A stretch of DNA of 49,743 bases from a virus: positions 1 to 49,743 of the IMG/VR virus record IMGVR_UViG_3300030430_000175; one strand, written 5' to 3'. How positions within the stretch are numbered: position 1 is the first letter of the stretch; each line of letters begins with the position of its first letter. The notes under the pieces were generated by a model. The model worked only from the letters and a program-made list of their open reading frames with translations. It did not search any database and was not told the origin of the DNA. Of the stretch, positions 1-49,743 are shown piece by piece. A program made the position numbers and the translations under genes.

Positions 1-100
1 ACAAATTTTGAAGTAGAGCGTAAGTCTAGCACCTTCAAGCCTCTAAGTCAGAGCGAAATCTTGAGGCTCACCCAGATAAAGAAAAGCTATGAGAGATATT
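1..100. repeat. Left copy of 100-bp end overlap
   Basis: Bases 1-100 match 49644-49743 at 99 of 100 positions. The only difference is T at 99 against C at 49742, the third base of a Tyr codon (tat/tac). Because a gene reads through the joint in frame, this looks like the overlap of a circular assembly, as expected for a circularly permuted or circularised genome. A true short terminal repeat is not excluded. Confidence 0.9.
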
Positions 101-336
101 GGAAAGATGTACACGATATATTATTGGTGGCAGATCCAGAGACTTTGGAGGCGTTTAAGCAAGCCAAGGCAGACCAGGAAAGAGCCAGAAAAGAACATCT
201 GCGCTTAATAGCTAAAAGACAAAAAGAAAGAAAAGAACTGATACACCAACTGGCAGTAGGTGGACTTGTACTAGTACTAGGTGGTATGATAGCAATCGGA
301 GTGATTGTATTTATTGTTAAAACTTTTGGAGGATAA
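1..336 (+). CDS. 3' part of a 155-residue membrane-anchored protein crossing the contig junction
   Basis: Codon 1 here (aca, Thr) continues without a break from the reading frame that starts with ATG at 49512. Joined, the two pieces encode 155 residues: 44 from the right end, then 111 from here. A TTG at position 61 could be mistaken for a start but has no ribosome site. The middle of the protein is charged and probably helical (Lys/Arg/Glu-rich, about residues 60-125). One hydrophobic segment follows near the C terminus (about residues 128-150), so the protein looks tail-anchored. It follows the holin gene with a 4-bp ATGA overlap, which suggests a role in lysis. An inner spanin would normally carry its membrane segment at the N terminus, so that label does not fit well. 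I do not recognise the family. Confidence 0.85.
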   Translation, partial: TNFEVERKSSTFKPLSQSEILRLTQIKKSYERYWKDVHDILLVADPETLEAFKQAKADQERARKEHLRLIAKRQKERKELIHQLAVGGLVLVLGGMIAIGVIVFIVKTFGG

Positions 337-337
337 C

Positions 338-529
338 ATGCCAGCAAAGAAAAAGAAAAGTAAATCTAGAGTAAACGAGGCAGGTAATTATACCAAGCCT
401 ACTATGCGTAAGAGACTTTTCAATCGCATCAAGGCAGGGTCAAAAGGCGGTCGCCCTGGTCAGTGGTCGGCGCGTAAAGCCCAGATGTTAGCGAAGGCTT
501 ATAAAGATGCAGGTGGTGGTTACAAGTAA
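338..529 (+). CDS. Small lysine/arginine-rich protein (63 aa)
   Basis: The ATG at 338 has a strong ribosome site (GGAGGA, 4 nt upstream) and starts right after the preceding stop. About 30 percent of the 63 residues are Lys or Arg, with only two acidic residues. The N terminus carries a PAKKKK patch, and the C-terminal half has WSARKAQMLAKAYKDAGGG. I recall similar tiny proteins from marine phages and large DNA viruses, with no known function. It is the first of a cassette of basic mini-proteins following the lysis genes in the same late transcript. Nucleic acid binding or DNA packing in the virion is an inference from charge alone. Confidence 0.8.
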   Translation: MPAKKKKSKSRVNEAGNYTKPTMRKRLFNRIKAGSKGGRPGQWSARKAQMLAKAYKDAGGGYK

Positions 530-831
530 TGGCTGATCCTAAGAAGGGTACAGGAAAGAAACCCAAGGGTTCAGGGCGTAGACTATACACTGATGAAAAC
601 CCTAAAGATACCGTGCGTATTAAGTACGCTACTGTACAGGACGCTAGGGATACTGCACGTAAAGTAAAAGGTATAAGCAAACCATACGCACGTAAGATAC
701 AGATACTGACTGTCATGGAGCAGAGAGCCAAAGTTGCTGGTAAATCTAAACAGGCTGAGATTGCCAAGAAGGCAAAAGAGTCTCTGAGGAGGAAGCATGG
801 CAAAGCAGGTACAACAAGAAAGACCAAATGA
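529..831 (+). CDS. Small basic protein (100 aa), unknown function
   Basis: The ATG overlaps the preceding stop by one base (TAATG), a typical coupled start. The N terminus is rich in Lys and Gly (GTGKKPKGSGRR). It is followed by a conserved-looking core (LYTDENPKDTVRIKYATVQD) that suggests a folded domain rather than a disordered tail. The C terminus is again highly basic. It is the second member of the lysine-rich cassette. The core resembles a domain-of-unknown-function family I have seen in phages and eukaryotic large DNA viruses, but I cannot verify a family number. Confidence 0.8.
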   Translation: MADPKKGTGKKPKGSGRRLYTDENPKDTVRIKYATVQDARDTARKVKGISKPYARKIQILTVMEQRAKVAGKSKQAEIAKKAKESLRRKHGKAGTTRKTK

Positions 832-886
832 AAAACAACTTGAAGAGTGGCGTAAACAGCAACAGGATAAAAGGCATAACCAATAA
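797..886 (+). CDS. 29-residue hydrophilic peptide
   Basis: This very short frame begins with ATG at 797 behind a strong ribosome site (GAGGAGG, 4 nt upstream). It overlaps the end of the preceding gene in another frame. Its stop overlaps the ATG of the next gene (TAATG at 884-888). The peptide is Gln/Lys/Arg-rich (EEWRKQQQDKRHNQ at the C terminus). The ribosome site and the two tight junctions are the evidence that it is translated. It may mainly couple translation of the next gene. Confidence 0.6.
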   Translation: MAKQVQQERPNEKQLEEWRKQQQDKRHNQ

Positions 887-1134
887 TGGCACTTAAAAAA
901 TCTCAAAGATCTTTGAAGGCTTGGACAAAGCAGAAGTGGCGCACCAAGTCAGGTAAAAAATCTAGTGAAACTGGAGAGCGTTACCTGCCTGAAAGGGCTA
1001 TCAAATCTTTGTCAGCTTCAGAATACGCTGCTACGACTAAGAAGAAGCGCGAAGACACGGCAAAGGGTAAACAACACAGTAAACAGCCTAAGAAGATTGC
1101 CAAGAAAACCAGACAATACAGGAAGAAGTCATGA
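886..1134 (+). CDS. Lysine-rich protein (82 aa), unknown function
   Basis: Translation is coupled to the preceding 29-residue frame by a TAATG junction. The protein starts with SQRSLKAWTKQKWRTKSGKK, continues with a segment containing TGERYLPERAIKSL, and ends in an almost purely Lys/Arg/Gln tail. Roughly 40 percent of residues are Lys or Arg. The Trp and Tyr positions suggest a small folded core. I recall relatives in marine phage genomes without an assigned role. It belongs to the late block, so it is probably made with the structural proteins. Confidence 0.8.
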   Translation: MALKKSQRSLKAWTKQKWRTKSGKKSSETGERYLPERAIKSLSASEYAATTKKKREDTAKGKQHSKQPKKIAKKTRQYRKKS

Positions 1135-1418
1135 GTAAAAGAGATCCACGCTTAGAACGTGCAGGTGTGTCAGGCTTCAATAAACCAAAAAGGACTCCGA
1201 AGCATCCTACGAAGTCGCATATTGTTGTGGCAAAGGAGGGAGACAAGATAAAGACAATACGCTTCGGTCAGCAGGGAGCTAAAACGGCGGGTAAGCCCAA
1301 GCCTGGAGAGTCTGATCGTATAAAGAAGAAACGCGCCAGCTTCAAAGCCAGACACCGTGCGAATATAAAGAAGGGTAAGATGAGTGCTGCGTACTGGGCG
1401 AACCGTGTCAAATGGTAG
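1131..1418 (+). CDS. Lysine-rich protein (95 aa), unknown function
   Basis: Starts with ATG overlapping the previous stop (ATGA). The N terminus reads SKRDPRLERAGVSGFNKPKR. A central part (IRFGQQGAKTAGKPK) and a C-terminal segment (FKARHRANIKKGKMSAAYW) follow. The sequence is strongly basic throughout but has a repeated aromatic and Gly pattern typical of a conserved small domain. I recognise it as a widespread phage family of unknown function, sometimes seen beside the other basic proteins of this cassette. A DNA-binding role is plausible but unproven. Confidence 0.8.
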   Translation: MSKRDPRLERAGVSGFNKPKRTPKHPTKSHIVVAKEGDKIKTIRFGQQGAKTAGKPKPGESDRIKKKRASFKARHRANIKKGKMSAAYWANRVKW

Positions 1419-1621
1419 GCCCTGTATCTCCTGTATCGAATATGCTTCTGAGCAGCTACGTTGACACGCAAACGAAGCATAATATTGTCAATGATCCTAC
1501 TGGCGGGACTAAGCGAATTGACACTACTGTATTTAGAACTGTGTACTACGAGTACGATCATGGGACAGTGAGTGTCAGGAATGTAAGTTCATCCTCTCAA
1601 GTTCTTAATTTATTAGTTTAA
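1412..1621 (+). CDS. Small protein at the end of the late block (69 aa)
   Basis: The ATG lies inside the last codons of the preceding gene (7-nt overlap) and the frame runs to TAA at 1619-1621. The product is Ser/Thr/Val-rich and predicted mainly beta (for example VFRTVYYEYDHGTVSVRNVS), quite unlike its basic neighbours. It is the last rightward gene, and its end overlaps the convergent leftward gene by 9 bp. No family recognised. The good fit of start and stop to neighbouring genes is the main evidence. Confidence 0.6.
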   Translation: MVGPVSPVSNMLLSSYVDTQTKHNIVNDPTGGTKRIDTTVFRTVYYEYDHGTVSVRNVSSSSQVLNLLV

Positions 1622-1819
1622 AGCTTCTAGCTCTTTTTCTAGATGCTCGTGTAATTTTCCCACCTTACTATCTACCTCAGTTACAATCTTCCTCATTAGA
1701 GGTATATCATTATCATCAAATATAGTTGCCAGTTTTTCAACTGGCAGTTTACTATATTCACTCATTACCTGACCTTTACGGTTCACAAATACTTTAAAAC
1801 TTATAATATTACCTTCCAT
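1613..1819 (-). CDS. Small protein downstream of nrdB (68 aa)
   Basis: Last gene of the leftward block. The ATG at 1819 follows the nrdB stop at 1821 almost directly. An internal ATG at codon 19 (MSEYSKLPVEKL) is an alternative start. The C-terminal half is predicted helical and charged (DSKVGKLHEHLEKELEAL), perhaps a short coiled coil. No family recognised. Its 3' end overlaps the last rightward gene by 9 bp with no clear terminator between. Confidence 0.65.
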   Translation of the reverse strand: MEGNIISFKVFVNRKGQVMSEYSKLPVEKLATIFDDNDIPLMRKIVTEVDSKVGKLHEHLEKELEALN

Positions 1820-1820
1820 A

Positions 1821-2792
1821 TCAAGCTACCTTACTGAAGGATACCTTAGCGACATCTCCACGTAGTCCAGCCTTCATGTATGTAGTAGCACGGCCTTCAA
1901 AGAAGTTTTGATGTTCTACTCCTAACACATCATCCAGCCAGTTAAGAGGATTATCTTTGACATTATAGTTAGTCTTCAGTCCTAGTTGTAATAGTCTGCG
2001 ATCTGCAATGTATCTGATGTACTCCTGCATTTCTTTCTTGGTTAATCCAGGTATGTCACCCTGCTCAAAAACTAAGTCTAGAAACCTATCTTCTAGGTCA
2101 ACCATCTCGCGGCAAGCCTGGTATATCTCAGCCTTGAAGTCATCAGTCCACAACTCAATATTCTCTTGAATAAACTCTCTGAAAAGCTTTGTCATTGCTT
2201 CTACGTGCATAGACTCATCACGTATGCTGTAGGTAATTATCTGACCCATGCCCTTCATCTTCCCGAAGCGAGGGAAGTTTAGCAATATGATAAAGCTTGA
2301 AAATAGTTGGAGACCTTCAGTAAAGCCTGAGTATATTGCCAGCGCCTTGGCTATAGACTTCCTGTCGCCTTTTGCGACTTTAACAGAGTTAATATACTCG
2401 TGCTTGTCTGCCATAGCTTCGTACTCTGCAAAGGCTTTGTACTCAACCTCTGGCATCCCTACTGTATCCAGCAGGAGACTGTAAGCGTGTTGATGTATAG
2501 ACTCCATATTAGCGAACGCAGACATCATCATACGAGCCTCTGGCTTCTTAAAGATACGCATGTAGCGGTCTACATACCCAGACCCAACGTCTACATCTGA
2601 CTGGGTGAACAAACGAAAGATCTGTGTAAGAAGATTTTTTTCTCCATCTGTCATTGTCTGCCAGTCTTTTACGTCATTGTGTAGGGGTACATCTTCTGGG
2701 AACCAGTGCATCTGATTCTGTTGTGAGTAGTAATCGAACATCCAAGGATGATCAAACGGTTTGTAATAATCTCTAGTACCTAATAGGCTCAT
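1821..2792 (-). CDS. nrdB: Ribonucleotide reductase class I beta subunit (NrdB)
   Basis: The small subunit of aerobic ribonucleotide reductase holds a di-iron centre and generates the tyrosyl radical that NrdA uses to make deoxynucleotides. All expected ligands are visible in order: Asp68, Glu97 and His100 (motif MESIH), Glu159, and Glu193 and His196 (motif RDESMH). The radical tyrosine is Tyr104. The length of 323 residues is normal for the family. The gene sits at the end of the leftward block, 1.8 kb from nrdA, with a run of small genes between the two subunits. Start ATG at 2792 overlaps the MazG-like gene by 4 bp. It supplies precursors for phage DNA synthesis. Confidence 0.97.
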   Translation of the reverse strand: MSLLGTRDYYKPFDHPWMFDYYSQQNQMHWFPEDVPLHNDVKDWQTMTDGEKNLLTQIFRLFTQSDVDVGSGYVDRYMRIFKKPEARMMMSAFANMESIHQHAYSLLLDTVGMPEVEYKAFAEYEAMADKHEYINSVKVAKGDRKSIAKALAIYSGFTEGLQLFSSFIILLNFPRFGKMKGMGQIITYSIRDESMHVEAMTKLFREFIQENIELWTDDFKAEIYQACREMVDLEDRFLDLVFEQGDIPGLTKKEMQEYIRYIADRRLLQLGLKTNYNVKDNPLNWLDDVLGVEHQNFFEGRATTYMKAGLRGDVAKVSFSKVA

Positions 2793-3094
2793 GCAACATC
2801 TCCCTCTTTAATAAAAACACCATGAGTATTCATGTGTCCCTTTCTATCTTTAATATCATTATACGCCACTTTCAAACAACCCTCTAAGGTAGTATCACTC
2901 ATGATTGCTAAAGTATTCAGTACTACCAAGCAATCTCCAATGTCATCAGTAACGTCCCTCTGTTTAGCTATGTTATCACCCAACTCTCCAACTTCAGATA
3001 CTAGTTTAGCGAATTGTGCTAGGGGTGTACTGTTGTTTACTATACCTCTCTCCATAGCCCATAGACTTATTGAATTTATTAGTTCATCATTCAC
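2789..3094 (-). CDS. MazG-like nucleotide pyrophosphohydrolase
   Basis: The 101-residue product has the all-alpha NTP pyrophosphohydrolase pattern: helix with E34-x2-E37 (SEVGEL) followed by D51-x2-D54 (DDIGDCLVVL), the acidic pairs that bind magnesium. Phage MazG-like enzymes remove non-canonical or excess NTPs, or lower alarmone levels; which one applies here is not visible. The start is GTG at 3094, overlapping the previous stop. It lies directly before nrdB with a 4-bp overlap, so the two are probably translated together. Confidence 0.8.
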   Translation of the reverse strand: MNDELINSISLWAMERGIVNNSTPLAQFAKLVSEVGELGDNIAKQRDVTDDIGDCLVVLNTLAIMSDTTLEGCLKVAYNDIKDRKGHMNTHGVFIKEGDVA

Positions 3095-3305
3095 GAGTTT
3101 CGTATCCTGTATTAATTAATGCTTGCTTAAAAACTTCTAGCATATAAACAACTTCTTTTATATCCAGTGAAGCACTAGATTTGGCTTTCATAAGATTTTC
3201 ATGATCCCAGCCAATTATTAATACTTCTTTGTACTGGCCCTTGCAATCTTCAAAAATCTCATCCGCTGACGCTTGCTTAGGTACTAGACTTACTATATTA
3301 CTCAC
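3087..3305 (-). CDS. Hypothetical protein (72 aa)
   Basis: I place the start at GTG 3305, which overlaps the stop of the preceding gene, with GGAG about 10 nt upstream. A TTG at 3326 is also open but has no ribosome site. The product contains VLIIGWDHENLMKAKSSAS and a helical C terminus (VVYMLEVFKQALINTGYE). It looks like a small folded alpha/beta protein of the kind common in phage metabolic operons. No function is assigned. Confidence 0.65.
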   Translation of the reverse strand: MSNIVSLVPKQASADEIFEDCKGQYKEVLIIGWDHENLMKAKSSASLDIKEVVYMLEVFKQALINTGYETRE

Positions 3306-3501
3306 TGAAATGTGTCTCCAATACAAGAAGTTTATCTTCTGCCTCCGCTATCTTAGCAATAAGCTTGTCCATAGTTTCAACTAGATTTCCATGCTCTCCT
3401 ACAGCCACTGGATTGTCTATGTAGTTCTGTACCTCTGCTTTATACATAGCTATTTCAGCTTTATATAAACATCTTAGTGCATTAATTTTCGGGTCTAGCA
3501 T
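3298..3501 (-). CDS. Hypothetical helical protein (67 aa)
   Basis: ATG at 3501 with ribosome site GGAGG 6 nt upstream, overlapping the previous gene by 20 nt. The sequence is alpha-helical and charged, with heptad-like spacing (LVETMDKLIAKIAEAEDKLL), suggesting a short coiled coil. No family recognised. It is part of the tightly overlapped small-gene run between the two ribonucleotide reductase genes. Confidence 0.7.
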   Translation of the reverse strand: MLDPKINALRCLYKAEIAMYKAEVQNYIDNPVAVGEHGNLVETMDKLIAKIAEAEDKLLVLETHFSE

Positions 3502-3742
3502 TGTAACCCTCCTCTAGTAAGTCTTTATACTCATTTAAATATTCTTTGTAACTAAGCGGCGCTTCTTGTTGCTTAATCTTATCGTTCATGTAGCTAGACC
3601 ACATCTGCATACAGTAGTGGCTAAACTGCATTATCTTGTCATCTTGCTCTCTGTAGTATGCCAGATACTCAGGCCAAGTAGCATATTTTTTTAGTTCCTG
3701 TATGTAAAACTGCGCTCTGTATACTGGGTGTTCTTCTGTCAT
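3482..3742 (-). CDS. Hypothetical protein rich in Tyr and Gln (86 aa)
   Basis: The start chosen is ATG 3742, which overlaps the stop of the lipoprotein gene as ATGA; an in-frame ATG 12 nt further upstream lacks that arrangement. The product is helical and aromatic-rich (PEYLAYYREQDDKIMQFSHY) with no signal peptide or membrane segment. Not recognised. Its overlap with both neighbours supports real translation. Confidence 0.65.
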   Translation of the reverse strand: MTEEHPVYRAQFYIQELKKYATWPEYLAYYREQDDKIMQFSHYCMQMWSSYMNDKIKQQEAPLSYKEYLNEYKDLLEEGYNARPEN

Positions 3743-3909
3743 GCCACCGTACACTCACAGATAGTAAGGGCACCGATACGCTCACATACCTTTAGTTGAT
3801 TAGGTTTGCATCTAACATGATCAGGCCCCATGTATTTCCACTTACTCCCATCTCCTGTCATGCTACATCCTGAAACTAATAATAAACACACTGTAAATAT
3901 CTTTTTCAT
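3739..3909 (-). CDS. Small lipoprotein (56 aa)
   Basis: Starting at ATG 3909 (ATGA overlap with the upstream stop), the protein opens with a classic lipoprotein signal peptide: MKK, a hydrophobic core, then the lipobox VSGC with the acceptor cysteine at residue 15. The mature part is about 41 residues and has further Cys residues (RCKPNQLKVCERIGALTICEC), suggesting disulphides and a periplasmic location. Phage lipoproteins are often outer spanins or superinfection-exclusion factors. This one sits among early or middle metabolic genes beside two membrane proteins, so exclusion seems at least as likely as lysis. That is inference. Confidence 0.75.
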   Translation of the reverse strand: MKKIFTVCLLLVSGCSMTGDGSKWKYMGPDHVRCKPNQLKVCERIGALTICECTVA

Positions 3910-4274
3910 GCCTCTTTCTCCAAGTCCCACTGGCAAATATTTTTATTCTTGCCTCTCCTTCTGAATAAATAAAGTAGATTGTAATCTTCTTTCCACTTTA
4001 TCAACCATGCTGAATTATTTTTTTCAGCATCTTTAAATATAGCGTAGGTCATAAACAGTGCAAAAACCGTGAGGACATGCCCCCATATCAATGAAACAAG
4101 ACCAGACCAGCCAGCTATTAACGCACAGAAACTAGCAGACCACACGATTGATAGAGAAAGCATTAGGTACATCTGCATACTTACATCGCCAATAAATCTA
4201 AGTGGATTATATTTTAAATTCATTAGCGATTCCCAGGTGTAGTAAAACCATAGCATTGCTGCTTTTAACTTCAT
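3906..4274 (-). CDS. Membrane protein with two predicted helices (122 aa)
   Basis: ATG at 4274 overlaps the previous stop (ATGA) and has GGAG 8 nt upstream, so I prefer it over an in-frame ATG 90 nt earlier. Two hydrophobic stretches lie around residues 35-60 and 63-85 (MYLMLSLSIVWSASFCALIA; SLIWGHVLTVFALFMTYAIF). A basic cytoplasmic-type tail follows (LFRRRGKNKN). It lies between another membrane protein and a lipoprotein gene. Function unknown. Confidence 0.7.
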   Translation of the reverse strand: MKLKAAMLWFYYTWESLMNLKYNPLRFIGDVSMQMYLMLSLSIVWSASFCALIAGWSGLVSLIWGHVLTVFALFMTYAIFKDAEKNNSAWLIKWKEDYNLLYLFRRRGKNKNICQWDLEKEA

Positions 4275-4471
4275 ATTAAAAACTCCAGTTTGTTGTTGAT
4301 CTCGTACAGTAACCAAATCACAAAGCCTAGCCCTATAGCAAGAATAGTGTGATACCATATCCACCTTACTTTGTATATTCTTAATTCTAATCTACGTTCA
4401 TCGTCTGCTAATTTATAATATTCTAACATGTCTTTTACACGTTTAATTAAATCAAATATATTATCTTTCAT
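4271..4471 (-). CDS. Small single-pass membrane protein (66 aa)
   Basis: ATG at 4471 lies inside the end of the preceding gene. The N-terminal two thirds are charged and helical, followed by one membrane segment (WYHTILAIGLGFVIWLLYEI, about residues 38-57). No cleavable signal is seen. Its stop overlaps the start of the two-helix membrane protein as ATGA, so the two are probably made in similar amounts and may act together. Confidence 0.65.
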   Translation of the reverse strand: MKDNIFDLIKRVKDMLEYYKLADDERRLELRIYKVRWIWYHTILAIGLGFVIWLLYEINNKLEFLI

Positions 4472-4643
4472 TTAATTCAATACCATCTTCTGAAATCCAT
4501 GTGCCTTCTGTAAAATACACACAAATTTTACCATTAATTATTCTGTGTGATTCAGGGCCATAATCATAAGCATCGAAAAGACTTTTGGAAAGCATTTTAT
4601 CATAAGATTTTTCATCATCTTCTGTATAGTTATTATCCTTCAC
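4461..4643 (-). CDS. Small acidic protein (60 aa)
   Basis: Starts at GTG 4643, overlapping the nrdA stop by 11 nt, with an AGGAG about 10 nt upstream. The product is acidic and aromatic (NNYTEDDEKSYDKMLSKSLF), with a C-terminal part that could form a small beta sheet (KICVYFTEGTWISEDGIEL). No family recognised. Confidence 0.6.
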   Translation of the reverse strand: MKDNNYTEDDEKSYDKMLSKSLFDAYDYGPESHRIINGKICVYFTEGTWISEDGIELNER

Positions 4644-6507
4644 AACTTAGACACTCCTCTTCTAGGTTGATTCTTGGGATTTTAATGTTAACATTCTCTG
4701 TATTTCTAGCTGCTGTAGAGCGCAAGTAATACATAGATTTGAGTTTGTTAGCTCCTGTCCAATGTACATGATTAACATATTCCAAATACTCATCGTGTAC
4801 CTCCTGATCTGCATTAGATGGTGGTGGCTCAAAAAATAAGTTTACGGACTGTGCTTGGCAGATATACTTTTGTCTTTGGTATGCGTGTTCGATGATCCAA
4901 AGCTGGTTAAGTTCACCCGATGTTTTAAATATTTCCTTTTCTTCTTCCGTGAGTTCTTCCAAGTCTTTAACAGACCCTTCAGCAGCCGCAATATTCTTCC
5001 ATGTTTTTTCTGTATTGATTCCTCTTTCTTCAAGAAGCTTCTCCAAATATTTGTTTTTTACTTTGAAAGAGCCTGTGAGAGTTTTGTGCGTAAATACGTT
5101 AGCCCTCGTAGGCTCAATAGAAGGACTTGTTCCACCACATATAATACTAGAACTAGCATTAGGGGCAACAGCAAGAAGATGGGAATTACGATAGCCACTA
5201 CCAGCCATGTCAGGAGCCTCCCCACGCTCTCTAGCCAAACGCCGGGAAGCCATCTGAGATCTTTCCTTGATAAGTTTAAACGCTCTGTTGTTAAAGCTGG
5301 AGGCGTACATTCCTTCAAAAGGGATTCCATTACGTTGAAGGTAACTATGAAAACCCATCGCTCCAAGACCAATCGCCCGTTCTCTATATGCACTATAAGC
5401 GGCTTTTGCAAAGCCTGTTTTATCTGGTTCAACATAAGTTTTAAATTCCTTCATTTCCATATCGGGGAAACAATATCCCCTTGTGGCATTATTAATAAAA
5501 TGCTCTAACACATTATCCAACATTGTGATCAAATCACTGATGAATAAATCATCGTCCTTCCAAGAATCAAAGTACTCTAGGTTGACACTAGAAAGGCAGC
5601 ACACTGCTGTACGTTCTTCACTAGTAGGCAGCGTAATCTCAGAACATAAGTTACTCTGACGAACCTGTAGCCCTAGTTTCTTTTGTTCTTCTGGAAGAGC
5701 ATCATTACATCGATCCAGGTTAACGATATATGGCTCCCCTGTTTCTGCTCTAGTGTGTATTAACTGCCACCACAAATCTCGTGCGGAAACTGTCTTGGTT
5801 GCCAGTAGAGACTTGGGGTCGATGAGCCTCCAGTCGCCATCATCACGGACACAGTGCAGGAATTCGTCAGAAATGGTAACGCCATTGTGAAGATTAAGGC
5901 ACTTACGGTTAAGATCGCCACCAGTAGTTTTCCGCATGGCAATAAACTCTTCAATCTCTGGGTGGCTAATATCCATATATGCCGCATAAGAACCTCTCCT
6001 TGTTACTCCTTGATTGAAAGCCAACATTTGGCTATCAACTACATGCATGAATGGAATGCTACCAGTAGACTGACTACCGTTAGAAGTAGAAACACCGTTG
6101 CTTCTAACATCACCCCAATATCCACCCAAGCCTCCACCTCCACTCGCCAGCCATATGTTCTCATCGTAGTGATCAGAAAGGCCACGCCTTGAATCAGGAA
6201 CATAATTGAGAAAGCAGCTAATAGGTAAACCACGAGTGGTTCCGCCGTTACTAAGTATAGGAGTGCTAAAACCGAACCAACTCTTACTTGAGTAATTATA
6301 AAGTCGCTGTGCAAGATTGTAGTCAGTGTATCCTTGATATGTAGCGCCGTATACTGAAGCCCTAGCAAAAGCCTCTTGAGCATGTGTCTCATCCTTCCAT
6401 AAATATCTATCTTTTATCGTTTCCAAAGAAAAGGTATCTAAATTATTATCTAGATCATAATCAATCTGAATCCCCAAATAATCCTGCTTGCCAATTTTTG
6501 ATGTCAT
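4633..6507 (-). CDS. nrdA: Ribonucleotide reductase class I alpha subunit (NrdA), lacking the ATP cone
   Basis: Catalytic large subunit that reduces ribonucleotides together with NrdB. In numbering from the ATG at 6516, the redox pair is Cys101 (GLPISC) and Cys306/307 (TAVCC). The thiyl-radical site is N289-L-C291-S-E293. The radical-transfer tyrosines are Tyr596-Tyr597, and the C-terminal shuttle pair is CLSC (622 and 625). The 624-627 residue length is over 100 short of the cellular enzyme: the N-terminal ATP-cone domain that shuts the enzyme off with dATP is absent, so it should escape that feedback. I prefer ATG 6507 (AAGGA 8 nt upstream) over 6516. It overlaps a small basic gene at its 5' end. 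Confidence 0.96.
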   Translation of the reverse strand: MTSKIGKQDYLGIQIDYDLDNNLDTFSLETIKDRYLWKDETHAQEAFARASVYGATYQGYTDYNLAQRLYNYSSKSWFGFSTPILSNGGTTRGLPISCFLNYVPDSRRGLSDHYDENIWLASGGGGLGGYWGDVRSNGVSTSNGSQSTGSIPFMHVVDSQMLAFNQGVTRRGSYAAYMDISHPEIEEFIAMRKTTGGDLNRKCLNLHNGVTISDEFLHCVRDDGDWRLIDPKSLLATKTVSARDLWWQLIHTRAETGEPYIVNLDRCNDALPEEQKKLGLQVRQSNLCSEITLPTSEERTAVCCLSSVNLEYFDSWKDDDLFISDLITMLDNVLEHFINNATRGYCFPDMEMKEFKTYVEPDKTGFAKAAYSAYRERAIGLGAMGFHSYLQRNGIPFEGMYASSFNNRAFKLIKERSQMASRRLARERGEAPDMAGSGYRNSHLLAVAPNASSSIICGGTSPSIEPTRANVFTHKTLTGSFKVKNKYLEKLLEERGINTEKTWKNIAAAEGSVKDLEELTEEEKEIFKTSGELNQLWIIEHAYQRQKYICQAQSVNLFFEPPPSNADQEVHDEYLEYVNHVHWTGANKLKSMYYLRSTAARNTENVNIKIPRINLEEECLSCEG

Positions 6508-6628
6508 GCTCATCATCCTTTTCCCTTAGCTGTTCCTTTCGGTAACCTTTAGTCCTAGCCCTATTTTTAGACTGCTTCTTTTTATTAAATCTAGCAACTC
6601 TCTCTGCTTTTCTATCGTAGCTGCTCAC
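6461..6628 (-). CDS. Small basic protein overlapping the nrdA start (55 aa)
   Basis: GTG at 6628 has GGAG 7 nt upstream. The frame fills the gap between the DUF3310 gene and nrdA, overlapping the former by 17 nt and the nrdA start by about 47 nt in a different frame. The product is highly basic in its first 40 residues (KKKQSKNRARTKGYRKEQ) and acidic at the end. No family recognised. Without it the interval between its neighbours would be an unusual gap in this packed block. Confidence 0.5.
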   Translation of the reverse strand: MSSYDRKAERVARFNKKKQSKNRARTKGYRKEQLREKDDEHDIKNWQAGLFGDSD

Positions 6629-6998
6629 TGGGATGCTCCAACATATATCGTATCAGGCGCTCTTCATACCAACGCGCCTTCCGTAAATCTTCTATAGGCT
6701 TGCCTTTGTAGCGGCACCGCCAGTTGTATTTAAGGGCATTACCTCTGAGATAACCAATGTACTCATCGTGTGTCAACATGCCGTGGATAGCATCTATGCA
6801 CTCCATCTTGCTGCTGTTGTAGTGTTCTGGTTTGTTCACAGAGTCAAACTTTGTACTATTGTCAGGGGTGTTCTCGCCAAAGAATGGGTGATCGTTTGCT
6901 ATATCGTCTAATCTATTGCTCATAATTTTCCTATGTGTTATTGGCTTTCGTAAAGCATTCCAATCTTCTGGTGTTGCGTCATCTATACTCTTATTCAC
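6612..6998 (-). CDS. DUF3310 (SaV-like) phage protein
   Basis: Residues about 55-120 carry the DUF3310 signature: VNKPEHY near the start, then GNALKYNWR and DLRKARWYEERL. The family is very common in phages next to nucleotide-metabolism genes; its biochemical role is not established. About 50 residues of low-complexity polar sequence precede the domain. The start is GTG 6998 (GGAG 5 nt upstream) with a 4-bp overlap with the resolvase gene. An internal ATG 75 nt downstream would still include the whole domain. Confidence 0.85.
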   Translation of the reverse strand: MNKSIDDATPEDWNALRKPITHRKIMSNRLDDIANDHPFFGENTPDNSTKFDSVNKPEHYNSSKMECIDAIHGMLTHDEYIGYLRGNALKYNWRCRYKGKPIEDLRKARWYEERLIRYMLEHPSEQLR

Positions 6999-7528
6999 TG
7001 CATCTCCAAGTCAAGTTTATCATTTCTTTTTTTGTAATCTTCAGACTCTCTAGCTTTAACATCTATCCAATCATCAGGAATTGTTTCTTCACTAAACCAT
7101 CTAAATCCATTAGCAGTCGCCCACTCTGCGTGTGATCTTTTAGTACCGTCTTTGCGGCGCTTGGCCCCAGGCATGGGAGCAGAGGGGTTTGCAAACAAGA
7201 ATACCAGTTCTGTATTTTTAGGTAATATTTTTTTCACCCAAACATACTTGTTGTATTCTTGGAAGTCCCAAAACCTACCTTTAGATTCTAAAAGTATTTT
7301 TTTTCTGCCAATCTTTCTAACAAAATCAGGCTCATATTTATGCTCAATAATATATGAAACATGATCAGTGTGATGATCCCAGTCTTTTAGAATAGACTCA
7401 TGTAGTAAAGCCTCCCAGATAGAATCATATTTAGTTCCATCTGCTTTTTTATATCTAGGAGGTCTGGGTACTCTAGGCTTTCGCCAACCGCTGGGTGATT
7501 TTTTCTTAGTGCTGATGATTTGCTCCAC
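6995..7528 (-). CDS. T7 endonuclease I-like Holliday junction resolvase
   Basis: The protein matches the phage T7 gene 3 endonuclease pattern: EPDF with Asp68, then LLESKG with Glu81 and Lys83 (the PD-(D/E)XK core). A C-terminal block with SHAEWATANGFRWFSEE and IPDDW closely parallels the family. Glu39 or Glu44 is the likely fourth metal ligand. The enzyme resolves branched DNA before packaging and degrades host DNA in T7. Residues 1-30 form a basic, Pro-rich extension (KKKSPSGWRKPRVPRPPRYK). Starts at GTG 7528 inside the previous gene's end. Confidence 0.88.
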   Translation of the reverse strand: MEQIISTKKKSPSGWRKPRVPRPPRYKKADGTKYDSIWEALLHESILKDWDHHTDHVSYIIEHKYEPDFVRKIGRKKILLESKGRFWDFQEYNKYVWVKKILPKNTELVFLFANPSAPMPGAKRRKDGTKRSHAEWATANGFRWFSEETIPDDWIDVKARESEDYKKRNDKLDLEMQ

Positions 7529-7802
7529 GCTTTGCGTAAGATTCTAGATCAGACATAGTAATATTCTCTATGTTTTTTCCAAGACTTATAAATTTTTTTA
7601 ATTGTTTGCGAACCCATTTAGGGCTATAAAAGCTAAGTCTTATTGCATTATTAGCGTAAAAATAATCTTGATCTGGCAGATAAGTTTTGAAATTATTTTT
7701 ATTTATCTTTGATATGTCTTCTTCTGGTATCAAAGTTCTCAACCAATCAAAAAGTAACTCATCTGCTTTTCGAGAAACTTTCCTACACGCTTTTGAATTC
7801 AT
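7506..7802 (-). CDS. Hypothetical protein between two nucleases (98 aa)
   Basis: ATG at 7802 with GGAG 7 nt upstream, overlapping the exonuclease gene by 20 nt. The product is mixed-charge and probably alpha/beta (LFDWLRTLIPEEDISKIN; KWVRKQLKKFISLGKNIEN). No motif recognised. Its position between the exonuclease and the junction resolvase suggests a recombination-related role, which is inference from context only. Confidence 0.75.
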   Translation of the reverse strand: MNSKACRKVSRKADELLFDWLRTLIPEEDISKINKNNFKTYLPDQDYFYANNAIRLSFYSPKWVRKQLKKFISLGKNIENITMSDLESYAKRGANHQH

Positions 7803-8685
7803 TAGTAATCTCCGAAACTCTGGGTAACGATTTTACTTTTGTCATATATACAGGGCCTTTAGCATAATCAAATACTCTTAGACCCTTTCCATCATTGGAA
7901 TCAGAATAGCAATCAAACTTATAGGCGCAGTAGGTGCAGCCTTTATTAAGTTTCATGTTCCCAGATTTACCGTCTGGTGTGGGAGCGTAGCATCGATCTG
8001 GAGGGGTGTCAGATGATAAAGAAGAAAGTAAACTATCTATTCTAGAGCCTATGTTGATTTTGTCAAGCTCTTCTGGTTGAAAAAATGATAATTCTCCTGT
8101 TTCTTTGTTGATAACTAGAAAGCCCCCATTACTTGTTCCTTCAGCCTCTTCATATCCTGATAGTTGCGCGATGTACCCAAAGGGATCATCTTCTGGAAGT
8201 GTACCATTAGAGAACTTCTGAAAGGCTCTACCCGATGCTGTTTTTATATCTACCACTTCCCCATCTATCTTACAGTCCATATGACCAGAGATGCCTTTTA
8301 CGTTAACTTCTTTTTGGCAGTCACTGACATCATGGCCTGCTATCTTAACTAAGAAAAGAAGCACTTCTTCTAAGATGTGCCCGTACATAAATTTTATAAA
8401 CGTGGAAGGTTGTATATTACCCCCACCGCTTGCTCCTGTTTTGCTCTCATACCAAAGCTGCCTAGAAGGTCTGCCCACGTTTGACATGCGTAATGTAAAA
8501 TTTTTATTTCTTTCAGGAACATTTTTCCACTGTTTGAAAACAGATTTTATATTCTCTGATAACTCATCTATAAGATCGTCAGATATATCTATACTCTCAC
8601 CATCACACAGAGGCTCTAAGGTTTTATATATATCGTCAACTAAATTATTTAAAGAGTTCAAGTTGCCTTCCTTCAAACAGTTCAT
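7783..8685 (-). CDS. PD-(D/E)XK exonuclease, Cas4/RecB-like
   Basis: A RecB-family nuclease core is visible in order: GHILEE (about 102-107), GHMDCKI with Asp137, the DIK motif (Asp146, Lys148) and Gln174-x3-Tyr178. The C-terminal region carries Cys232 and C250-x2-C253-x5-C259, an arrangement that in Cas4 and AddB holds an iron-sulphur cluster. Such enzymes resect DNA ends; in this phage type the gene occupies the place of the T7 gene 6 exonuclease. ATG 8685 overlaps the GIY-YIG gene but has no ribosome site. A TTG at 8661 preceded by AGGAAGG could be the true start. Confidence 0.82.
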   Translation of the reverse strand: MNCLKEGNLNSLNNLVDDIYKTLEPLCDGESIDISDDLIDELSENIKSVFKQWKNVPERNKNFTLRMSNVGRPSRQLWYESKTGASGGGNIQPSTFIKFMYGHILEEVLLFLVKIAGHDVSDCQKEVNVKGISGHMDCKIDGEVVDIKTASGRAFQKFSNGTLPEDDPFGYIAQLSGYEEAEGTSNGGFLVINKETGELSFFQPEELDKINIGSRIDSLLSSLSSDTPPDRCYAPTPDGKSGNMKLNKGCTYCAYKFDCYSDSNDGKGLRVFDYAKGPVYMTKVKSLPRVSEITNEFKSV

Positions 8686-9202
8686 CTAGTTTATCAACAG
8701 CCAGTTGAGGTGAACAAACAAACCACTCACCTTTACGATCATAGTGGTGTCCTAGTAGCGAATGTGCCTCTAGTTCGGCCTCTCTTCTATCATCAACAGA
8801 ATACTTTTTTACTAGCTTATAGTTTCTGTAAGGGGAGGATGTTTGATATTGTTTTAGTCTGTCCACTGCGTCTACAGCCATACCCACTTTACACCAACTA
8901 GGGAAAGAAGGGTTGTATAATACATAAACTTCTCCCTCTAAGTTTATGGAATAATTTTCTAAAGAAGAGAAGGCTGCGTCAGAGAAGCCTTTGTATCTTC
9001 CAGGTTTATGTAATGGGTGATTAATTGAAATGTATTCTCCGTTTACAAACATGCGTCTGTTTTTCATTTCTATTCTTTCACATGCTTGGCAATAATAAAC
9101 GGATTGTTCCCATCTTTTTATTGTTATGTTATCCCCTACGATCAGAGGGGCTTCGCACATCCTGCAATTTTTAGTGGGTTTCTGACCAGTTGTATCCGAC
9201 AT
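8645..9202 (-). CDS. GIY-YIG nuclease (T5orf172/MUG113 type) with zinc finger
   Basis: ATG 9202 has GGAG 6 nt upstream; an ATG 12 nt further up is also in frame. The N terminus has two Cys pairs (CRMC at 13-16, CQAC at 38-41) forming a likely zinc finger. The C-terminal half is a GIY-YIG domain: VYVLYNP, KVGMAVDAVDRLKQYQ with the conserved Arg, and a Glu/His-containing end (EAHSLLGHHY, EWF). It overlaps the 3' end of the polymerase gene by about 32 nt in another frame. Because it neither interrupts a gene nor lies between genes, I favour a resident phage nuclease over a homing endonuclease. Confidence 0.82.
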   Translation of the reverse strand: MSDTTGQKPTKNCRMCEAPLIVGDNITIKRWEQSVYYCQACERIEMKNRRMFVNGEYISINHPLHKPGRYKGFSDAAFSSLENYSINLEGEVYVLYNPSFPSWCKVGMAVDAVDRLKQYQTSSPYRNYKLVKKYSVDDRREAELEAHSLLGHHYDRKGEWFVCSPQLAVDKLDELFEGRQLELFK

Positions 9203-10928
9203 TGTACTCTCCATCTAATGGACAATTAAGATTTAATTTAATACCTGCTTCTCTTATTGCCTCTATGCCTAAGTTGCCTACAGTATCAGAACTCATTTCT
9301 TCTGTTTCTAACTGCCATTCATCGTGTACATTAGCGACAAAGTGAGCATCAATATCTTTTATTTTATCCTGAAATATTATTAATGCCTTCTTCATGACAA
9401 TAGCTCCTGCACTTTGTAGCAGGCTATTTAGTGCAGCATGTTTTGATCGAACAAATATCTTTCGTCCATCAAGCCCTTTTAAATAACCTTTTGAGGCCGC
9501 TCGTTCAACTCTATTTGTAAGAGCTTTGAATGATGGTAAATTATCGAAGAATGATTTTCTAAGTTGCGAACCAAGCTTTGCACCTCCTCCAGCCACTGTT
9601 CCAAGTTTCTGATTTCCTGCTCCGTATAATAGGGCATAGATGAAAGTTTTTGCCTGAGTTCTTGATTCAAGTCCCGCAGATCGTTGGTTAGCTGTATGGA
9701 CATCTCCGTTAACGATTTCATTAGTATAATCCTCATCATTAAGATAGTGTGCAAGCATCCTAAGCTCAAGGCCGCTGGCATCGATTCCAACAAGTCTGTA
9801 TCCCTGGGGCACAGTCCAGCAAGATCTACATTCTTTTCCATATGGAGAGCTACTACTTGGAACTTGGGCTAGGTTAGGACTGTTGTGAGTCATGCGTCCT
9901 GTTATAGTGCCGTTGCTGTTAACAAAGCCATGAACCCTAGAGTTTTCTTCACATTTCAACCAGGACTCTATCTGAGCTATACGCTTTTGATACATGAGAT
10001 AATCACAGATAAGTCCAGCCTCTGGTATATTAACTTTGGAAAGTATCTTTTCATCTACCTGTGGCTGTCCTGTTGGTGTAAATACTTTAGGTCTCCAACC
10101 AAACTCAACTAGATATTCGCCTATCTGTTTTCTAGATCCTAAATTAAAATCAGTAAGCTCTATTCTAGGTATCTTAACATTCTTCCCCCTGGCTTTTACA
10201 GCCGATGACATCTCATTAAATTCAATAAAGCTCAGTCTAGTCTTCTTACCAAAGTTGGTGACTGATGTTTTTAATAGTTTATTTTGTTTAGAAAACTGAG
10301 GATACAAATATGTTGTTTGTTTTTTTGGCAAGAACCTTTCATGAACCTTCTTAACTACCTCATCCATCTTAGAGTTAAGTTCTGAGAGGAGCGACTGGGC
10401 TTTTGGGATGTCAAGCATAAAACCTTTGTCGCGTTGTTTACATATTATTTTATATGTATCCATTTCTATTTGAACAGACTCAGGACTAAACCCCTTGCTA
10501 AGTTTCTTTAACTCTTGGAAGACTCTAAAGTTTAACCTAACATCTTGCACACAGTAGTCTATCATTTCCTGGGAGAAAGTATCGTACTGATCAAACTCAA
10601 TTTTAGGGACTCCAAGAGTGTAACCCCAGGACTCTAGGCCATGTCCTCCCTCACGAACTGGGTTAAAGAGTCTGGATAGAACTAGAGTATCTACAAGTTT
10701 CTTGTCACTTAAATTAGCTACTGTTAGTCTCTCAAGAACTGGCACATCAAAGCCAATAATATTATGGCCTATCAACTTATCTGCGCTTTCGAGATACTCT
10801 ATACCCTTACGTAGGTTTTCATATGTAAATGTTTTTTCTTCTCCACTATCTACATCTAGTGTGCATAGGCACCAGACTTTTGTTGCTTTTACATCGTCTG
10901 TTTCAATATCAAAAACTAGTTGTTTCAA
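9171..10928 (-). CDS. Family A DNA polymerase with 3'-5' exonuclease
   Basis: Replicative polymerase of the T7/Pol I family, 585 residues and therefore compact. Exonuclease motifs: FDIET (Asp7, Glu9), Asp61 in GHNIIGFDVP, and Tyr125-x3-Asp129. Polymerase motifs: A with Asp383 (GIDASGLELR), B R423-x3-K427-x7-Y435-G436, and C with HDE (535-537). The residue equivalent to E. coli Phe762 is Tyr431, as in T7, a state linked to low dideoxy discrimination and reported to be frequent in virulent marine phages. I see no long thioredoxin-binding insertion like T7's. It overlaps the helicase gene by 4 bp, placing primase, helicase and polymerase in one unit. Confidence 0.96.
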   Translation of the reverse strand: MKQLVFDIETDDVKATKVWCLCTLDVDSGEEKTFTYENLRKGIEYLESADKLIGHNIIGFDVPVLERLTVANLSDKKLVDTLVLSRLFNPVREGGHGLESWGYTLGVPKIEFDQYDTFSQEMIDYCVQDVRLNFRVFQELKKLSKGFSPESVQIEMDTYKIICKQRDKGFMLDIPKAQSLLSELNSKMDEVVKKVHERFLPKKQTTYLYPQFSKQNKLLKTSVTNFGKKTRLSFIEFNEMSSAVKARGKNVKIPRIELTDFNLGSRKQIGEYLVEFGWRPKVFTPTGQPQVDEKILSKVNIPEAGLICDYLMYQKRIAQIESWLKCEENSRVHGFVNSNGTITGRMTHNSPNLAQVPSSSSPYGKECRSCWTVPQGYRLVGIDASGLELRMLAHYLNDEDYTNEIVNGDVHTANQRSAGLESRTQAKTFIYALLYGAGNQKLGTVAGGGAKLGSQLRKSFFDNLPSFKALTNRVERAASKGYLKGLDGRKIFVRSKHAALNSLLQSAGAIVMKKALIIFQDKIKDIDAHFVANVHDEWQLETEEMSSDTVGNLGIEAIREAGIKLNLNCPLDGEYNVGYNWSETH

Positions 10929-12568
10929 AGCTCCATTTCCTCATCTTTTTCTTCCACAAAGATTTCATTAAGTCTTCCAGTATCTTTATCATACAGCAAG
11001 TGTCCTGCTATGCCCACCTCTCCAGTGTATCTTGATTTAAGTATACGCATCCTGGTTGTAGAAGCCTCGGTTGGATCATCGGATTGCTGGTTACGTTCAA
11101 GAGCAATCACACAATCTGATATTTGACCGATACCATTTGAGCCTCTTAGATGTGAGAGAGAAACCTCAACCCCATTTTCATGTCCTTTGTTACCGTCTAC
11201 ACGGCGTAAGTGAGAAACAAGCATCATTCCCACTCCTGTTTCTTCGACTAGGGATCTGAGTCTGGTCATAATATTATCAATGGCTCTACGCTCATCACCT
11301 TCAGCCATCGCAGATGTCATCATTCCTAAGTGATCTATTACGACCCACTTACAGTCTAAACCTATGATCATATATCTTAGTTTAGAAAACAATTCATCCA
11401 CATCCTGAACGCCTAAGTGTGAGTGAACTATCAACCTATGAGCGTTTTCTTTATCGTGCAGCTTGTCAAAGTATTTAGACAGCTCACCAGCGGGTAGCTC
11501 ATCCCTTATTTGTTTTATGTAAAGACGCTTGTTAGCTTCTATGGATAACAAACCGTAAACTGTTCTCTTCCAGTTTTCTTCGAGAGCTAGTATTCCAACA
11601 TTGTCATTAGTTGTTTTTAAAAGCCAGTGTTCTAGTTCTCTTGTAACGCTTGACTTTCCAAGCCCTGATCCGCCTGTCCAAGTAACTAACTCACCTTGTC
11701 GCATACCAAATAATTTTTCATTTAGACCTACCCAGGGATAAGGGATAGATTCCTTTTCATCGTTCTTAAAGAACTCTTCTTTCATCTCCGTAATATCAAG
11801 AACGCCTGCTGGAGTATAGGTTTTAGCGGCCCACCAAGCAGCCATGAATGCCGCTGAACGATTGTTCTTGAGCATATCATTAGGATCTTTAAACTCTTCA
11901 GGGAGAAGAACTATTTTACTTTTACCAGGGCGGAATAATCTAGCGACTTTATGTGCTGCCTCTTTACCTACCTTGTCATTATCAAATGCTATGACAATGT
12001 TATCGAAGGACTCAAGGAACTGTAGGTTTTCTTTAACGTCTTTGACAGACCCGCCTGCTCCGTTCTTTACAGACACAACAGGCCATTTGGAACCCATCAT
12101 TTCATACGCAGCCATAGCGTCACACTCACCCTCTGTAAGGGTTATATATTTACCGCCAGTCTGCCATAGCTGCTGCCCAAATAGAGTTGTTCCTTTGGGT
12201 GATCCTCTCCAAATAAATTCTTTTGTTTTGCAGTTACGAACTTTCGTTCCTACCATCTCGTTTGCAATGTAGTAGGGATAAAGGTGGGATTGTACTGAAC
12301 CGTCAGAGTTTGTTGTTGATTTGACTCCAAACTTTTTAGCTGTTTCTAGAGAGATGCTTCTATCTGTTAGCGGTGAAAAAGATCCTTCGTTATTGTTCAT
12401 AGAATTATTTTTATAAGTTCTAAAGTCTTCCACTTTTTCCTCTGGATTATCATAGTTAGGTATTCTTGTGTAGCAACTAAAGCAATATGCAGAACCATCG
12501 TCATTAATACTAGCAGCATCGCTACTGCCACATAACGGACAAGGCTTATGATATTGAACAAATGACAT
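10925..12568 (-). CDS. Primase-helicase (T7 gp4-like)
   Basis: Bifunctional replication protein of 547 residues. The zinc-binding primase finger has Cys10, Cys13, Cys29 and Cys32. The TOPRIM catalytic part has Glu146 (LTEGECD) and Asp196-Asn-Asp198 (AFDND). The DnaB-type helicase half has Walker A at 299-306 (GGSGLGKS) and a Walker B-like VVIDHLG stretch. It unwinds the fork and lays primers for the adjacent polymerase. The gene is preceded by a 41-bp gap holding a UUCG hairpin, and has GGAG before its ATG. Confidence 0.95.
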   Translation of the reverse strand: MSFVQYHKPCPLCGSSDAASINDDGSAYCFSCYTRIPNYDNPEEKVEDFRTYKNNSMNNNEGSFSPLTDRSISLETAKKFGVKSTTNSDGSVQSHLYPYYIANEMVGTKVRNCKTKEFIWRGSPKGTTLFGQQLWQTGGKYITLTEGECDAMAAYEMMGSKWPVVSVKNGAGGSVKDVKENLQFLESFDNIVIAFDNDKVGKEAAHKVARLFRPGKSKIVLLPEEFKDPNDMLKNNRSAAFMAAWWAAKTYTPAGVLDITEMKEEFFKNDEKESIPYPWVGLNEKLFGMRQGELVTWTGGSGLGKSSVTRELEHWLLKTTNDNVGILALEENWKRTVYGLLSIEANKRLYIKQIRDELPAGELSKYFDKLHDKENAHRLIVHSHLGVQDVDELFSKLRYMIIGLDCKWVVIDHLGMMTSAMAEGDERRAIDNIMTRLRSLVEETGVGMMLVSHLRRVDGNKGHENGVEVSLSHLRGSNGIGQISDCVIALERNQQSDDPTEASTTRMRILKSRYTGEVGIAGHLLYDKDTGRLNEIFVEEKDEEMEL

Positions 12569-12589
12569 TTATATCTCCAAATATGAAGA

Positions 12590-12605
12590 AGGGGCCGAAG
12601 CCCCT
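12590..12605 (-). terminator. UUCG-capped hairpin after the 85-aa gene
   Basis: On the minus strand, directly after the stop codon of the 85-residue gene, lies GGGGC-TTCG-GCCCC extended by one A-U pair, followed by TTCTTCAT. The UUCG loop closed by C-G is an exceptionally stable tetraloop. The tract after it is only moderately U-rich, so it may attenuate transcription into the helicase gene or protect the mRNA end rather than stop transcription fully. Confidence 0.65.
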
Positions 12606-12609
12606 GTAG

Positions 12610-12867
12610 TTAAGATGCAAAGCCTGGGAAATCCTCCTCTTCCTCCTCTTCCTCAGAATCAGAACCCATAGCTGCAAACTCAGCCTCAAGTTCTTCAGTG
12701 AACTTTATCTCTGCTGCTTGCAATATATTTAGCCTCGCCTGTATGCCAGAAGCCTCTGAGCGTACACTCTGCACAAGATCTACTAACTGCCGTGCGCGTT
12801 CAGGTAGATCTTCAATGTTGTACTCAGTGTCCTGGTAGGTCACTGTGGGTTTATTTTCCTCGCTCAT
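12610..12867 (-). CDS. Small acidic protein beside SSB (85 aa)
   Basis: ATG at 12867 overlaps the SSB stop (ATGA). Residues 20-65 are helical (IEDLPERARQLVDLVQSVRS) and the C terminus is a run of acidic residues after Ser-Asp-Ser, ending in FPGFAS. It resembles small phage proteins I have seen next to replication genes, without a defined function. The acidic tail with a terminal aromatic resembles the protein-interaction tails of single-stranded DNA-binding proteins, so it could bind the replication complex. That is inference. Confidence 0.75.
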   Translation of the reverse strand: MSEENKPTVTYQDTEYNIEDLPERARQLVDLVQSVRSEASGIQARLNILQAAEIKFTEELEAEFAAMGSDSEEEEEEEDFPGFAS

Positions 12868-13289
12868 AGTTCAGAAATCTCCTCTTCGTCATCTTCAACA
12901 TCAAACTCATCGCCATCCACAGAGTAGCTAACTAACTCTAAAACCTGCATAGCTTGAAAGTCTAACCCACGGTATACTGTGCCACTCCTGGTAACCTCCC
13001 AAGGCTTGTATTGAACCTTAACCTTAGAACCATTACCAACTTTACAGTCTAATGGCCTCTTCTGAGAGTCCAGTAGCTTAGGTGCGCTGCGAATCATACC
13101 ATTAGGGCCATTCACTTTACGCTTTATTACTACAGTCGGGCCTTCCTCCTTGTCTACAACCTTGATGCCCTGAGATCGAAGCTCATCAGCTTTCTCTTCA
13201 GAGACAACTAGATTGACTGTAAAGACAGGCTCGAATGTTGTGTTCGGTGAAGTAACACTAGCCCAATAAGCTATGCCTTCTAGTACCAT
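12864..13289 (-). CDS. Single-stranded DNA-binding protein (OB fold, T7 gp2.5-like)
   Basis: The 141-residue protein starts with a beta-rich segment (MVLEGIAYWASVTSPNTTFE, then VFTVNLVV). A basic middle with VVIKRKVNG and a further strand region (VKVQYKPWEV) follow. It ends in a long acidic tail (DGDEFDVEDDEEEISEL), the hallmark of phage SSBs that use the tail to contact polymerase and helicase. It is the first gene behind the promoter at 13340-13368, has AAAGGAG before its ATG, and precedes primase-helicase and polymerase. Confidence 0.85.
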   Translation of the reverse strand: MVLEGIAYWASVTSPNTTFEPVFTVNLVVSEEKADELRSQGIKVVDKEEGPTVVIKRKVNGPNGMIRSAPKLLDSQKRPLDCKVGNGSKVKVQYKPWEVTRSGTVYRGLDFQAMQVLELVSYSVDGDEFDVEDDEEEISEL

Positions 13290-13325
13290 AAGTATACTCC
13301 TTTATTTTTTGGTTTGTGAAAAATA

Positions 13326-13359
13326 CTATCTACCCCTAGAAAATACCATCTACCCCTAG
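13326..13359 (-). promoter_or_regulatory. Two operator-like 14-bp repeats
   Basis: Two copies of CTATCTACCCCTAG / CCATCTACCCCTAG (+ strand) start exactly 20 bp apart at 13326 and 13346. One fills most of the spacer between the -35 and -10 boxes of the SSB promoter; the other adjoins the -10 box and covers the predicted transcription start. Both places are classic for repressor binding. The same motif occurs at 17308, 17338 and 18928. Confidence 0.7.
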
Positions 13360-13368
13360 TCGTGTCAA
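13340..13368 (-). promoter_or_regulatory. Promoter for the SSB-replication operon
   Basis: On the minus strand, TTGACA (13363-13368) and TATTTT (13340-13345) are separated by 17 bp, a sigma70-type promoter pointing at the SSB gene, whose ATG lies about 45 bp beyond the predicted start. The TGA stop of the upstream 92-residue gene lies inside the TTGACA box. Confidence 0.75.
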
Positions 13369-13643
13369 GCATAATCTTTCTGCCATGTGCGCGATCTTTT
13401 TTTAACGTGCCTGCCTGCGTGACATCTTGCGGCATACCAGTATAACCCGCTCAGATCATCCTTAAGCTGCCTCATACCGACAGTGATTTTACCCCTGCCA
13501 AACTTGGGAGTTACAGTCCCACGCTTATTGCCAATCTTAACGTGGCACATTCGCCAGCCATCTAGATAGTACCAGGTGTCGAATTCATCGCTACGTTTAG
13601 GGTTTAGCAACATTTGTTTTAGTTTTAAAATATCCTCTACCAT
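13365..13643 (-). CDS. Hypothetical protein (92 aa)
   Basis: ATG at 13643 overlaps the previous stop. The product has a beta-rich aromatic core (FDTWYYLDGWRMCHVKIGNK, KFGRGKITVGMRQL) and a basic C terminus (HAGRHVKKRSRTWQKD). No family recognised. It is the last gene before the SSB promoter, whose -35 box contains its stop codon. Confidence 0.7.
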   Translation of the reverse strand: MVEDILKLKQMLLNPKRSDEFDTWYYLDGWRMCHVKIGNKRGTVTPKFGRGKITVGMRQLKDDLSGLYWYAARCHAGRHVKKRSRTWQKDYA

Positions 13644-13861
13644 GTTGCTATGTCATCAATAAACTCAGGAAATAGATTACATAGGTCATCGTCAGTAATG
13701 CGCCAGCTACCTACTTCAGCGCAGCGATCCTCAACAAACCTTATGAATCTGAATTTAATTTTTTCCGAAGGTAGTGGGGAGCCGAGACGCATAGCAAACA
13801 ACTGGCACCACCAGTCATCCACCATTCCGCAAAACTCCGCTCTTGTATCAGTGGCACTCAT
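13637..13861 (-). CDS. Hypothetical protein (74 aa)
   Basis: ATG at 13861, overlapping the preceding gene's end. The product is acidic and aromatic (CGMVDDWWCQLFAMRLGSPL; ITDDDLCNLFPEFIDDI) and probably helical. No family recognised. It sits in a run of overlapped small early genes. Confidence 0.65.
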   Translation of the reverse strand: MSATDTRAEFCGMVDDWWCQLFAMRLGSPLPSEKIKFRFIRFVEDRCAEVGSWRITDDDLCNLFPEFIDDIATW

Positions 13862-14036
13862 TCCTTTCGTCCTCCTGTGTATCTAAATAAACTTTAACAA
13901 AATCCTTTATGAAGTCGCCATGTTTTAGTAATAACCTTATGGCATCCTCGTGCATCTCTTCATTAACCTCTTCAAAACCACAGTAAATTGTAGAGTAACA
14001 CAAGATATGATTGGCTGCATCAATTAAATTTTGCAT
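13848..14036 (-). CDS. Hypothetical helical protein (62 aa)
   Basis: I take ATG 14036, which overlaps the HTH gene's stop as TGATG; an in-frame ATG 9 nt upstream is less well placed. The product is acidic and helical (LIDAANHILCYSTIYCGFEE; LLLKHGDFIKDFVKVYLD). No family recognised. Confidence 0.65.
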   Translation of the reverse strand: MQNLIDAANHILCYSTIYCGFEEVNEEMHEDAIRLLLKHGDFIKDFVKVYLDTQEDERNECH

Positions 14037-14260
14037 CACTGGCATCCTGATTTTCTTATAATAGAACTAACTATCTTTCTAGGTTTTTGTATCTTAGCCG
14101 CTATCTCGGCATTAGTAAACCCACGGCGATAAAGTTTTATTATTTCAACTACATGTGGTTTTGGAGTTTTTATAGCACCAGAGGGCCAGTTCCTTTTCGG
14201 GTACATTATATCCAGGGCATCGTCGCAACCCACTAAAGATTTATAAAATTTAATGCTCAT
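14036..14260 (-). CDS. Small helix-turn-helix protein, candidate regulator (74 aa)
   Basis: Residues about 38-72 form a helix-turn-helix: VVEIIKLYRRGFTNAEIAAK followed by a recognition-type helix (RKIVSSIIRKSG), as in resolvase-type or sigma-like HTH domains. The N-terminal half is short and unassigned. It is the only clear DNA-binding regulator in the window, so it is the natural candidate to bind the five-copy 14-bp operator, though nothing in the sequence proves this. ATG 14260 lies inside the previous gene's end. Confidence 0.7.
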   Translation of the reverse strand: MSIKFYKSLVGCDDALDIMYPKRNWPSGAIKTPKPHVVEIIKLYRRGFTNAEIAAKIQKPRKIVSSIIRKSGCQ

Positions 14261-14714
14261 ACTTTACACCCCTAAAACGCATATCAATAACCTTTGGTTT
14301 GTAATTAAAATAATATTCAGTGTACCCAGCCAGGGAGGTCTCTCGCTTACACTCATCAGGCATACACTGTGGTGGATCAGACCATTCAATATCAGGCACT
14401 GATTCAGGAGGATTCTTAAGCGCCGCAGCACACTTAGTAATAGTCATATGTACCTTGCCATAGCGACTAGTATATTCCTCACCCAGGGCAATCATGTGAT
14501 CCCACAACCACCGATAGTGTTTCTTATTGGTGCGAGTCCATACTGTGCTGGGATGATTCTTGTGGGCTAACTTATACGGTACATTACCGTCACCCTCAAC
14601 ATGGTGAGCGGCGCAAAGCATTTGTGCAGATTCTAAAATCATTTTAACAACATGCTTGTCACACTGCATCTGAGCGGCCTTGACAGGGCAACGATCAATA
14701 TAAAATATATTCAA
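14250..14714 (-). CDS. Conserved phage protein with HKNHP motif (154 aa)
   Basis: The N terminus (MNIFYIDRCPVKAAQMQCDK, then HVVKMILESAQML), the HKNHPSTVW segment and the PPQCMPDE block are hallmarks of a family common in cyanophages and other marine phages. Its rich conserved His, Cys and Asp residues suggest metal binding. Members are sometimes loosely linked to pyrimidine-dimer glycosylase-type repair enzymes, but I cannot confirm that here. The gene is tightly overlapped by both neighbours in the early block. Confidence 0.75.
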   Translation of the reverse strand: MNIFYIDRCPVKAAQMQCDKHVVKMILESAQMLCAAHHVEGDGNVPYKLAHKNHPSTVWTRTNKKHYRWLWDHMIALGEEYTSRYGKVHMTITKCAAALKNPPESVPDIEWSDPPQCMPDECKRETSLAGYTEYYFNYKPKVIDMRFRGVKYEH

Positions 14715-15013
14715 GAGGTTTTCCTCACTTCGTCATAATTGTAACCCCAGAATGCGATGTCATCATGCAAATCTTTTAGGGTATCACGGGCATCAGTAAG
14801 CCGATCATATCTCTCATGACCTGAAGAAGGAACTTTCTCCCTCTGTCTCTCATAATATCTAATACGTTCCATTAGAATATCTTTAACTTCAGTCAGTACA
14901 AGTTCATGTAACTGACCCTTGAACCCTTCGACAGTACTACTGTTAAGTATGAGGGCCTCACGACTCTCAGAATGAATAACGAAATTATCTACAAATAAAT
15001 CTATATTATCCAA
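14711..15013 (-). CDS. Hypothetical charged helical protein (100 aa)
   Basis: Starts with TTG 15013, overlapping the preceding stop, with GGAGG 9 nt upstream. The product has helical, charged stretches (LHELVLTEVKDILMERIRYY, then ERQREKV) and a C-terminal LTDARDTLKDLHDDIAFWGY. No family recognised. The ribosome site is the reason for accepting the unusual TTG start. Confidence 0.65.
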   Translation of the reverse strand: MDNIDLFVDNFVIHSESREALILNSSTVEGFKGQLHELVLTEVKDILMERIRYYERQREKVPSSGHERYDRLTDARDTLKDLHDDIAFWGYNYDEVRKTS

Positions 15014-15239
15014 TGGTCACAACCTCCAAATCAGTTTCGATCCAAACCTTAGCGCCACACGGCAAAGGTTTATCTGGGCAATAGTAAATACTAGCTAGTG
15101 GTTTACCATCAGAGTCTACAATGGCTGCATGGTTTGATTTTCTATTTTGCTTGTAATCTTTAACAGTAATCACTGGTAACTCAGCACCCTTGGCATTAGC
15201 CTTAATGTTATGCTGATTAACATGGATTCTAGTTTTCAT
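15006..15239 (-). CDS. Hypothetical small protein (77 aa)
   Basis: ATG 15239 has AAGGA 5 nt upstream. The product is beta-rich with a basic N terminus (IHVNQHNIKANAKGAELPVI) and ends in an acidic strand pair. No family recognised. It follows a 66-bp gap after the DUF932 gene that contains overlapping inverted repeats. Confidence 0.65.
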   Translation of the reverse strand: MKTRIHVNQHNIKANAKGAELPVITVKDYKQNRKSNHAAIVDSDGKPLASIYYCPDKPLPCGAKVWIETDLEVVTIG

Positions 15240-15305
15240 ACAATTCCTTATCTGTACTGGTATAGGGAGGAGCAGTTTTACACCATGCTCAGGGTGTCAG
15301 GAGAG
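15240..15305 (-). other. 66-bp gap with overlapping inverted repeats
   Basis: On the minus strand, ACACC-ctgagcat-GGTGT overlaps GAGCA-tggtgtaaaac-TGCTC, two mutually exclusive short hairpins. A CTGACA lies upstream but no well-spaced -10 box is seen. It could be a terminator or attenuator for the DUF932 gene, or a binding site; evidence is weak. Confidence 0.35.
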
Positions 15306-16250
15306 CTAGGCTGCCAATGGGAACTTAGCAATAACTTGCTGAACTTTATCTGATCTTTTAACCTGGGCTACAGGCATATCTATTTTATTTTTGCGGCTAC
15401 CGACATGGTGGCTTGACCAATCCGTCAGAGCATTATACACAGCCCAGTAATTGTTACCCATTGCTGGCATGTAACGCTCATTGTATTGAGTCCAAGCATA
15501 CATAAGAGATGCATTACCATATGCTTTCGGCATACTCATAATTGATGCCGTGGTCTCGCCCTCTTTTAGTTTACCAAGTGCAAACTTAGATCCTGTTGCC
15601 TCTGCAATAAATTGAAACGCATCCTGGCGACTAACTGTGTAATTAGCCCATTTTGCCCACAACTCATTCTGAGTATCCAGTATGCCCATGATTTTATTCA
15701 TCTGGTTTGCGCCGTGATCTACGTTTAGCTTGTTAGTATGTCGAGCCTTATAGATTCCAGCAGTCGAGCCAAGAAAAACTTGATGATTAGTGCAAGCATT
15801 TTGTAATGCACCCACCGTAGCCTGGTAGGGCCAAACTGAATTAAATGAATTAATGTGCAGCATCTCAAGGATCGCAGTGTCGCCATCAGGAGTTGTTATT
15901 TGATGATTGGGTAACTGGTGACGAATAAAACAAACTGCGCCGCCGTCGCCGACTTGTATTGTTTCTTTAATATCACCTAGATTTAATTGACTTCGTTCCA
16001 ATACATTACGAGCGGTATCAATCATTTCTACGTGAGATACTGGCTTATATCGCTCACCGTGGATCGCCAGGGCATCACCTGTATCTTCACGATAATAAAC
16101 TTTTTTGTCTTCAAGTTTTAATACACCGCCAGATAAATCTCGGTACAATACTGGTGTAGCAGTGACCTGGAAATCTGCCGCACCGTAACCGTTGTTTCGT
16201 AAATTATCAACTGCTGATCTGCCGCCGAATAATGAAGTAACTGTGTTCAT
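15306..16250 (-). CDS. DUF932 phage/plasmid-like protein
   Basis: 314 residues matching the DUF932 pattern: N-terminal ALAIHGERYKPVSHVEMIDT, a beta-rich middle (GGAVCFIRHQLPNHQI), INSFNSVWPYQATVGALQNA with CTNHQVF, and a helical C-terminal part ending in a NALTDWSSHH block. The family is frequent in phages and plasmids, and its function is not established. It is transcribed from its own promoter (16295-16323) with AGGAG before the ATG, suggesting high early expression. Confidence 0.85.
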   Translation of the reverse strand: MNTVTSLFGGRSAVDNLRNNGYGAADFQVTATPVLYRDLSGGVLKLEDKKVYYREDTGDALAIHGERYKPVSHVEMIDTARNVLERSQLNLGDIKETIQVGDGGAVCFIRHQLPNHQITTPDGDTAILEMLHINSFNSVWPYQATVGALQNACTNHQVFLGSTAGIYKARHTNKLNVDHGANQMNKIMGILDTQNELWAKWANYTVSRQDAFQFIAEATGSKFALGKLKEGETTASIMSMPKAYGNASLMYAWTQYNERYMPAMGNNYWAVYNALTDWSSHHVGSRKNKIDMPVAQVKRSDKVQQVIAKFPLAA

Positions 16251-16289
16251 ATGAACTCCTGATAATTAAATTACTTTGTCGTGATGACA

Positions 16290-16323
16290 GGGGCACTTTA
16301 GCGTAGCCCCAAAACCATGTCAA
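16290..16323 (-). promoter_or_regulatory. Promoter for the DUF932 gene
   Basis: Minus strand: TTGACA (16318-16323), 17-bp spacer, TAAAGT (16295-16300). The TGA stop of the upstream GP88-like gene lies inside TTGACA. The -10 box sits in the 11-bp middle of an inverted repeat (GGGGC at 16290-16294 against GCCCC at 16306-16310), which could be an operator or could change melting of the promoter. Confidence 0.7.
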
Positions 16324-17132
16324 GCCAGTAACGCAAGCGTGGAAGGATTACCAAAGAAACTTGGCTGATCCATCTCACCTAGTCTTTGTTTTATATTGGA
16401 ACCCTTGCGAGTTAAAGTGCCTATACTGGAAGGCTTGTCAAGAAATCGCAGATCCGTAATATCAAAGTTCTGTACCGATTCCTTCTTACTATTGATGACA
16501 AGCTCCGTGGGACGCTTGAACTCACCCTTGCATTCCTTAGTGTTCAATGGAATTGCTACATTGTATTTTCTTTTTACTGCCTCCTTAGCCTGTTGAATTG
16601 TCTTGTTACTCTTGAAAGACGCTGAGAATGTCAAGTGATAATTAGGTAGAGTGTTGCGCTCTAACCTCTTGAAAACCTTAGTATAATCATAGAACTGCAC
16701 GTTAGGTAAACTAGCAATCAGATCAGACCAATCAAGATCACTGGTGCCGTTGAGTCGAATGCAATAGTTATCCTTTTCGTTTTTAATTATTTCGTGTCGT
16801 AACCTTTCCTTGAACCCATCGGGGTCAAATACATACTGTATGGATCGCCTGGTCATGGCACGTTGAGACTGTGACATAGCCAAACGACCAGAAGTTTTAC
16901 CTAAACAATCATCCTTGCAGCCTGCTGGATCAGCAAACGGGCAAAAAGTTTTAACAGAAACTGCATTTGAGGGTTGCAAATATAAGATTCCTGTGGTATA
17001 ATTATACTTTTTAAGACCTTTTAAGATCTTTATAGAGCTATTAAAACCCATAAGAGGTTGTTTAGTAGACATATAATATGTCTTATTAGATCTTAAAAGT
17101 TCTAAAGACTCTGAAGATATTAGATTGCTCAT
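16320..17132 (-). CDS. GP88-like cysteine-rich phage protein
   Basis: 270 residues. The central signature is a Cys-rich stretch (FCPFADPAGCKDDCLGKTSG, about residues 63-82) followed by MSQSQRAMTRRS, which I associate with the phage 'gene product 88' family. The three closely spaced Cys suggest a metal or iron-sulphur site. A later block (IRLNGTSDLDW, PNVQFYDYTK) suggests an alpha/beta barrel-like fold. Function unknown. ATG overlaps the preceding stop by one base (TAATG), so it is coupled to the 58-residue gene. Confidence 0.65.
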   Translation of the reverse strand: MSNLISSESLELLRSNKTYYMSTKQPLMGFNSSIKILKGLKKYNYTTGILYLQPSNAVSVKTFCPFADPAGCKDDCLGKTSGRLAMSQSQRAMTRRSIQYVFDPDGFKERLRHEIIKNEKDNYCIRLNGTSDLDWSDLIASLPNVQFYDYTKVFKRLERNTLPNYHLTFSASFKSNKTIQQAKEAVKRKYNVAIPLNTKECKGEFKRPTELVINSKKESVQNFDITDLRFLDKPSSIGTLTRKGSNIKQRLGEMDQPSFFGNPSTLALLA

Positions 17133-17308
17133 TAGTTTATCCTTAACAGGAGTTGTCCGTTGTCAAACAGTTTAGACTCGCCCTTATCCACAAAATATGC
17201 AGAGGTGATGAGAGGATATAACTCATCATCAAGTTTAACTCTAACTTCCCTTGACAGTTCATCTTCGTTAAGGCAGTCAAGATACCTTCTTAATTCTTTA
17301 TACGTCAC
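17132..17308 (-). CDS. Small early protein with GTG start (58 aa)
   Basis: GTG at 17308 is preceded by AGGAG at a 6-nt spacing, and the stop overlaps the next ATG (TAATG). The product is hydrophilic and helical (YKELRRYLDCLNEDELSREV) with a beta-like end. No family recognised. Its ribosome site is embedded in a copy of the 14-bp operator-like motif (17308-17321), so a protein binding there might also affect translation or the transcript start. Confidence 0.7.
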   Translation of the reverse strand: MTYKELRRYLDCLNEDELSREVRVKLDDELYPLITSAYFVDKGESKLFDNGQLLLRIN

Positions 17309-17351
17309 TATCTACTCCTAGATAAATTCGTTTTCGACTATCCACCCCCAG
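17308..17351 (-). promoter_or_regulatory. Weak promoter with two operator-like repeats
   Basis: Two copies of the 14-bp motif lie at 17308-17321 (CTATCTACTCCTAG) and 17338-17351 (CTATCCACCCCCAG). Upstream on the minus strand are TTGACC (17373-17378) and, 17 bp on, TTTGCT (17350-17355). The boxes are poor, but the order, the 17-bp spacing and an operator copy abutting the -10 box repeat the layout of the SSB promoter, which supports a regulated promoter for the 58-aa and GP88-like genes. Confidence 0.55.
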
Positions 17352-17403
17352 CAAACCATAGCTCCGACACCTGGTCAAGCATCCGTTGGTGATCCGCACC
17401 AGC

Positions 17404-17517
17404 CTAGTTATCAAGATAATAATATTTACCCAGGTAACAGGCAGCACAAATTAACCTGTTCTTAAATTTTATTAGCAAACCTGGAGATTTACTAATCCTA
17501 CACTCTGAACATTCCAA
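17404..17517 (-). CDS. 37-residue zinc-ribbon protein
   Basis: The frame begins with TTG 17517, which has AGGAG 7 nt upstream. It encodes 37 residues with two Cys pairs, C3-x2-C6 and C24-x2-C27, separated by a basic, hydrophobic linker (SPGLLIKFKNR), the pattern of a minimal zinc ribbon. An in-frame GTG at 17547 would add ten residues (MNSGPLRSIY) but has only a weak ribosome site. Small zinc ribbons in early phage regions often bind nucleic acid or host RNA polymerase; the target here is unknown. Confidence 0.65.
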   Translation of the reverse strand: MECSECRISKSPGLLIKFKNRLICAACYLGKYYYLDN

Positions 17518-17594
17518 ATATATACTCCTGAGAGGCCCAGAATTCACTTCTAAGCGGTTTTAGTTAACAACTGGACGTTACCTACCAGTATCCC

Positions 17595-17629
17595 TAAGAA
17601 CGCTTCAGAATCGCTCTGAAGTATTCTTA
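17595..17629. repeat. Imperfect 15-bp inverted repeat
   Basis: Arms TAAGAACGCTTCAGA and TCTGAAGTATTCTTA (13 of 15 paired) flank a 5-bp loop. It has no U-tract on either strand. The right arm (TCTGAAGTATTCTTA) resembles the repeated units at 18713-18834, so it may be a related protein-binding site rather than a terminator. Confidence 0.5.
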
Positions 17630-17635
17630 ACGACG

Positions 17636-17657
17636 AAAGGGCACCGAAGCGCCCTTT
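17636..17657 (-). terminator. UUCG-capped hairpin after the 85-aa early gene
   Basis: Minus-strand RNA reads AAAGGGCGC-UUCG-GUGCCCUUU, a 9-bp stem closed by a UUCG tetraloop. One pair is G-U on this strand but would be a C-A mismatch on the other, which shows that the leftward transcript is the one selected. It follows the 85-residue gene by about 23 nt. Confidence 0.75.
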
Positions 17658-17680
17658 GTAGTTTTAATTAAGACTAAAAC

Positions 17681-17938
17681 TTAATCGTCAGATTTGTCAG
17701 ATTTGATTTTTATTCGATTAACTACAAGCAAAATTGCCTGGGCTAGATCAAACTCACTGGTCTGAGATACACTGTTCTGAAAAGTTTTATCGTTAAGTAA
17801 ATCTTTAACTGCTTCCAATCTGTCAGGACGACTTTCCATTAATGTTAACTGACACAAAATCTCACGGAAGTGATTATCAAAAACTACTAGATCACGTTCC
17901 TGGTGAGTTAGTTTTGATACTGAATTGAAAATCGACAT
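17681..17938 (-). CDS. Hypothetical early protein (85 aa)
   Basis: ATG 17938 has GGAG 6 nt upstream, shared with the end of the 30-residue frame before it. The product is helical and mixed-charge (FHDNH-type start region, then LMESRPDRLEAVKDLLNDKT and FDLAQAILLVVNRIKIK). It ends with a polar KSDKSDD tail. No family recognised. Its 3' end is closed by a UUCG hairpin. Confidence 0.75.
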   Translation of the reverse strand: MSIFNSVSKLTHQERDLVVFDNHFREILCQLTLMESRPDRLEAVKDLLNDKTFQNSVSQTSEFDLAQAILLVVNRIKIKSDKSDD

Positions 17939-17946
17939 AGTTACTC

Positions 17947-18039
17947 CTAATAACTAAGGGTTAATTTAACTAATATGGGAGACATGAGAATCACCCAGGT
18001 TAGTATTACTGTAGAAGTCATAAATATAATTAACTTCAT
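17947..18039 (-). CDS. 30-residue hydrophobic membrane peptide
   Basis: ATG 18039 has GGAG 5 nt upstream, and the frame ends in TAG at 17947-17949, immediately before the ribosome site of the next gene. The peptide is almost entirely hydrophobic (FMTSTVILTWVILMSPILV) after MKL, with one lysine near the end: a single membrane span. Similar tiny early membrane peptides in phages act on host envelope functions, but no homologue is recognised. It lies just downstream of a UUCG hairpin. Confidence 0.6.
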   Translation of the reverse strand: MKLIIFMTSTVILTWVILMSPILVKLTLSY

Positions 18040-18051
18040 GAAAACTCCAAA

Positions 18052-18071
18052 GGGGCCACCGAAGTGACCCC
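18052..18071 (-). terminator. UUCG-capped hairpin after the first early gene
   Basis: Minus-strand RNA reads GGGGUCAC-UUCG-GUGGCCCC followed by UUUGGAGUUUU: an 8-bp stem with a UUCG loop and a U-containing tail. The U-G pair exists only on this strand. It separates the 106-residue gene from the 30-residue peptide, so readthrough would set the level of the genes below. It shares the upstream bases AACTAC with the hairpin at 17636. Confidence 0.75.
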
Positions 18072-18081
18072 GTAGTTTATA

Positions 18082-18402
18082 TTAAGATATTTTACTTCTG
18101 TAACTCTTGAGATCAGATGTCTCAACCATAGATTTAATCTCGTTAGGAATAATTCCTGAAGATATAAACTTCTGAGCATCGCCGTGAGTCATCCGAGTGT
18201 TTTTATCGCCGTAAAACTTCGCCGTCGCACCCTGGATTCTTGCCTTGAGAATCTTGAACTGTGGGTTAGTCTTACCACTGATTTTAGGTTTAACTACTGG
18301 ACGCATCTTGCTGCCCATACCTTCCGCAAGTTTATACACTGCAAACTCAAACTGCTTGAAAGTCGCTGGACGATTTGCATCGATGTTTGAGAAATTATTC
18401 AT
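18082..18402 (-). CDS. First early gene: hypothetical basic protein (106 aa)
   Basis: ATG 18402 has AGGAG 7 nt upstream. The product is basic and hydrophilic, with KQFEFAVYKLAEGMGSKMRP, a basic central segment (KPKISGKTNPQFKILKARIQ) and a C-terminal THGDAQKFISSGIIPNEIKS. No family recognised. As the first gene behind the early promoters and followed by its own terminator-like hairpin, it should be the most abundant early product. That position often holds host-takeover or DNA-binding proteins. Confidence 0.75.
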   Translation of the reverse strand: MNNFSNIDANRPATFKQFEFAVYKLAEGMGSKMRPVVKPKISGKTNPQFKILKARIQGATAKFYGDKNTRMTHGDAQKFISSGIIPNEIKSMVETSDLKSYRSKIS

Positions 18403-18430
18403 ACTGATCTCCTGATCTAGTTATTTAATT

Positions 18431-18447
18431 TTACTGCCGCTTCGTTG
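18431..18447 (-). promoter_or_regulatory. 5'-leader hairpin of the first early mRNA
   Basis: Minus-strand RNA contains GCCGC-CAACGAA-GCGGC, a 5-bp GC stem that would form at or next to the predicted 5' end of the transcript from the promoter at 18459-18489. A stem at the extreme 5' end often protects phage mRNA from decay. Confidence 0.45.
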
Positions 18448-18458
18448 GCGGCCCAAAC

Positions 18459-18489
18459 ATTATAACCCAGCCCTGCCGAAAAATGTCAA
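18459..18489 (-). promoter_or_regulatory. Promoter for the first early gene
   Basis: Minus strand: TTGACA (18484-18489) and a perfect TATAAT (18459-18464). The spacer is 19 bp, two more than ideal, which should weaken it. The predicted start lies about 50 bp before the ATG at 18402. Confidence 0.6.
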
Positions 18490-18521
18490 CCCAATCTGGC
18501 GCGTGATTTTTCCTGCGTGAA

Positions 18522-18534
18522 GAGCCAAAGGCTC
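18522..18534 (-). other. Short GC hairpin in the early leader
   Basis: GAGCC-aaa-GGCTC on the + strand (GAGCC-UUU-GGCUC in the leftward RNA), with flanking GCGCG/GCGTGA bases. It could pause or weakly terminate the long transcript coming from 19039, upstream of the local early promoter. Confidence 0.35.
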
Positions 18535-18712
18535 CGCGCGAAAACAGGCGAAGATTTAGAGGGCCTAAAAATCGACCAGGATTTTGGAGGTTTTTCGAGG
18601 GTTTTCGAGGCGAGGTTTGCAGAGTTGAAATAATCTTGACGGATTGCCTGGCGAGGCTTGTGAAAACTAAGTAACACTCTGAAATATTTAGAAGTTTTCT
18701 GTAGTAAAATAT

Positions 18713-18834
18713 AACTCTAGTGTTACTTTAGAGTACTCTTTAGACTGTAAACTACTCTGGAGTTGCTCTTTAGGAATACTTTAGAGAATTCTGGAGTGTA
18801 CACCTAGTAAACTTTGAAGTATTCTGGAGTATTA
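18713..18834. repeat. Array of degenerate 11-12 bp repeats
   Basis: Successive units resemble ATACTCTGGAGT: for example GTACTCTTTAGA, ACTCTGGAGT, TGCTCTTTAGGA, ATACTTTAGAGA, ATTCTGGAGTG, ACTTTGAAGT and ATTCTGGAGT. TCTGGAGT occurs exactly at 18756, 18790 and 18823, spaced 34 and 33 bp (three turns of DNA). The spacing places sites on one face of the helix, as in iteron or regulator arrays. Confidence 0.6.
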
Positions 18835-18927
18835 TTCAGGTGCGGGCAGGTGACCATACCCCTATACGTATATATATACTAAATCTCAAACATTTTACGA
18901 AACTTTAAAGTGTCAACTAGAGTTTGG

Positions 18928-18941
18928 CTATCTACCCCTAT
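18928..18941 (-). promoter_or_regulatory. Fifth operator-like 14-mer
   Basis: CTATCTACCCCTAT matches 13 of 14 bases of the copy at 13326. It lies about 100 bp downstream of the leftward promoter at 19046-19074, where a bound protein could block the early leader transcript. Confidence 0.6.
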
Positions 18942-18952
18942 TTAAAGGGATG

Positions 18953-19004
18953 ACTATAAAGTGTTTTGGCGGGGCTTAAAAGTACTTTGGCAGGGCTTTA
19001 TAGT
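18953..19004. repeat. Two 21-bp direct repeats between inverted ends
   Basis: Units at 18958-18979 and 18979-19000 share the core of AAAGTGTTTTGGCGGGGCTT (18 of 22 aligned bases match). The pair is bounded by an inverted repeat, ACTATAAAG (18953-18961) and CTTTATAGT (18996-19004). A 21-bp period is two helical turns, typical of iterons or paired regulator sites. Confidence 0.6.
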
Positions 19005-19045
19005 TATGTATATATATATATGCAACCCCGGTGGGTTACATAATT

Positions 19046-19074
19046 AGTATAGCTTCAGATTTAACATTTGTCAA
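19046..19074 (-). promoter_or_regulatory. Leftward promoter of the divergent pair
   Basis: Minus strand TTGACA (19069-19074), 17-bp spacer, TATACT (19046-19051): near-consensus sigma70. The predicted start is near 19039-19041, giving about 550 nt of transcript without a gene before the local promoter of the first early gene. Its -35 box lies inside the 18-bp inverted repeat shared with the rightward promoter. Confidence 0.8.
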
Positions 19075-19104
19075 GTTAAAAAGTAGTTGACAAATGATAA
19101 ATCT
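19057..19104. repeat. 18-bp inverted repeat joining the divergent promoters
   Basis: Left arm AGATTTAACATTTGTCAA (19057-19074) and right arm TTGACAAATGATAAATCT (19087-19104) pair at 17 of 18 positions around a 12-bp centre. Each arm supplies the -35 box of one promoter and most of its spacer, so a dimeric regulator bound here could switch both genome arms at once. Confidence 0.85.
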
Positions 19105-19115
19105 AACCCTATACT
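19087..19115 (+). promoter_or_regulatory. Rightward promoter of the divergent pair
   Basis: TTGACA (19087-19092), 17-bp spacer, TATACT (19110-19115): same boxes and spacing as its leftward partner. The first purine at a normal distance is A19123, the first base of the terminase small-subunit ATG. Confidence 0.85.
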
Positions 19116-19122
19116 GTCTTCT

Positions 19123-19506
19123 ATGAAAAAGGAATTAACAGAAAAACAAAAAAACTTTCTAGGCCATCTTATAGATGTAGGAGGTGATCCAAAGAAAGCA
19201 GCAGAGCTTGCAGGTTATTCTGGGAATCATTGGCAGGTTACCAAGTCACTTAAAAATGAAATAATAGACCTAGCGTCAAATATCCTAGCTCAATCTGCAC
19301 CACAAGCAGCTTTAAAACTTACTGAGGTTATGAACTCTGACCAGCCAGTTCCTCAAGCCAATATACGACTACAAGCAGCGCAAACAATATTAGATCGCAT
19401 TGGACTAGGAAAATCTGACAGGTTAGATGTAAATCATACAGTACAAGGTGGTGTTTTTATATTACCTGCAAAAGAAGAGGTTATAATTGAGCATTCCGAA
19501 ACGTAG
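19123..19506 (+). CDS. Terminase small subunit
   Basis: 127 residues from ATG 19123. An N-terminal helix-turn-helix (LTEKQKNFLGHLIDVGGDPK, AAELAGYSG) would recognise the packaging site. A central helical region follows (LASNILAQSAPQAALKLTEV) and the C-terminal tail is mainly beta. The gene precedes the large terminase, as usual. An upstream TTG at 19087 is in frame but lies in the promoter -35 box and has no ribosome site. No Shine-Dalgarno precedes ATG 19123 either, and the promoter places the RNA start on this ATG, so the message is probably leaderless. Confidence 0.85.
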   Translation: MKKELTEKQKNFLGHLIDVGGDPKKAAELAGYSGNHWQVTKSLKNEIIDLASNILAQSAPQAALKLTEVMNSDQPVPQANIRLQAAQTILDRIGLGKSDRLDVNHTVQGGVFILPAKEEVIIEHSET

Positions 19507-19723
19507 CAGTGTAGTACCTTTTGGATACACAATATCTAAAGATAATCCTAAAATGCTTGAAGAAGTTCCTGAACAACTTGAAGCATTAAAAGAAATATCT
19601 GTTTTAGTTAAAGATAATCTGTTAAGTTTACGTGAAGGATCAGCTTGGTTAGAGCATAAAACAGGTAGGCGATTGAGTCATCAGGGATTAAAGAAAATAA
19701 TAAATGAAAGATTGGGAAGTTAA
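19487..19723 (+). CDS. Small HTH-like protein between terminase genes (78 aa)
   Basis: Starts with TTG 19487 (GAGG 6 nt upstream), overlapping the end of the small terminase gene. After VVPFGYTISKDNPKMLEEVP, the product has a helix-turn-helix-like part (SLREGSAWLEHKTGRRLSHQ, GLKKIINERLG) of the recombinase/terminase type. In related marine phages a similar small gene lies directly before the large terminase, so it may be a second DNA-recognition component of packaging. That role is inferred from position. Confidence 0.75.
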   Translation: MSIPKRSSVVPFGYTISKDNPKMLEEVPEQLEALKEISVLVKDNLLSLREGSAWLEHKTGRRLSHQGLKKIINERLGS

Positions 19724-21389
19724 TCCAGATGACTATTTAAAAGATGAAGAAGGTAACTTTATCTTAAAAGTAGATGGGACTCCAAGAAAACGAGGGGGCC
19801 GAAAAAAAGGTAGTAAGTCTAGAGGTTATAATTATAGCCGAGCCACTCAAGCTAGAATGAAAGCAAATAGAGCGGTTAAAGAAAAAGAAAAACTTATTGC
19901 TAGGGCTGAAGCTAAACTTAAAAATCAAAAAAACTCATTAAAAACTTCAAAGTCTACTTTAGCAAAATTAGATAATAAAGAAATATCTAAAGAAGGTAAA
20001 GTTATTACAGAAGATAATATTGTAAAGCTTCCTAAAAAATTAAAAGAGGAAACTTTAGAGAATGTTATCTTTAGACCAAATGAGGGGCCGCAGACAGACT
20101 TCTTAGCAGCCCCAGAAACAGATGTGTTGTATGGTGGCGCAGCAGGGGGTGGTAAATCCTATGCTATGCTCGTAGATCCCCTGAGATTCGCTCATAGGGC
20201 TGCTCACAGGGCGTTAGTATTAAGACGCTCAATGCCTGAACTCAGGGAACTTATAGATAAGTCTAGGGAACTATATCCAAAGGCTTTTCCAGGGTGCAAG
20301 TTCAGAGAAGTAGAAAAAATATGGACATTCCCCTCTGGAGCTAAACTAGAGTTTGGATTCTTAGAAAGAGATGCAGATGTTTACCGCTATCAAGGGCAAG
20401 CATACTCATGGATAGGGTTTGATGAGATTACTCATTTATCAACAGAGTTTTCTTGGAATTATCTTTCATCTCGACTTCGTACTACAGACTCTGAGATTAC
20501 ACCTTACATGCGTTGCACAGCTAACCCTGGTGGTGCTGGTGCGACATGGGTAAAGAAGCGTTATGTGAACCCATCTGCGCCTAATGAAAGCTTTACAGGC
20601 GATGATGGCTTGACAAGACGTTTTATACCAGCCAGACTAGAGGATAACCCGTATCTTGCTAAAGATGGCAGATACGAGCAAATGCTAAAAGCTTTACCAG
20701 ATGTACAGCGTAAGCAGCTTCTAGAGGGTAATTGGGATATTACAGAGGGCGCAGCCTTTACAGAGTTTGATGTAATGGAGCATGTTATTGCACCTTTTGA
20801 GATACCTATCTCTTGGGAAAGAATAAAAGGCATTGACTATGGATATGCTTCTGAAAGTGCTTGTGTTTGGGGTGCTGTTGATCCCACTGATGGCACACTA
20901 ATAATATATAGAGAGTTATATAGAAAAGGATTAACGGGTGTTGATTTAGCTCAAATGATAACTAACATGGAGCTACAAGATCCTTTCTCAGTTGCTGGAG
21001 TGCTTGATACAGCAGCTTGGAATAGAACAGGCACCACAGGGCCTACAGTTGGAGAAACCCTTCAACGAGGAGGGCATAAACTGCGTAGAGCAGACAAAAA
21101 CAGAATACAGGGTAAAATTCAAATACATGAATACTTGAGAGTGCAGCCTAGTGGCAGACCAAAAATACAGATATTTAATAGCTGTCCCAACTTAATACGC
21201 GAACTTCAAAGTATTCCTTTAGACAAATCAAATCCTGAAGATGTTGATACACATGCGCCTGACCATGCTTATGATGCACTAAGATACTTAATAATGTCAA
21301 GACCTAAAGTAAATGATATATTTAGTCAATTTAGAAACATGAGAATGGAACAAGCTTACACACCCGTTGATGCGGAGTTTGGATATTAA
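19704..21389 (+). CDS. terL: Terminase large subunit
   Basis: Packaging motor. ATPase: Walker A at 144-152 (GGAAGGGKS), Walker B with Asp240-Glu241 (WIGFDE), coupling region with TANPGG. RNase H-like nuclease: Asp378 (GIDYGY), Asp435 (VLDTAAW) and Asp520/Asp524 (PDHAYDALRY). The first 120 residues are an unusual extension: acidic start, then a basic AT-hook-like patch (KRGGRKKGSKSRG, 29-41) and a lysine-rich coiled segment. This might add DNA contact or bind the small subunits. The ATG overlaps the preceding gene by 20 nt. Confidence 0.96.
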   Translation: MKDWEVNPDDYLKDEEGNFILKVDGTPRKRGGRKKGSKSRGYNYSRATQARMKANRAVKEKEKLIARAEAKLKNQKNSLKTSKSTLAKLDNKEISKEGKVITEDNIVKLPKKLKEETLENVIFRPNEGPQTDFLAAPETDVLYGGAAGGGKSYAMLVDPLRFAHRAAHRALVLRRSMPELRELIDKSRELYPKAFPGCKFREVEKIWTFPSGAKLEFGFLERDADVYRYQGQAYSWIGFDEITHLSTEFSWNYLSSRLRTTDSEITPYMRCTANPGGAGATWVKKRYVNPSAPNESFTGDDGLTRRFIPARLEDNPYLAKDGRYEQMLKALPDVQRKQLLEGNWDITEGAAFTEFDVMEHVIAPFEIPISWERIKGIDYGYASESACVWGAVDPTDGTLIIYRELYRKGLTGVDLAQMITNMELQDPFSVAGVLDTAAWNRTGTTGPTVGETLQRGGHKLRRADKNRIQGKIQIHEYLRVQPSGRPKIQIFNSCPNLIRELQSIPLDKSNPEDVDTHAPDHAYDALRYLIMSRPKVNDIFSQFRNMRMEQAYTPVDAEFGY

Positions 21390-23539
21390 TGGCAGAAACT
21401 AATCTAACAGCTAACGACATCTATTTTGCAGATGTTGAAAATGAAGATGGCATGAAACTTACGCTAGAAGAAAACTTGCGTAATAATCTTGTCGGCTTGA
21501 TTAATGACCGTTATACCTCCGCAAAATCATCTCGTGACTTAGATGAACAGCGATGGCTTACAGCCTATCATAATTATCGTGGATTGTACGGAAAAAATAT
21601 AAGATTCCGTGAATCTGAAAAGTCTAGAGTATTTGTAAAAGTAACTAAGACCAAAGTTCTTGCAGCGTTTGGTCAACTCGTAGATGTAGTTTTTGGAGCT
21701 AATAAGTTTCCTATTGGTATTAGTGAAACTAAAATACCAGAAGGTGTACCTAAATATGCACATATTACTCCGGGTGTCGAGACTTCGCAACCTGAAGTTC
21801 AAGAAGAAGTAGAAAGTCCTTTTGATGTAGGATATGAAGGCGATGGGCGTGTATTAAAACCTGGCGCTACCTATGGAAAAGGAAAGTTTGAAGATATAAA
21901 ATTAGATAAGCAAGCTGAAGAAAAAGACATGCTTACTGAAGGTCTATCTCCAGATCCTCAAGCTCTTGAATTAAGTCCAGCGCAAGAAGCCGCAAGAAGG
22001 ATGGAAAAAATAATTCATGATCAGATAGAGGAGTCAAACGGCGCAAGTGAAATTAGAAACGCATTATTTGAATCAGCTTTATTCGGCACAGGAATCGTCA
22101 AAGGGCCATTCAACTTCAACAAAACATTACATAGGTGGACAGAAGGAGAGGACGGTAATAGAACTTACTCTCCTGTCGATGTGCGGGTTCCTCGTTTGGA
22201 GTTTGTTAGCATCTGGGATTTCTTTCCAGACCCCAACGCAACAAATGTTAATGAATCCGAATATGTATTCCATAGACATCGAATGAATCGAACACAGCTT
22301 CGTAGTCTAGGTAAGATGCCTTACTTTGACAAAGAAGCTATACGTACTTGCCTTCAAATGGGGCCAAACTACGTAGAGGAAGATTACGAACAAGAACTAA
22401 AAGATGATAGCCGTAATGATGAATATGGCTCATCACAGTTTGAAGTTTTAGAGTATTGGGGCGTGATGGATGCGGAATACTGTCGCCAAGTAGGTATGGA
22501 AATACCCGAAGATGTAGACGACCTAGATGAAGTCCAAATAAATGCTTGGATTTGTAACGGTCAAATGCTTCGCAGTGTTGTAAATCCATTCACCCCCTTC
22601 CGTATACCTTATCATGCTTTTAGCTATGAAAAGAATCCCTATAGCTTTTTTGGTATAGGCGTAGCAGAAAACATGGATGACTCGCAAAAGATTATGAATG
22701 GTCATGCGCGTATGGCTATTGATAATCTGGCGCTATCAGGATCAGTTATATTTGATGTAGATGAAACTGCCTTAGTAGGCGGCCAAAGTATGGAAATATA
22801 CCCTGGTAAAGTATTTAGAAGACAAGCAGGTGTACCAGGAACAGCTATAAATGGTTTGAAGTTTCCTAATACTACAAATGAAAACATGCAAATGTTTGAC
22901 AAGTTCCGACAACTTGCAGATGAACAAACAGGTATTCCTAGCTATAGTCATGGACAAACAGGTGTACAAAGCATGACACGCACTGCATCAGGCATGTCTA
23001 TGTTGCTTGGTGCAGCGTCTTTAAATATTAAGACTGTTATTAAAAACTTAGATGACTTTTTATTAAAGCCTTTAGGTGAAGCATATTTTCAATGGAACAT
23101 GCAATTTTTAGAATCTAAGCTAGGGGTAGACGGTGATTTAGAAGTAAAAGCTACGGGCACAAATAGTTTAATGCAAAAAGAAGTACGTAGTCAACGACTG
23201 ACGATGTTCTTACAGACCGCAGCTAATCCTGCTGTTGCTCCGTTTATAAAGATGAATAAGCTTATTAGTGAACTGGCATACAGTCTTGACTTAGATCCAG
23301 ATGAACTGATGAACGATCCTGAAGAAGCTGCTATTATGGCACAGATTATAGGAATGCAGAATAATGTTGGACAAACAACTGGCGCGGAAGCTGGCCCCGG
23401 TGATCAAGAACAAGGAGTCATGGGAGCCGATCAAGGAGTACCTGGACAGCCTCAAGACCTTGGAGCTACAGGTACTGGTGGGGGCAACATCGGAACAGGA
23501 AATGTTCCGCAGCCAAGGGAAGATGAATTTTCTGGCTAG
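21389..23539 (+). CDS. Portal protein
   Basis: 716 residues, directly after the large terminase with a one-base overlap, the normal place of the portal (head-tail connector ring through which DNA enters and leaves). The N-terminal third includes LDEQRWLTAYHNYRGLYGKN. The centre has an ESALFGTGIVKGPFNFNK block and the conserved-looking NPYSFFGIGVAENMDDSQKI and SYSHGQTGVQSMTRTASGMS segments typical of podovirus portals. The C-terminal 60 residues are Gly/Gln/Pro-rich and probably flexible inside the capsid. A small frame overlaps its last 17 bases. Confidence 0.92.
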   Translation: MAETNLTANDIYFADVENEDGMKLTLEENLRNNLVGLINDRYTSAKSSRDLDEQRWLTAYHNYRGLYGKNIRFRESEKSRVFVKVTKTKVLAAFGQLVDVVFGANKFPIGISETKIPEGVPKYAHITPGVETSQPEVQEEVESPFDVGYEGDGRVLKPGATYGKGKFEDIKLDKQAEEKDMLTEGLSPDPQALELSPAQEAARRMEKIIHDQIEESNGASEIRNALFESALFGTGIVKGPFNFNKTLHRWTEGEDGNRTYSPVDVRVPRLEFVSIWDFFPDPNATNVNESEYVFHRHRMNRTQLRSLGKMPYFDKEAIRTCLQMGPNYVEEDYEQELKDDSRNDEYGSSQFEVLEYWGVMDAEYCRQVGMEIPEDVDDLDEVQINAWICNGQMLRSVVNPFTPFRIPYHAFSYEKNPYSFFGIGVAENMDDSQKIMNGHARMAIDNLALSGSVIFDVDETALVGGQSMEIYPGKVFRRQAGVPGTAINGLKFPNTTNENMQMFDKFRQLADEQTGIPSYSHGQTGVQSMTRTASGMSMLLGAASLNIKTVIKNLDDFLLKPLGEAYFQWNMQFLESKLGVDGDLEVKATGTNSLMQKEVRSQRLTMFLQTAANPAVAPFIKMNKLISELAYSLDLDPDELMNDPEEAAIMAQIIGMQNNVGQTTGAEAGPGDQEQGVMGADQGVPGQPQDLGATGTGGGNIGTGNVPQPREDEFSG

Positions 23540-23597
23540 GCTAGAATCTTTGCCTGAATTAATAGACGAAGCTTTAAATAGGATAGAATATGACTAG
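23523..23597 (+). CDS. 24-residue peptide bridging portal and next gene
   Basis: ATG 23523 with AAGG just upstream starts a frame that leaves the portal gene in the +1 frame (MNFLARLESLPELIDEALNR, then IEYD) and ends 8 nt inside the next gene. It looks like a short amphipathic helix. The frame is open upstream to 23364 as well. The tight junctions suggest translation coupling, but the peptide may have no function of its own. Confidence 0.4.
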   Translation: MNFLARLESLPELIDEALNRIEYD

Positions 23598-24501
23598 AAG
23601 TATGATGAATCCTCCAGAGCGTGTTTTTGATATAGAGGAAAGTGAAGCAGCTTTAAAAGCTAAAAGAGCATCGGCAGATAACAACGAGCGCCAAAGACTT
23701 ATACAGCTAGAAAGAAACGCTATGGCTCGTTTAAAAGCTAGTAACATGACTCCTACACCCGATAAAGTAGAAGCTATGATGCGACAAATGGAACAAGAAG
23801 AAATGCAAAGAAAAATGGAAGAGGCTGCTAAAAGACAAGCAAGACAACCTCTGTCAGAAGGATCGACAGCAGAAGATAAGTTTCCAGATCTAACAGGCGA
23901 TGGAAAGGTTACTCAGGCAGATATTCTAAAAGGCCGTGGAGTTTTTCAAGAGGGTGGCTCTATGATGATGCCTCCTGAAGGTGTACCAGTAGATACCTAC
24001 CCAAATATACCTGCTGATGAAATGGAAGAAGCAAAGGCTTCACAACTTCCAGATGAAGAGATGGAAGACAACTATATAGAATTTATTATGAATGAATCCT
24101 TATCAGGATCAGATCAAGATTATTTAGTAGAAGCGTTACAGCAAGATGAGCGTTTAGCAGACATCTTAGATCAAGTAATTCTTACTGCTTCAGAATTTTC
24201 GGGTGCTGGCGAAGTAGACGGCCCCGGAACTGGTGTATCAGACTCAATACCTGCACGTTTAAGTGACGGTGAGTTTGTATTTACCAAAAAGGCGACCGAC
24301 CAGATAGGTGCGGAAAATCTCCAGCGAATGATGGATGATGCTGAACGTGCTTATGATGGCGGTTTAACAGCGATGGCTAATGGTGGAATGATGGGACAAG
24401 ATGAAGAAGAATTGGAAAGACAAGGTTCTTCATATAATAAAACAGATGAGGAAATTAAAAAGCTCATGATGGGTTCCAACAGAATGCCTAGCCTTCGTTA
24501 A
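23590..24501 (+). CDS. Virion or assembly protein with dockerin-like calcium loop (303 aa)
   Basis: Residues 1-90 are charged and helical (QRLIQLERNAMARLKASNMT; MMRQMEQEEMQRKMEEAAKR). Residues about 99-115 read DLTGDGKVTQADILKGRGV, a half-dockerin or EF-hand-type calcium loop. A later segment (GTGVSDSIPARLSDGEFVFT, then KKA) is shared by many phage structural proteins. Short motifs FQEGGSMM and MANGGMMG occur. It lies between portal and scaffold, so it is probably a minor head or portal-associated protein. Function unknown. Confidence 0.8.
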   Translation: MTRSMMNPPERVFDIEESEAALKAKRASADNNERQRLIQLERNAMARLKASNMTPTPDKVEAMMRQMEQEEMQRKMEEAAKRQARQPLSEGSTAEDKFPDLTGDGKVTQADILKGRGVFQEGGSMMMPPEGVPVDTYPNIPADEMEEAKASQLPDEEMEDNYIEFIMNESLSGSDQDYLVEALQQDERLADILDQVILTASEFSGAGEVDGPGTGVSDSIPARLSDGEFVFTKKATDQIGAENLQRMMDDAERAYDGGLTAMANGGMMGQDEEELERQGSSYNKTDEEIKKLMMGSNRMPSLR

Positions 24502-24593
24502 TTTACGGCTACCTTGGTAAGACAAGCCCCATAGACTCGACGGAGTTGATATGGCTACCTTGCAAGACACAAGCCCCGTGAAGGAGAATGAGA
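24502..24593 (+). repeat. Duplicated leader sequence before the scaffold gene
   Basis: GGCTACCTTGGTAAGACA-AGCCCC (from 24507) recurs as GGCTACCTTGCAAGACACAAGCCCC (from 24553), 46 bp apart. The second copy is the start of a small frame with ATG and ribosome site. The first has ACG in place of ATG and ends at TAG after nine codons, so it looks like a decayed tandem copy. Confidence 0.6.
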
Positions 24594-24631
24594 ATGTCAG
24601 AAGTAGAACTACAGGAGGACACACCACCTAA
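24551..24631 (+). CDS. 26-residue leader peptide before scaffold
   Basis: ATG 24551 has GGAG 5 nt upstream. The peptide begins MATLQDTSPVKENENVRSRT and ends in GGHTT, overlapping the scaffold start in another frame. The good ribosome site and the overlap suggest that it sets scaffold translation. I recall similar short frames at this place in related phages but cannot confirm it. Confidence 0.5.
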   Translation: MATLQDTSPVKENENVRSRTTGGHTT

Positions 24632-25433
24632 CCCATATAATGCTAGGAAGTCTTGGCATGAGCCAGATGGGCCTGCAATGGGAAGTGCAGACGGACTATT
24701 TTATGAACCACAGGCTACCCCCGACGAAGAGGCCCCTGTAGGTGAAGAAGAAGTTCAGCCTCGTAAAAGAACTAATTATAAAAAGAGATATGATGATTTA
24801 AAAAGACATTATGATCAGAAGTTGTCTGAGTTTAAGCAGAGAGAGCAAGAACTTACTGCTATGGCTCAAGCAGCCCAGCCTAGCTATAAACCTCCTAAAT
24901 CTGAAGAAGAGCTAGAGAGTTTTAAGCAGGAGTACCCTGATCTTTATAATACTGTTGAGTCTGTAGCACATATGCAGAGTCAACGGCAGGTTGCAGATCT
25001 TGAAGCGCAACTACAGGCTATGCGTCAGCGTGAGTCTGAAATATTGCGTCGAGAGGCTGAAGCTACCTTGCATCAAAAACATCCTGACTTTGAAGACATC
25101 AGAGGGGATGAAGAGTTTCATGCATGGGCTAAGACGCAGCCTGAACAGATTCAGGAGTGGGTGTATAACAATCCTGATAATGTTGCTTTAGCATCAAAAG
25201 CTATTGATCTTTATAAATTAGAAACTGGCAAGTCTCAGACAAAACAACAGTCCAAACCAAAACCTCAAGGTTCGGCAGCAGATATGGTATCAACTAAAAC
25301 AACTAACATAGATGCTAATAACCAACCTAAGATATGGACTGAACGGGAAATCGCTGCTATGTCCCTAGATCAGTTTGATAGATTTGAAGATGAAATTAAA
25401 CAAGCAATGATTGAAGGGCGTGTAGTAGCATAA
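24594..25433 (+). CDS. Scaffolding protein
   Basis: Start ATG 24594 (GGAG 7 nt upstream) is better spaced than ATG 24588. The 279 residues are hydrophilic with an acidic N terminus and long coiled-coil helices (YKKRYDDLKRHYDQKLSEFK; ADLEAQLQAMRQRESEILRR), then a helical C-terminal part. The lack of hydrophobic core and the place directly before the major capsid gene are typical of scaffolds that guide procapsid assembly and then leave. The family was not matched by motif, so the call rests on composition and context. Confidence 0.85.
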   Translation: MSEVELQEDTPPNPYNARKSWHEPDGPAMGSADGLFYEPQATPDEEAPVGEEEVQPRKRTNYKKRYDDLKRHYDQKLSEFKQREQELTAMAQAAQPSYKPPKSEEELESFKQEYPDLYNTVESVAHMQSQRQVADLEAQLQAMRQRESEILRREAEATLHQKHPDFEDIRGDEEFHAWAKTQPEQIQEWVYNNPDNVALASKAIDLYKLETGKSQTKQQSKPKPQGSAADMVSTKTTNIDANNQPKIWTEREIAAMSLDQFDRFEDEIKQAMIEGRVVA

Positions 25434-25463
25434 TTAAATTTGTGTTATTAGGAGAATATTAAC

Positions 25464-26453
25464 ATGGCTTCAAATACATCCGATCAATTTTTTGAACCGT
25501 CCACAGACACTAATGCAAACTTTGCAAACTCTGTCTCAGGACAAACTAACTCGTTTTTCCTGCCTAAAGTTTACTCTAAGCAGGTACTTAACTTCTTCCG
25601 TAAGGCTTCTGTAGTTGAAGCAATTACTAACACGGATTATGCTGGTGAGATTGCAGCGTTTGGTGATACAGTACGAATCATCAAAGAGCCTGTAATCACG
25701 GTAGATCAGTATGAGCGTGGACAGGATATTACAACTACAAAGCTAACTGACCAGGAAGTTACTTTGATTGTAGATATTGCTAATGCATTTAAGTTTATCG
25801 TAGATGACATTGAAACTAATATGTCACACGTTAACTTCCGTGAAGTAGCAACGTCTTCAGCAGCTTATTCACTGCGAGATGCCTTTGACCAAGGCGTACT
25901 TGCTACGATGTTTGCAGGAGTGTCTAGCTCTAGCCCTGATCACGTTCTGGGTACGGACAACGCTACTGACCTTGCTGCTGGTACTTTTGATGGTACTGGT
26001 AACCTGGACATCGGTTTTGCTTCAGGTGAGCATGATCCTATTGATGTGATGGCTCGTATGGCTCGTTTGCTAGATGAGCAAAACATTCCTGAAGAAGGAC
26101 GATGGTTCGTAGCTAATCCTGAGTTCTATGAGCAGCTTGCACAAAGCTCCTCTAAGCTCCTGTCAGTAGACTTCAACGCAGGCCAAGGCTCAATCCGTAA
26201 TGGTTTGGTAAGCTCTGGTAAGCTGCGTGGATTTGATATGTACAAGTCAAACAACATTGCTGCAACGTCTAACGCTGCTGGTAAGTGCTTGGCTGGTCAC
26301 ATGTCTTCTACGGCTACTGCTCAAACAATCACCAGCACTGAGGTTCTACGTGATCCTTCAAGCTTTGGTGACATTGTACGTGGTCTTCATGTTTATGGCG
26401 CGAAGGTACTGCGACCAGAAGCTCTGGTTTCAGCTTTCTACGGCATCGACTAA
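25464..26453 (+). CDS. Major capsid protein
   Basis: 329 residues following the scaffold gene, with AGGAG before the ATG and codon choice suggesting strong expression. Features typical of the HK97-fold capsid family in podoviruses: N-terminal NSFFLPKVYSKQVLNFFRKA, a spine-helix region (VATSSAAYSLRDAFDQGVLA), RWFVANPEFYEQLAQSSSKL in the A-domain, and the C-terminal end LHVYGAKVLRPEALVSAFYG. It is followed by a strong terminator that would limit readthrough. The most abundant virion protein. Confidence 0.92.
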   Translation: MASNTSDQFFEPSTDTNANFANSVSGQTNSFFLPKVYSKQVLNFFRKASVVEAITNTDYAGEIAAFGDTVRIIKEPVITVDQYERGQDITTTKLTDQEVTLIVDIANAFKFIVDDIETNMSHVNFREVATSSAAYSLRDAFDQGVLATMFAGVSSSSPDHVLGTDNATDLAAGTFDGTGNLDIGFASGEHDPIDVMARMARLLDEQNIPEEGRWFVANPEFYEQLAQSSSKLLSVDFNAGQGSIRNGLVSSGKLRGFDMYKSNNIAATSNAAGKCLAGHMSSTATAQTITSTEVLRDPSSFGDIVRGLHVYGAKVLRPEALVSAFYGID

Positions 26454-26462
26454 GACCGTAAC

Positions 26463-26492
26463 AGGGGGCTGCTTCGGTGGCCCTCTTTTTTT
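26463..26492 (+). terminator. Strong UUCG terminator after the capsid gene
   Basis: RNA AGGGGGCUGC-UUCG-GUGGCCCUCU forms a 10-bp stem with a UUCG tetraloop, then a run of seven U (26486-26492). Three pairs are G-U or U-G on this strand and would be mismatches on the other. It lies 10 nt after the capsid stop and should give more capsid mRNA than downstream mRNA. Confidence 0.92.
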
Positions 26493-26507
26493 ACTTGGAG
26501 ATTTTAA

Positions 26508-26717
26508 ATGCCTCAAATAGGTTCTGATGCGAATCCCATGATGTTTCGCAAAACATTTGTTAGTAAAGAAAGCCGTTTCCGCAAAGGAATGAATCTTTCT
26601 CAGTACAAAGATAACTACGAGCGTATCTTTAGAAAAAACCCTGACAGTTCAGAGTATGACTCAGAGTTTGAGGCAGCTAGAAACAAAAGTAAAACATTTT
26701 CAATGGAACAAGATTAG
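26508..26717 (+). CDS. Small basic protein after the capsid gene (69 aa)
   Basis: ATG 26508 has GGAG upstream, just beyond the terminator. The product is charged and polar (FRKTFVSKESRFRKGMNLSQ; SEYDSEFEAARNKSK), without membrane segments. No family recognised. The place suggests a minor head or head-completion protein, an inference from order only. Confidence 0.7.
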   Translation: MPQIGSDANPMMFRKTFVSKESRFRKGMNLSQYKDNYERIFRKNPDSSEYDSEFEAARNKSKTFSMEQD

Positions 26718-27406
26718 TGGCGTATTTACAAAGTAATATCCCACATTTTAAATGTTGGGTCAGAAAAGAATATACGCACAATCACACAGCTTATCATGGA
26801 GAATATATACACGCACTAGCTATTGCTGTTACGTGTATTCCTGATAGGTCATTAAGTTTTCAGGTAGTTTTTACTGGCGCTGAAACTTATGATAACGATG
26901 ATCCAAATGTACATGGAGGAGCTATGTGGGCTAGAATGCCTATAACGGCTCTTGTCGGTGATACTATCTTAGACAAATGGCCTGATGCAATGCCTCCACA
27001 TTTAGCACAGCCCTGGGATTGTAGTTCTAGAAATCATGCAGTTTATGTAATGGATAGAACAAGTTCAAGCCCTTGGATTTGTAAAATTAATGGAGAGTTT
27101 TATACAGGTAAATATATGTTTACGGTGGACTACACTGATAGTGCAATATCTGATGATCCTGCACAACATAAACAAAATCATGTAATAGAACTTATAGATG
27201 CAGGAGATTGGACAGGAAACATTATTGCATTACCTAATAATAGAGTAAGGGTAACTAATCCAGCCTTGTGGGCCTATGGTGAGGGTGCCCCTGATTTCCG
27301 TCCTAGTCAGTGGATTCATAGTGCAGAGTGTGATGTAAGTTATATGAACCCTAATATTACTTTTAATAATTTGTATATGGAGACAGAAAATGACAAAGAT
27401 GAGTAG
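26717..27406 (+). CDS. Conserved structural-region protein (229 aa)
   Basis: Starts with GTG 26717 overlapping the previous stop (TAGTG). The product is beta-rich with conserved-looking aromatic blocks: YLQSNIPHFKCWVRKEYTHN, YIHALAIAVTCIPDRSLSFQ, MWARMPI, and KYMFTVDYTD. The C terminus is acidic. I recall this family from marine podovirus and cyanophage structural regions, always next to capsid or adaptor genes and without an assigned role. Confidence 0.8.
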   Translation: MAYLQSNIPHFKCWVRKEYTHNHTAYHGEYIHALAIAVTCIPDRSLSFQVVFTGAETYDNDDPNVHGGAMWARMPITALVGDTILDKWPDAMPPHLAQPWDCSSRNHAVYVMDRTSSSPWICKINGEFYTGKYMFTVDYTDSAISDDPAQHKQNHVIELIDAGDWTGNIIALPNNRVRVTNPALWAYGEGAPDFRPSQWIHSAECDVSYMNPNITFNNLYMETENDKDE

Positions 27407-27578
27407 CAAGAAAAATGGTAATGCTTCAGCACGTAGAGAAAAAAAGATGGGGGGCGGTAACGCAAAGATGATGAGAAAGCCTATGCCTCACGGTGGTAAG
27501 CACACTAAAGGTTATGCTCGTGGTGGCGTAGTAAATCCTTCTTATTCAGGTGATATGCCTCAAGCAACGCCTAACTAA
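27390..27578 (+). CDS. Small basic protein with GGVV motif (62 aa)
   Basis: ATG 27390 (GGAG 7 nt upstream) lies inside the end of the previous gene. The first 50 residues are strongly basic and Gly/Met-rich (ASARREKKMGGGNAKMMRKP). The segment YARGGVVNPSYSG carries the short motif seen also in the 1,540-residue virion protein. No fold is evident; probably disordered and nucleic-acid- or protein-binding. Confidence 0.7.
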   Translation: MTKMSSKKNGNASARREKKMGGGNAKMMRKPMPHGGKHTKGYARGGVVNPSYSGDMPQATPN

Positions 27579-27588
27579 GGATTAGATT

Positions 27589-28359
27589 ATGGCTACTACT
27601 TTCTTACAGTTGTCTAATGAAATACTACGTGAGATGAATGAAGTAGAGCTTACGGCTGCAAACTTTTTAACATCTGTAGGGATACAGAGTCATGTCAAAG
27701 ATGCAATTAATCGTGCTTACTTTGATATTGTAAATGAAGAACCTCAGTGGCCTTTTCTTAGCGCAGGAGAAAGTGGTAACCCTGATCCTAATTACGGTAA
27801 TGTCTATGTGGAAACGGTTGCTGGAACTAGATGGTACGAACTAAAGCCTGCTAGTTCTAGCATAACCACAGACTATGGTTATGTAGACTGGGATAACTTC
27901 TTAGCTACTACAGTGGGTGTAACGGGTGAGGTAGCTCCTTTTACTATACGTAATTTACGTTTTACAACTATAGAAGAGTGGAAAGACTATCTTAGGCTTT
28001 CACAAAATCAAGATGCTGCTGATACTCAAAACTACGGTGTACCTGACAGAGTAATTAGAAGTCCTGATAGTCGCAACTTTGGTTTAAGTCCAATACCCGA
28101 CAAAGTATACAGGATATTTTTCTACGCTTACAATCAGCCTACTGAGTTACAGGAACATGGAGATACTATAGTATTCCCCGATACCTACAGGTCTGTGTTG
28201 ATTGCTAGAGCTAGATATTACGTCTATCAGTTTAAAGAGAATCCACAGATGTCTGCTTTCTCGTTAGAAGATTACAAACGTGGATTAAAACTAATGCGAC
28301 TACATCTTATGGAGCCTACTCCAGGTTACTTTAAAGATGATCGCATGAGGTTTGTCTAA
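27589..28359 (+). CDS. Head-tail adaptor / tail tubular protein A-like
   Basis: 256 residues. N-terminal helices (LQLSNEILREMNEVELTAAN; HVKDAINRAYFDIVNEEPQW), an aromatic beta middle, and a C-terminal helical part (LIARARYYVYQFKENPQMSA). This arrangement and the position before the large beta protein fit the ring that joins portal to tail (T7 gp11-like). The family is recognised by pattern rather than by an invariant motif. Confidence 0.75.
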   Translation: MATTFLQLSNEILREMNEVELTAANFLTSVGIQSHVKDAINRAYFDIVNEEPQWPFLSAGESGNPDPNYGNVYVETVAGTRWYELKPASSSITTDYGYVDWDNFLATTVGVTGEVAPFTIRNLRFTTIEEWKDYLRLSQNQDAADTQNYGVPDRVIRSPDSRNFGLSPIPDKVYRIFFYAYNQPTELQEHGDTIVFPDTYRSVLIARARYYVYQFKENPQMSAFSLEDYKRGLKLMRLHLMEPTPGYFKDDRMRFV

Positions 28360-29963
28360 TGTCTCAGCCGTTTGGTCTGTCAGCTAGGGGAGGACTTTAC
28401 ACAAGTCTTAACCAGCTTGAGATGCTTGCCCAGCCGGGGGTTGCTTCAAAACTAACAAACTTTGAAGTAGACACCGATGGAGGCTATCGCCGTATTAATG
28501 GTTTTAGCTTATTTGGAGGAGGCTCATCAGTAAGACCTAATGGAGCTAACAAAGTATTAGGTATCTTTGTATACGCTGATGGAGTTATCGTATGCTCAGG
28601 AACTGGCATATTTTTTAGTCAGACTGGTACTTCATGGATCTCTATTGCAAAGCAAAGTGTCAGTAGTTCAGGGGATAATCATAGTACCTTTACAGGCAGA
28701 TCAGACTTAACAAGAACTTCACAAGGTCAAGTAAGTTTTTCTTTGTTTGAAGGAACAACTGATTACGGTACTGTCTTGATATGTGACGGAGCTAACAAGC
28801 CCTACTTCTTCAGGATGGAAGGTACGGGAGCATTAACAAGCAGAACATTCTTTGGAGGCGAAGTAACAGTAGACAGCACTAAAGCTCCTGCTGTAGGCAC
28901 GATACACGATAAACACTTTGTAGTAGGGGGAGCAGAAGGCGCTGAGAATACTATTTATTTTAGTGCCACTAACGATCCCGAAAGTTTTACTGCTACTGGA
29001 TCAGGCTCTATAGTTTTAGAGGATCAGGTAGTTGGACTAGCCAGCTTCCGTAATGACTTGATTATTTTCTGTAAGAATAGTTTGTTTAAACTTCTTAACA
29101 TAAATAATTCAAGCACTATTACAGTGCAACCAATTACTAAAAACGTAGGTTGCTTAGATGCTAACAGCATTCAAGAAATAGCGGGTGACCTCCTTTTCTT
29201 GAGTCCTGATGGTCTTAGAACAGTTGCAGGTACGGTACGTATTGGTGACGTTGAGTTGGGGTCTGTTAGCAGACCTATACAGCCAACTATTAAAGCTATT
29301 GCAGCTAACATAAATAATTTTACTATAACCAGTGCAGTACTGAGAAGTAAGTCACAATATAGATTATTTTATAATACAGATGGTACAGCTAATACAGCAG
29401 CAAAGGGAGTAATTGCTACACTTACTAATGAAGGATTTCAGTATTCAGAAACTGAAGGTATCAAAGCAACAGCCATAACTTCTGGTTTTGACAAAAATGG
29501 ACTAGAGAAAACTTTTCATGGTGATGGTAATGGCTATATTTACAACCATGACACAGGCACTTCATTTGACTATGGAGGAACAGCGTCTAATATTACAGCA
29601 GCATATCAAACTCCTAACTTAGATTTTGGTGATGTAGGCACAAAAAAGACAATGCGTTACGTGCGTTTGTCCATGAGTCCAGAGGGAGCTATACAACCTA
29701 CATTGCGTGTGCGTTTTGATTATGAAGATCCGTTAATCGCACAGCCTTTGGATTATGTTTTAGACAGCATCCCTCTTCCTAGTATATTTGGATCAGGCAC
29801 TTTTGGTTCTAATGTATTTGGCGCACCCGCAGATCCACTAGTTAGGAAAGCTATTCAAGGAAGTGGTAATACAGTAAGTTTCGTAGTAACCAGTACAGAT
29901 CAAAAGTCTCCGTATACGGTAAATGGTCTATACATAGATTACACTCCATCAGGAAGGAGATAA
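28359..29963 (+). CDS. Tail tubular protein B-like / nozzle protein
   Basis: 534 residues, almost entirely beta. The N terminus (ARGGLYTSLNQLEMLAQPGV, then GYRRINGF) is typical of podovirus tail nozzle or stabilisation proteins. Repeated blade-like segments follow (GIFVYADGVIVCSGTGIFFS; GDLLFLSPDGLRTVAG), suggesting a beta-propeller. Overlaps the adaptor gene by one base. It would form the tail tube carrying DNA out of the portal, with fibres attached outside. Confidence 0.8.
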   Translation: MSQPFGLSARGGLYTSLNQLEMLAQPGVASKLTNFEVDTDGGYRRINGFSLFGGGSSVRPNGANKVLGIFVYADGVIVCSGTGIFFSQTGTSWISIAKQSVSSSGDNHSTFTGRSDLTRTSQGQVSFSLFEGTTDYGTVLICDGANKPYFFRMEGTGALTSRTFFGGEVTVDSTKAPAVGTIHDKHFVVGGAEGAENTIYFSATNDPESFTATGSGSIVLEDQVVGLASFRNDLIIFCKNSLFKLLNINNSSTITVQPITKNVGCLDANSIQEIAGDLLFLSPDGLRTVAGTVRIGDVELGSVSRPIQPTIKAIAANINNFTITSAVLRSKSQYRLFYNTDGTANTAAKGVIATLTNEGFQYSETEGIKATAITSGFDKNGLEKTFHGDGNGYIYNHDTGTSFDYGGTASNITAAYQTPNLDFGDVGTKKTMRYVRLSMSPEGAIQPTLRVRFDYEDPLIAQPLDYVLDSIPLPSIFGSGTFGSNVFGAPADPLVRKAIQGSGNTVSFVVTSTDQKSPYTVNGLYIDYTPSGRR

Positions 29964-29966
29964 TAA

Positions 29967-32900
29967 ATGGCCCAGAGCTATACAAGACAAAGCACATTTA
30001 CAGATGGCGATACTATTACAGCATCGTTGTTTAACAATGAATATAATCAATTAGTAAATGCTTTTACTTATTCTTCTAGCAGCGCCTCTTCTACAGGTCA
30101 CAGGCACGATGGTTCTGCTGGTCAAGGCGGTAATATTTTTAAGATTGGTGATATTGACTTTCTAAACAAGATTGAAGTTGATGGCACAAATGATCGTATT
30201 GGTTTCTTTGTACAAGTCTCTAGCTCTACGGTAGAGCAGATTCGAGTTCAAGATGGAGCAGTTGTACCTGTAACAGATAATGACATAGACCTTGGCACAT
30301 CTTCTCTTGAGTTTAAAGATTTATTTATAGACGGTACAGCTAACATTGATAGCCTTGTGCTGTCTAGCGGCTCTACTGTAACAGCTATTCTTGATGAGGA
30401 TGATCTTAGTTCTGATAGTGCGACATCTTTAGCCACTCAGCAGTCTATCAAAGCTTATGTAGATTCGCAACTAACCGCACAAGATTTAGACCTAACTACA
30501 GACAGCGGCACGATTGCTATTGATTTGGATAGTGAGACACTTACTATTGGTGGTACATCTAATGAAATAGAAACTTCTGCTACAGGCAATGCAGTAACTA
30601 TAGGCATACCTGCCGCTGCACAGATTACTACATCTCTTGGTGTAGGCGGTGGATCTACTAATGGTGTGCAGATCTCGCAGGGTGCTATAGCGATAAAGAA
30701 TGGCGGCACCCAGTCTTATATAGATTTTTATTGTGAGTCTTCTAACGCTCACTACGCAAGGCTACAAGCTCCTGCACACTCTTCGTTTAGTGGTAACACA
30801 ACAATTACATTACCTACAACTACGGGTAACATAGTAGGTACAGGAGACACAGGTACCGTAACAAATACTATGCTTGCAGGCAGTATTGCAAATAGCAAGC
30901 TATCAAACTCTACAGTCTCCTATGGAGGCGTATCCCTGGCACTAGGAGCTTCTGATGCTACGCCTGCTTTTGATCTTAGCGATGCTACTAATTACCCTAC
31001 CAGTTCACTAAGCGGCACTATTACTAATGCACAGCTTGCTGGTTCTATTGCAAACTCTAAGCTTGCTAACTCATCTATAACCGTAACAGATGGATCTAAC
31101 AGCACTGCTACAAGCCTTGGAGGTACTATAACCTTTGCGGCAGGCGAAGGCTTAGATGTGGCAGAAAGCTCTGGTACTGTAACATTCTCTGCTGAAGATG
31201 CTACTTCTTCTAACAAGGGTGTAGCTAGTTTTGATTCTACAGACTTCTCAGTATCTAGTGGTGCGGTAACGCTACAAGCAGAAAGAGTCCAAGACATTGT
31301 AGGAGCTATGTTTAGCTCTAATACTGAGTCAGGCATTACCGTAACCTACGAAGATAGCGACGGTACTATTGACTTAGCAGTAGGCAACACAGTCACTGTA
31401 TCAGATGGCTCTAGCTCAAGTGCTATTGCTTCTGGAGGAACGATTACTTTCTCAGGCACTTCTAATGAAGTAGAGGTATCAGAGAGCAGCGGCACAATTA
31501 CAGTAGGTCTACCTAATAATGTTACTGTAGGTAATAACCTCACGGTAACAGGTAACTTATCAGTTAGCGGAACTACGACACAAACTGGCTCTGTAGTTAC
31601 TGACAATAATTTTACTGGCTTAACTAACGCCAACACAGGCAACAGTACAGACTTTGGTTTCTATGGTAAATATGTAGAAAGCAGTACAACTAAATATGCT
31701 GGCTTGTTCTACGATGCCTCTACAGACAACACTTTCCGTTTATTCTGTGACACGCAAACAGTTCCTTCTACAACAGTAGACACTAGTGCTACTGGATATG
31801 CTGCTGCAAACTTAGTAGTAAATAATATTACAGGTACACTTGCGACAGCAGCACAAACTAATATTACAAGCGTGGGTACGCTAGGTAGCCTTACAGTATC
31901 TGGTGATGTCACTGTAGATACAAACACACTGAAGGTAGACTCTAGTAATAATCGCGTAGGTGTCAATCAAGCTTCGCCCTCAGTCTCTCTTGACTTAGGC
32001 TCTAACACTGACGCTATCCTTGTACCCGTGGGTACTACAGCACAACGTCCTAGCGGTGCAGCAGGACAGTTTAGATACAACAGCACCCTGGGACGCTTTG
32101 AAGGCCACAACGGCACTGAGTTCGCTGAGATTGGTGGTGGCGGTGGAACCAACACATTTACCCGCGATAGCTTTACAGGTAACGGCTCTACCACTGCATT
32201 TACGCTATCACAGTCTATTGATGATGAGAATGACCTGATCGTATTTAACGGTGGTGTCTTCCAAAATCAAGCAGCCTACAGTGTCTCTGGCACTACGCTT
32301 ACCTTTGGAACCGCACCAGCTAACGGCAATACAGTAATTGTATACTCTGTTCGTACAGCAGTGTCTGGATCTAACACTAGCCTAGCTACGATGACAGGCG
32401 ATGGTAGTGATACTACTTTGACTCTTGCAGCTAATCCTGTTAATGAGAATAACGTACAAGTTTATATTGATGGTGTATATCAGAACAAGAGTACATTTAG
32501 TATCTCTGGTACGACTCTTACATTCTCTACGGCTCCTCCAAGTGGCTCTGCTGTAGAAGCTATTACACTTACGCAGACTGATATTAATACTGCTACGATT
32601 CTGAAAGATGCTGATGAAGATACTAAAGTTCAAGTAGAAGAGTCTAGTGATGAGGATAAGATACGATTTGATACTGCTGGCACTGAAAGGGCAGTAATAG
32701 ATTCTACTGGTTTAGACGTAACTGGCACAGTGACTTCTGATGGTTTGACTGTTGATGGTGCTGCAACTATTACAACTGCTGATAACTCTAGTCAACTAAC
32801 TCTGAAAAGTAGTGCTAATAACAGTAATTCTGGGCCAGTCTTTGATATGGTCAGAGATTCAGCCTCTCCAGCAGACAGCGATACTTTGGGACGTATACGG

Positions 32901-34286
32901 TTTCGGGCAGATAATGATGCTGGTGAAGAAACCACAATGGTCTACCTTCAAACTTATCTCCATGACGCAAGCGATGGAACGGAGGATGGTGGTTTAGATT
33001 TGTTTGCTAGGCTTGGAGGAACTCTTACAAGAAGAATTACCATCAATTCATCCGGTGAAATTTGTTTTAACGAAGATAGTAATGATATAGATTTTCGCGT
33101 TGAGTCTAACGGCAACGCAAACATGCTTTTCGTTGATGCAGGTAATAACAGCGTCGGCATCGGCGAAAGTAACCCATCCTCTTACGGGACGTTTGCTGTC
33201 ACTGGCACGGGAGCAGTAGGCAACTTCAATGCGTCTAGCGGTGCTGCAACGATTCAGCTTTACGAGAACGGGGCAGGACGATTCGGGATTACAACGCCCA
33301 ACGGTTCGGCTGGCGCTAATTTTACCGTTGCTGGCAGCACCAAGTTGACTATCGACTCAAGTGGAAACTTAGGCATTGGACAGTCTTCTCCAGCGACTAA
33401 GCTAGATGTAAATGGTGGTCTACATAGTGATCATGCAACTTTTACTAGTGTTGCTGGTAGAGGCTTAAAAATCAGCACAGAGAGCAGAGGCGGTCAAAAT
33501 GATGGCATCGGGGTCATAGATGCTCAAGACTCTGAAGGTGACAAAGGAATTATCTCTCTTCAGTCTGCTGGCACTGAAACAGCGCGGGTCACTACATCAC
33601 AAATTCTTATTGGGCAAACCTCTGGGAGTGCTGCTGACGTAGGGGTTATTTTCCAAAAAACCGGAAATATTTTTGCTACTGCTGATGGTGGCGCAAGTTT
33701 ATTGTTACGTAGGAACACTTCGGATGGAGAAGTCCTACGTTTTAGCAAAGCCGCCACCACAGTGGGAAATATTGGAATCAGAGGCGGTACAAATCTTTTC
33801 ATTGTAATGCGTACAGAATCAGCTGGAGACGGTTGTGGATTGACTGGCTCTGCTGCTTCTAATGGAGCAATAATTCCTACAGACGGTAATGGTGATGCCG
33901 TAGATAACCATATTGACTTAGGTGCTTCAGGAACCCGTTTTGATGACGTTTTTGCCAGTAACGGCACTATCCAAACTTCTGACCGTAATGAAAAACAAGA
34001 CATTGAAGAACTAGCAGATGCTGAAAAGCGTGTCGCTGTGGCAGCTAAAGGACTGCTTAGAAAATATCGTTGGAAGTCTTCCGTAGAAGAAAAAGGTGAG
34101 GACGCACGAATTCATTTTGGAATTATTGCCCAAGACCTACAGGATGCCTTTACTGCTGAAGGCTTAGATGCTTCACGATACGCAATGTTCTGTAGTGACA
34201 CTTGGACTGATGATGATGGTAATGAGCAGACACGTTTAGGTGTGCGTTATTCGCAAGTGCTTGCTTTTATCATTGCAGCAATTTAG
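29967..34286 (+). CDS. Tail fibre with S74 intramolecular chaperone (1,439 aa)
   Basis: The N terminus (QSTFTDGDTITASLFNNEYN, HRHDGSAGQGG) resembles virion-attachment domains. The long middle is a Ser/Thr/Gly-rich beta shaft with many degenerate repeats (TITFSGTSNEVEVSESSGTI, NNRVGVNQASPSVSLDLG). The last 100 residues are a Peptidase_S74 chaperone: SDRNEKQDI with Ser1338 and Lys1343, then FGIIAQDLQDAF and GVRYSQVLAFIIAAI. In this family the domain folds the trimer and cleaves itself off. It is the first of three related fibre genes. Confidence 0.92.
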   Translation: MAQSYTRQSTFTDGDTITASLFNNEYNQLVNAFTYSSSSASSTGHRHDGSAGQGGNIFKIGDIDFLNKIEVDGTNDRIGFFVQVSSSTVEQIRVQDGAVVPVTDNDIDLGTSSLEFKDLFIDGTANIDSLVLSSGSTVTAILDEDDLSSDSATSLATQQSIKAYVDSQLTAQDLDLTTDSGTIAIDLDSETLTIGGTSNEIETSATGNAVTIGIPAAAQITTSLGVGGGSTNGVQISQGAIAIKNGGTQSYIDFYCESSNAHYARLQAPAHSSFSGNTTITLPTTTGNIVGTGDTGTVTNTMLAGSIANSKLSNSTVSYGGVSLALGASDATPAFDLSDATNYPTSSLSGTITNAQLAGSIANSKLANSSITVTDGSNSTATSLGGTITFAAGEGLDVAESSGTVTFSAEDATSSNKGVASFDSTDFSVSSGAVTLQAERVQDIVGAMFSSNTESGITVTYEDSDGTIDLAVGNTVTVSDGSSSSAIASGGTITFSGTSNEVEVSESSGTITVGLPNNVTVGNNLTVTGNLSVSGTTTQTGSVVTDNNFTGLTNANTGNSTDFGFYGKYVESSTTKYAGLFYDASTDNTFRLFCDTQTVPSTTVDTSATGYAAANLVVNNITGTLATAAQTNITSVGTLGSLTVSGDVTVDTNTLKVDSSNNRVGVNQASPSVSLDLGSNTDAILVPVGTTAQRPSGAAGQFRYNSTLGRFEGHNGTEFAEIGGGGGTNTFTRDSFTGNGSTTAFTLSQSIDDENDLIVFNGGVFQNQAAYSVSGTTLTFGTAPANGNTVIVYSVRTAVSGSNTSLATMTGDGSDTTLTLAANPVNENNVQVYIDGVYQNKSTFSISGTTLTFSTAPPSGSAVEAITLTQTDINTATILKDADEDTKVQVEESSDEDKIRFDTAGTERAVIDSTGLDVTGTVTSDGLTVDGAATITTADNSSQLTLKSSANNSNSGPVFDMVRDSASPADSDTLGRIRFRADNDAGEETTMVYLQTYLHDASDGTEDGGLDLFARLGGTLTRRITINSSGEICFNEDSNDIDFRVESNGNANMLFVDAGNNSVGIGESNPSSYGTFAVTGTGAVGNFNASSGAATIQLYENGAGRFGITTPNGSAGANFTVAGSTKLTIDSSGNLGIGQSSPATKLDVNGGLHSDHATFTSVAGRGLKISTESRGGQNDGIGVIDAQDSEGDKGIISLQSAGTETARVTTSQILIGQTSGSAADVGVIFQKTGNIFATADGGASLLLRRNTSDGEVLRFSKAATTVGNIGIRGGTNLFIVMRTESAGDGCGLTGSAASNGAIIPTDGNGDAVDNHIDLGASGTRFDDVFASNGTIQTSDRNEKQDIEELADAEKRVAVAAKGLLRKYRWKSSVEEKGEDARIHFGIIAQDLQDAFTAEGLDASRYAMFCSDTWTDDDGNEQTRLGVRYSQVLAFIIAAI

Positions 34287-34297
34287 GAGAATAACTA

Positions 34298-35497
34298 ATG
34301 GCTTTAACTAAAGTATCCAGAGGACTCCTGAGTACAGGAATTGTAGATAATAGTAACGCTACTGCTATTACTATTGATAGTGATGAAAGAGTAGGAATCG
34401 GTACTACTTCACCACAAACATCTACAAAAGGTTTACACGTTGCCCATGACGCTACTGAGGGAACGCCATCTTTTTCGCTAGGTGAAGTTATTATCGCGCA
34501 AAGAAATTTTAACTCCGCGCAGGGTTGCCACATCGGAATCATTGGTGGGTCTGCGGGTGACAGTGGCCTAGCTTTTGGCGATAAAGATGATTCAGATATT
34601 GGTAAGCTAAACTATAACCATGGCGATAATTCCATGCGTTTTATTGTAAATACGAGCGAAGCCTTTCGGATTGACTCATCACTCAACTTACTGGTGGGAA
34701 AAACTAGTGTTGGATTAAACACAGTAGGCGTTGAATTTTCCACTGGTGGTCGCACAAGATTCACAAGAAATAATCAAAATGTTGTTGAAGTAAATCGTAA
34801 AAGCAGCAACGGGTCTTTAATAACCTTTAATAAAGATGGTACGTCTTTTGGGAGTCTTCAAGTACTCAATAATGACAACTTAGCTATAATGGGTTCGGTG
34901 GCAGATCATGGAGGTATCCAGTTTGCAACCCATAGTATGGTGCCTATGGAAGCGGGTGTTGATGCGGATGGAACAGTTGACTTAGGTAGTTCTTCAGCAC
35001 GATGGAAAGACCTTTATCTATCAGGTGGTGCATTCCTTGGTGGTACTACATCAGCAAATCAGCTTGATGACTATGAAGAAGGTACTTGGACTCCTGTATA
35101 TAAAGGCAGTACCACCCACCCATCTTCTGTTACATACAACATACAAGTGGGTAGGTATATAAAAATAGGGCATCAGGTAGTTGCTCAATGCAGAATCAGA
35201 ACAAGTGGTGCTCTCACACAAGGTGTCGGGGCTTTATACGTTGGTGGATTACCTTTTAACGCTAAGTCAGTGTCAAATCTTTTTGGAGGTGCGATAATTC
35301 ACTACGCAGCTAATTGGACAGATGCAAATGCTCCTTCAAGAGGCTATCTAAGTGCGAATGAATCACGCTGCGTTTTAGTGAGGTATGACACTAGTGACCC
35401 CAGAGATGAAGGCACAACTTCTATCAATGCAGCCTCTTTGAGTCAAGGCAGTAACAGTAATGATCTGATCTGCACAATCATATATTCATCAGTATAG
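34298..35497 (+). CDS. Second fibre-like protein (399 aa)
   Basis: Begins ALTKVSRGLLSTGIVDNSNA followed by TAITIDSDERVGIGTTSP, a head segment shared with the next gene. The middle has beta-shaft repeats, then VDLGSSSARWKDLYLSGG and DDYEEGTWTPVYKG, after which the C-terminal 130 residues form a distinct beta domain (receptor-binding tip candidate). No S74 domain is present. The DNA around 35000-35092 is closely similar to 36392-36481 in the next gene, showing a recent duplication or recombination. Confidence 0.82.
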   Translation: MALTKVSRGLLSTGIVDNSNATAITIDSDERVGIGTTSPQTSTKGLHVAHDATEGTPSFSLGEVIIAQRNFNSAQGCHIGIIGGSAGDSGLAFGDKDDSDIGKLNYNHGDNSMRFIVNTSEAFRIDSSLNLLVGKTSVGLNTVGVEFSTGGRTRFTRNNQNVVEVNRKSSNGSLITFNKDGTSFGSLQVLNNDNLAIMGSVADHGGIQFATHSMVPMEAGVDADGTVDLGSSSARWKDLYLSGGAFLGGTTSANQLDDYEEGTWTPVYKGSTTHPSSVTYNIQVGRYIKIGHQVVAQCRIRTSGALTQGVGALYVGGLPFNAKSVSNLFGGAIIHYAANWTDANAPSRGYLSANESRCVLVRYDTSDPRDEGTTSINAASLSQGSNSNDLICTIIYSSV

Positions 35498-35524
35498 CCC
35501 TAGATTATTTTAAAGGATTAAAAC

Positions 35525-36877
35525 ATGACAACGACAAAAGTTCCAGTAGAATTATCTAGCACTCCGGGTATTGTAGATAACAGTGACGCTACTGCCATAA
35601 CTATTGACAGTAGTGAAAATGTTGGTATTGGTACAGGCACCCCCGGCGCATCTACCAAACTAAATGTCGCTGGTCGCGCTCTTTTTACTGCTGGTGCGCC
35701 AGACCCCGGAGATAGTACTTCAGCAGGAGTAGCAATAGGATACGATACCAGTAATGGTTTTGGATTTATCCAAGCTGTTCAAACTGGTGTAGCTAACAAA
35801 CCACTTCGCATTCAACCGCTGGGGACTGACTTAGTCATTATGGGTGCTGCGGGGGCTAGTGTTGCTATTGGCACGACTACTGCGTCAACCAAACTTACAG
35901 TTGCAGGTGATATTACTGCTACAAGTACTGGCCCAAGCATTTTTCTTACCGATACCGATAGCAACCCAGATTATCAAATAAAAAATGGTAACGGCACGTT
36001 CAGAATTATTGATACGACTAATTCCACAGATCGTTTAAATATAGACTCATCAGGCAACTTGCTGGTGGGCGCTACGACAACAACTAACTTATCAGATGGC
36101 ACTGGGAACGACGGTGTTCAGCTAAATCCGTCAGGCACAATAGCCGCCGCAAGAACATCTAATGTTACTGCTGTGTTCAATCGCCTTAGTTCAGATGGTG
36201 AAATCGCAAGGTTTAACAAAGACGGCACTAGTATTGGTAGCATCGGCACTAGCACCTACTTTTTCCTTGCTGGCGGATCAGCAGGTGGTACACATTCGGG
36301 GCTTCGTTTTATTAATGACCAATCAATTCGTCCTTGCACTAGCTCTGGCGGAAACAATGATAATCAAGTTGACTTGGGAGCTAGTACCACTCGCTTCAAA
36401 GACCTCTATCTATCAGGCGGTGCATACCTTGGAGGCACTGCATCAGCAAATCATCTATACGATTATGAAGAAGGTACATTCACCTTAACGTTTTCGAACA
36501 GTTCTGGGGATATGACAGCGACCGACTTGTCTTTTAATTCATCCGGGCGATTTTTGAAAGTTGGTCAGTTAGTTCATGTTCAAGGCGTTACATCAACGTC
36601 TGGAACTCTTGGGGGAACTTCTTCAGCCGCTATAATAATGACCGGCTTACCTTTTACATCGTCTAATAGCACCTATATCAAGTTTTTTGTGGATGACTCA
36701 TCATCATACAACAAGCCCTCAGCTTCTCCGCATTCCTTAGAATTGATAAGCGGCACTACTACGGGACGTTTGAAGAAACTAAGTGGTCACGAAGTGAATT
36801 TGGCTCAAAGTGAATTAGCACAGAGCGGCAACGGAAATAGACTTTTCTTTAGCGGCACATATACAACCTCGCAATAA
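35525..36877 (+). CDS. Third fibre-like protein (450 aa)
   Basis: The N terminus TTKVPVELSSTPGIVDNSDA plus TAITIDSSENVGIGT parallels the previous gene. The shaft contains LSSDGEIARFNKDGTSIGSI and VDLGASTTRFKDLYLSGG, then YDYEEGTFTLTFSNSSG and a C-terminal tip that differs from the previous gene. It ends in LFFSGTYTTS. Two fibres with the same shaft but different tips could widen host range or form a hetero-oligomeric adhesion device. Confidence 0.82.
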   Translation: MTTTKVPVELSSTPGIVDNSDATAITIDSSENVGIGTGTPGASTKLNVAGRALFTAGAPDPGDSTSAGVAIGYDTSNGFGFIQAVQTGVANKPLRIQPLGTDLVIMGAAGASVAIGTTTASTKLTVAGDITATSTGPSIFLTDTDSNPDYQIKNGNGTFRIIDTTNSTDRLNIDSSGNLLVGATTTTNLSDGTGNDGVQLNPSGTIAAARTSNVTAVFNRLSSDGEIARFNKDGTSIGSIGTSTYFFLAGGSAGGTHSGLRFINDQSIRPCTSSGGNNDNQVDLGASTTRFKDLYLSGGAYLGGTASANHLYDYEEGTFTLTFSNSSGDMTATDLSFNSSGRFLKVGQLVHVQGVTSTSGTLGGTSSAAIIMTGLPFTSSNSTYIKFFVDDSSSYNKPSASPHSLELISGTTTGRLKKLSGHEVNLAQSELAQSGNGNRLFFSGTYTTSQ

Positions 36878-36927
36878 CTCTAGTGGATGCTAGGGTCGGA
36901 CAGTCCATAACCATAAGGAGATAAAAT

Positions 36928-37182
36928 ATGGCACTTTCAGAAAGCACAGTAGAAGATAAAATTGAAGTAGTAGATTGCGGAGGCTGGAAAGTTATCCAAG
37001 TTCGTACAGCTACTATTATTAAAAAAGATGATGTAGAGATCAGCAGATCTTTTCACCGTCACACAGTAGCGCCTGCCGATGATTGGTCAGATGAAAGCGC
37101 AGAGGTTCAAGCCGTGTGCAATACCTTTCATTCAGCAGATGCAATCAAAGCTTACAATGACGCACAATCGGAGACACCATAA
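36928..37182 (+). CDS. Small protein after the fibres (84 aa)
   Basis: ATG 36928 has AAGGAG upstream. The product starts acidic (ALSESTVEDKIEVVDCGGWK), has a beta middle (VIQVRTATIIKKDDVEISRS) and ends helical (FHSADAIKAYNDAQSETP). I recall similar small proteins beside tail fibre genes in marine phages. No function is known. It overlaps the next ATG by one base. Confidence 0.75.
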   Translation: MALSESTVEDKIEVVDCGGWKVIQVRTATIIKKDDVEISRSFHRHTVAPADDWSDESAEVQAVCNTFHSADAIKAYNDAQSETP

Positions 37183-37475
37183 TGGCTACATGGACTATTG
37201 AACAACTAGATCGTAATACAGTAGATGGTGGTGTGACTTGTGCTCATTGGAGGGTTTCAGAGGTAGATGGAGATTATTCTGCCTCTTCTTATGGCACTGT
37301 AGGTTTTACACCTGATCCTTCAGCATCAGATTTTATACCTTATGCAGATCTTACTGAGTCTACAGTACTAGGCTGGGTTCAGGCAGAGGTAGATAAGGAC
37401 GCTACTGAAGCAGCACTAGCTGCCAATATTGCAGAGCAGAAGACACCTACAACGTCTACTGGCGTTCCTTGGTAG
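37182..37475 (+). CDS. Small tail-region protein (97 aa)
   Basis: Starts with ATG overlapping the previous stop (TAATG). The product begins ATWTIEQLDRNTVDGGVTCA and HWRVSEVDGDYSASSYG, and ends with AANIAEQKTPTTSTGVPW. The TP-x-x-x-x-G-x-PW ending is characteristic of small phage proteins encoded near fibres, with a probable virion or assembly role. No catalytic residues are seen. Confidence 0.75.
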   Translation: MATWTIEQLDRNTVDGGVTCAHWRVSEVDGDYSASSYGTVGFTPDPSASDFIPYADLTESTVLGWVQAEVDKDATEAALAANIAEQKTPTTSTGVPW

Positions 37476-37480
37476 GCTGA

Positions 37481-37714
37481 GTGAAGCTGGGCATGGTTAC
37501 TAGAACAGAGATGGACATAGCTTTAGAAGCTTTAGAACGCATAGCAGAGCATGAGAAAGAGTGTGGAGAACGCTGGGCTGAATGCACTGTAGAGCTACGA
37601 GAGCTTCGTAAGGCTACGGATAACCATGCTGCACGTTGGGAAAGGCTTGCTTGGCTAGTAGTAACTGTTGTAGTCACTACAGCAGCAACTGTTGTTGTTT
37701 CAATTTTAGGATAA
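37481..37714 (+). CDS. Coiled-coil protein with C-terminal membrane segment (77 aa)
   Basis: Starts at GTG 37481 (ATG 37493 is an alternative giving 73 residues; neither has a strong ribosome site). A charged helix (LEALERIAEHEKECGERWAE; VELRELRKATDNHAARWER) is followed by one membrane helix (LAWLVVTVVVTTAATVVVSI). The layout resembles XhlA-type haemolysin/holin partners, but could equally be a small virion membrane protein. It sits between fibres and ejection proteins, away from the lysis genes. Confidence 0.65.
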   Translation: MKLGMVTRTEMDIALEALERIAEHEKECGERWAECTVELRELRKATDNHAARWERLAWLVVTVVVTTAATVVVSILG

Positions 37715-37717
37715 GAC

Positions 37718-40453
37718 ATGAGTAAAAAAAGAAGTAACAGGAACAATAAAAAAGTTTTGCGGGCACTTAGGGCAAGAAGAAGCCATGGTGGGTCTCATAG
37801 AGGCGGTGGTAAAGGCCGTGAGCAAGATAGAGATAATGAGCCGACTCCTGTATTTGGTGAACCTGAAGTAACAGGAACTGTTACAGAAACTTCTAAACCT
37901 ACTGGAGAACAGGGAGGAACTGTTACAGCTACTCAAGATCTTGTTACTACTACTTCTACTGGGGAACGTGGGACGGCTAAGTCTCGTACAAGTAAAGGGC
38001 CTCCTAGGGTTGAAATTACGCCTCCAGAAAAGTTTGAAATTGAGGAAGTCGAAGCTGCTCAAGTAGATAGAGAAGGCACTGAAATAACAAAAGCAGAATC
38101 GATTGATCCTCAAACTGCTGTGAAAGCTTCTACAGTTAGCGCTGCTCCTAGAGTAACTACAAAGGCTCCTCAAGCTACTCAAGCGAAAATGCCAACCAAG
38201 GTAACTGCTGAAACTATGGATGCTGCAAAGGCAGAAGATTTAGGAGCAACTGTAGCGGCCCAGGGTACAGTAAGTGACAAAGCTATAGCCAGTGCAGAAG
38301 GGCCTACTTTAACAGAAAGAGCTAAAGCTGCTGAAAGGGACACCGCTCAAGAACTAGCAGCCCTGGCAGAGGAGCAGAACTTTGAAATATCTGAAGGTGC
38401 TTATGTAGATAAAGTAACTGGTAGGCAAACGGATGTTGCTCCTACACGAGAAGCCGAGGTTAAACAACGAGAAGCAATTACTGGAGAGCCTGCAACAACT
38501 GGTCAAGCTGCACAAATTGTAAATACTGTTGGATATGAAGCAGCACAAAGACGAACAGTAAAAGGAGAAGCTGCAAGAGGCGCAGCAGCATCTATGGTTG
38601 CAGAGGTGGGTGATTTACCTCCTGATATTACAGCAGCTATTGTAGAAGATCCTGCAACAGTAGAAGCGCAGATTGATGATCAGCCTGTAGAGGTACGAGC
38701 GGCAGTAGCGGCATTGCCTACAGAAGCTCTTGTATCCTCTCAAATGGAAACACTGTTAGCGGGTATGGATGATGGTAAAACACCTGCGTGGGCTAGACCA
38801 GCCGTAGCAGCTATCGAACAACAATTGGCTGCTAGGGGCCTCTCAGCGTCCACTGTAGGCCGTGACGCACTATTTAATGCTATTATACAAAGTGCTTTAC
38901 CTATTGCACAGAATAACGCACAGGCCCTCCAACAACGTGCTGCACAAAATTTAAGTAATGAGCAGCAAGCAAATCTTGCACAGTCTACGCAGGACATGCA
39001 AAGGCGTATGGCTAACTTGTCTAATAGACAAACAGCAGCATCACAGACTGCACAGTTTGCACAACAAATGTCTACGCTGCAAAGTCAATTTAGACAACAA
39101 GCAGTTATGACTTCTGCACAACAACAGCAACAAATGCGGATGCAAAATCTGCAAAACCAACAGCAGGCTGCTGTCATGAATGCTCAGATGCAGCAAGCTA
39201 CTAATGCTCAAAATCTAGGCAATGATCAACAAGTAGAGCTTGCCAATCTTCAAATTGCAGCAGCTACTGAGGGTGCAAACGTAGATGCTGTAAATAGAGA
39301 GCGTCTTGCAGAGATGCAAGTTGCTGCTGACTTTTTATCTAAGAATGCAGCATTTAGACAACAGATGGAACTTGCTAATCTGACTAATGATCAACAGATG
39401 AGATTAGCAAACCTTTCTGCTTTAAATCAAGCTAGTAGAGATAATTTAACAGCGGAGCAGCAAACTGAACTAGCTAATTTAAATTCTAGAATGCAGACAA
39501 ACATGCTCCAAGCTAAGTTGGCGCAACAGATGGGTATTGCACAACTAAATGTAGATCAGCAACGTGCTGTTCAGAATGCTGCAATGGTAGCTAGAGTTGA
39601 TCTTACAAAATTCAATGCTGATCAGCAAGTTGAACTAGCCAATAGTAAGTTCATGCAGTCAATGACTATGGCAGATTTTAATGCTGAACAACAGGCGGCT
39701 ATGCAGAACGCTACAATGATGGCTCAAATGGATTTAGCTGCTGCTGATCAAAGAACTAAATTAGCTATTACCAATGCTCAAAGTTTTTTGCAGATGGACA
39801 TGGCAAATCTTAATAATCGCCAACAGGCCGTTGTATTAGATCAGCAACTAAAACAACAAAGAATTTTATCAGATCAATCAGCCGAGAATGCAGCAAGACA
39901 GTTTAACGCATCTTCAGAAAATCAAACTAATCAATTTATGGCTAGTATGCAAGCTAACATGAACCAGTTCAATACGACACAGCTAAATGCAATGAAGCAG
40001 TTTAATGCATCAGAAGCTAATAAAGCAAGTGCTATAAATGCTGCAAATGCTATAGAGGTTAATAAAGCTAACGCTCAGATAAGAAATCAAGTTAATCAAT
40101 TCAATGCCTCTATAGAGTTTCAACGTGATCAGTGGAATGCTGCTAACGCCCAGGCTGTCGCTCAGTCAAATGTTGAATGGCGTAGGAGAGCTAATACTAT
40201 TGATACGGCTGCTCAGAATGCTGCTAATCAACAAAACGCTCAAATGGCTTTTAATTTATCAAGTGCAGAGCAAGAGTTTTTGTGGCAAAATTTAAGAGAT
40301 GAAGCAGCTTATATTAGAACTGCCTATGAAAATGAAGAGCAAAGAAAAACTGTTATGTATTCCACGGCTCTTCAAAATGAGGCAGCGGCTGGTAAAGGCT
40401 CTAGCACCACAAGCACACTTCTAACTTTAATTGGAAATTTATTTAAAACATAG
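37718..40453 (+). CDS. Glutamine-rich repeat protein, putative ejection protein (911 aa)
   Basis: The N terminus is very basic (KKRSNRNNKKVLRALRARRS). Residues 60-400 are Ala/Thr/Glu-rich and low in hydrophobics. Residues about 400-850 are Gln/Asn/Ala/Met-rich with a 22-residue period (best at 611-720: N-x-x-Q-Q-x4-N-x6-M-x-L-x3-F), predicted to be one very long helix. The C terminus ends with a short hydrophobic stretch (TSTLLTLIGNLF). Its place before further internal proteins suggests a protein carried in the virion and ejected with DNA, possibly lining a channel. No homologous domain recognised. Confidence 0.75.
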   Translation: MSKKRSNRNNKKVLRALRARRSHGGSHRGGGKGREQDRDNEPTPVFGEPEVTGTVTETSKPTGEQGGTVTATQDLVTTTSTGERGTAKSRTSKGPPRVEITPPEKFEIEEVEAAQVDREGTEITKAESIDPQTAVKASTVSAAPRVTTKAPQATQAKMPTKVTAETMDAAKAEDLGATVAAQGTVSDKAIASAEGPTLTERAKAAERDTAQELAALAEEQNFEISEGAYVDKVTGRQTDVAPTREAEVKQREAITGEPATTGQAAQIVNTVGYEAAQRRTVKGEAARGAAASMVAEVGDLPPDITAAIVEDPATVEAQIDDQPVEVRAAVAALPTEALVSSQMETLLAGMDDGKTPAWARPAVAAIEQQLAARGLSASTVGRDALFNAIIQSALPIAQNNAQALQQRAAQNLSNEQQANLAQSTQDMQRRMANLSNRQTAASQTAQFAQQMSTLQSQFRQQAVMTSAQQQQQMRMQNLQNQQQAAVMNAQMQQATNAQNLGNDQQVELANLQIAAATEGANVDAVNRERLAEMQVAADFLSKNAAFRQQMELANLTNDQQMRLANLSALNQASRDNLTAEQQTELANLNSRMQTNMLQAKLAQQMGIAQLNVDQQRAVQNAAMVARVDLTKFNADQQVELANSKFMQSMTMADFNAEQQAAMQNATMMAQMDLAAADQRTKLAITNAQSFLQMDMANLNNRQQAVVLDQQLKQQRILSDQSAENAARQFNASSENQTNQFMASMQANMNQFNTTQLNAMKQFNASEANKASAINAANAIEVNKANAQIRNQVNQFNASIEFQRDQWNAANAQAVAQSNVEWRRRANTIDTAAQNAANQQNAQMAFNLSSAEQEFLWQNLRDEAAYIRTAYENEEQRKTVMYSTALQNEAAAGKGSSTTSTLLTLIGNLFKT
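39548..39877 (+). repeat. Five 22-residue protein repeats
   Basis: Codons 611-720 of the Gln-rich protein form five consecutive 22-residue units beginning NVDQQ, NADQQ, NAEQQ, DQRTK and NNRQQ. Related NDQQ/EQQ units occur upstream from about codon 500 with less regular spacing. 22 equals two 11-residue periods, as in right-handed coiled coils or membrane-surface helices. Confidence 0.75.
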
Positions 40454-40461
40454 GGGTTTTT

Positions 40462-41667
40462 ATGGGATTTTTTAGCAAGATATTTAAAGGTGTCAAAAAA
40501 GTCTTTAAAAAGATTGGAAGGGGCATCAAAAAAGTATTTAAAAAAATTGGAAAGTTTATGGGCAAGATTGGTGTTGTAGGCCAAATTGCTCTTAGCTTTT
40601 TGCTACCAGGAGTGGGTGCTTTGATAGGAAAAGCTGCGGGGGCCATGATGGCTTCTAGTAATGCCATTATAAGTGGTGCTGGAAGCTTTTTGAATGCTGC
40701 GGTAAATATCGGATCTAAAGCTGGATCACTCGTGAAGAGTGTAGGTAAGGGAGTTTTAGATGTTGTAGGAAAAACTGTAGGTACTGCTATAAATAAAATA
40801 CCAGGGGCAGGTGATTTTCTTTATCAATTAACTTCTGGTAAAATTGACATTACTAAAATGAAAAATTTTGATGGTATCATGAAAACTGCTCAAAATGCTA
40901 TTACAGATGTAGCAGCTAAAGGTCGTGATTTATTTTCTATGGATACTCTTACAGAAAAGAATGTATTTGCTCAAAGAGCCGATATAGCAAAGCAACTTGA
41001 AAAGTATGCCAAGCCTATTGAACAAGTAACCGCTGAAGTTTCTCCTGATGAATTTGCAGAAAGAATAAGGGCAGGGGAAAGTGCAATCGAAGCTAGTATT
41101 CCAAAAGCAGAATCTATACGACAAATAAAGGCACCTGTTTCTCTTGAAGAAGGTTTTTCTATGCCTGCTGAAGATGCAACAATAAGAAGTATTTCTAAAG
41201 GTCAAGCAGACTTCTTTCCTACTGCTCAACAACAAACTCAATCACTATTATCACCTGTAGATGTTCCGACATTGACAACAGAAGAAATAGCTGCTGGAGC
41301 GCGTTATGATCTAGCTTCACCAACAGGTGTTACCTTTCCAGAAAAGACTTTTAGTGAAAAACTATTTGATACTCCAGTAGGTCAGAAGGCACAGGAAAAG
41401 GTAAGCTCAAGTTTAACTAGAAGTAACTTGCAGAGGGCTATAGATGAAACTTATGGGCCGCAAGGAGAAGCTATGGGTGATGGTACTTATACAAGTATTG
41501 ATGTGCCAGATTTAGATCAAATAAGCGTAGCATCTGTTGGAGCCGCTCCTACACAAAGAAGTATTAGAAGGACTGAAATATCAGGCTATGGTGCAACTTC
41601 CTTTGACAATTTATTATATACGCCTAAATCTAGCTGGGGCCGAACTTTTGCAGAGCTTATGGGGTAA
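40462..41667 (+). CDS. Putative membrane-active ejection protein (401 aa)
   Basis: The first 37 residues are strongly cationic and amphipathic, with a tandem 11-residue repeat: KGVKKVFKKIG (9-19) and RGIKKVFKKIG (20-30). A long Gly/Ala-rich hydrophobic region follows (about 38-110, for example VVGQIALSFLLPGVGALIGK). The rest is hydrophilic with acidic and Ser-rich parts. Together this looks like a virion protein that inserts in the host membrane during DNA entry, comparable in idea to T7 gp14. No family is recognised. Confidence 0.75.
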   Translation: MGFFSKIFKGVKKVFKKIGRGIKKVFKKIGKFMGKIGVVGQIALSFLLPGVGALIGKAAGAMMASSNAIISGAGSFLNAAVNIGSKAGSLVKSVGKGVLDVVGKTVGTAINKIPGAGDFLYQLTSGKIDITKMKNFDGIMKTAQNAITDVAAKGRDLFSMDTLTEKNVFAQRADIAKQLEKYAKPIEQVTAEVSPDEFAERIRAGESAIEASIPKAESIRQIKAPVSLEEGFSMPAEDATIRSISKGQADFFPTAQQQTQSLLSPVDVPTLTTEEIAAGARYDLASPTGVTFPEKTFSEKLFDTPVGQKAQEKVSSSLTRSNLQRAIDETYGPQGEAMGDGTYTSIDVPDLDQISVASVGAAPTQRSIRRTEISGYGATSFDNLLYTPKSSWGRTFAELMG

Positions 41668-41673
41668 AGCACA

Positions 41674-42204
41674 ATGTTAGAACAACCTAATCAACAGTTA
41701 GAAGAATATCAAAGTAGAATGGATCGTCCTATACCGGGGCAGTCTCTTACTGAAGATCCTGATAGCCCTCAACCGTATGTTTCAGCACCAGAGTTTACTG
41801 TTATACAAGAAGCTCTGGATTATATTTTTGTTACCGTAACAGAAGAAGAAACATATGAGAATGTAATGTCTTCTATAGCCAGGGGTGTCTCTATTATGGA
41901 GATTACTCAGTTGCTCCTTTTTGCAGGGTTTAATGAAGGCAAATGGAATCCAGACCTAATGCTACTTCTTGCAGAGCCTACAGCGTATATGCTCATGGGT
42001 TTAGCAGAGAGGGCAGGCATTGATTATGAGATTACTGATGAGGATGGTGATGAAATAAATGTGTTTGGTGCCGCATTACCTCAAGAGAGAGCCGATCAAT
42101 TAGAGAATAGAGATATACCCGAAGAAACTGTAGAGCAAATAGAGAATACTGATTTACCGAGTTTATTGGAGAAACCTGCTCCTAGTTTAATGCAGAGGCA
42201 ATAA
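41674..42204 (+). CDS. Acidic structural-region protein (176 aa)
   Basis: Starts with ATG 41674 after a short gap. The product is acidic and Gln/Pro-rich at both ends. A folded-looking middle follows (FTVIQEALDYIFVTVTEEET; VSIMEITQLLLFAGFNEGKW; LAEPTAYMLMGLAERAGIDY). The C-terminal tail is polar (LLEKPAPSLMQRQ). No family recognised. It is located among the ejection-protein genes, so it may be a chaperone or minor internal protein. Confidence 0.7.
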   Translation: MLEQPNQQLEEYQSRMDRPIPGQSLTEDPDSPQPYVSAPEFTVIQEALDYIFVTVTEEETYENVMSSIARGVSIMEITQLLLFAGFNEGKWNPDLMLLLAEPTAYMLMGLAERAGIDYEITDEDGDEINVFGAALPQERADQLENRDIPEETVEQIENTDLPSLLEKPAPSLMQRQ

Positions 42205-42205
42205 T

Positions 42206-44068
42206 ATGGCTATTGAAGAAACCTATAGAAGTCTGCTGGGCGCTCAACGCAAGCGACAAAAACGAGAAGAGCGTCAGAATATGCTTTTACAGGCAGGCAC
42301 TCTGGCGACTAATATTTATCAACAAAAGCTAGATGAAAAAGCTCAAGAATTTTTTGAGCGTACTGAGCTTGATAACAAGCGTATTAGATACCAAGAGGGG
42401 TACGATCTTTTTAATAATAAGATAAAAAAGATATATGATGAAGGCACTAATAGTACTTTAGGTCTCGGAGAGTATTTAGTAGGCACTGTAGCTCAACCGA
42501 TAGCACAAGAAAGAATTTATGCAAACTTTGAAGAAGATATGGTTAAAGACCCTGATGAGCTTGGGAGCGCGGTTAGATCCTATGCAGAAGAAATGGTTTA
42601 TGGTTCTTTAGACGATCAGGGGAATCGATCAGGCGGTGGTATGCTTGATAGGTTACAGGCCGCTTATGATAGTGGCAAGACTCTAAAAAACATGGAGGAG
42701 TACGATGAATATATTTCTAGGAGGGCTGACCTTCCTGAAAATGTAGGAATGGCTTTGGTTGGTAAATTTTTTAACGGTAAAAGCAGGCAAGAAGTAGAGG
42801 CTGACGCACTAAAAAGAATTGCGACAAACAATCGATTTGACGAAAACTCTACTGCTTTTATGGCGCTTGCTAAAGCATTTAACTCAGGTATGTCCCTTAC
42901 TAACTCAGAAGAAGTTGCTAAAAAGGTTCAAGCGTACACTGAAAATATTAAAATGAAACCTAATGAGTTTTTAAAGGAGTCTAAAATTGTAACCGCTAAA
43001 AGACCAGATGGAAGAGGTGGACAGTTTGAGTGGAAATATATACAAGATACGTATCAAGATAGAAGAACAAATGCAATTCGTACAGTAAATAGGGCTAATA
43101 CGGCAGATTCTTTTTCTACAAAAATATTTAGACAAGAAGAAGTAAGACTACCAGGTGAAGCTGTAGAGGTAGAGCAGGTAGAGCCACTAACAGGTAAAGT
43201 TATAAAGACAAAACAACAGCCTTTTCACGATGTATCTGGTAAAGAAATGTTTAGATATACTGAAGTAGAAAATGTTGGTGAAGATCCTGTAAGAGGAGAC
43301 ATTACCACAGATGTTGCACCTCATCTTGTTGAAGCTGCTGGTCAAGTGGCTAACAATGTTATTATGCAACAGCCTGATTCAGATTATGTAAGAGATGCTT
43401 TTAACGATTACCAACAAAGGCTTTATGGTGACGATGAAGATCAAAAAGAGCAATTTAGAAAGGATACAAATAGAAATATACAGATTATGGGCTTCAATTT
43501 ACATCAAGAATATCGCTTTGATGTGCCTACAGGTAGAAAAATTGCTGCTCAAATGTTAGTAAATAATGTGAGATATGAGAAAGATACGGGTAGTGAATAC
43601 AAAAACTATCGGGGTGCTAATTTATATTCTTCTATAGACGCAAATGGGTTGAGAGTTCTTGAGGCAATAAATGATCTAAACATGTCAGATACTGAGTTTA
43701 AGATGGGTGGTTTAGATGAAGAAGATTTTAAACCCTTAATTGCCGATTTAATTAGCAGGAATAATTTATTAGCTTTTAGAGGGCGCAAGGGTGCTAGTTC
43801 AAGAGAAGAATCTATTTTTGATGATGAAAGTAGAAGATATTTCTTAGAGAAGAACATGCCAGACGATGATAACATTAATAATATTTTTAATCGCCCTATA
43901 AATTTAGGCGTTCCTTATGCAGATGCAGGCTTAACTATTTTTGATTATATTGAAAGAGAAACTATGGGAACAATTACTAGAGGCCGAAATCTTGAACAAT
44001 ATTATCGTGAACTAGATGAGGCTGCACAACTTGCTAAAATTCAAGCAACTCTTGGTGCCCAATTTTAA
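42206..44068 (+). CDS. Putative internal virion protein (620 aa)
   Basis: 620 residues, highly charged, helical and without membrane segments. The N terminus is basic (SLLGAQRKRQKREERQNMLL). Long helices occupy residues 50-300. A beta part lies around 300-380 (GEAVEVEQVEPLTGKVIKTK), and a helical C terminus carries ELDEAAQLAKIQATLGAQ. Order and composition resemble the T7 gp15-type internal core protein. The call rests on context. Confidence 0.7.
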   Translation: MAIEETYRSLLGAQRKRQKREERQNMLLQAGTLATNIYQQKLDEKAQEFFERTELDNKRIRYQEGYDLFNNKIKKIYDEGTNSTLGLGEYLVGTVAQPIAQERIYANFEEDMVKDPDELGSAVRSYAEEMVYGSLDDQGNRSGGGMLDRLQAAYDSGKTLKNMEEYDEYISRRADLPENVGMALVGKFFNGKSRQEVEADALKRIATNNRFDENSTAFMALAKAFNSGMSLTNSEEVAKKVQAYTENIKMKPNEFLKESKIVTAKRPDGRGGQFEWKYIQDTYQDRRTNAIRTVNRANTADSFSTKIFRQEEVRLPGEAVEVEQVEPLTGKVIKTKQQPFHDVSGKEMFRYTEVENVGEDPVRGDITTDVAPHLVEAAGQVANNVIMQQPDSDYVRDAFNDYQQRLYGDDEDQKEQFRKDTNRNIQIMGFNLHQEYRFDVPTGRKIAAQMLVNNVRYEKDTGSEYKNYRGANLYSSIDANGLRVLEAINDLNMSDTEFKMGGLDEEDFKPLIADLISRNNLLAFRGRKGASSREESIFDDESRRYFLEKNMPDDDNINNIFNRPINLGVPYADAGLTIFDYIERETMGTITRGRNLEQYYRELDEAAQLAKIQATLGAQF

Positions 44069-44078
44069 AGGATGTTAA

Positions 44079-47000
44079 ATGATATTTGATGACACCTTCA
44101 AAAAAGAAGAGGATGTAAAAGGCCCTATATTTGTAAAGCCTTCTATTGATTCTATGGCTATGCCAACAACTACAAATGCTTGGCGTAATGATCCTCGCGT
44201 TCAAAAAGACGCTGAGATATATTTGTATGGTCTTTCTAAACTAGATAACACTTTTGATCCTGGCACTTACTTTGATGACAATCGTGACATCGTAGAAGTT
44301 TTACGCGACGAAGATAATAGAATAATGACTATTATACAACGCGCTGGTAACTTAGGCAAGCTGTCTCCCGAAGCTAAAGCCGCATATAATCGACTTAGAT
44401 CTAGCTGGGAAAACACTATGCCCTCTAACTTTGATGAGTGGACAGACTATGCTGCTGATTTAAGCTCTGATGTATTTGCAGATCCTTTAAATGCTTTGGG
44501 TTTAATTTTTACTGGTGGCAGCGCAAATGCTGTTGCACAAACGGCTGGTAAAGAAGGATTAAAACAAGTTTTAAAAAGAGCAGCAGTCTCAGACAGCACT
44601 AAAGCGCAAACTATACGAGGTGCTATTGCAGGTGGTGCTTATGGAACTACGCATGAGGATCAGCTTCAGAGAGCAGAAATAGCTACAGGACTATCTACCG
44701 ATTATGAGATTGGACGCACAGCAACTGTAGGGGGCGCAAGTGCTTTGGCAGGTGCTGCTCTTGTCGGGACTCTTGCAGGAACTTCCAAGTTTTTTAAAAA
44801 ACGTGCTAAAGAACGTATGGATGCTGATGAGCAGTTTAGAAGAGCTAACAGTGAAGGCCCTGAAGGCGTAGATCCAGACATTCAGCAAACCGTAGAGGAC
44901 AATATAGAAATACTTAAACCTAGTTCGGTCACTGATATATCGGCTGATGTAACTCCTGGTAGGGCCTCTATAGTTATTGATCAAGAAGCCGTAGGAAAGT
45001 TTTCAGAAGAAGTAAGTAAAAAGGCTGGGGGAGGCGAAAGAACCACGCAAGAAGTGGTCGATACTGTTAATCAAGTTATGCGCGACTCCGCTGGTAAACC
45101 ATTAGACAACTTAGGTAGGCGTATAGGGTTTGAAGTAAACAGACTTATAAATAGATATGGTTCTAAAATAGCATTCAAGCCTGTTGCTGTCGTAGAGTCT
45201 TTTAGTAAGTTTTCACAGACTGCTAATGATCTAATGAAAAAATTTAGGTATGACGCAGGACGTACTGTATTTGGAGACCGTGATTATGACTCTCAAGATT
45301 TCTTTGAGGTCTATAAAGAAACAGCAGGTCGATACTTCGTAAGAGCTAAAGTAGCCATGGAGCCTTTTGCTCTTAACATGAGGGGTAAGCTTTCTGAAGT
45401 TGCTAATAATAATATTATTAGAGCTTTGAGAGGTGAAGAACCCTCTGGAGATGGTGTAGCAACCGTTGCAGGAGAGCTAAGAGAAATATTAGATGATATA
45501 GCTGATCGTTTATTAAAAGATGGTTTTATCGATGAGCCAGCCACTAATTATGTTCCTCGTATGTGGAGCAGGTCTGCTATTGAAAAAAATAAAGAAACAT
45601 TTATATCTAAACTCATGGATGCCAATGAAGTCAACTCTAGAGAAGAAGGTCTTAGAGTTGTTGAGGAGATGCTTGATAAGCGTAATCAGTTAGATGGTGG
45701 TAGTTCAGGTGGTAATGCTTTCTTTTTTAAGAGGCAGTTTAATCTTCTTCAGGATAATGACTTTGAAGAGTTTTTAAATAATGACATTGTTGACATTATG
45801 AATACTTATATTTTTCAGTCTTCTAAGCAGTTGGCTAAAAAGAAAGTATTTGGAGTTAGGAATCTAAACGAATATAGAACTAAGTATGTTGATAACATTC
45901 GCGCAGAAATGCGTAAAGCAGGTAAAACTCTTACAGTAGGCGATGAAAGTGATTTAATTAGAGTATGGCAGCTTACCACAGGCGAAGATGTTAGTAGATT
46001 TGAAAGTAGCAAAGTTCAAGGATTTATTGATGCTTATAGTGTGGCAAATCGATTAGCCTATCTACCTCTTGCAACTCTTTCAAGTGTTACTGAGGTCTTT
46101 ATTAATGTAGGTAAGGCAGGTGTAATTAAAAGTTTAAAAGGTCTTGCAAAGTCTACTGATGCTGCTCAGGACACCATACAAAAGCAGCTAAAAGAAAAAT
46201 TAGGTAAGCAGGGTCTTACTGAAAACGAAATCTGGAAAGAGATGAACAAGTTTGGTCTTGCTCTGGATACTGCTATGTCGGATCTTGCAGACAGGCTGGC
46301 TGGTGATGGTCTTAGCTCAGAGCTTGCTAGAAAAGTAAACAACAATTTTTTTAGATACAACTTTCTAGATCAGTGGACTAAATCGGTTCAGATGATGTCT
46401 TATGTAACTGGTAAGACTTTGATAGCTGATAATCTTAGGGCTATAGCAAAAAATAAAGGTCTGCCTGATTCAAGAAGAATTACTCGCCTAAAAGATGAGT
46501 TAAAGGAATTAAATATAGATATTGAAAGGGGCTTAAACTGGGTTGAGACAGGAGACAAAGATTTTGAAGAGGTTATACAAAGAGGAGCAGCTAGATATGC
46601 AAATGAGGTTATTTTAAACCCATCCGCAGAGTCTGGGCTAAAACCTGTGTGGATGGCTAATCCTCAATCATCTATATTATTTCAATTTATGGGTTACCCG
46701 GCTGCTTTTACAAACACAGTACTCAAGAATGCTGCAAAAGGATTATTACGCAACCCTGTAGGTAATGGAGCAAAAATTGTCCCAGCGGCTCTTATAATGA
46801 CTGAAATGGCTAGGTGGACTAATTATGCCAGGAGCGGGGGTGAGTCTGAAAGATTTAAGGATCGTGAACAGATATATAAGGACGCTGTTATTCGCTGGGG
46901 AGGAAACGGATTAATTGCTGACATGATGCAACGAGGGCGTAAAGCCGCAGAAATATATCAAGATCCTTTAGCAGGCACCGCAGGTCTTTTTGGGCCAGTA

Positions 47001-48701
47001 GGACAAGATCTATATACGCTTGTACGCCGTGGAGACATTGTAAGTTTTTTTGGTAAAAAAGTACCGCTCTATGGTGCAGGAAAAACTATTGAGCGTACAT
47101 TTGATGTTGAGTTTATGGATGAGTACAACAAAAATCTAAAGGAGCTTAACAAAAAGTTTGAAGAAGCTGTTGTACCTGAAAGAGCTAGAGAGCCGTTTAT
47201 GTATGCAGGGGGCGGGGTGGTTAAAGATGTACCTAACGTCCCTGAAGAACCTGATCAGCGTATTGATAAGATAACAGGCCGTCCATATGACAAACAGGCT
47301 GGTGAAGCGTTTGTAGATAATGAAGAAGATCCTTTAGTTAGACTTGGCTTAGTTGCAGGTGGTCTTGCTAGACCTGCTGCTAAATTAGCTAGAACTGTTA
47401 CAGAAGAAATAGAAGAGTTAATTAAAAGTTACTCCACTAAAGATACAGATCCAGAGTCTGTTAAAAAAGCAGCAGAAGAAATAGTGGGGAGTAACATAGG
47501 ACAAGATGACTATGAAATAGAACAGATTAGAAAATCTTTAGAGCGTACATCCTTTACAGATTATGATGAATATGTAAATGAACCTGTTGAAGAGATTTTA
47601 GATAAGTATCGTCTTAGAGAAACAGAAGATGAATCGTTTATTGAAGTAGAGGGGCAGGCGAGGGCAGCAGGAACATCAATGTCAGAGGTGCCTGAAGACG
47701 ATTTAATATTTATGGGTGATGTCGAAAAAGCAGAGGCCCTAAGAAAAGCTGAGTCCATAGCTCCAGAACAGTCTATGGTTTTTAAAGAAGAATTAGATTC
47801 TTTAAGGAACAGCAAAGATCCTATGGAGAAAGAGGCGGCTAGTATGTTGAATAGGCTATTAGTTAAGATGCCTCGCGCTGGTCAACCTAGAGTTCAGGAA
47901 GATGTTGATGCTGATATAGGACAGAGAATACAAGAGTTTGTTAAAGACTCTGTGGTAAAAGAGCCTGTTTATAGAGCAACAGGGCATGGAATATCAACTG
48001 ACTTTGAAGTTAACTTTGCGTTGCCTAGAGAAATAGGCCCACATTTTGGTACAAAAGGACAGGCAAATTATATAGTCCTGAGCGATTACTTAGAAGGTGT
48101 TGAGTTTGAAAGACAAATGTTTGACCTGAAGATGACTCAAGATCAGATATTCGAGCAGGGACAAGTCAAAAAACCAGGTAAGTTGCCTGCTATGATGAAG
48201 GGTTATTTAGATATTAGAAACCCATTAGTAATAGAGGACGATTTAGGTGTATGGGATGCAGTATCCATAATAGATGACTTCTTTAGTATAAAAGAAACAA
48301 TGGCTTCAAAATTTATTACAGAGATAGGGAATCAAAGTAAGGGTAAAAACTCAGGAGCTTTCTACGATATTATGAGGCCACCATATATTAAATATAAAAA
48401 GTTCATAGAGGATAATATGGGTAAAGAAGATGAACCCTTGTATAAACTACAAAAGGCTATAAGAAGGTATGATATAAATGATAAGTTTAAACAATATCTA
48501 AAAAGCCTAGGATTTGATGGCATCAAGTATAGAAATACTATAGAAGGCGATGAAGTGGAGTTAGCGGGTGATTATCCTAATAAGCCAGGGGCATACTCGT
48601 ATATTGCATTTGATCCTCATCAATTCAAAGTTGCTTCAGCAGCGAAGTTTGATCCTGAAGACCCTAGAATGTTTAGGGCGCAGGGTGGAAGCGTAGGATG
48701 A
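44079..48701 (+). CDS. Giant virion protein with C-terminal ADP-ribosyltransferase-like domain (1,540 aa)
   Basis: The largest gene. Residues 1-160: soluble start. About 165-240: two Ala/Gly-rich hydrophobic stretches (VGGASALAGAALVGTLAGTS). About 300-1050: long helical region with WMANPQSSILFQFMGYPAAF, resembling T7 gp16-type ejected core proteins. About 1040-1075: YAGGGVVKDVP and PDQRIDKITGRPYDKQAGEA, seen in other marine phage virion proteins. From about 1295: an ART-like domain of the polyvalent-protein type (PVYRATGHG, IGPHFGTKGQANYI, GYLDIRNPL, GFDGIKYRN, SYIAFDPHQFKVAS). It is likely ejected into the host with DNA, where the ART domain could modify a target. Confidence 0.8.
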   Translation: MIFDDTFKKEEDVKGPIFVKPSIDSMAMPTTTNAWRNDPRVQKDAEIYLYGLSKLDNTFDPGTYFDDNRDIVEVLRDEDNRIMTIIQRAGNLGKLSPEAKAAYNRLRSSWENTMPSNFDEWTDYAADLSSDVFADPLNALGLIFTGGSANAVAQTAGKEGLKQVLKRAAVSDSTKAQTIRGAIAGGAYGTTHEDQLQRAEIATGLSTDYEIGRTATVGGASALAGAALVGTLAGTSKFFKKRAKERMDADEQFRRANSEGPEGVDPDIQQTVEDNIEILKPSSVTDISADVTPGRASIVIDQEAVGKFSEEVSKKAGGGERTTQEVVDTVNQVMRDSAGKPLDNLGRRIGFEVNRLINRYGSKIAFKPVAVVESFSKFSQTANDLMKKFRYDAGRTVFGDRDYDSQDFFEVYKETAGRYFVRAKVAMEPFALNMRGKLSEVANNNIIRALRGEEPSGDGVATVAGELREILDDIADRLLKDGFIDEPATNYVPRMWSRSAIEKNKETFISKLMDANEVNSREEGLRVVEEMLDKRNQLDGGSSGGNAFFFKRQFNLLQDNDFEEFLNNDIVDIMNTYIFQSSKQLAKKKVFGVRNLNEYRTKYVDNIRAEMRKAGKTLTVGDESDLIRVWQLTTGEDVSRFESSKVQGFIDAYSVANRLAYLPLATLSSVTEVFINVGKAGVIKSLKGLAKSTDAAQDTIQKQLKEKLGKQGLTENEIWKEMNKFGLALDTAMSDLADRLAGDGLSSELARKVNNNFFRYNFLDQWTKSVQMMSYVTGKTLIADNLRAIAKNKGLPDSRRITRLKDELKELNIDIERGLNWVETGDKDFEEVIQRGAARYANEVILNPSAESGLKPVWMANPQSSILFQFMGYPAAFTNTVLKNAAKGLLRNPVGNGAKIVPAALIMTEMARWTNYARSGGESERFKDREQIYKDAVIRWGGNGLIADMMQRGRKAAEIYQDPLAGTAGLFGPVGQDLYTLVRRGDIVSFFGKKVPLYGAGKTIERTFDVEFMDEYNKNLKELNKKFEEAVVPERAREPFMYAGGGVVKDVPNVPEEPDQRIDKITGRPYDKQAGEAFVDNEEDPLVRLGLVAGGLARPAAKLARTVTEEIEELIKSYSTKDTDPESVKKAAEEIVGSNIGQDDYEIEQIRKSLERTSFTDYDEYVNEPVEEILDKYRLRETEDESFIEVEGQARAAGTSMSEVPEDDLIFMGDVEKAEALRKAESIAPEQSMVFKEELDSLRNSKDPMEKEAASMLNRLLVKMPRAGQPRVQEDVDADIGQRIQEFVKDSVVKEPVYRATGHGISTDFEVNFALPREIGPHFGTKGQANYIVLSDYLEGVEFERQMFDLKMTQDQIFEQGQVKKPGKLPAMMKGYLDIRNPLVIEDDLGVWDAVSIIDDFFSIKETMASKFITEIGNQSKGKNSGAFYDIMRPPYIKYKKFIEDNMGKEDEPLYKLQKAIRRYDINDKFKQYLKSLGFDGIKYRNTIEGDEVELAGDYPNKPGAYSYIAFDPHQFKVASAAKFDPEDPRMFRAQGGSVG

Positions 48702-48704
48702 TAA

Positions 48705-49124
48705 ATGAAAAACGTATATGTACTACTGCCTCTGTTACTGTTGTTAGGAGTTTTTATGTATAAGTATTTTACAGAAGAAGAAGTAGTTTGCAAGCACTGC
48801 GATGAGTCGGGTATGAACCCAGAGTTCATGCGTAAAGTAGATGTGCTGAGAGAGAAGCTGGATTTCCCCTTTAAGATAAGTTCTGCGTATAGGTGCCCTC
48901 AGCACCCCATAGAGGCCCGTAAAGCCTCTCCAGGCGCTCATGCGTCAGGTAGGGCACTAGACATCATGGTGCGTGGAGAACAGGCTCACAGGCTCTTACA
49001 GGGCGCTCTAGAGGCAGGTTTTACAGGTATTGGTGTCAGTCAGAAGGGGCCAACCAGATTCATCCACATTGATGATCTAGAAGACTCAGAAGGTCGCCCA
49101 AGACCACACGTATGGAGTTATTGA
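48705..49124 (+). CDS. Endolysin, M15-type peptidase with N-terminal membrane anchor
   Basis: 139 residues. Residues 5-20 are a hydrophobic helix (VYVLLPLLLLLGVFMY) without a clear cleavage site, suggesting a signal-anchor (SAR-type) endolysin that reaches the periplasm by the host Sec system. The catalytic domain is Peptidase M15 (D-Ala-D-Ala carboxypeptidase-like): SSAYRC, then zinc ligands His79 and Asp86 (GAHASGRALDI) and His121 (FIHID). A CKHC pair (29-32) lies just after the anchor and could form disulphides that control activity. It cuts peptidoglycan cross-links. Directly precedes the holin gene. Confidence 0.88.
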   Translation: MKNVYVLLPLLLLLGVFMYKYFTEEEVVCKHCDESGMNPEFMRKVDVLREKLDFPFKISSAYRCPQHPIEARKASPGAHASGRALDIMVRGEQAHRLLQGALEAGFTGIGVSQKGPTRFIHIDDLEDSEGRPRPHVWSY

Positions 49125-49125
49125 T

Positions 49126-49515
49126 ATGAGTTTAGTAGCAACACTAGTAGGCCCTGTTACAGGCTTGCTGGACAAGTTTATTGAAGACAAAGATCAGAAG
49201 GCTATGCTGGCCCACAAGATTGCAACGATGTCAGAGGAACATCATCAGGATCTTATGAAGGCCCAGATAGAGGTCAACAAAGTAGAAGCTAGTAATTCTA
49301 ATTTATTTGTATCCGGGTGGAGACCCTTTATTGGTTGGACATGTGGACTGGGGATGTTTGGAAACTTCATCACAATACCATTCGCAAACTTTGTACTGGC
49401 ACTGCTTGAAATAAATATTGTCATTCCTCTAGTACCCCTAGAGACTATGATGCCTGTCCTCATGGGCATGTTAGGTCTAGGCGCAATGAGGAGCTACGAA
49501 AAGACTAGAAAATGA
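49126..49515 (+). CDS. Holin of the three-helix (GTA/3TM) type
   Basis: 129 residues. A charged N-terminal half (LLDKFIEDKDQKAMLAHKIA) precedes the family signature SGWRPFIGWTCGLGMFGNF, then hydrophobic helices (about 66-90 and 95-118) with a short basic C terminus (RSYEKTRK). Proteins with this WRP-x-x-GW block are three-helix holins of phages and gene transfer agents. It would permeabilise or depolarise the inner membrane and so release or activate the endolysin encoded just before it. Its stop overlaps the next ATG (ATGA). Confidence 0.85.
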   Translation: MSLVATLVGPVTGLLDKFIEDKDQKAMLAHKIATMSEEHHQDLMKAQIEVNKVEASNSNLFVSGWRPFIGWTCGLGMFGNFITIPFANFVLALLEINIVIPLVPLETMMPVLMGMLGLGAMRSYEKTRK

Positions 49516-49743
49516 TAATAGAAAGTGTTGCAGCAGCCTCTGCCATCTTGTCGAGTCTGAATACTTTGATAAGGCAAGCCAATGAATCCGGGCAGGGTAT
49601 CCAGCAGCTTATGGGTACTATCAGCGATTTTGGAGAAGCTTTAACAAATTTTGAAGTAGAGCGTAAGTCTAGCACCTTCAAGCCTCTAAGTCAGAGCGAA
49701 ATCTTGAGGCTCACCCAGATAAAGAAAAGCTATGAGAGATACT
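49512..49743 (+). CDS. 5' part of the 155-residue membrane-anchored protein (continues at 1-336)
   Basis: ATG 49512 overlaps the holin stop (ATGA). The frame is open to the window end, and codon 45 onward is repeated at positions 1-100. The N-terminal 44 residues begin MIIESVAAASAILSSLNTLI, an amphipathic helix, and then become hydrophilic. The joined product has its only membrane segment near the C terminus. Probably cotranslated with the holin; it could tune lysis timing, but no known antiholin or spanin pattern is evident. Confidence 0.85.
   Translation, partial: MIIESVAAASAILSSLNTLIRQANESGQGIQQLMGTISDFGEALTNFEVERKSSTFKPLSQSEILRLTQIKKSYERY
49644..49743. repeat. Right copy of 100-bp end overlap
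   Basis: Identical to bases 1-100 except C at 49742 in place of T at 99, a synonymous change (Tyr) in the gene spanning the joint. The mismatch suggests two co-assembled variants or a sequencing error at the contig end. Confidence 0.9.

Follow-up and report, generated by a model that had tools for sequence, protein, structure and literature searches.

The locus and its genome

The window analysed here, a stretch of 49,743 nt from an IMG/VR virus record, belongs to an HTVC103P-like marine phage with a GC content of about 40%. Its genes form two arms that point away from each other. The left arm on the - strand runs from 18402 down to 1821 and encodes ribonucleotide reductase, a family A DNA polymerase, a primase-helicase and nucleases. 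The right arm on the + strand extends from 19123 to the end of the window, with further genes at 61-1621, and encodes terminase, portal, capsid, tail and lysis proteins. Between the arms lies a pair of divergent promoters, at which the GC skew changes sign, and almost all genes are located downstream of one or the other, as the initial annotation had stated. The convergent ends of the arms meet at 1613-1821, with a stem at 1727-1746 between or within short ORFs. A ferredoxin-like auxiliary gene (PHROG 3704) is situated inside the structural arm at 26717-27406. The features of the promoter site are compiled in Table 1.

The large terminase (TerL) is 65.6% identical to that of Pelagibacter phage HTVC103P, the DNA polymerase shows 47% identity to the HTVC103P polymerase over 595 aa, and the major head protein was recognized by a family match. 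A nucleotide search against public phages returned no near relative. Strict HMO-2011-type phages possess a DNA polymerase with a DnaJ central domain containing two CXXCXGXG motifs (PMC9038755). These motifs are absent from the polymerase of the window, so strict membership was rejected and the sequence places the phage in the HTVC103P-related groups III/IV, which combine HMO-2011-type TerL and capsid genes, as found here for the packaging genes, with an HTVC103P-related DNA polymerase (PMC8528129).

Table 1. Features of the divergent promoter site and the flanking transcripts in the window
Feature	Position	Strand	Details
First left gene, 106 aa	18082-18402	-	Preceded by AGGAG; homologues in the L008 and L004 genomes
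Predicted untranslated leader of the left transcript, ~0.64 kb	18403-19039	-	First-ORF distance also surveyed in relatives
Second conserved leader block, GTTGACACT...TAAAATGT...TAGTATATATA...CACCTGCCC	18836-18922	-	Seen in distant relatives
Predicted 5'-terminal hairpin, GUAACCC-ACCG-GGGUUGC	19022-19039	-	Predicted +1 at 19039; fold started at 19040
Left promoter	19046-19074	-	TTGACA 19074-19069, 17-bp spacer, TATACT 19051-19046; pair conserved in relatives
18-bp inverted repeat	19057-19104		Arms 19057-19074 / 19087-19104; 17/18 pairs, 12-bp gap
A/T-rich stretch between the -35 boxes, 12 bp	19075-19086		Length 7-104 bp in relatives
Right promoter	19087-19115	+	TTGACA 19087-19092, 17-bp spacer, TATACT 19110-19115; pair conserved in relatives
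Small terminase subunit gene (TerS), 127 aa	19123-19506	+	AUG 7 nt past the -10 box; no ribosome-binding site
Large terminase subunit gene (TerL)	19704-21389	+	Anchor for finding relatives

A divergent promoter pair conserved upstream of the small terminase gene

The two promoters have identical boxes, stand back to back and leave 12 bp between their -35 boxes, in agreement with the coordinates of the initial annotation. The pattern TTGACA-N16-18-TATAMT has exactly two matches in the 49.7 kb, both at this site, against an expectation of 0.06; as a predicted sigma-70-type divergent pair, with back-to-back -35 and -10 boxes and spacers of 16-18 bp, the arrangement is beyond chance. The predicted starts of the two transcripts are about 83 bp apart and point apart, and the A/T-rich stretch between the -35 boxes is a possible shared UP-like region. 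Because the search of the annotated proteins (a subset of the small ORFs was scanned) revealed no phage RNA polymerase, the host polymerase is the likely reader of both promoters; a one-domain search for single-subunit RNA polymerases matched no control genome and cannot show absence.

Using TerL as the anchor, a scan for relatives yielded 80 loci. The divergent pair precedes the small terminase gene in 47 distinct TerL relatives, each promoter having a TTGACA box, a 17-bp spacer and either TATAAT or TATACT as the -10 box; single departures from this pattern are rare. The combination of divergent pair and TerS was present in at least 138 distinct records, 47 of them non-redundant. When viral contigs were scanned twice for the promoter pattern alone, with carrier counts that are lower bounds, the same arrangement came up again, and when all loci were pooled, at least 115 among the 232 distinct pairs listed preceded a small terminase-type gene. 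The cultured SAR11 phages HTVC103P, HTVC033P and HTVC115P possess the pair as well, and in some of them one box is weaker or the spacer measures 16 bp. Among 12 phage records checked, 11 had only 2-5 exact promoter matches in the whole record, two of which formed the pair; in the twelfth (G005) the pair was not seen as exact matches.

The initial annotation had known no phage with exactly this layout. It is unusual in the 12-bp gap and the degree of arm identity only, whereas the divergent pair itself is widespread in the phage group. Promoters were not mentioned in the open-licence literature on HMO-2011-type and RCA/HTVC103P phages (PMC8528129 among these papers). The -10 types of the two promoters agree in 37 of the 47 sequences of the unbiased TerL set, for which clade structure may be the cause. 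Covariation of the -10 types in the pattern-scanned set was dropped as evidence, since the scan patterns forced matching boxes. A divergent pair with a gap of about 31 bp occurs in other phages too (L215, L249, L304, L311, L218 and similar loci), where the predicted leaderless gene encodes a small, by eye possibly Myb/SANT-like, DNA-binding protein (MKKYKKKPWSEQERK...).

A predicted leaderless message for the small terminase subunit

In the non-redundant set the AUG of TerS is located 6-8 nt past the -10 box in 72% and at most 10 nt past it in 85% of the sequences. With the first purine at nt 7-9 past the -10 box as the start, 29 of 48 cases have a predicted 5' UTR of 0 nt and 41 have one no longer than 3 nt; in a few relatives, the -10 box and the AUG are 16-37 nt apart. 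In the window, no ribosome-binding site precedes TerS, unlike most other genes, but TerS is not unique in that respect because the large terminase gene lacks one too. With the AUG at or within a few nt of the predicted start and no ribosome-binding site, we infer that the TerS mRNA is leaderless in the window and in most relatives. This predicted leaderless terminase message and the predicted 5'-terminal hairpin of the left transcript are two conserved features that had been missed initially. Among open-licence papers, no title or abstract evidently relevant to leaderless terminase messages was found.

A predicted 5'-terminal hairpin and long leader on the left transcript

The predicted 5' end of the left transcript would fold into a hairpin in which the very first base is paired. 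Such a hairpin can form at the 5' end in 59% of the representative relatives compared with 18% of shuffles; the sequences differ, yet they still pair at the same position through compensatory changes, and a minority clade is without it. Pairs were counted for each sequence separately, as the MAFFT alignment misplaced the 3' arms of variants with other loop sizes. Among the variants, G-U pairs outweigh A-C mismatches (13:6 vs 84:122, p = 0.03). Pairing in place despite varied sequences, together with the surplus of G-U over A-C, points to a hairpin that acts as RNA more than to a DNA operator. Position reveals the hairpin excess more clearly than folding energy does (z = -1.66 in the window). 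A search against Rfam gave no match, and RNAalifold detected no convincing overall fold for the leader within the window's own family.

Downstream of the hairpin, a long untranslated leader is predicted. In the relatives, the first sizeable ORF begins about 450-860 nt, mostly 520-790 nt, past the left -10 box (L034 and L156 were set aside from this survey because the opposite strand had been read). The second conserved block within the leader was rejected as a sigma-70 promoter, as no more than about 13-14 bp separate its TTGACA from its TAAAAT; possibly it is an origin or a regulator site. The first left gene had no match in Pfam or PHROG, and its homologues in several relatives share a common PATxKQ-like start. 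GC-rich, weakly terminator-like hairpins follow the first and second left genes at 18052-18071 and 17636-17657 and may partition the early region.

The inverted repeat is strong in the window and lost in most relatives

The 18-bp inverted repeat, which takes in the two -35 boxes together with 12 bp of either spacer, was verified. Extended to 29 bp (19046-19074 / 19087-19115), the arms are 86% complementary. No other 18-bp arms with at least 17 pairs and a loop of 3-40 nt exist elsewhere in the window, and none occurred in 20 Markov-resampled windows. However, two near-consensus promoters placed back to back account by themselves for 12 of the 29 matching positions, and the excess symmetry therefore resides in the 12 spacer bases adjoining each -35 box.

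Between the spacer arms, identity amounts to 13 of 17 positions in the window. Among the relatives it ranges from 2 to 14 of 17, with gaps between the -35 boxes of 7-104 bp, and strong symmetry is limited to a few close relatives. Arms within a genome are slightly more alike than arms swapped between genomes (7.98 vs 7.11 of 17, non-redundant set, p = 3.5e-4). An excess of this kind also appears in other phages with divergent pairs (6.9 vs 5.2), and base composition therefore probably accounts for some of it. In the family with the 12-bp gap, 2 of 6 distinct sequences have parallel changes in both arms, L156 at one spacer position and L132/L008 at four (permutation p = 0.064, n = 6); at the same 12 positions, the sister family with an 8-bp gap exhibits no covariation (p = 0.39-0.43). 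The parallel changes and the slight within-genome likeness hint at a common binding protein or at copying from arm to arm.

These results bear on the proposal that the palindrome couples the promoters and that the site thereby controls both genome arms. A single divergent pair does head both arms and is kept in relatives. The coupling by the palindrome was not supported, as most relatives retain the promoters while the symmetry of the arms is lost and a weak excess remains, the outcome that the initial annotation had named as refuting its idea; a regulator restricted to one lineage may still exist.

Interpretation

We regard the site, with considerable though not full confidence, as the master promoter from which an HTVC103P-like phage transcribes in both directions. 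Both strong near-consensus promoters would be read by the host's sigma-70 RNA polymerase. From the left one, an early transcript of the replication arm would arise, its 5' end protected by the hairpin and followed by about 0.6 kb of untranslated leader. Transcription from the right one would start at or 1-3 nt from the TerS AUG, such that the packaging and structural arm would begin as a leaderless mRNA. The palindrome would be a by-product of two promoters of the same type facing apart, whose spacers resembled each other recently in this sublineage, perhaps through homogenisation by arm-to-arm copying, and not a conserved working part. That both promoters are near-consensus leaves the delay of the late genes unexplained, so this account lacks a layer of control, which could come from termination, gene copy number, a regulator or leaderless translation. 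One elaboration, which we think rather improbable, is that late genes are timed by translation throughout the phage group: both arms would be transcribed together from the twin host promoters, the leaderless terminase mRNA would be translated efficiently only once the ribosomes of the infected cell change, and the 5' hairpin with the long leader would stabilise and regulate the early transcript.

The initial annotation had proposed that one symmetric regulator, or competition between polymerases, could set the balance between the arms. In the regulator version, the arms are operators for a phage protein that binds both -35/spacer regions and switches from early to late transcription. The high arm identity in the window, the both-arm changes in the 12-bp-gap family and the small within-genome excess across all relatives speak for it. 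Nevertheless, we consider it unlikely: arms are asymmetric in most relatives with the same promoters, where a symmetric operator switch would predict conserved or covarying arms, covariation is absent from the 8-bp-gap family and the test in the 12-bp-gap family is small, and the changing gap excludes one fixed dimer spanning it. No regulator was seen among the left-arm proteins scanned, and the LexA-like gp30 of HTVC103P was rejected as a candidate for lack of a convincing homologue in the window. Competition, in which two polymerases do not fit together at the site, draws on the distance between the predicted starts, as 83 bp falls short of the summed upstream extent of two polymerases; occlusion may thus occur in this phage itself. 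Yet relatives keep the pair at gaps of 30-104 bp, at which occlusion should weaken or vanish, so that mutual exclusion is not the conserved function, and as an explanation of the site we judge it very unlikely. With gap and identity varying this widely, neither a fixed symmetric regulator nor steric competition fits as the shared mechanism.

The excess symmetry itself might instead have been copied between the arms by template switching at the quasi-palindrome, a mutational process without regulatory role that is compatible with the master promoter reading. The parallel changes in close relatives are in line with this, as is the tendency of arms to be more alike when the gap is short (rho = -0.40, p = 0.005, 47 sequences), but grouping by gap size abolishes this gap effect (rho = -0.14, p = 0.58) and the 8-bp-gap relatives are not homogenised, which leaves template switching a tentative idea that is more probably wrong than right. 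A site serving chiefly as a pac (packaging) element or replication origin next to the terminase genes, with incidental promoter-like boxes, would agree with the adjoining TerS, the switch in GC skew and the second conserved leader block. We give this reading hardly any credence, since exact -35 and -10 hexamers and the 17-bp spacing are kept on both strands while the rest varies, which is the signature of promoters, and the AUG lies at a distance consistent with the start of a transcript.

The hosts of HTVC103P-type pelagiphages are SAR11 bacteria, which rank among the most common in the ocean. The master promoter reading predicts both transcript starts from a single conserved site for the whole phage group, including the cultured HTVC103P, HTVC115P and HTVC033P. 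If true, a conserved leaderless packaging gene heading the late arm would be unusual, and its combination with near-consensus promoters raises the question of how late genes become delayed.

Comparison with known systems

The window shares with HTVC103P-type pelagiphages the gene layout and the divergent promoters before TerS; the isolates differ in gaps of about 18-19 bp and, in some, a TTGTCA box or a 16-bp spacer. Lambda cI provides the classic example of a leaderless mRNA in a phage, its PRM transcript starting at the AUG beside the divergent PR. The similarity to the site described here is that one promoter of a divergent pair starts its transcript at the AUG, as predicted for TerS. Unlike cI, which is a repressor gene, the predicted leaderless gene serves packaging and opens the late arm, and no operator array was seen. 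Tight divergent promoters are also known from Pc/Pr of plasmid pLS20, where they act as a switch; the overlapping promoters, unequal strength and DNA looping by RcoLS20 of that system (PMC4207663) were not found here.

The nearest working analogue is phage phi29 (A2c, A2b/A3; p4, p6). There, too, early and late transcription by the host polymerase leave one short intergenic region in opposite directions, and the promoters have inverted-repeat sites between or over them (PMC3100819). The phi29 late promoter has a poor -35 box and needs p4 (PMC3100819), whereas here both -35 boxes are perfect, the right one being TTGACA, which argues against a p4-type switch at a weak late promoter, and the symmetric arms are not conserved.
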